Virus record (IMG/VR): IMGVR_UViG_3300029182_000005
Location: 1-23,954 of that record
Length of the DNA: 23,954 nucleotides
From: a virus
Strand: one strand, 5' to 3'
Numbering within the stretch: the stretch's first letter is position 1; every line of letters starts with the position of its first letter. Under the pieces are notes generated by a model. That model had not been told where the DNA came from. It saw only the letters and a list, made by a program, of their open reading frames with translations, and did not search any database. This document shows, piece by piece, positions 1 to 23,954 of this stretch. The translations under genes and the position numbers were made by a program.

Positions 1-285
1 GTTGTGTGATAACAGGTTCTTTCGTGATTGGTTGCGTTGCATATGGCTCTAGCAAGAAATCAGCCGTAACTGAACCAGATGAAATCGCATTAATACCTAA
101 CCTTACCGCTGTGAATCCTTGGCAACTAAAGGCGTATGCGCCGGGCGTAGTAATAAATCCGGTAACCACTTCTCCAGTGCTGATTTTAATGACTGGAATG
201 TCTGTGAAAGCCGAAGTGCCAATTCTTCCTTGCATCTTCATAAACGCAGTAAAAGTTCCTACGATCATAACCTTCACCCGGGGTT
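1..285 (-). CDS. Continuation of the tail repeat gene in a shifted frame (partial)
   Basis: Reading from about 285 to base 2 in the frame displaced by one base from the upstream ORF gives an open frame to the window edge. It encodes a second copy of the roughly 90-residue beta-sandwich unit. Matches to the first copy include GTF, QGRI, the AFSCQG core (versus QFDCQG), RLGIN (versus RLAIA) and SGSVTAD (versus SGSITAE). The segment has no convincing ribosome binding site of its own, so it is best read as the same gene after a one-base insertion, with its 3' end outside the window. The upstream part of this frame is closed by a TAA near 336, so the shift must lie between there and about 275. Confidence 0.6.
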
Positions 286-791
286 GTTGTGTTGGTGTGT
301 GCTCTCGCTGTTTTACTCCCAGTTACTTCAATAGGAAGTTTTTCATTCGCAATCGTAGTTGTCAAAGAAGAAAAGCCGAACGGTTTTACACTTGCTTCCG
401 CAGTTATGCTACCCGAAGTGTACTGGGCAATTGCCAATCGAATTTCATTCATCCCTTGACAATCAAATTGATATAAGCCACTCGCGGTAACTGTTGCTGC
501 TGTTTTATTGGTGGAGGCGTTCAAAACTGATAAATCCGACCATGTGTGAGTCGCTTCCATTCGCCCTTGCAAAATCATTGTCGCAGCGAATGTTCCTGTT
601 ACCCGCAACGTACCCGATGCCATACCCGAAACATCGAGAATGTTGCCGCCGCCTGTAGCAACAGCCCCGGCGTGAAGTGATGCAAAAATCCCCTTCAAAC
701 TTACGCCGAGATTGCCATTATTATCCGTTTTAACCGCTTTAGCAAGACCGTTTGCGTCACGACCTGCAATTCTCATCATTTTATCAGCCAT
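186..791 (-). CDS. Phage tail/baseplate beta-sandwich repeat protein, frameshifted
   Basis: Last gene of the visible tail module, starting directly after the TAA of the coiled-coil baseplate gene (TAAATG). Residues about 60-150 form a beta-rich unit with the landmarks GTFAATMILQGRM, GLYQFDCQGMNEIRL and SGSITAEASVKP. Such units are common in phage tail and fibre proteins, and a role in adsorption is inferred from position. After about residue 165 this frame loses all similarity to the repeat and ends in a run of Arg, Lys and His. The next overlapping frame carries a clear second copy of the unit (GTFTAFMKMQGRI, GAYAFSCQGFTAVRL, SGSVTADFLLEP). A single extra base in the C/G run at 277-283 explains this. 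The real gene therefore probably reads from 791 through the left edge, and the stop at 186 is a product of the shift. The exact function (receptor binding or decoration) is not decided. Confidence 0.7.
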   Translation of the reverse strand: MADKMMRIAGRDANGLAKAVKTDNNGNLGVSLKGIFASLHAGAVATGGGNILDVSGMASGTLRVTGTFAATMILQGRMEATHTWSDLSVLNASTNKTAATVTASGLYQFDCQGMNEIRLAIAQYTSGSITAEASVKPFGFSSLTTTIANEKLPIEVTGSKTARAHTNTTTPGEGYDRRNFYCVYEDARKNWHFGFHRHSSH

Positions 792-1286
792 TTAAACCAC
801 CCAACTTTCGTTTTCTAATGTCATGTAAGCGCCAATCGTTTGTCTTACTGCTTCGCCTGCCGTGGTATACGTGATACCGTCATAACCTACTCGTATATCC
901 AAGAGTTCAGCATTGTTGGTTACGTCACCAGCGTTAGCAGTTAAGTTGTTTATTCGTGCCTTCTCAACTTCTAAGGCTGTTTGATTCGCCTTTTGTGCCA
1001 ACTGTGCGGTAGTCTGTGTCTCTTTTGCATCTAATCTTTCCTTTAAAGTCTGATAAGTTTGACCTTCTGCATCGACCCGCGCTTGTGCTGCTTCAACTGA
1101 TGAATCTCCGTTGATCACTACTTGATTAAGTTGTTCTTGAGTACTTGTTGATTGTGATAAAGATTGATTAGCTTTACCTAAAGCTTCATCCGACTTGTTT
1201 TCTGCTCGTTCACTTGCTTTTATACCCTCATTTAACTTTACTCTACCCTGATTGAGACTATCATCTCTATTAATTAATTCAGTCAT
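792..1286 (-). CDS. Baseplate/tail coiled-coil linker protein
   Basis: A 164-residue protein that starts with a motif often seen at the N-terminus of Gram-positive phage baseplate and fibre proteins (DSLNQGRVKLNEGI). A long heptad-rich, Ala/Gln/Lys/Glu-rich helix follows (about residues 20-115), including the recurrent segment VVINGDSSVEAAQARVDA. A short C-terminal part ends in NESWVV. This resembles the N-terminal linker of BppU-type upper baseplate proteins, which attach receptor-binding modules to the tail tip; here the linker is a separate small protein. The start follows a good SD (AAGGGGTGATGTA then ATG). The gene is 11 nt downstream of Dit and abuts the repeat protein. The structural role is inferred from position and the N-terminal motif; the family name is uncertain. 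Confidence 0.65.
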   Translation of the reverse strand: MTELINRDDSLNQGRVKLNEGIKASERAENKSDEALGKANQSLSQSTSTQEQLNQVVINGDSSVEAAQARVDAEGQTYQTLKERLDAKETQTTAQLAQKANQTALEVEKARINNLTANAGDVTNNAELLDIRVGYDGITYTTAGEAVRQTIGAYMTLENESWVV

Positions 1287-1297
1287 TACATCACCCC

Positions 1298-2098
1298 TTA
1301 AATAAACTTATCTCGGAATTTAATTCTTAGATCAATGTCAATATTGGTGCCGGAGACTACAACATCATTATCGCCTGGCATTAAATAAAAATTATTGATT
1401 TCTAACATTGTTTCATTTCCGTTTCTAATGACTAAAAACTTTTCAAAATCAACAGACCATGATTCATTGTTAAAGTTAGGCAAAGAAAAAGAGTGCCCGT
1501 TTGCACTCAATGTTAGGCTATTTGCCGTTCCGTCAATCTCGATAATTGGTTGTACCGCTAACCCTTCTACGCTGATATTTAATGTTTGTGGACCAGTTAT
1601 ATTTACCGATCCTCCTGTTGATTCGTGGCCAAGTAAATAATGATATTCAAAGGTAATCGTTTCACTTCCCCAGGTGACTTCGTCAGCATAAACATTTGAG
1701 TATTTAAACGGATCGCTAGCAGTTAAATATAAACCAAATCTCCTTAAAAAACTCACAGCATTATTCGGCGCAATATAGCCAGATAACTCAACTGTATAGC
1801 ATTTATCTGGTTCATAATCGAAAGTTAATTTGAACGGTCTGGGTTTGCCGAATTCATCAAATAATAGAGCGATTAACTTATTTTGTTTTTGTTGAAGATT
1901 TATCGGATCGCCATCAGCCACTCTCAAAGGAATTTGAAAATCTCGCTGTCCGATTTCAGAACCGAAGTTCCAGGCGCCTGGCATTCCGGGTATTTCTAAT
2001 GTTTTTCTGATTATCTTAGGCGTGGCTTCGTGATCGTGATTTAGATAAGCATTAAAACCAAAGTCCTCAAGCCTATATTTGTCATCAATTGTTATCAT
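1298..2098 (-). CDS. Distal tail protein (Dit), Sipho_tail family
   Basis: A 266-residue protein directly after the tape measure gene, the standard place for Dit, the hexameric hub joining tail tube and baseplate. The N-terminal half has the family pattern (RLEDFGFNAYLNHDHEATP, then the PGMPGAWNFGSEIGQRDFQIPLRV region). The second half is a galectin-like beta-sandwich ending in a segment with PGDNDVVVSG. The length fits a classical Dit without an inserted carbohydrate-binding module. Its ATG overlaps the tape measure stop (ATGA), indicating coupled translation. No Tal/endopeptidase gene follows within the window, which is unusual. Confidence 0.88.
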   Translation of the reverse strand: MITIDDKYRLEDFGFNAYLNHDHEATPKIIRKTLEIPGMPGAWNFGSEIGQRDFQIPLRVADGDPINLQQKQNKLIALLFDEFGKPRPFKLTFDYEPDKCYTVELSGYIAPNNAVSFLRRFGLYLTASDPFKYSNVYADEVTWGSETITFEYHYLLGHESTGGSVNITGPQTLNISVEGLAVQPIIEIDGTANSLTLSANGHSFSLPNFNNESWSVDFEKFLVIRNGNETMLEINNFYLMPGDNDVVVSGTNIDIDLRIKFRDKFI

Positions 2099-5000
2099 GG
2101 CATTATCACCCCATACTTCCTTCCGCCTGTTTTGATATAATCATTAAGTTCTTTCGCGATTTTCGAGATATCATTATCGTTTCGCACATTAAAAACAGCA
2201 CCTTTAAACATCTCGGCCATATTAGCTGTATTGTAATTGTTTTCTGAGGTAGTCCTGTTCGACACTTTGGTTATACTTGTGCCAGATTGAGCCATACCAC
2301 GAACATCTAAAGCTAATTCCGGTGTACCAAAGTTTGCAATCCCACTTGTAAGCTTATCAAGCTCACTAAAAATCGTTTTAGCGTTATCTTTGATACCGAC
2401 AGCAATTCCTGCAGGTATTTCGATACCGACATCATCCCGCATTAGTCTCGATGGAGAATGAATCCTTAAAGCGCTTTTCATCGTGCTAGCTACTTGATTG
2501 GCGATACTCCTTGCAGTTCTCATCACTCTGTTTCTCCCTGCGTTAAGACCCGCATTTAAACCATTCATCGCATTAATTCCGATTGACTTAAAATCAGCTT
2601 GCGTTTTATCGTAAGGTTTCAGTAAGTCCTCAGCCATTTTTTTAGCTGATTTTACGACTTTGGGAATACCATTACTAATACCTAACGTAAGTCCTTCCGC
2701 GCTGTTTTCACCTATGTCTTTAAATACTCCGGATGGACTGTTGATGTCTAGCGCTTCTTTGCTTGCGTTAGCTGTATCGTCTGCCATATCTTTAGATGCC
2801 TTTTCCGCATCAACTGAACCTGTTTCAATACCTTTAGCGAGTCCACTTGCGACGTCTTGACCAACACCAGTAAAATCAGCAGCTTCAACTTGTTCTCTCA
2901 AAGATTGTTCTGTATCTGCAACCAAACTTTCTACCGCTGTTATGTCAACACCCAAAGATTTGCTTAACGCGTCCGTAGCGACTTGACCGCCTTCAGCAAA
3001 AACAGTGCTTAACTTTTCTAGTTCTTCGTCAGAAGCGTTTACCAAAGCTTTAACTTCTCCTGCGGTTTCTGGACCTGCTTCACGTAAAGTGTCAAGTAGT
3101 CCTTGATCTACACCACGTTCAGCTAATGTCGCGATATTGTCAGCCCATTCACCAATAATTCTTTGATTTTCTTCTAAGTTAGTTCGCATTTCTTCAGCCG
3201 TTATTGTTATTTCATCGGACAGTGTATCAAACATGTCCGATGCAGCGTCTTTATACTCCTGCCACTTTACTTTCATATTCTCAATTGTCTCTTGTTGAGC
3301 TTCCGACAAATCTTCAAACGATAATATCTGACTAGCTACACCGCTCTCGGTCATCTCTGTAACAGCTTCCATTGATGCCGTCATTTGTTCCTCAGTAACT
3401 TGATATTGTTCAGCTAACTGTACATTTGTATCTTTCAATACCTTTTCTTGCGCGTCTAATTCTTCGATGGCTTTCTTATGTTCTTTTGATTTGACGGAAC
3501 CTTCGTCAAGTTTTTCGTTCCACTCCTGTCGTAACTCATTCGTTTCAGCTAGTTGTTGTTCAACATCATGTTGTTCTTTTAGTATTTCCGTCAATCTCTT
3601 TTGTGCTTCTTGAGCTGTCTCTTGCTCTTTCATCAACTCTAATCTTGCTTGCATCTGCTCAGATGACATATTAAGTGCGTCTGCTTCTTCGTTATATGAT
3701 AGATTCAATCCGTCTACAGACCCATTTAATTCTTCGATGTACGAACGTAACAGCGCTTTTTCTGACGCTGACTTGTTCTCTTTTCTCGATAATTCATCAA
3801 TTTTACGTCCTAATTCTTCATTAGCGCGTGATGTAGACTTAATATCACGTTGATTTTGCGCATAAGCGTCAGACGTACTATCAACAGATTCCTTTAATGC
3901 ATCTGTTGATTCACCTAGCGTTTCTGTCTCTTCGTTTAATCTTTCTGCTTCTGCGCTTGTTCGTTTGAACCACTTGACGATTGCGATCGTTGCAGTGACC
4001 AACAAACCTACACCTGCAATAACCCATCCGATAGGACCTAACAAGAACTGAATCGCAGCACCTAAAGCATAAGACGCAGTTGTCATTATCGCTGATGCGG
4101 CCGCTGATAAAGAAAGGGCGCCTGTCATAACGCCAACAGCTAAAGTACTGAGTTTAACTGCGCCTGTTTGTGCTATTTGCGCAGTTGTTAATGTTTTAGT
4201 CGTAATTGTTAACATCTTACTTGCCAAATCCGCAGTGACTAAAATAGCGCTATGCGCCGCAATGGCTAAACGCGCTTTTTCGATCACTTGATAAGTTGCA
4301 TAAGCCGCCATTAAACCAATAATTAGAGGAGTAAGCGCGCTTACAACTGGCATTAAGTCTTTGATTACGCTTGCGAACCCTTTGACAAATGGTGTAGCAG
4401 ACTCAATAGCTTTTCCTATAGCTTCAAACGCCGCGTTAACGACATCTTTCAATCCGTCAATATTTTCGGCAATGTTTTTACCAGTCACTTCTTTTGACAT
4501 ATCATCAAACTTTTTAATGATATTAGTGACGTTTCTAGCAACTGCTGTCCCTAAATTTTTCATTGACGTTGCTAAACCTAAGCTATTTACTTTAGCTAAT
4601 TCCGCCATGGCTCCTGTTCCGGTACCAACTTCGATGAGTTTTTCATTAAATTGGTCCATCGTTATGAACCCTTCTTTTAAAGCGTTGTATAAGTCGTTTT
4701 TAGCACTTCGTCCAGTATATCCAAATGATTCAGCAATCTTCACAAGCCCTACATCCATAGTTTCCTGTAAAGTTTTCCATTCCTCCATCTCAAACTTCCC
4801 TTTTTGGAGAACTTGAATGTATTGTTCTGTTCCGCGTTGCGCATCTTCTGCACTTGATCCGGAACCTAACATCGCATTATTTAAAGCGATGGCTGATTCG
4901 GTCGCCTTGTCCATGTCATTAAAAGAGGTGTACATACGTTGTGCTGTTGATGCGATATCATCTAGTTTTGTTGGCAACCCGTCAATGCCATCAGATAGAT

Positions 5001-5346
5001 CGTTCATGGCTTTATCTGCGTCCTCTGCTGATACACCTAGCGCTTGTAATACTTTTGGAAACTGATTCAACGTATCAAAACGCGATATAGCCGAATCTAA
5101 GCTTTTTCTTAACGTGTTAAAAGCTACCGATGCTATTTTTACCAGACCTAAAGAAATTGCAAAGTCTTTGACGTTACTACTTGCTTTACTTGATTCTTTA
5201 CCAACACCCTTAGCGCCTTTTTCAGCTTCTTTCGTACCATCTCCCGCTCCGTGTCCAGCGCTTTCTAAATTACGTAAGCTTTTTGATGCAACTTCGACTT
5301 GTTTTCCATCAACTTCAATCGCAATTTTAATCGAACCATCTGACAA
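2095..5346 (-). CDS. Tail tape measure protein
   Basis: At 1083 residues this is the longest gene in the window, placed between the tail chaperones and Dit. The N-terminal third has the TMP core seen in Gram-positive siphophages (ISRFDTLNQFPKVLQALGVS, TAQRMYTSFNDMDKATESA, QYIQVLQKGKFEMEEWKTL). Hydrophobic helices follow at about residues 320-460, then a long Glu/Gln-rich coiled coil (about 470-720). The C-terminal region holds repeated segments such as DINSPSGVFKDIG and RIHSPSRLMRDD. No peptidase or lysozyme domain was recognised. The start is TTG with an excellent SD (GAGGAGG, 8 nt), just after the Gp15 stop. The protein sets tail length during assembly and is ejected with DNA. Confidence 0.93.
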   Translation of the reverse strand: MSDGSIKIAIEVDGKQVEVASKSLRNLESAGHGAGDGTKEAEKGAKGVGKESSKASSNVKDFAISLGLVKIASVAFNTLRKSLDSAISRFDTLNQFPKVLQALGVSAEDADKAMNDLSDGIDGLPTKLDDIASTAQRMYTSFNDMDKATESAIALNNAMLGSGSSAEDAQRGTEQYIQVLQKGKFEMEEWKTLQETMDVGLVKIAESFGYTGRSAKNDLYNALKEGFITMDQFNEKLIEVGTGTGAMAELAKVNSLGLATSMKNLGTAVARNVTNIIKKFDDMSKEVTGKNIAENIDGLKDVVNAAFEAIGKAIESATPFVKGFASVIKDLMPVVSALTPLIIGLMAAYATYQVIEKARLAIAAHSAILVTADLASKMLTITTKTLTTAQIAQTGAVKLSTLAVGVMTGALSLSAAASAIMTTASYALGAAIQFLLGPIGWVIAGVGLLVTATIAIVKWFKRTSAEAERLNEETETLGESTDALKESVDSTSDAYAQNQRDIKSTSRANEELGRKIDELSRKENKSASEKALLRSYIEELNGSVDGLNLSYNEEADALNMSSEQMQARLELMKEQETAQEAQKRLTEILKEQHDVEQQLAETNELRQEWNEKLDEGSVKSKEHKKAIEELDAQEKVLKDTNVQLAEQYQVTEEQMTASMEAVTEMTESGVASQILSFEDLSEAQQETIENMKVKWQEYKDAASDMFDTLSDEITITAEEMRTNLEENQRIIGEWADNIATLAERGVDQGLLDTLREAGPETAGEVKALVNASDEELEKLSTVFAEGGQVATDALSKSLGVDITAVESLVADTEQSLREQVEAADFTGVGQDVASGLAKGIETGSVDAEKASKDMADDTANASKEALDINSPSGVFKDIGENSAEGLTLGISNGIPKVVKSAKKMAEDLLKPYDKTQADFKSIGINAMNGLNAGLNAGRNRVMRTARSIANQVASTMKSALRIHSPSRLMRDDVGIEIPAGIAVGIKDNAKTIFSELDKLTSGIANFGTPELALDVRGMAQSGTSITKVSNRTTSENNYNTANMAEMFKGAVFNVRNDNDISKIAKELNDYIKTGGRKYGVIMP

Positions 5347-5907
5347 TTATTCCACCTCCTCTAACGCGTAAAATCGTTGCAACTTTTCCATTTCTTTTTT
5401 ATACTCTGCCGGCTCGCCTTTTTGTGGTTTCCACGCTCTAATACCAATCACGCGTTGCATAATCGTATCGCTAGGTAAACCATGTAAGAGTGATTTAAAC
5501 GTATGCCAGTGCATTTTCCCTTGTTCTTCGAATAAATCGATGTTGTAGGCTTGTTTAAACGATGCATAGATGTATCCTGCATCTTGAGACAGGTCAGAGT
5601 AGTTTTGCTGTTCTTCATCATCTTCTTGCCTAGGCATTGGATTTCCGTTTAAATCAACTTCGATCACTTGTTTGCCTTTGAACTCGATAAAGTTCTCGTA
5701 GACATAATTCCAAAGCTCGATAGCAAACAATCCTTTAATATCTTCGTTAATCAACAGAGATAGGCATATTTCGGCTTTTTCGTAGTCTCTGAGCGCTTTA
5801 TCTTCTGTCACGTCAAATACATCAAGCACGTTATCAAACGCAAGGTCTATCTCGTATTCTTTATCCATATAAATGAAAGAAGTGACTAGTGCATCATTCA
5901 AACGCAT
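5347..5907 (-). CDS. Bacteriophage Gp15-family protein (tail assembly chaperone position)
   Basis: A 186-residue protein matching the Gp15 family of Listeria A118-like phages: an N-terminal MRLNDALVTSF-like start, YEIDLAFDNVLDVFDV, an acidic linker (about residues 88-105), and a C-terminal helical part with DLFEEQGKMHWHTFKSLLHGLP. It lies between the smaller chaperone and the tape measure, the place of lambda gpT, and probably keeps the tape measure soluble during assembly. It has its own SD (AGGTGA) and ATG 8 nt after the upstream stop. Reading the upstream gene in the -1 frame hits TAG immediately before this ATG, so no fused product is expected. Function is inferred from family and synteny. 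Confidence 0.85.
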   Translation of the reverse strand: MRLNDALVTSFIYMDKEYEIDLAFDNVLDVFDVTEDKALRDYEKAEICLSLLINEDIKGLFAIELWNYVYENFIEFKGKQVIEVDLNGNPMPRQEDDEEQQNYSDLSQDAGYIYASFKQAYNIDLFEEQGKMHWHTFKSLLHGLPSDTIMQRVIGIRAWKPQKGEPAEYKKEMEKLQRFYALEEVE

Positions 5908-5915
5908 CTAATCAC

Positions 5916-6374
5916 CTACTTTTTGCTTGCTTTTTTACTTAAGTATTCTTTTTTGGTGTTTTCGACTTCTTTTGTTCTTTCGAATTCCATTTCTTCAATA
6001 CGTTTCGCTATTGCTACGCCGACAGGATCAAGCGCCTTTTCTAAAGCGATGATGTCGGGGTATTTCTTGTAAACTTTTTTGAATGTGCCATCACCAAAAA
6101 TAATGTCGTATTGCGCTGCGACAAACTCATTATTTAAGTTTAGTGCGTCGTCAATATCTTTCTCGTTCACCTCGCGGAAATTATCTTGCGTTATTTCAGC
6201 AGGAAAGTGAATATGTTTTGCTTTCTCTTTCGCTTCTTCTAGTTTTTTTTCTGCTATTTTTTCAACGTTGATGAAATTACGTAAGTTTTCTAATGAGCTA
6301 TCGAACCATAATTCGATTGTGCCGATTTTGACAGGGAATCCCGTCCGCTGTATGTCAATTTTGATTTCCGTCAT
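5916..6374 (-). CDS. Tail assembly chaperone (gpG-like)
   Basis: A 152-residue, highly charged protein between the tail tube gene and Gp15. The first part is a small beta region (DIQRTGFPVKIGTIELWFDSS). A Lys/Glu-rich helical body follows, ending in SKKASKK. Size, composition and place match the first tail chaperone of A118/Staphylococcus-type siphophages. It starts just downstream of a terminator-like hairpin, which would lower its expression relative to the tail tube gene. It probably binds the tape measure protein together with Gp15. The A-rich 3' end looks slippery, but the shifted frame ends at once. Confidence 0.72.
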   Translation of the reverse strand: MTEIKIDIQRTGFPVKIGTIELWFDSSLENLRNFINVEKIAEKKLEEAKEKAKHIHFPAEITQDNFREVNEKDIDDALNLNNEFVAAQYDIIFGDGTFKKVYKKYPDIIALEKALDPVGVAIAKRIEEMEFERTKEVENTKKEYLSKKASKK

Positions 6375-6394
6375 TGTCTCACTCCTCTAAATAA

Positions 6395-6425
6395 AATAAA
6401 AAAGAGAGGTATAAACCCCTCTTTT
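6395..6425 (-). terminator. Intrinsic terminator after tail tube gene
   Basis: On the minus strand AAAAGAGGGG, loop TTTATA and CCTCTCTTTT form a 10-bp stem with one G-U pair (arms 6416-6425 and 6400-6409), followed by a T-rich tract. The stem overlaps the stop codon of the tail tube gene. It probably lets most transcripts end after the highly expressed tube gene while some continue to the chaperones and tape measure. Confidence 0.85.
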
Positions 6426-6882
6426 AAACTGCCGGAACAGTTAAATCTGTTTCTTCTGGTTTTGAATCATAACGAATCGTACATGAGAACTCTTCATAGG
6501 CACTCGCTTCACCGGCTCCTGCAATGATACCTAGAACAGTTGCTCGACCGGTCCACTGCTTATTGCCATCTGAACGCGTTACACGGTGCCAAATCTTACG
6601 TTTGTCTCCAACCTCATTTTGTAGTCCCTCAATCAATGCTTGTGCCGGGTCTTCTGGATCGAATTGACCTTCCGGCGTGTATGCTCTAGCAACTGATGTT
6701 ACTGTTTCTTCCGGTGTTCCATCGCCGTCATAGAATGCTTCTGTTTCTGTTTCTTCGTTTGGTTCTACACCAATATTTGATATGCGGTGCGCGAGTGTTA
6801 ACCATCCCTCCGCTGTCGGCTCAGCTCCTGCTACATACGGTTGAATCTCATGGATACGCAATGCGTTTTTATTTCTAGCCAT
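6424..6882 (-). CDS. Major tail (tube) protein
   Basis: A 152-residue acidic beta-rich protein starting MARNKNALRIHEIQPYVAG. It carries the pattern of Gram-positive siphophage tail tube proteins: EGWLTLAHRISNIGVEPNEE, EAFYDGDGTPEETVTSV, then QAYTP-like and KIWHRV segments, ending EFSCTIRYDSKPEE. It polymerises as stacked hexamers around the tape measure. It sits between the tail terminator gene and the tail chaperones, as expected, and is followed at once by a strong terminator, consistent with high-level expression. Family assignment rests on synteny and recognisable segments; I see no C-terminal Ig-like domain. Confidence 0.88.
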   Translation of the reverse strand: MARNKNALRIHEIQPYVAGAEPTAEGWLTLAHRISNIGVEPNEETETEAFYDGDGTPEETVTSVARAYTPEGQFDPEDPAQALIEGLQNEVGDKRKIWHRVTRSDGNKQWTGRATVLGIIAGAGEASAYEEFSCTIRYDSKPEETDLTVPAV

Positions 6883-6885
6883 AAA

Positions 6886-7284
6886 TTATTCATCTCCTCT
6901 TAAAATAGTTATATTAGCTTGTACGTCTAATAAAAATGTGAAAAAGCCTTGATCATCAGCGTTATTGATGAAAGGCTTATTTGTGATTATTAATTGATCA
7001 AATTCAAAACTATCATCTTGACTTTCTAGCGTTTTTAAATCATCTAGAACATTTTGAACAAGCCATAAAGTTGAGTGTATCTTGCTCTGCGATTTTGATT
7101 TCATTGCAAACTCAAAGTTTAAACGTTGGTCTTTGGTGCCGTCCATGTACTCAGTGACTGTCATTGAGCCTGGCAACGGATAAGCAACAAACGATTCATC
7201 AACGCCTAGATAGCCCATTCTACAATCAACTGGCAATCCGGGTATGTCGTTCACTCGTTCTGTTAGTCTTTCGATAAAATCCAT
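6886..7284 (-). CDS. Minor capsid protein, Minor_capsid_3 family (tail terminator)
   Basis: A 132-residue protein with the family signature at its start: DFIERLTERVNDIPGLPVD, GYLGVDESFVAYPLPGS, then a DGTKDQRLNFEFAMKSKSQ region. In A118-like phages this gene sits between the gp10-like neck protein and the tail tube, and is thought to be the tail terminator capping the tube. The ATG at 7284 overlaps the previous stop (TAATG) with AAGGAG 10 nt upstream; an in-frame TTG at 7290 is only 4 nt from the SD and less likely. Function is from family knowledge and position. Confidence 0.87.
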   Translation of the reverse strand: MDFIERLTERVNDIPGLPVDCRMGYLGVDESFVAYPLPGSMTVTEYMDGTKDQRLNFEFAMKSKSQSKIHSTLWLVQNVLDDLKTLESQDDSFEFDQLIITNKPFINNADDQGFFTFLLDVQANITILRGDE

Positions 7285-7610
7285 TACCAACCGGCTCCTT
7301 TCTTAAATGCATTAACCCAGTCACTCATAAACATTCGCTTAGCTTTAACATCCCATCTTGGGCCTGTTCCTGGCGTTGTGTAGTTATACATCGGCATATA
7401 AAACATTCTCGCGGCATAAGGCATATTATAATTTATGTTAGAACCGTCAAGATCAATAGATGTCGCGGTTCTTAATGTGCCTTCGTCCTTAGGGACAAAT
7501 TGATTCATATCTGCTAACGCTTGGTTGGCCACCGCATAACGTCCTCGATTAACACTCTGACTATTGAGCTTTTTATATGCGCCGCTTAAATCAATATCTA
7601 TCTTGACCAT
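7284..7610 (-). CDS. Minor capsid protein, Minor_capsid_2 family (neck, HK97 gp10-like)
   Basis: A 108-residue protein. An N-terminal helical part (MVKIDIDLSGAYKKLNSQS, RGRYAVANQALADMNQFVP) is followed by the typical KDEGTLRTATSID segment and a Tyr/Met-rich stretch, YAARMFYMPMYNYTTPGTGP, then a C-terminal helix. This pattern is that of the neck proteins located between head-closure protein and tail terminator. The start (TAATG overlap, SD GAGGTGG) implies translation coupled to the preceding gene. Role in head-tail joining is from family knowledge. Confidence 0.85.
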   Translation of the reverse strand: MVKIDIDLSGAYKKLNSQSVNRGRYAVANQALADMNQFVPKDEGTLRTATSIDLDGSNINYNMPYAARMFYMPMYNYTTPGTGPRWDVKAKRMFMSDWVNAFKKGAGW

Positions 7611-7951
7611 TAGACCACCTCTATTTCATACGAATAGACAGCCTTCTTATATGCTTCGTAGATAGGTATAACTTTCGTGACGATATGCTCTTTGTCATCA
7701 AACTTAATCATAGATTGTGGTTTAAATACTGGCAACGGACTTGTAATGCCTTCATAGCAAAAGATAACAGCGTTATATAACAACACTTTACCGGAACTTG
7801 ACGACGAGTATTCAGCTCCGCGATCAATGCGACAATGTTCGATAAGGATTGGCTCTGCAAACTGTGGTTCAGACCAACTGTTCAAACCTTGATAATCACT
7901 GTACTCAAATGTATCAATACAAAATTCTTCTGGTGGCTTTGGCATTACCAT
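7610..7951 (-). CDS. Minor capsid protein, Minor_capsid_1 family (head-closure/stopper)
   Basis: A 113-residue beta-rich protein beginning MVMPKPPEEFCIDTF, with CRIDRGAEYSSSSSGKVLLYN and a C-terminal VTKVIPIYEAYKKAVYSYE segment typical of the Minor_capsid_1 family. These proteins sit in the connector as stopper or head-tail adaptor. The ATG at 7951 overlaps the upstream gene by 7 nt and has GAGGTG close by; a second in-frame ATG two codons on is a possible alternative. Order connector, stopper, neck, terminator is conserved in A118-like phages. Confidence 0.84.
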   Translation of the reverse strand: MVMPKPPEEFCIDTFEYSDYQGLNSWSEPQFAEPILIEHCRIDRGAEYSSSSSGKVLLYNAVIFCYEGITSPLPVFKPQSMIKFDDKEHIVTKVIPIYEAYKKAVYSYEIEVV

Positions 7952-8343
7952 AGCGACACCTCGGCATACAAAAGCCCGGTTCCCTCAAGATAGATATAAA
8001 CATCCTCAGCAACAAGAGACTTACTCTCATTCTCTCCACTTGCGTTAAATCGACTGGTATTAGATACACTCGTTCGACCTGCTTGAAATGTTTGTGGGCT
8101 GTTGTTGATACCTTCGAATGATGTAGCGCCCACTTCGTCAAAAAACTCTATTTGAGCGCATAACGCCTGTTTAAATTGGTTTACTCGCCATTCGTTGTCT
8201 TGTTCAATGTCGTTTTTTACATAAAAGTAGCTAGTGATATTGCTTAAAATAGCACTAGCTTTTGTGATTAAACGATCAAAAGTCGGCTCGTCTATCTCCG
8301 ATTTTGACAGTTCTTTGAATTCGGTAAACGTGAGATAAGACAT
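7945..8343 (-). CDS. Head-tail connector protein (gp6/adaptor-like)
   Basis: A 132-residue mostly helical protein beginning MSYLTFTEFKELSKSEID, with the SNITSYFYVKNDIEQDNEWRV and FKQALCAQIEFFDEVGATS segments seen in siphophage connector proteins that dock on the portal after DNA packaging. It is the first gene after the capsid cluster, the usual place for this component. Its SD (AGGAGGG) is one arm of a perfect 7-bp hairpin (8349-8369), which suggests translation depends on the upstream gene being translated. Confidence 0.85.
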   Translation of the reverse strand: MSYLTFTEFKELSKSEIDEPTFDRLITKASAILSNITSYFYVKNDIEQDNEWRVNQFKQALCAQIEFFDEVGATSFEGINNSPQTFQAGRTSVSNTSRFNASGENESKSLVAEDVYIYLEGTGLLYAEVSLW

Positions 8344-8348
8344 GTTAT

Positions 8349-8369
8349 CCCTCCTAAAAAAGAGGAGGG
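8349..8369 (-). promoter_or_regulatory. Hairpin sequestering the connector-gene SD
   Basis: On the minus strand CCCTCCT, loop CTTTTTT and AGGAGGG form a perfect 7-bp stem. The 3' arm is the SD of the connector gene (ATG at 8343). The 5' arm begins one base after the TAA of the preceding gene, so a terminating ribosome would cover it and free the SD. No T-tract follows on the minus strand, so it is not a terminator in the direction of transcription. Confidence 0.6.
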
Positions 8370-8370
8370 C

Positions 8371-8586
8371 TTATTCGCCTTCCTCTTCAATTTCTTCTTG
8401 TTCCTCTTCTTCCGCTTGCTCATCTACATCCAGACGCTCAAACTCAAGCTCAATGTTGTATTTCTTTTTGACATTAGCCTTAATTTCATCAGCTCGCTTG
8501 ATTGTCATTTCGAACGGTACATCTTTCTCGAAAACTTTATCCTCTTTGATACCTTTAAACGTTGTTGGACATTTGAATTTAGCCAT
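8371..8586 (-). CDS. Small acidic head-region protein
   Basis: A 71-residue protein starting MAKFKCPTTFKGIKEDKVF and ending in a run of Glu with few other residues. The position between the major capsid and connector genes is commonly occupied by a small Rho-N-like or hypothetical protein in Gram-positive siphophages. The acidic tail is notable, but I do not recognise the family. The SD AGGAGG lies 8 nt from the ATG. Its stop codon lies directly against the hairpin that masks the SD of the next gene, so its translation probably controls the connector. Confidence 0.75.
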   Translation of the reverse strand: MAKFKCPTTFKGIKEDKVFEKDVPFEMTIKRADEIKANVKKKYNIELEFERLDVDEQAEEEEQEEIEEEGE

Positions 8587-8601
8587 TATTAATACCTCCT
8601 A

Positions 8602-9528
8602 TTATCCCGCCGGTGTCGGTGTTAGCGTTACCTTAGCAACGGCTTTTTTGTTGTCATCAAGAATGAACTCACCAGCTTTACCAGCACCTTGAAGCGCAAC
8701 GCCATCAAAGTCTTCTGATTCGATTGTGCGTGCTGTGTTGATACCGGTGAACGCTTTACCTACACCTTGAATATACGTGTATGCGACTTCACCAGATTGG
8801 AACATCGCATCCGGTGTCTCGTTGATAATAAAGTCTTTAAAGCGAATCACGCTATTTGTATCAATGTTAGCGCTTGAGTTCTTAGCTGTTGTCATAAGTG
8901 GATGATCAACAATAGCATTGTACAAGTCAGTGTTAACATTAGCTACCTTCACACCGACCGCTTGAATGTTGATGTAATATTTAGCTAAATCGTTGAATAG
9001 TTTTAACACTGCATCGTTTGAGTAATCAGCTAAAACTTTTGTTTCTCCGGCTGAAGAAGAAATAAACGCTGAATGTGATGCGTTGAATTTAGCGATTTTA
9101 GCTTGTGCTTGTAAATCTAATCGGTCAGCTACCGCCGCGTTAAAATCATTGTTTACTGTGTGACGGTCAATACCTTCATGGTAGCTCCATTCCCACGTAT
9201 ACGGAACTGGTGTATTTGTATAAACGATTTCCGTACGAGGACCAAAACGCGTACTATTCCCAGTACCTGTTCCGAAAGCAGTATTTGCGCCTTTGTCGTA
9301 CGTTCCGACCACGACAGGAATGTCTGATGTTTTGACGTGAAAAGCCGTTTCGTTGTGTTGCACGCCATCAAGCGCTTCGATTTGCCCACCAAAGAAATCG
9401 CGGAAAAAGGCTTGCTTTTGAAATACTGCTTGTAGTAGCTCTTTGAACTGTAATTCATAGTTACGTGCTGATTGATTGTTGTTTGCCGTTGAGAAAAACT
9501 GAATGTCTAACTTTAATAAATTGCTCAT
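8602..9528 (-). CDS. Major capsid protein
   Basis: A 308-residue protein in the canonical place after the scaffold. It begins MSNLLKLDIQFFST, then has ARNYELQFKELLQAVFQK and GGQIEALDGVQHNETAF. The RFGPRTEIVYTNTPVPYTWEW region and VNNDFNAAVADRLDLQAQAK helix are typical of an HK97-fold shell protein of Staphylococcus/Listeria-type siphophages. The segment AYTYIQGVGKAFTGINTART lies near the C-terminus. No Ig-like C-terminal extension is present. It forms the icosahedral shell around the scaffold. The N-terminal LLKLDIQFF motif is shared with the scaffold protein. Confidence 0.93.
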   Translation of the reverse strand: MSNLLKLDIQFFSTANNNQSARNYELQFKELLQAVFQKQAFFRDFFGGQIEALDGVQHNETAFHVKTSDIPVVVGTYDKGANTAFGTGTGNSTRFGPRTEIVYTNTPVPYTWEWSYHEGIDRHTVNNDFNAAVADRLDLQAQAKIAKFNASHSAFISSSAGETKVLADYSNDAVLKLFNDLAKYYINIQAVGVKVANVNTDLYNAIVDHPLMTTAKNSSANIDTNSVIRFKDFIINETPDAMFQSGEVAYTYIQGVGKAFTGINTARTIESEDFDGVALQGAGKAGEFILDDNKKAVAKVTLTPTPAG

Positions 9529-9543
9529 TATTTTTCCTTCTTT

Positions 9544-10197
9544 CTATTTGTATTTGGCTAGTTTAGCCGCAAAGGGATCGTTATCCCCCGTTTTACTTCC
9601 TGTAGGATTTCCACCTGCTACAATCGTCGGTTTCTTCTGTGTTTCTTCTTGTGCATTAGAGAAATGTGGATACTTCTCGACGACCTGCTTAATCGCATCG
9701 TCAATAGAGACGTCATCACTTACTTGTCTTTCAGCTAAAGCAACAACATCTTCAACAAATTCACTGTTCACGCCTTGTTTTAATGCGCTCAACTGCGCTT
9801 TTAATGTTTGATTTTCGCTACTAAGTGTATCTTTGTCTGTGGATAGAGTCTTTAGCTGATCTTGTTGCTTTTCAAGCTCTGTTTTTTGTTCGTCTTGCCA
9901 TTGTTGGAACTTTTTAAAGCCATCTTTCGCATTTTCAAAGTCATCAATACCAAGTTCTTTAAACAGCTTTTCTTGTGCTTTCTTAGCTTCTTTAGATGCA
10001 ATGTTGTTTACGTCTTCTTGCGTAAATGTCTTTGGCGCTCCTTTTCCAGTATTTTCGTCACCGTCTCCGTCTTGACTCTCTGCAGTCGGGTCTGTTGGAG
10101 GTGTGCCGTCATCAGAAAAGTGTTGCAAGTTCAAACGTAATAGTCCTTCAGCGTTTTTAAGCTGCTGATTAGCTTTAAATTCATCTGTGTTCATCAT
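9544..10197 (-). CDS. Capsid scaffolding protein (DUF4355-like)
   Basis: A 217-residue hydrophilic protein just upstream of the major capsid gene. The N-terminus carries LLRLNLQHFSDD (residues 19-30), followed by an acidic Gly/Asp-rich linker. The conserved TFTQEDVNNIASKEAKKAQ segment follows, then a long coiled coil (about residues 95-150), and a C-terminal tail ending DPFAAKLAKYK. This order is that of DUF4355-type scaffolds, which direct shell assembly and leave before packaging. No protease domain is visible. GGGAGG lies 8 nt from the first of two tandem ATG codons. Confidence 0.88.
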   Translation of the reverse strand: MMNTDEFKANQQLKNAEGLLRLNLQHFSDDGTPPTDPTAESQDGDGDENTGKGAPKTFTQEDVNNIASKEAKKAQEKLFKELGIDDFENAKDGFKKFQQWQDEQKTELEKQQDQLKTLSTDKDTLSSENQTLKAQLSALKQGVNSEFVEDVVALAERQVSDDVSIDDAIKQVVEKYPHFSNAQEETQKKPTIVAGGNPTGSKTGDNDPFAAKLAKYK

Positions 10198-10261
10198 TTT
10201 TATTTCCTCCCTAATGGGTATTTTCTTTCGTTTCTTTAACGTCTTGCCGAATAAAAGACAT

Positions 10262-10289
10262 AAAAAATAGTAGCTAACGTCTGCTACTA
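10262..10289 (-). terminator. Intrinsic terminator upstream of scaffold gene
   Basis: Minus strand TAGTAGC, 8-nt loop AGACGTTA, GCTACTA, then TTTTTT: a perfect 7-bp stem with a classical U-tract. It lies in the 161-nt gap between the minor head protein and scaffold genes and would partly end transcription before the capsid cluster. No obvious promoter is seen between it and the scaffold gene. Confidence 0.83.
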
Positions 10290-10358
10290 ACGAGATAGAT
10301 TAGATCACTACTCCTTTCTTCCGTATCGGATGTATACAGTAAGAATAGTAATCACCTC

Positions 10359-11531
10359 CTAAGAATTATTATAAGAAAAGTCTTTTAATATCGTTTCAAG
10401 TGGCGTATACACCTTTTCACGCTTATAGTTTCTTCTCAAATACTCTCCGTTTTCAGCTAAATGGTTTCTCATTGCTTTTTGTCGCTTAGATACCATAGAG
10501 CGCCAATAATCAGCGCTTTTGCTTCCTATTTTTTCAGTTACCATCAAATTCTTTTTATACTTAACGATCTCACGCTCAATCCTACGTTGCGTGTCTTGAG
10601 CTTTGGCAACTCTTGCGTTCAATTCTTGGTCGAATTCCGGCTGATTGTTAGTGCTAACACCTGGAATGAACGGTATATGATTATGTGCACAATTTACACC
10701 ACGATGACCGCCAGGAAGTCCGTAATCAGCATTCCAATAAGAATCGTAAATAGAAAGATACTCACTAAAAGAGGGTACCTCTGATGGATTTCTTAAATCA
10801 ACGACGTTACCTTGAATAACCGAACATGCTTTTCTTGCGCCGGCATGGCTAGTCACAACGACAGTATGCACACCATACTCAGCCATACGCTCTTTTCTGA
10901 CTGCGTCATACGTATTGCCTAACGTTGACTTTAAAACGGTTCTGACATACCTTTCTAGGCTCCACGTATGCCCGCCTTGGTCAATTAATGTCGATTTAAT
11001 ACCTTCTTGCGCTAATTTAATAACAGAACGCTCAACCGACTGCTCTAATGTATATAAACCAGTGTTGAAAGATGCGACCGTTCTGTTCAACACGTCTGTA
11101 TACGCTTTTTGAGCTGTTCCTACGCCGTAGTTGGTCGTGATGAGTGTTTGATTCACATAATTGTTTATCTCGCTCCACGATTGATTAAAATAGCCACGCA
11201 TGACGTTGTCTAGGTTGTTTGGTGCTGGTAACTTATCATAAGGCATCGCACGATCAATATCTTCAACAAGCGCAACTCCTGTTTGCTCAAACATTTTTCT
11301 TATTTCCGGTTCAGCCACATCTATTACATCAGCAAGTAACTTAGTAACTTCGCTATTAAACAATCGTAACTCCGATAACTTTTGCGCTTGCCACTGCGCA
11401 ATATCTTTGCTCCCGCCGTCTAAACGATCAATGATGATTCTAATGATGTCACCCTCAAGTGAATTGTATAATTCACTCATATTACTGGACCATAAATCGA
11501 GTTGATACGGAGTAATTTTAGGTTTGACCAA
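10359..11531 (-). CDS. Phage minor head protein (Phage_min_cap2/MuF-like)
   Basis: A 390-residue protein following the portal. Helical N-terminal half, then the Phage_min_cap2 signature: RTVLKSTLGNTYDAVRKERM, VTSHAGARKACSVIQGNV, and the His/Cys-containing GGHRGVNCAHNHIPFIPG (about residues 274-291). Such proteins are carried in a few copies in the head, bound to the portal, and are related to SPP1 gp7. The start is TTG with GGAG 8 nt upstream, right after the portal stop. I see no toxin domain fused at the C-terminus; the last 90 residues are a basic helix. Confidence 0.9.
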   Translation of the reverse strand: MVKPKITPYQLDLWSSNMSELYNSLEGDIIRIIIDRLDGGSKDIAQWQAQKLSELRLFNSEVTKLLADVIDVAEPEIRKMFEQTGVALVEDIDRAMPYDKLPAPNNLDNVMRGYFNQSWSEINNYVNQTLITTNYGVGTAQKAYTDVLNRTVASFNTGLYTLEQSVERSVIKLAQEGIKSTLIDQGGHTWSLERYVRTVLKSTLGNTYDAVRKERMAEYGVHTVVVTSHAGARKACSVIQGNVVDLRNPSEVPSFSEYLSIYDSYWNADYGLPGGHRGVNCAHNHIPFIPGVSTNNQPEFDQELNARVAKAQDTQRRIEREIVKYKKNLMVTEKIGSKSADYWRSMVSKRQKAMRNHLAENGEYLRRNYKREKVYTPLETILKDFSYNNS

Positions 11532-11536
11532 TTAAA

Positions 11537-13087
11537 TCACTCCTCTACACCAAATAATGCATTTGATGCCCTCTCACTTATTTGTGTAGGGTCTACAGCG
11601 CCGTTCTCTCTTTCAATCTCTTTTAACCACTGAGTAGCAACTTCTTCCGGTACTTTGAAGACACGTTTAATGATTTCTGCTGTTGGTATAAGACCGAATG
11701 ATTTGGCTTTACCGTAAAATGATAGCAGTGCGTCTTTATTTTGAAAAACACCATCGTCAAAATCGATGCCGATATCCTCAAATGATGGAATGTCACCATC
11801 ATACAGTTTGTAAGCTGTAGCTAATTCTAACGTGGAGATGATTAGGCCTTTGATGAATTGCTCGACTTCATACACATGTTCATTGCGTGTTCTATACGTT
11901 AAATCATTCTCGCTGACAATCTCAGTCGCTGTTTTCATGCTACGACCATCGAAACTAAATGTTCCAACAGATAGCTTTAATTCCATTTCTAGCGTTCTTA
12001 ACGATTGATTTATAGCTGATATATATTGTTCTGTTCTAATATCGCTTGTTGCATCTTGTATAGCTTTCTTATCATCACCCATACGCATTGATTTAAAGAC
12101 GTTAACATCCGGGTCAAATATTTGTTTAGGTGGCCTACCACTTTCGTCTGGCACTGTACTTAAAACAGCGTCATCAACAAACACCGTTCTTTGCCCCATT
12201 TTAATTTCCCACCAAAATTGATCGTATGTGTCGTTAATCTTTTTTAGTGTTGATACAGCGTTATCCGTTATCGCTAACCCGAGCGGCGAACGAGGACTGA
12301 GATTATTAAAACCAGACGGCTTAAGATAATTAAACTGTGGCCTTGTTAGATCAGACATGATTGACGTTTCTTCCAGCTCTTCGTATATGTCCAAGTCGTT
12401 TAAAGGTACGCGTTTACCTATCTCTTGCTCTTTGTCTGATTTATATAACTCATTCGTGATGATATAAGCGCTATTACCTTCTTCATCTTTGCCCCACTCG
12501 TGAAACTCTAGAAGTGTGTAATAGATTGGTTTTCCTTTTTCAATCTTTGTTGTTACAAACTGCATAACACCCTCGCTGATACCATTGCTATTAGAGCGCA
12601 AAGGAAAGAATGCATCAGCAAGCGCCCATGAAAACTCTATTTCGCCTGTTTCTGTATCAACATATGGTCTGACGCCTAACCCGCCTAAAGCAAATGTTGG
12701 CTCTAAGTAATCGGATAGATTCTTTTTAAACTTATTATGCTCAAATACATGCTTGATAAATTCATGCGCTGATTGAAACGGGTTGTTTTTATCTTCCCCG
12801 ATATTAATCTCGCATTGTTCGTTAAAAACTAAGCCGGATAGCACATCAGCACTCAATTTACGCAAGTTCAGCGTCATATAATCGCGTTTCTTAACGTGAC
12901 CAGCCGTGTTCACATATTCAATTTGAGGATAGTTGTTTTCATACTGCTTTAAATTACGCTGAATACGCTGTAATTCTTTCGGTTCGATATTGATTTTAGG
13001 GTGATCGTTTAATGTTTTTAGCGTTTGTCCTGTCAATGCATAGCCCCCTTTCTTGAAAAGTCGTTTAATCTTATCTATAACACCCAC
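11537..13087 (-). CDS. Portal protein (SPP1/A118 type)
   Basis: A 516-residue protein with the SPP1/A118 portal pattern: MGVIDKIKRLFKKGGYALTG, NYPQIEYVNTAGHVKKRDY, the TLNLRKLSADVLSGLVFNEQ segment, FALGGLGVRPYVD, and FDGRSMKTATEIVSENDLTY in the stem and crown region. It forms the dodecameric vertex through which DNA is packaged and released. The start is GTG with GGGGG 7 nt upstream; the nearby ATG would stop after four codons. It normally follows TerL directly, but here an HNH/AP2 unit intervenes. The protein itself looks intact. Confidence 0.94.
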   Translation of the reverse strand: MGVIDKIKRLFKKGGYALTGQTLKTLNDHPKINIEPKELQRIQRNLKQYENNYPQIEYVNTAGHVKKRDYMTLNLRKLSADVLSGLVFNEQCEINIGEDKNNPFQSAHEFIKHVFEHNKFKKNLSDYLEPTFALGGLGVRPYVDTETGEIEFSWALADAFFPLRSNSNGISEGVMQFVTTKIEKGKPIYYTLLEFHEWGKDEEGNSAYIITNELYKSDKEQEIGKRVPLNDLDIYEELEETSIMSDLTRPQFNYLKPSGFNNLSPRSPLGLAITDNAVSTLKKINDTYDQFWWEIKMGQRTVFVDDAVLSTVPDESGRPPKQIFDPDVNVFKSMRMGDDKKAIQDATSDIRTEQYISAINQSLRTLEMELKLSVGTFSFDGRSMKTATEIVSENDLTYRTRNEHVYEVEQFIKGLIISTLELATAYKLYDGDIPSFEDIGIDFDDGVFQNKDALLSFYGKAKSFGLIPTAEIIKRVFKVPEEVATQWLKEIERENGAVDPTQISERASNALFGVEE

Positions 13088-13112
13088 TGCATCACCCCCT
13101 TTTCGTCATAAG

Positions 13113-13136
13113 AAAAAGCCACCCTACAAGGATGAC
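13113..13136 (-). terminator. Intrinsic terminator of the HNH/AP2 unit
   Basis: Minus strand GTCATCC, loop TTGTA, GGGTGGC: a 7-bp stem with two G-U pairs, followed by TTTTT. It overlaps the stop codon that the HNH/AP2 frame would use if its 3' lesion were corrected (13124-13126), showing that it belongs to that gene rather than to the late operon. Confidence 0.72.
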
Positions 13137-13203
13137 TTTCCCCAATACTTTATTTCAGCCTGTTTTCTTTCTTCAATAGCTTCGTTTTTATTTTCAAACA
13201 ATC

Positions 13204-13785
13204 CTATATATATTTTTTCCTATTATGAGAAATGGATACTCTATATTTTTTTCTATCTTTATCCCACTGTACGCCCCTTATCCCAGTGGTATTATCTTTT
13301 CTTAATCTTTGGTTTCTAGCTTGTGTGGTCCTGTTTTCCCAAACGCAATTTCCTTTATTATAACCCTTGTTGTTATCTTTTCTTTCGAGAGTGTGTTTTT
13401 CACTTGGTTTTTTACCCATATCAACAATGAAGTTCGCAAATGTTTTCCATCTTTCACAAACTTTTATTCCTCGTGCACCGTAATATTCATAATCAACATT
13501 ATTAGTATTTTCACAACGTTGCATCATAGCCGCCCATATATGATATTCTGATGTTTTCGAACTTAAACCGTGTATTTTACTCGCTTTTGATGTTCTTTCT
13601 CTTTGTAAGCACCCGCAACTTTGGGTATATCCACTTTTCAACTTGGAAGCAACTACTATTGTTTCATTCCCACATTCACACAAGCACCTCCAAATAGCTT
13701 GCTTGTGTTTGTTCGACCCTTCTCTTTGAATAACGGTCAGTCTTCCACACTTCTTTCCCGTTAAATCCAGAGCAACTTTTTTCAT
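13204..13785 (-). pseudogene. HNH/AP2 homing-endonuclease-like gene, AP2 domain cut by a frame lesion
   Basis: The product starts MKKVALDLTGKKCGRLTV with GGGAGG 8 nt upstream; an upstream in-frame ATG at 13812 lacks a good SD. A zinc-ribbon-like part (CLCECGNE, SCGC) is followed by a degenerate HNH region (EYYGARGIKVCERW, HTLERKDNNKGYNKGNCVW). An AP2 DNA-binding domain (TTGIRGVQWDKDRKKYRV) stops after KKYI. Past the TAG, a frame displaced by two bases reads GLFENKNEAIEERKQAE and ends at 13124, exactly the expected end of an AP2 domain. One extra TA in the TATATATA run (13205-13212) explains the break; the restored protein would be 219 residues. Such free-standing genes spread by homing. It splits TerL from portal without damaging either. 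A truncated but active protein cannot be excluded. Confidence 0.8.
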
Positions 13786-13788
13786 ATT

Positions 13789-13807
13789 AACAACCTCCCA
13801 GATTGTT
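13789..13807 (-). promoter_or_regulatory. RBS hairpin of the HNH/AP2 gene
   Basis: On the minus strand AACAATC and GGTTGTT pair (7 bp, one G-U) around the loop TGGGA. The SD GGGAGG spans loop and stem, so part of it is masked. Similar RBS hairpins limit expression of phage homing endonucleases from readthrough transcripts; that comparison is from general knowledge, not homology. Confidence 0.45.
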
Positions 13808-13819
13808 CCCATTCAAATA

Positions 13820-13872
13820 TTACGGACAAGGAAGTGGGTGCTTCCCTTTCGCCCCGTCGGGCTAGTCCGTAA
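13820..13872 (-). ncRNA. Three-way-junction structured RNA leader of the HNH/AP2 gene
   Basis: An 8-bp perfect outer stem (TTACGGAC with GTCCGTAA; 13865-13872 with 13820-13827) encloses two hairpins. P2 is GCCC, loop GACG, GGGC (13851-13862). P3 is GGAAG, loop CACCCA, CTTCC (13830-13845), extendable by A-T pairs around a bulged G. Junction strands are TA, GAAAG and TT on the minus strand. The segment is more GC-rich than its surroundings and does not code in a sensible frame. The predicted start of the upstream extended -10 promoter falls at the first bases of the outer stem, so the RNA would begin with this fold. I do not recognise it as a named RNA family. Confidence 0.5.
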
Positions 13873-13876
13873 CTAC

Positions 13877-13885
13877 ATTATATCA
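13877..13885 (-). promoter_or_regulatory. Extended -10 promoter of the HNH/AP2 unit
   Basis: Minus strand TGATATAAT is a perfect extended -10 element (TGn plus TATAAT), overlapping the TerL stop codon. No TTGACA-like -35 is present at 17 bp (GGGATT there), as is usual for extended -10 promoters. Expected initiation is near 13870-13872, the start of the structured leader. Confidence 0.6.
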
Positions 13886-15235
13886 TATTTTCAGTCTGAA
13901 ATCCCTTGTGTTATCTACGCACAGATACTGAAACATATCCGTGGTATGATCTGATTCCTTAACCACACGAGGATTATCAGAATTGAGTGTTTTCTCATCC
14001 CATTGATATTTTTTATGTTCTTCGATAAAGATATCGTTACTATCAGAGTGTTTCATGTCGATTGGATATGGATTTTTAAGATAATAAAAACGCCCCTGCG
14101 CTAATAAGTCATGGACGTAATCAATCATATCAACTTTTTTCTTCTTGCTAACAGGTTTTAAATGCTGGCGATAATCTTTATAATACTGATTTCTAAGCGC
14201 GGCTTCTGCGCTGTCAATCGTTCTATTGATGATGCGTGCTCCTTGCCAATGCGGTTGTTTAGCTGTTCGAGTGATAAATGTATTAAGGTCTTTAGATAAG
14301 TCGCTAGGAGCTTTCTTTTCGACTCTACCCTCTGGACTATAGTAATAAGTATTTAATAAGATGACTTTACCTTTAGCTGTTAAACCAAAGAAGCCGTGTG
14401 TTGTAGCTGATACTGAGTGACCGCCATCTGTTGAATAATAAAGACCAATAATACGATCGTCTGTCGGTATCTCGTCTAACGGCTTGAATAAATTCATATT
14501 GTAGACGTTTGTACCAAGTCCAACCGATTCACCCAGATATAGATATCGATAATAGTCATAATCATTGCGCTTGACTCGGTTAATATCATCTAGCATCTGT
14601 TCGGTGATAAAACCTAACGTATCATCTTTATAACTTGATTCATGCACTAAGTAGCTATCTTCACCAACAAAACCATCCGCCCACTCATTTATCCAACTAT
14701 AAGGATTTCTAGGCGGGTTATAAGACCAAAAGAATTGCACGAACGGTGCTTTTTCGTGTTTCTGTCTCATAAACGTTACGTTCGTTTGATCAAACTCTTC
14801 CTTGTCGTTAAATTCCGCGGCTTCTTCGTACCATACCGCAATAATGTGATTTATGTCGTTTGATTTAAGTTTCTCAAACTGATCTAGGCCGTAAAAATAA
14901 AATGTTGAGCCAGTCCGTTTATGCGTTATCTTAAATGGTGCAACTGTTGCTTTAAACTGCGCTGACAGTCCAAACATATTAATGGCCCACTGTATTTTAT
15001 TAAAGACCGAGTCTCTAATAGTACTAGCCACTTTACGTATTACAACAACATTAGCTTTATCGCCATTTACAATATACAAAATCATCATAAACACTAGCTT
15101 TAAAGCAATAACTGATGATTTAAACGAGTTACGACCGCCTTTTAGTATGTTGTAAGGTTTTTTTGAGAGCCACACACTTTTAAAATGAGGATTGACATTC
15201 TTTTGTACATTAAAGACAACTTTGTTTTTAATCAT
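13883..15235 (-). CDS. terL: Terminase large subunit
   Basis: A 450-residue packaging motor. The ATPase part has a Walker A-like LKGGRNSFKSS (about residues 31-41) and Walker B IIAVWYEEAAEF (about 131-142). A nuclease domain begins around YYSTDGGHS, with INRTIDSAEAALRNQYY and a Lys-rich KKKKVDMIDYVHDLL further on. It cuts concatemers and pumps DNA through the portal. I chose ATG at 15235 (MIKNKVVFNVQ), which has GGAG 8 nt upstream and overlaps the TerS stop by 8 nt; an in-frame start at 15277 would overlap TerS by 50 nt and lacks support. The C-terminus looks complete despite the HNH/AP2 insertion right behind it. Confidence 0.94.
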   Translation of the reverse strand: MIKNKVVFNVQKNVNPHFKSVWLSKKPYNILKGGRNSFKSSVIALKLVFMMILYIVNGDKANVVVIRKVASTIRDSVFNKIQWAINMFGLSAQFKATVAPFKITHKRTGSTFYFYGLDQFEKLKSNDINHIIAVWYEEAAEFNDKEEFDQTNVTFMRQKHEKAPFVQFFWSYNPPRNPYSWINEWADGFVGEDSYLVHESSYKDDTLGFITEQMLDDINRVKRNDYDYYRYLYLGESVGLGTNVYNMNLFKPLDEIPTDDRIIGLYYSTDGGHSVSATTHGFFGLTAKGKVILLNTYYYSPEGRVEKKAPSDLSKDLNTFITRTAKQPHWQGARIINRTIDSAEAALRNQYYKDYRQHLKPVSKKKKVDMIDYVHDLLAQGRFYYLKNPYPIDMKHSDSNDIFIEEHKKYQWDEKTLNSDNPRVVKESDHTTDMFQYLCVDNTRDFRLKI

Positions 15236-15992
15236 CGTCATCACTCCAAGCATCAACAATGACGATATCCTCAACAACTTGTCCTTGTTCTTGCTTAATG
15301 CGCTCAGCTTCTGCCTTAGCTTTATCTATGTTTGTTTGCATGTACTCAAGTTTGAGTTTTCGCTCGTCATCTTCGTGAGTCATATCAACGAATTGCCTTA
15401 TGGATGTTCTTAATTCTGATATAGCTCTACTCTGAGCATTTAAGAAACTAGCTTGCCTTTCCCACGCAAATTGAAACTCCCATTCTTTTTCTTTAGTATC
15501 GTTGAAATCAGATGAAACCTCTTTTATTTTCTTTAACTCTTTTATCATTTCACCTTTGCTTTCAACAAACATAATCTTCTGAGACCTGACAATAGCAGCG
15601 TATTGTATTTGTATCTGATCCCAAAGTAAATCGGCAGGATCGTCTTTATTCATCATGCCCATAATGTCGAGTGTGTCTTGAGGAATGTACTTACTAAAGA
15701 AACCATGCTTAACTGCTGCAGTGTTCCGTTTTGTGAATTGATTCTTAGGATTCGGGTTGCCACTCCTTGTTTTCCTTGCTTTAGATGTAGCTTTATTTTT
15801 TGCATCTTTATCAGAGGTTGCAACCATCTTACTTTTGGTTGCATCCTTTTCATTAGTTGCATCCCTTGACCAAGATTCACGACTTTTACGACTTTTTAAT
15901 GTACCGAGCTTAACATCATGCTTTTCAGCTAATGCCTTTAAAGTAATTTTACTGTTTTCCCATTCTTGTCTAACTGCATCCCAATTAGCCAT
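15228..15992 (-). CDS. terS: Terminase small subunit
   Basis: A 254-residue protein. The N-terminal HTH (WDAVRQEWENSKITLKALAEKHDV, then LGTLKSRKSRESW) matches phage terminase small subunits that recognise the packaging site. A Lys/Ala/Thr-rich linker with repeats (DATNEKDAT, DKDAKNKATSK) leads to GNPNPKNQFTKRNTAAVKHGFFS. A long coiled-coil oligomerisation region follows, ending in an acidic tail DAWSDDDD. SD GGAG lies 9 nt from ATG. It is the first gene of the packaging operon, yet only 33 nt separate it from the terminator of the lipoprotein unit, with no promoter in between, so it must be reached by readthrough. Confidence 0.9.
   Translation of the reverse strand: MANWDAVRQEWENSKITLKALAEKHDVKLGTLKSRKSRESWSRDATNEKDATKSKMVATSDKDAKNKATSKARKTRSGNPNPKNQFTKRNTAAVKHGFFSKYIPQDTLDIMGMMNKDDPADLLWDQIQIQYAAIVRSQKIMFVESKGEMIKELKKIKEVSSDFNDTKEKEWEFQFAWERQASFLNAQSRAISELRTSIRQFVDMTHEDDERKLKLEYMQTNIDKAKAEAERIKQEQGQVVEDIVIVDAWSDDDD
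15817..15864 (-). repeat. Direct repeats in terS, candidate pac site
   Basis: Three copies of a 9-mer, GTTGCA(A/T)CC on the plus strand at 15817, 15838 and 15856 (spacing 21 and 18 bp), with a weaker TTTGCATCT near 15800. They encode the repetitive linker just after the TerS HTH. Headful-packaging phages commonly carry pac inside the small terminase gene, so this is a reasonable candidate; the assignment is inference. Confidence 0.35.
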
Positions 15993-16026
15993 TTACATCA
16001 ACTCCGCACCTCCATATTTAAGCATG

Positions 16027-16053
16027 AAAAAAGCACCCAATTTAGGATGCTTT
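16027..16053 (-). terminator. Intrinsic terminator of the lipoprotein unit
   Basis: Minus strand AAAGCATCC, 6-nt loop TAAATT, GGGTGCTTT: a 9-bp stem with one T-G wobble, ending in a run of six T. It lies 12 nt after the lipoprotein stop and 35 nt before terS, so it separates the accessory gene from the late operon unless it is read through. Confidence 0.88.
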
Positions 16054-16064
16054 AAAAACTTCTA

Positions 16065-16532
16065 TTATTCAATCATGTTTCTTATTCCAACTGGCAATTC
16101 TCCCTCAAGATATTCATCAGACAATTCCCTAATGATTATGCCAGATTCATAAGCGCTATCGTATGCTGATTCTGTCTCTCCTAATAATTCATAATTAATT
16201 GTATCAAGTAAATGCTCTGATAGATCAATTAACTCACTTACAGCATTAGCGCTTGATTCATAATTATCTTGAATATCAATTACTGCTAAATTAATGTCTG
16301 TTATTGCTTCGTTCAATTGATTATTCTTTTGTTCGTTATTAGCGCTTGTCGTAAACGCCAAAGAATACTTTCCTGTTATTTGGCTAAGATACATTTTAAC
16401 AGCCGTGTCTGTCATTTCTTCTTTTTTATCAGTTTCAGTTGCGGAACCGTTACTTGTCGATTCAACTTCTCCGCTATCAGAACAACCTACTAACAAAACG
16501 GCAGTTAATAAAACAAATAATAATTTTCTCAT
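16065..16532 (-). CDS. Small predicted lipoprotein (moron-like)
   Basis: A 155-residue secreted lipoprotein: MRKLLFVLLTAVLLVGCSDSG is a lipoprotein signal peptide with lipobox LVGC, predicting cleavage and lipidation at Cys16. A Ser/Thr/Glu-rich linker (about residues 17-40) is followed by a helical acidic domain. The start at ATG 16532 has AGGAGG 7 nt upstream; an in-frame start six codons earlier has none. The gene has its own consensus promoter and terminator and lies between the late regulator and terS, the hallmark of a moron. A role in superinfection exclusion or host-surface change is plausible, as known for some phage lipoproteins, but nothing in the sequence proves it. Confidence 0.82.
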   Translation of the reverse strand: MRKLLFVLLTAVLLVGCSDSGEVESTSNGSATETDKKEEMTDTAVKMYLSQITGKYSLAFTTSANNEQKNNQLNEAITDINLAVIDIQDNYESSANAVSELIDLSEHLLDTINYELLGETESAYDSAYESGIIIRELSDEYLEGELPVGIRNMIE

Positions 16533-16632
16533 GCAAACACCTCCTACCACAATATTACATTAACGTACTATTGTTAGCAATACGTTTCGGGTAGAAGGGT
16601 TATCGTGTGACTGCCTGGCCGTTCCTATCCCC

Positions 16633-16662
16633 AGTATAATCTTGCGAATTTCACTTTGTCAA
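16633..16662 (-). promoter_or_regulatory. Consensus sigma-A promoter before the lipoprotein gene
   Basis: Minus strand TTGACA (16657-16662), an 18-bp spacer, then TATACT (16633-16638). Expected start near 16626, giving a leader of about 95 nt to the ATG with a hairpin (AACGTA/TACGTT at 16562-16586). The -35 element is part of the last units of the adjacent 9-bp repeat array, which points to control by a protein bound there. It may serve the lipoprotein alone or, with readthrough, the whole late operon. Confidence 0.7.
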
Positions 16663-16715
16663 AAGTGACATATATGGCATATTTGTCATATTTGGCTGAT
16701 TTGGCATTTTTGACA
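16653..16715 (-). repeat. Seven tandem 9-bp iterons next to the late regulator gene
   Basis: Read on the minus strand from 16715: TGTCAAAAA, TGCCAAATC, AGCCAAATA, TGACAAATA, TGCCATATA, TGTCACTTT, TGACAAAGT; consensus TGNCAAATA with no gaps. The first units encode the C-terminal CQKCQISQI of the regulator protein and its stop codon; the last two units overlap the -35 of the lipoprotein promoter. A likely operator array for the adjacent ArpU/RinA-like regulator, by inference. Confidence 0.65.
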
Positions 16716-17117
16716 AATATGATTAAGTAGATCATCTTTAATTTCGCCTACTTTGTAATGACTTGTACCTAAATGCGACGCTATACTCCTAAACGACATC
16801 CCGTCCATCATACAATCTAGCACCGTCAGTTGTCTTTCGTCATCAACATAATCTGCAAGACTTTCAACAAACTCGACATTGCTCTTAAATTTGATATAAC
16901 GCTCATACTGACGTTTTTCACGCTTGCCTAAGTTATCTATCTCAGCTTTGCTTTTAACACTCGTGTTGCTTTTAGGTAGCGTTGCTTCAATGCCGTATTG
17001 TGTTGTTTTAACACCAGTCGGCCCATCAATCTTATTTAAGATTCTCTCTATACGAGAACATTCTTTTGATTGCCAGTTGTAATCATAGATAAGCTTTTGT
17101 AATTGATTCTTATTCAT
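16686..17117 (-). CDS. Late transcriptional regulator, ArpU/RinA-type HTH
   Basis: A 143-residue protein with N-terminal MNKNQLQKLIYDYNWQSKE and QYGIEATLPKSN segments, and a C-terminal sigma-70 region 4-like HTH (about residues 92-135: DERQLTVLDCMMDGMSFRSI, ASHLGTSHYKVGEIKDDLL). This architecture and its place just before the packaging genes are those of phage late activators of the ArpU/RinA group, which switch on terminase and structural genes. The start overlaps the upstream small gene (ATGA). The extreme C-terminus CQKCQISQI is a triplet repeat produced by the 9-bp iterons embedded in the coding sequence, so the binding-site array and gene end share DNA. The exact subfamily is not certain. 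Confidence 0.75.
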   Translation of the reverse strand: MNKNQLQKLIYDYNWQSKECSRIERILNKIDGPTGVKTTQYGIEATLPKSNTSVKSKAEIDNLGKREKRQYERYIKFKSNVEFVESLADYVDDERQLTVLDCMMDGMSFRSIASHLGTSHYKVGEIKDDLLNHICQKCQISQI

Positions 17118-17263
17118 TCAACGACCACCTTATTGACTTTTTTAGTGTAGACATTTTCTCTCTTAATCTGTTTTCTTGATACGCTAGACTCATAGATTGT
17201 GACGACAGTTAAACGCTCGCGATCGACACTTTTTCGTGTATGCAGCGTGTAGTGTCTAATCAT
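17114..17263 (-). CDS. Small basic phage protein, 49 aa
   Basis: ATG at 17263 with GGAG 7 nt upstream reads MIRHYTLHTRKSVDRERLTV, then VTIYESSVSRKQIKREN and a Lys/Val-rich end. It overlaps the stop of the preceding gene by 8 nt, and its TGA overlaps the start of the late regulator (ATGA), exactly like the other genes of this operon, which supports it as real. It is rich in Arg and Lys with beta propensity. No family recognised. Confidence 0.68.
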   Translation of the reverse strand: MIRHYTLHTRKSVDRERLTVVTIYESSVSRKQIKRENVYTKKVNKVVVE

Positions 17264-17453
17264 ATATAAACTCCGCTGAGTAAACATCAAGCAAGAAGTT
17301 CACATCATCGTCATCATCGAATATATAAGCTGCACTCTTATCTTTAGTCGTCTCAATATGAAATGGATAACTAGACACGTACTCATATTCATAACGCGGA
17401 AACTCGCCTATTTTAACTATTGTATTTGTTAAACGTTTTAAGATGAAACTCAT
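17256..17453 (-). CDS. Hypothetical phage protein, 65 aa
   Basis: Starts at ATG 17453 (MSFILKRLTNTIVKIGEFPR), overlapping the DUF1064 gene stop in ATGA; an in-frame start 11 codons earlier lies inside that gene and is unlikely. The product is Tyr/Asp-rich with a stretch of five Asp (residues 48-52). No family or motif recognised. Part of the overlapping accessory operon. Confidence 0.65.
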   Translation of the reverse strand: MSFILKRLTNTIVKIGEFPRYEYEYVSSYPFHIETTKDKSAAYIFDDDDDVNFLLDVYSAEFIYD

Positions 17454-17818
17454 ATCTCGTACCACCCTTCTTGCCGGCTGAAACACAAAACAGTTAACGT
17501 CATATCGTATTTGTACTCTAACACCTTACGTTTAAGCGCAAACTCTTTAGTGATATGACCTTTTATGTCAATGATCTCTATCTCGCCATCGATATGTTCT
17601 ACTCTAAAATCAGCGCTATAAGTTATCTTCCGTATTGTCTTGTTGCCGCGTTTATAATTCGGCTGTAGTTCAAATTTAGGTTGTAAAGAGAAATCCTTAA
17701 TCTCACCTGCTTTTTTTAACAGTTTTAATTCACTGTAGTATCTAGCTTCGAGTTTGCTGTCAAACTTATGCCCATCAACTTCAACTTTACGATTGCCGTA
17801 TTTGTTTCGTTTAATCAT
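17450..17818 (-). CDS. DUF1064 family phage protein (nuclease-like)
   Basis: A 122-residue protein beginning MIKRNKYGNRKVEVDGHKFD. The DSKLEARYYSELKLLKKAGE, FSLQPKFELQPNYK and YSADFRVEHIDGEIEIIDIKG segments are the DUF1064 signature. The E...D...DxK arrangement resembles a restriction-endonuclease fold, so a Holliday-junction or other DNA nuclease role has been suggested for the family; activity here is inferred. ATG 17818 has AGGAAG nearby and overlaps the MazG-like stop; an ATG nine codons upstream is less likely. Confidence 0.83.
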   Translation of the reverse strand: MIKRNKYGNRKVEVDGHKFDSKLEARYYSELKLLKKAGEIKDFSLQPKFELQPNYKRGNKTIRKITYSADFRVEHIDGEIEIIDIKGHITKEFALKRKVLEYKYDMTLTVLCFSRQEGWYEI

Positions 17819-18116
17819 GTAAATCTTCCTGCTTAACAAATACACCGTTTACCATTCGCCCTTGACGACCTTTAATCTCCTCATACGCTTCTTCTACGCA
17901 CTCGCGTATATCAAGACCTAATTGCATGGATAAAATCGTTAGCACAACATACACATCGCCAATTGAATCAACGACTTGATCTAAGTTATCTTTTGCTAGC
18001 CCTTGAGCTAGTTCCCCAACTTCTTCGACTAGCTTTAACATTTGCTTTTCTGGCTGCGCTTTATCTAGCCCTTTATCTTTTGCCCACACTTCAATTAAAT
18101 CTGTTAGTAAGTTCAT
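17811..18116 (-). CDS. MazG-like nucleotide pyrophosphohydrolase
   Basis: A 101-residue all-helical protein with the MazG metal-binding pattern: EKQMLKLVEEVGELAQGL supplies an EExxE motif, and DQVVDSIGDVYVVLTIL the downstream Asp. Such enzymes hydrolyse NTPs/dNTPs to the monophosphate and pyrophosphate; phage versions may adjust nucleotide pools or (p)ppGpp during infection. ATG at 18116 has GAGG 9 nt upstream; an in-frame GTG at 18122 overlapping the previous stop is an alternative. It lies in the replication-linked accessory operon between a coiled-coil protein and DUF1064. Confidence 0.85.
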   Translation of the reverse strand: MNLLTDLIEVWAKDKGLDKAQPEKQMLKLVEEVGELAQGLAKDNLDQVVDSIGDVYVVLTILSMQLGLDIRECVEEAYEEIKGRQGRMVNGVFVKQEDLHD

Positions 18117-18118
18117 AT

Positions 18119-18313
18119 TCACATTCCTCTCATTTCATTTATCAAGTTTCTTAATTCAATTTCTAATTCGCGGTTATTTTCTTCAAACCTCTCAACTTCT
18201 TCTTTTAGAAGCTCATTTTCTTCTTTTAGTTCGTTATTCGTTTCTTCTAACGCTTTTATATACGTTTCAATATTTAGAAATGCTTTAGCTAGTTCTTGAT
18301 CGTGACGTTTCAT
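18119..18313 (-). CDS. Small coiled-coil protein, 64 aa
   Basis: A short protein with nearly the whole length predicted as a Glu/Leu/Asn-rich heptad repeat (YIKALEETNNELKEENELLK, EEVERFEENNRELEIELRNL). GGAG lies 8 nt before the ATG. No enzymatic motif. Probably a self-associating or partner-binding helix; such proteins are common in phage accessory operons and no specific role can be given. Confidence 0.72.
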   Translation of the reverse strand: MKRHDQELAKAFLNIETYIKALEETNNELKEENELLKEEVERFEENNRELEIELRNLINEMRGM

Positions 18314-18327
18314 TTGAGCATCTCCAA

Positions 18328-18480
18328 TCAGTTAAATAAAATCAGTATCGATAAGACGAACAAACCTATAAGTAGCGTGAGGAACAATTCCAGTCGCTTA
18401 GACTTCTCTTTTTCAGCAACCAAACCTATAAAACTAATACCGATAATAAACAATAGAATTATTTGAAATGCTATGATCAT
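18328..18480 (-). CDS. Small two-helix membrane protein, 50 aa
   Basis: ATG at 18480 overlaps the YopX stop (ATGA) and reads MIIAFQIILLFIIGISFIGL, a short charged loop (VAEKEKSKRLE), then LFLTLLIGLFVLSILILFN and TGA at 18328. Two transmembrane helices with a basic cytoplasmic-type hairpin loop are clear. SD is AAGGA upstream. Small membrane proteins at this place occur in many staphylococcal-type phages; a role in membrane interaction or host exclusion is speculative. Confidence 0.7.
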   Translation of the reverse strand: MIIAFQIILLFIIGISFIGLVAEKEKSKRLELFLTLLIGLFVLSILILFN

Positions 18481-18896
18481 TCCGTCACATCCTTTATCAA
18501 TTCATGGTTTTCGTAAATGTTTCCGATGACCCTACAATCTTCAAGTACTTCGTAACTTTCTGCTTCAATCCTATTTGTAACTTGAAATGATAATGTTTCA
18601 TCGTCCCAAATAACCCGCCCGATGCAACTGCATTCTCCATACACACCACCGTCGTGTCCGTCCATATAAGAAACTATATCCCCCTCATAGATCTCAACAC
18701 CGTTCTTATCTTTAAGTCCTGTAAATTGCATTAATTCAACTTCATCAAAACCCCAAGCTGTTTCGTACCACCAGTATTCATCGCTTGGTTCTGATTCAAT
18801 AGGTAACCTAACGTATTTTTCTTCAAAAGAAATTCCAAGCACATCAACTAACATCTCTTTTTCTTTGAGCCACGCTCTATACTTAATTTCTTTCAT
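18477..18896 (-). CDS. YopX family phage protein
   Basis: A 139-residue protein of the YopX family: N-terminal MKEIKYRAWLKEKEMLVDV, the conserved LMQFTGLKDKNGVEIYEGDI segment (about residues 56-75), then RVIWDDETLSFQV and the C-terminal VIGNIYENHELI. The family is widespread in Gram-positive phages (SPbeta, staphylococcal phages), has a small beta-barrel core, and no established function. The start overlaps the preceding stop in ATGA with GAGGAAG at good spacing. Confidence 0.9.
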   Translation of the reverse strand: MKEIKYRAWLKEKEMLVDVLGISFEEKYVRLPIESEPSDEYWWYETAWGFDEVELMQFTGLKDKNGVEIYEGDIVSYMDGHDGGVYGECSCIGRVIWDDETLSFQVTNRIEAESYEVLEDCRVIGNIYENHELIKDVTE

Positions 18897-19111
18897 CCTG
18901 TCACTTCCTCAAAAAATTTATTTAAAGTTTCTTCGCATATTTCTAACCACTCGAAAGTTTTTAACTTTACAAGTCTTACATCGCTTATATACGCTTCTTC
19001 TTCAAGCTCCCAGAAAGTATCTTTTTCGACTATGACATCATTCCCTGTTGGTGATTCGTTTTCATCAAGTTCATCGACTTCGAATTCTTTTATGCACTTA
19101 AATAAACTCAT
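18893..19111 (-). CDS. Hypothetical acidic phage protein, 72 aa
   Basis: Starts MSLFKCIKEFEVDELDENES; the KDTFWELEEEAYISDVRLVK part looks like a small beta-barrel, and the C-terminus is a helix (ICEETLNKFFEEV). Strongly acidic. It has GGAGG 8 nt from ATG and ATGA overlaps on both sides, locked between a Cys-rich protein and YopX. Similar short acidic proteins precede YopX in staphylococcal-type phages, but I cannot name a family. Confidence 0.75.
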   Translation of the reverse strand: MSLFKCIKEFEVDELDENESPTGNDVIVEKDTFWELEEEAYISDVRLVKLKTFEWLEICEETLNKFFEEVTG

Positions 19112-19740
19112 TCTGATTCCTCCATCCTGTCAATTATATAGTCACTCATCTTATGCCAATCAATCACTTCCGCAAAAATAAGATTTCTCATAATTCCTAT
19201 CTTTCCTGCTAATTCATTTAGTTCCATTCCGATTTCGTTTTCTATATTTTTGTATTGATCTATCGTGTCTGTATTTACGTTTATGGTATTAAATACACGT
19301 TCCTCATCAGACAATTTAAATAAGCCTAAAACAATATTGTTAAATGCGTCTAGTATTTCAGTAGAGTGTTTTACATTGTAAAGAACATCTGAATTACCGT
19401 TCAAAATATCTAAACTTGATTTAGAGATACCTTTTTTCAAGTTGGCATTTTCTAACGTTAAATTTCTAATTTTGTCTTGTTGTTCTGTAATTCTTCTCGC
19501 TCTGTCATTCGAAAGTTTTTTGTTTCGCTCATTTTCATAATCCAATCCTTCATGCTCAGTTATTAATAGTGCCGCATGTTCGATTAATTTTTTTCTTGTA
19601 TTTCCGAAATCACCGTTTTCATATCCTTCTTTCGCAAAACATTGCAACGCTTCAACTGTTTTACCGTCTTTTATTAATTGGTCAAAGTCAACACATTTAC
19701 CGCCACAATCAAAACCGCAATTGCTGCATCTAATTTCCAT
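19108..19740 (-). CDS. Cys-rich N-terminus, coiled-coil phage protein
   Basis: A 210-residue protein starting MEIRCSNCGFDCGGKCVDFD, with four Cys in a compact CxxC-x3-C-x3-C arrangement that could bind zinc. A charged helical region (RRITEQQDKIRNLTLENANL) and a C-terminal helical domain follow. The ATG at 19740 is better placed relative to GAGGTGA than the GTG one codon earlier. Its TGA overlaps the next ATG. No family recognised; a DNA- or protein-binding adaptor is one possibility. Confidence 0.72.
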   Translation of the reverse strand: MEIRCSNCGFDCGGKCVDFDQLIKDGKTVEALQCFAKEGYENGDFGNTRKKLIEHAALLITEHEGLDYENERNKKLSNDRARRITEQQDKIRNLTLENANLKKGISKSSLDILNGNSDVLYNVKHSTEILDAFNNIVLGLFKLSDEERVFNTINVNTDTIDQYKNIENEIGMELNELAGKIGIMRNLIFAEVIDWHKMSDYIIDRMEESE

Positions 19741-19867
19741 CACTTATCACCTCATCCACACGTTGTAATTCATCTAGTAACTTACGCATTTCTTCAATAC
19801 TCATCTTCCTAGCTTGATAAAAACCTTTTTCACTTAGTTCTCTGATAAGTTGTTCTCGAAATTCCAT
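19730..19867 (-). CDS. Small helical protein, 45 aa
   Basis: ATG at 19867 opens MEFREQLIRELSEKGFYQAR followed by KMSIEEMRKLLDELQRV and ends at TAG 19730, inside the next gene. It overlaps the HTH gene by 34 nt and the Cys-rich gene by 11 nt. Amphipathic helices and good codon use make it likely real, although the SD (GGTG) is weak. Function unknown. Confidence 0.55.
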   Translation of the reverse strand: MEFREQLIRELSEKGFYQARKMSIEEMRKLLDELQRVDEVISDGN

Positions 19868-20196
19868 CGTTTCACCACATTCGTGACTGTTTGTTTGGCA
19901 ACGCCTAACTGAGCGGCAATGCTTTTACGTGATACACCTTGTTTATGCAACTTAATGATTTTATCGCGTTGTATTTCTTTCGCTCTTGCTTTTACTTTCA
20001 GATTCTCGACATGTAACTGTTTCGCCCATTCATTTGTGCTCACAAGCGTGTCAATTCTATTCGACACTTGTGATTCATCACGATTCATGATTTCAGCTAT
20101 TTCTTTAGGTTTTTTATCGTTGATGTACTTTAGATTAATAATTTTAATATCTTCTTCGTCAGTGAATAATCTGATTGACTCGTTGTACTCAGTCAT
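19834..20196 (-). CDS. Double helix-turn-helix DNA-binding protein
   Basis: A 120-residue protein with two HTH segments: DKKPKEIAEIMNRDESQVSN (about residues 27-46) and KQGVSRKSIAAQLGVAKQTV (about 85-104), the second resembling resolvase/terminal-repressor HTHs. A basic helix (LKVKARAKEIQRDKIIKLH) joins them. ATG at 20196 has GGTGAT upstream and overlaps the small membrane gene by 8 nt; an in-frame start four codons earlier is less likely. A regulator of early or middle genes, or a replication accessory, is the natural guess; no target is known. Confidence 0.72.
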   Translation of the reverse strand: MTEYNESIRLFTDEEDIKIINLKYINDKKPKEIAEIMNRDESQVSNRIDTLVSTNEWAKQLHVENLKVKARAKEIQRDKIIKLHKQGVSRKSIAAQLGVAKQTVTNVVKRWNFENNLSEN

Positions 20197-20296
20197 GTTG
20201 ATCACCAATCTCTTTAGCTGCGTAAAAGACTAGCACCGCACTTATAAAGCTAATTGTCATCCAGACGTGAAAAACTAAGTATAAAGATTTCACCAT
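20189..20296 (-). CDS. Small single-helix membrane protein, 35 aa
   Basis: ATG at 20296 with AAGGGG 7 nt upstream reads MVKSLYLVFHVWMTISFISA, then VLVFYAAKEIGDQHD. One hydrophobic helix of about 20 residues with a charged tail. The end overlaps the HTH gene by 8 nt, the operon's usual arrangement. No family recognised. Confidence 0.6.
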   Translation of the reverse strand: MVKSLYLVFHVWMTISFISAVLVFYAAKEIGDQHD

Positions 20297-20426
20297 TTCA
20301 TAACCCCTTTCTTTTTATCGTTTAAATCGTTTCTAAGACGTTTTAAAGATTTCACTTATAAACACTCTAAGTAAGTTTTAAAGTCGTTCAGCGCTTTAAA
20401 TTTTAATCAAATACGATACGTTTCAC
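20290..20426 (-). pseudogene. Possible broken small ORF (low confidence)
   Basis: A GTG at 20426 overlaps the previous stop (GTGA) and reads VKRIVFD, then a stop. One base back, the frame continues LKFKALNDFKTYLECL, a TAA (20356-20358), and VKSLKRLRNDLNDKKKG running to a TGA that overlaps the next gene. A lost T near 20405 and one nonsense change would restore a 45-residue protein. The rest of this stretch holds only AT-rich sequence with an inverted repeat TTTAAAG/CTTTAAA and two copies of AAACGAT. Could equally be non-coding. Confidence 0.3.
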
Positions 20427-20680
20427 TCTTTTTCTAACCTCAACGCAAACGGTCGTGTGATTTTACCTTTTCTCGCTTGATGGAACAACGCAAGAAACAC
20501 TTCGTCCGTTTCTCGTTGCTCTGTACGAGATATCTTGTCGAGTGATTCACCGTTATTCCACCGTTTTGTGATACGATCTAGCTGTTATTTATAAAAAGCT
20601 AACTCTAAATCTTCAAGTACAAATTCTATTTTCTGACCCGGTTTTAGTAGTGGTGTTCGCCAATCTCCTCGCGTCTTCAC
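20423..20680 (-). pseudogene. Small phage gene interrupted by an in-frame TAA
   Basis: From GTG 20680 (AGGAG 9 nt upstream) the frame reads KTRGDWRTPLLKPGQKIEF, VLEDLELAFYK, then TAA at 20585-20587. It then continues in the same frame for 53 codons: QLDRITKRWNNGESLDKISR, TEQRETDEVFLALFHQ, ARKGKITRPFALRLEKE, and TGA. The downstream part is plainly protein-like (balanced, amphipathic) but has no start codon near its beginning, so one 85-codon gene with a nonsense change (for example CAA to TAA) is the simplest reading. The family resembles small uncharacterised proteins behind helicase loaders in staphylococcal-type phages. Confidence 0.55.
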
Positions 20681-20789
20681 ATAATTCAACTCCTGTCAAT
20701 CCGACTGCGGCGCATAAATGCGGGTATTTCTCAAATATGTGCCGTTCGTCGGGATTATCGCTCGGTTTAAAGTGTATGACTCCGTTCAT
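20613..20789 (-). CDS. Hypothetical phage protein, 58 aa
   Basis: ATG at 20789 with GGGGG 7 nt upstream, 10 nt after the helicase loader stop, gives MNGVIHFKPSDNPDERHIFE, then KYPHLCAAVGLTGVELCEDA. The first 42 residues look genuine. The last 16 (LANTTTKTGSENRICT) coincide with the overlapping frame of the next gene and may be non-native. An upstream in-frame start lies inside the loader gene and is rejected. No family recognised. Confidence 0.55.
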   Translation of the reverse strand: MNGVIHFKPSDNPDERHIFEKYPHLCAAVGLTGVELCEDARRLANTTTKTGSENRICT

Positions 20790-20799
20790 AATTAACCCC

Positions 20800-21609
20800 C
20801 TAGAATCGATTCTTTCTGAAACTATCACCCTCAAGACGATGCCGTTCTGCATTATCTAGCAATCTATCAACGACGCGTGGCCCGTTATTGCCAAATTTCT
20901 CAACAAGACTAGATTCGTTATAGTTTGTCGTGACGACTAAGGCTTTGCCTAACCGCATATCGGCAACTTTATATAAAATATCTGTCGCCCAAGTCTCTGA
21001 ACCATCGTCATTTTTCTTGATGTACTCAGAACCAACATCATCAAGTACCAGTAAATCTACTTGGTCTATTAAATTTAAGATGCGATCTTCCGATAGAGTT
21101 GATTCTCGGTGATACGTAGATTTAATCTTTTGCAATAAGTCTGTGCTTTTGATGAATAACGTCGTGTAGTGATTACCATCACCATCACGCATCTTACGCA
21201 CGCCTTTCGCAATCGCATAAGCTAAGTGTGTTTTACCAAGCCCGGGATTTCCGCTCAAGACAAGTGAGTGTTCTTTATCAAAGCTCAAGATGTAGTTCTT
21301 CGCTATTTCTTTCGCTTTGACTTGCGTTTTATCTTTCGGTTGATAGTTATTCACTGTCGCATCGACTAAATCACTTGTGACACGTTCTAACTCGCTGATA
21401 ACGCCAGTCACTTTAGATCGTCGGTATTCATCTTTTGTTGGTAGTTCCAAGCTCTTTATAAATTCTTTGTCATAGCATGGTTTACAAGCACCTAAGATTC
21501 CTTTTGGCGTGTTATACAAAGTGTAAGTTTCTCCGCATTTTTCACACGTTTCTGTCCCTGCTTCTTCGATACCAAACTTTTCTTTTAACATTTCGTCAAA
21601 TTGTCGCAC
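20800..21609 (-). CDS. DnaC/IstB-like helicase loader ATPase
   Basis: A 269-residue AAA+ protein. The N-terminal zinc finger has CEKC (residues 22-25) and CKPC (42-45). The ATPase core has Walker A GNPGLGKTH (120-128), Walker B LLVLDDVGSE, sensor-1 VVTTNY and an arginine-containing C-terminal helix (RVVDRLLDNAERHRLEG). This is the phage DnaC/DnaI-type loader that places the host replicative helicase on the melted origin. The start is GTG with GGAGG 7 nt upstream. It follows the replisome organizer, the standard partner, at 11-nt spacing. Confidence 0.93.
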   Translation of the reverse strand: MRQFDEMLKEKFGIEEAGTETCEKCGETYTLYNTPKGILGACKPCYDKEFIKSLELPTKDEYRRSKVTGVISELERVTSDLVDATVNNYQPKDKTQVKAKEIAKNYILSFDKEHSLVLSGNPGLGKTHLAYAIAKGVRKMRDGDGNHYTTLFIKSTDLLQKIKSTYHRESTLSEDRILNLIDQVDLLVLDDVGSEYIKKNDDGSETWATDILYKVADMRLGKALVVTTNYNESSLVEKFGNNGPRVVDRLLDNAERHRLEGDSFRKNRF

Positions 21610-21620
21610 GTTTCGCCCTC

Positions 21621-22442
21621 CTAAAACGCGTCTACATCCGGGTTGTAATCGAACGTAGGTCTTTGTGTTTTTTGTTTGTAGCTATCTTTGGCAAAGTTGT
21701 TAATCGGGTCAGCTTCATCAACGAATTTACGTATATCTTTGTCTCGCATTAAATCTGCAAATGTGTATTTGTGGGTAAACCAATAGTTATCGCTTTTAAG
21801 TACTGTCGCGTAATTAGTGATAGCTTGCTTCAATTCGTCAAAGCTGTAATCTTTTAATCTCGCTTTCGCTGCACTTCGCATTGCATTTGTTAATTTTTTA
21901 TGTTGAATAATGTTCTGAGAGAGAAAGTGATCGAATAGATCACGGACAATATCTTTTTCTTTGTTTATATCTTTATCTATATCTAATTCTTTATCTGTAC
22001 CATCACGTGACGTCACGCTAACGTCACGTTCTTTTTTAGGTGGTTCTAACTGTTCTTTTTTGCGCTCTCTATAACGTTTATTCCGCTCCGCATTAAGCTT
22101 TTTAACTCTTTCCATACCTTCGATGTTTTGATGCTTATCCCAGTTGTTCACTCTAATAAAATTGTCTTCATCGATTGAAATCATGCCGAATTGAACAAAC
22201 GTTTGTAGAGCCATCCGAACGGTGCTTATCGGTCTATCAAAAATAGTTGCTAACATTTCGTCCGAGTAAGGTATATTTTCACTGAGATAAATATAGCCAC
22301 TAGCATTCACTTTTCCTGCTTGAGATAGCAGCTTAATCCACACAACTAAAATCGTGTCAGCGTCCGGCATCTTCTCAATCAGACGTATTTTTTCATCATC
22401 GAACATTTGTGTACTTAGCTTTATCCACTTTATGTCGCTCAA
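21621..22442 (-). CDS. Replisome organizer / replication initiator (Phage_rep_org_N, DnaD-like)
   Basis: A 273-residue protein. The N-terminal winged-helix segment (IKWIKLSTQMFDDEKIRLIE, VVWIKLLSQAGKVNASGYIY, STVRMALQTFVQFGMISIDE) is the phage replisome organizer N domain. A basic linker (KKLNAERNKRYRERKKEQ) and a low-complexity Asp/Lys/Ile stretch (about 150-170) follow. The C-terminal DnaD/DnaB-like region has YNPDVDAF at its end. It binds origin iterons, often inside its own gene, and recruits the helicase through the loader. Start is TTG with AAGGAG 8 nt upstream. The linker DNA holds repeats and an AT-rich stretch, listed separately. Confidence 0.9.
   Translation of the reverse strand: MSDIKWIKLSTQMFDDEKIRLIEKMPDADTILVVWIKLLSQAGKVNASGYIYLSENIPYSDEMLATIFDRPISTVRMALQTFVQFGMISIDEDNFIRVNNWDKHQNIEGMERVKKLNAERNKRYRERKKEQLEPPKKERDVSVTSRDGTDKELDIDKDINKEKDIVRDLFDHFLSQNIIQHKKLTNAMRSAAKARLKDYSFDELKQAITNYATVLKSDNYWFTHKYTFADLMRDKDIRKFVDEADPINNFAKDSYKQKTQRPTFDYNPDVDAF
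21960..22030. other. Candidate phage replication origin inside the initiator gene
   Basis: Plus strand 22004-22030 contains a 10-bp palindrome GTGACGTCAC (22007-22016) and two copies of ACGTCACG starting at 22010 and 22021, 11 bp apart (one helical turn). Directly beside it, 21960-22000 is AT-rich with repeated TTTATCT/TATATCT elements, suitable for unwinding. Iterons plus an AT-rich element in the linker of the initiator gene is the known layout of replisome-organizer origins; function here is inferred. Confidence 0.55.
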
Positions 22443-22458
22443 TGTTTAGTCTCCTTCC

Positions 22459-23160
22459 CTAAGCAATATAAACTGGCTTACCAGTCAATTTCTGCACTTC
22501 TTGTTTAAATAACGCTTCATCGCTGTTGCTATCTGATAAGTGCAACAAGTGAATCTCTTGCACCTTGCTTAGATCATTCACTTTTAAAAACTCGAGTACA
22601 TTTTCAAGACTGAAATGTGACTTGATTAAGCGCTTACGCATGAATTTTGGTGTAATACCATCATCAATATTTTTGTCGAGTATTGACTTGCTGTAATTAC
22701 ACTCAATCATCAAGTGCGATATGCCTTTAAATTTGTATCTGATGTAATATGTGTCTGTAGCAAATAAAAGCTTATCCCCCGCTTTATTCGCTAATAAGAA
22801 TCCTATCGGTTCGGCCGTATCGTGTTCGGTTTCAAACGGCATAATTCGCCATGTTCCGATAGTAAATGGCTGTAACTTCTCAACAGTTTTCAAACGATGA
22901 TGATTGACACTGAGCGCTTGCATAGTGCCTGCGCTCATAAATGTGTCGATTCCTGCGTTTAGTACGTCTTTCAATCCTTTCGAGTGATCGCCATGCTCGT
23001 GAGTAATTAAGCATCCGGCGATATCACTCGTCTTAAAATTTAACGCTTGTCGAATCTGTTTAAAGTTGATGCCTGCTTCGAGTAGTAAAGGCGTGTGTCC
23101 GTCTGTGATGTGATAACAGTTGCCTTTACTACCTGTGGCAAGCGTTTTGATTTCAATCAT
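22459..23160 (-). CDS. Metallo-beta-lactamase-fold hydrolase of the recombination module
   Basis: A 233-residue protein with the MBL metal-binding signature THEHGDH (residues 53-59), preceded by LATGSKGNCYHI (the beginning of the fold) and followed by FETEHDTAEPIGF, LLFATDTYYI and LLHLSDSNSDEA, which supply the remaining ligands. It resembles the YycJ/WalJ-type branch, whose members include 5' exonucleases. It lies 2 nt after recT, the position where other phages carry a YqaJ, RecE or Exo nuclease, so a DNA end-resection role with RecT is plausible but not shown. ATG has AGGA 8 nt upstream. Confidence 0.88.
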   Translation of the reverse strand: MIEIKTLATGSKGNCYHITDGHTPLLLEAGINFKQIRQALNFKTSDIAGCLITHEHGDHSKGLKDVLNAGIDTFMSAGTMQALSVNHHRLKTVEKLQPFTIGTWRIMPFETEHDTAEPIGFLLANKAGDKLLFATDTYYIRYKFKGISHLMIECNYSKSILDKNIDDGITPKFMRKRLIKSHFSLENVLEFLKVNDLSKVQEIHLLHLSDSNSDEALFKQEVQKLTGKPVYIA

Positions 23161-23162
23161 TG

Positions 23163-23948
23163 TTAAAATCCTGGTCCATCTTGAGATGTATTTGTTTGTT
23201 GGATTTCTTCTGTTGGTTCTTGAATGAATTCTTGTTCTGTTTGTTCTGGCGCATCTTCAACATCGTTAAACTCAACATCGATATATTCTTGATTAGCGTT
23301 TTCACTAATTTCTTGATTTACTTGCGCTTCTTCTATCGTTTCATCTTGTTGCATGAACTGATCAATCACTAAACTGCTATCATCACTAGAATTCAAGTAA
23401 CGTTTACAAGCGCGATTGATAACTGTTTTCTTAGCCATTTCTTGCTTAAATTCATCATGAGTTGAGCCTTTCTTTTCGACCGTTTGGTCTTTACCCCAAA
23501 ATTGTGCTTTGCTCCAAGCTTTTCTAAGTTCGTCAATTGTCATTAACTCTGTATAAACATCATCATTGCCTAAATCGATAATGCAATAAGCACCGATAAT
23601 TTTATCTTTGTTGATGTTACCGAATTTTTGTTTGTGGGAAAGGTTTTTAATGCGACCGTTAACCATTTCGTAATCAACGTCATCTCCCTCATAAATAACT
23701 GATGCATCAATACTTTTAGCGCCAGTTACACGCTTAGTAACCGCCATAGTTCCAAAATAAGAACGTTGGAATACTAGTTGATTGCCATAAACGATGAAAT
23801 AACCTTGCTTTTTATCTGGGTTTAAACCTTGAACGACCATACTAAGCAACGCGTTTGCAACTGAATCTCTCGTACAAACTTCTAATGCTGGCTTTTTGTC
23901 GCGATCAAGTGTACCTTGCAAAGTTAACCAAGCGCTTTTTAGTGCCAA
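23163..23948 (-). CDS. recT: RecT-family ssDNA annealing protein (5' end broken or outside the window)
   Basis: The 261 visible residues cover most of a RecT: ALKSAWLTLQGTLDRDKKPA, SVANALLSMVVQGLNPDKKQ, YFIVYGNQLVFQRSYFGTMA, and the catalytic core through EMAKKTVINRACKRYLNSSD. A long acidic Gln/Glu-rich tail ends DGPGF. RecT anneals complementary single strands for recombination and concatemer formation. Homologues have roughly 30-40 further N-terminal residues. Here the frame is closed by TGA at 23949-23951, one codon before the TTG at 23948, and no SD is visible in the remaining bases, so the true start is missing: either a contig/assembly break or a lesion. Confidence 0.85.
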   Translation of the reverse strand: MALKSAWLTLQGTLDRDKKPALEVCTRDSVANALLSMVVQGLNPDKKQGYFIVYGNQLVFQRSYFGTMAVTKRVTGAKSIDASVIYEGDDVDYEMVNGRIKNLSHKQKFGNINKDKIIGAYCIIDLGNDDVYTELMTIDELRKAWSKAQFWGKDQTVEKKGSTHDEFKQEMAKKTVINRACKRYLNSSDDSSLVIDQFMQQDETIEEAQVNQEISENANQEYIDVEFNDVEDAPEQTEQEFIQEPTEEIQQTNTSQDGPGF

Positions 23949-23954
23949 TCAACA

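Follow-up and report, generated by a model that had tools for sequence, protein, structure and literature searches.

The seven tandem 9-bp repeats that run from the 3' end of a late-regulator gene into the promoter behind it were found in the window, a 23,954-nucleotide stretch of the viral record IMGVR_UViG_3300029182_000005, and by sequence comparison they are very probably the DNA operator of the LtrC/phi13-Ltr type late activator that the overlapped gene encodes. In favour of this reading, phi13 Ltr is homologous to the window regulator, and the phi13 repeats and the ltr gene are both needed for late-promoter activity (PMC13123087). The layout is of a kind already described, to which the window phage adds a further example, and what deserves attention is that the repeats keep their pitch and phase across relatives, not the single locus. 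The features concerned are the following (relatives are cited by locus handles beginning with L):

16686 to 17117, minus strand: 143-aa regulator of late transcription, phi13 Ltr / LtrC type (phrog_1058), from its phrog_1058 match and the hhalign comparison with phi13 Ltr
16656 to 16718, minus strand: seven gapless 9-bp repeats, probable operator, from the repeat scan, TRF, and the pitch and phase kept in relatives
16657 to 16662, minus strand: -35 element TTGACA inside array unit 7; TTGACA/TTGACT with an 18-bp spacer also in L017 and L018
16633 to 16638, minus strand: -10 element TATACT, kept in L017 (TATACT) and L018 (TATAAT)
16611 to 16632, minus strand: conserved G-rich discriminator / transcript start GGGGATAGGAACGGCCAGGCAG; a similar motif follows the -10 in most relatives
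16065 to 16550, minus strand: predicted 161-aa lipoprotein, first gene after the late promoter, with a signal-peptide-like start and a lipobox-like LLVGCS
16027 to 16053, minus strand: terminator-like hairpin between the lipoprotein gene and terS, a 9-pair stem followed by a T run
15228 to 15992, minus strand: terminase small subunit (terS), first packaging gene of the late operon (NF040601, 158 bits; phrog_509)
13883 to 15277, minus strand: terminase large subunit (terL; PF04466/PF17288; TIGR01547)

Read on the minus strand from 16718 to 16656, the array consisted of the gapless direct repeats ATTTGTCAA AAATGCCAA ATCAGCCAA ATATGACAA ATATGCCAT ATATGTCAC TTTTGACAA (consensus ATATGCCAA), with 6, 6, 4, 6, 7, 3, 7, 7 and 5 of the seven units agreeing in the successive columns; in the register of the first-pass annotation (TGNCAAATA) it runs exactly from 16715 to 16653. 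A scan for seven adjacent 9-mers placed the window-wide peak here, at a mean pairwise identity of 0.688, a score reached by none of 300 dinucleotide-preserving shuffles of the window under the same scan (shuffle maximum 0.513), and TRF independently detected the array with period 9 and the top score in the window (53). It is the strongest 9-bp tandem in the window, and the seven gapless units described earlier were thereby confirmed. No second copy was found in the remainder of the 31,882-bp record (L095), the array being present once, at the late promoter before terS.

Units 1 to 3.5 are coding and specify the C-terminal CQKCQISQI and the stop of the regulator gene, whose 3' end reads ...ATT TGT CAA AAA TGC CAA ATC AGC CAA ATA TGA, so that the tail given as CQK-CQI-SQI in the first-pass annotation was right; the TGA lies within unit 4, and about half of the array is non-coding. 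The other end of the array does supply the -35 box of the next promoter, as had been stated: TTGACA (16662-16657, in unit 7) is followed after 18 bp by TATACT (16638-16633), an 11/12 match and the best promoter within 2.5 kb, the weaker 9/12 matches in that interval occurring at chance level. The view that a probable operator sits in the 3' end of the regulator gene and is fused to the late promoter is supported.

The regulator is predicted to consist of N-terminal helices and a C-terminal sigma-region-4-like helix-turn-helix (HTH). It matched phrog_1058 (E 1.2e-21), as did phi13 Ltr (E 2.5e-59), and hhalign paired it with phi13 Ltr at a probability of 99.5 (97.6 with a larger alignment); a search with phi13 Ltr also found the annotated LtrC of phage 55-2. 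No match was obtained to Pfam, to the RinA model TIGR01636 at E up to 0.1 or to the ArpU model TIGR01637, and the hhalign probability with phi11 RinA was only 2-4; TIGR01636 was matched by 3/35 relatives (best E 1e-7), and the match of relative L009 to TIGR01637 fell below the cut-off. Profile searches gave no link to RinA or Alt. The first-pass label "ArpU/RinA-like" was loose: both NCBIfam models missed the protein, which falls in phrog_1058. The generic sigma-70 model TIGR02937 (sigma70-ECF) matched 32/35 family members (E up to 0.01, best E 5e-12), the window regulator itself giving E 0.002, below the cut-off. In a monomeric AlphaFold model (mean pLDDT 79, residues 31-52 poorly predicted) the HTH resembled the sigma4 structures 8jzt, 3vfz and 3vep, with target-normalised TM of 0.7-0.8, high probability and a Foldseek E >0.1; sigma region 4 domains were among its closest solved structures, and the likeness is read as a resemblance. 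Comparison by eye of array unit sequences with HTH residues revealed no simple code.

The statement that no described case has this layout was not supported: the four phi13 Ltr repeats lie in the 3' coding end of the gene (PMC13123087), and 2638A and 55-2 LtrC are further cases. In phi13 the late genes are driven by P23, which requires Ltr; at its 3' end the ltr coding sequence has three perfect 18-bp repeats and a 9-bp partial one. P23 activity is lost when these repeats are deleted, and late-promoter activity is likewise lost when ltr is mutated (PMC13123087). Read directly, the phi13 repeats (ACAGTTCGG ACACATCGT and so on, period 18) have ACA..TCG in common at 9 bp, giving 7-8 half-units. 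Both phages have a phrog_1058 regulator gene directly upstream of the late promoter; repeats with a 9-bp sub-period, totalling about 63 bp, span the 3' end of this gene's coding sequence and lie immediately before the core promoter, and the phase of the GNCA cores to the -10 box is equal within 1 bp. In phi13, however, two 9-bp unit types alternate to form the perfect 18-bp repeats, the unit sequences differ from those of the window, and the array stops upstream of the -35 box, whereas the last unit of the window contains it.

Directly after the stop of Staphylococcus phage 55-2 LtrC, which PMC13123087 and the record annotation identify with the family IV Ltr of Quiles-Puchalt et al. 2013, there are four 9-bp units, AAATGACAA AAATGACAG AAATGACGA AAATGACAC (ATGACAAAA type); the gapless AAATGACAA/AAATGACAG are close to window unit ATATGACAA and likewise precede a TATAAT-type promoter and terS, although they number four and lie 3' of the stop, as opposed to seven starting inside the gene. 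ORF020 of Staphylococcus phage 2638A (L259), a homologous gene, has a perfect CAATCAACA 9-bp tandem inside its 3' end as the window has, but of another unit and wholly coding up to the stop; no experiment on these repeats was found in the literature searched. The CAATCAACA repeats filling the 3' end of ORF020 are likely a slippage hotspot that would alter both operator length and protein tail. Similar short arrays were present in BE21 and StB12.

Outside the family, the late activator gene (alt) of Lactococcus phage TP901-1 also has tandem repeats behind it, ahead of the late promoter; there are four of them, imperfect, at -76 to -32 (PMC13123087), but their pitch is 11 bp and Alt lacks detectable homology to the window regulator. 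RinA of phi11 and LlgA (gp66) of Listeria phage A118 share gene position and late-activator role with it, yet belong to other PHROG families (phrog_36, phrog_248); the TGGCA-type repeated motif 3' of these genes comes in about two copies about 11 bp apart, with no significant array.

Homologues from viral contigs and phage records were dereplicated at 75% protein identity to 39 loci, and the repeat lag was measured from stop-100 to stop+60, with 117 segments from the same loci as controls. With shared ancestry handled by dereplication alone, the best lag was 9 in 30/39 loci and 18 in 4/39, against 13/117 and 3/117 of the controls, and the mean z at lag 9 was 3.54 in the loci versus 0.38 in the controls, where lag 9 was not special; 5/39 loci had neither a lag-9 nor a lag-18 maximum, and phiRS7 had none in the same test. 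The 9-bp pitch, which the first-pass annotation had set against the helical one, is a real trait of this regulator family. The units themselves vary by lineage (AATATGCCA, AAGACAAAA, GAAAATGCA, ACTTTGGAC, CATGTTACA, TTTGCACAC, TTGACGAAT, CAAATGACA), and so does the placement of the array, which lies before, across or after the stop codon; it is 3' of the stop in L009, L010, L011, 55-2 and BE21, and wholly or nearly so in L094. Just 3' of the stop in L094, GTACAAAAA repeats are followed by GTTACACAT repeats, two back-to-back tandem types, both of about 9 bp, which suggests array turnover or two operators.

The phase of the repeats was assessed in 26 loci dereplicated at 65% identity and having an assigned -10 box (picked by eye in six; three loci without a clear -10 were excluded). 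The GNCA cores, several of which may come from one locus and are then not independent, lay at 4, 5 or 6 modulo 9 from the -10 in 69 of 80 cases, and their periodicity statistic was 48.5 at period 9, followed by 17.9 at period 10. They were positioned 22, 31/32, 40/41, 49/50, 58/59 and 67/68 bp before the -10, mostly 4-5 modulo 9, phi13 included, while the stop codon was found anywhere between 64 bp upstream of the -10 and 3 bp inside it; many prophages of the set have a TAAAAT -10 box that includes the TAA stop. By locus the phase was 4 in the window, 5 in most relatives, 6 in L008 and about 3 in L009 (the last two differing by 1-2 bp), and on these values a strictly identical phase was rejected. 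Core phase relative to the -10 is a strong regularity, reported without a formal P value. The refuting condition set in the first-pass annotation, homologous phages that keep regulator and promoter but show no repeats, failed: relatives retain 9-bp arrays whose phase follows the -10 box. An array that may stand before, across or after the stop points to selection on the DNA and not on a peptide tail, and units and placement that vary at a near-constant phase to the -10 argue for an operator at the level of DNA, to which an activator carrying a sigma-region-4-like domain would bind as an oligomer.

On such an operator, the C-terminal HTH would read one TGNCA-type core per 9-bp unit, and adjacent protomers would touch to form a short cooperative oligomer that extends as far as the -35 box and, in the window, across it. 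With a protomer placed against polymerase at the -35, the oligomer would help the host sigma-A RNA polymerase to work from a -35/-10 pair whose spacer, at 18 bp, is long, and would switch on the packaging, head, tail and lysis genes; that this amounts to a "feed-forward" switch, as the first-pass annotation called it, is something we infer. As a matter of arithmetic, each 9-bp step places a protomer about -51 degrees from its neighbour, and seven units make 63 bp, or six turns at 10.5 bp. A more speculative suggestion, which we consider doubtful, is that the pitch is a fixed geometry in which the protein polymerises along -35-like TGNCA cores as a left-handed spiral, one full turn over seven units, holding a protomer in a defined position to the polymerase and leaving the unit sequence free to change as long as pitch and -10 phase stay the same.

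A G-rich motif with four or more GG tracts, of the GGAGGCAGGACGGGGAGGC type (GG-N-AGG-N-CGG-N-GG or GG-N-AGG-N-AGG-N-CGG-N-GG), lies just 3' of the -10 in most of the loci L015-L093, and was missing from phi13, the Streptococcus GXN2 phage and the Staphylococcus IME1354 phage. This conserved transcript start bears on the alternative that the array loads the regulator onto the polymerase as a lambda-Q-like processive antiterminator, only modified polymerase passing a leader terminator. The order of gene, promoter and terminator recalls Q-pR'-tR' of lambda; a hairpin with a T run (-12 kcal/mol or better) occurred at most 300 nt from the -10 in 20/41 loci, the frequency being 1.3% in shuffles and 9% in upstream control segments, and the window has one at 16053-16027 (-12.5 kcal/mol when RNAfold is run on the 40 nt around it). 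Against this, roughly every second locus has no such hairpin, the hairpins may simply stop early-operon read-through, and in phi13 a short promoter fusion is already under the control of the activator (PMC13123087); the antiterminator is improbable as an account of the array. The G-rich motif and the leader hairpin could both be part of a Q-like antitermination step, and for the downstream hairpins, which late transcription must pass, antitermination and early-operon insulation are both possible. Terminator-like hairpins within 300 nt of the -10 were noted in L018, L019, L022, L029, L044, L059, L060, L065, L087, L008 and L012.

Still less probable is that array and G-rich motif are not a transcription operator but a pac/cos site, where packaging starts, or an iteron for replication, even though the array looks iteron-like, adjoins a conserved motif and lies just upstream of terS, a frequent place of pac/cos sites. 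The array keeps phase with the -10 box, the ORFs closest to it belong to the early operon or encode terminase and include no replication initiator (a replisome-organiser gene lies 5 kb from the array), and the combination of regulator, array and motif is found beside unrelated terminases, one of PF04466 type in the window and one of TerL_ATPase/TerL_nuclease type in L005; the packaging-site reading was dropped on the occurrence of the motif with two unrelated terminases. The search of phage records for the motif at genome ends, made with cos sites in mind, gave nothing useful.

There is very little likelihood that the repeats are kept for the Cys/Gln-rich tail CQKCQISQI as a 3-residue repeat (e.g. 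for metal binding or oligomerisation) with the DNA periodicity as a by-product: a 9-bp pitch is divisible by 3, the repeats are read in frame and relatives have similar tails (SQKS, DKKDKSDKK), but half of the window array is non-coding, the arrays of the six phages listed above stand entirely or almost entirely behind the stop, and phase tracks the -10 box and not the stop codon. Neutral replication slippage in an AT-rich stretch, suggested by the perfect, recent-looking arrays of 2638A (9-bp) and phi13 (18-bp), is just as hard to credit, given control segments in which lag 9 is not favoured, pitch and phase that persist across regulators of 20-50% identity with different units, and the loss of promoter activity on deletion of the phi13 array (PMC13123087).

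In Gram-positive temperate phages, packaging and lysis are under the control of late activators, whose operator grammar has so far been described phage by phage. If the array is an operator, the rule drawn from the survey, a 9-bp ladder with GNCA-type cores about 4-5 modulo 9 upstream of the -10, irrespective of the stop codon position, predicts the operator and late promoter of an LtrC-type phage from its sequence. It also raises the structural question of how a sigma4-like protein assembles on a pitch below the helical repeat and still activates polymerase; comparison with Alt, which has the same role at an 11-bp pitch, could show how pitch sets activation geometry.

The gene order of the window fits the LtrC / phi13-Ltr type (regulator, late promoter, then terS) with one lipoprotein gene in between. 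This gene (16065-16550, minus strand), which separates the late promoter from terS, was found among the loci compared only in near-identical phages; judged from that distribution it is likely a recent cargo gene, possibly acting in superinfection exclusion. The rest of the record (L095) contains ORFs for a CI-like repressor and for an integrase, as judged by sequence alone, so the window phage is probably temperate. Between the portal gene and terL, the minus-strand ORF at 13204-13812 encodes a 202-aa protein that reads like a homing endonuclease of the HNH/AP2 type.
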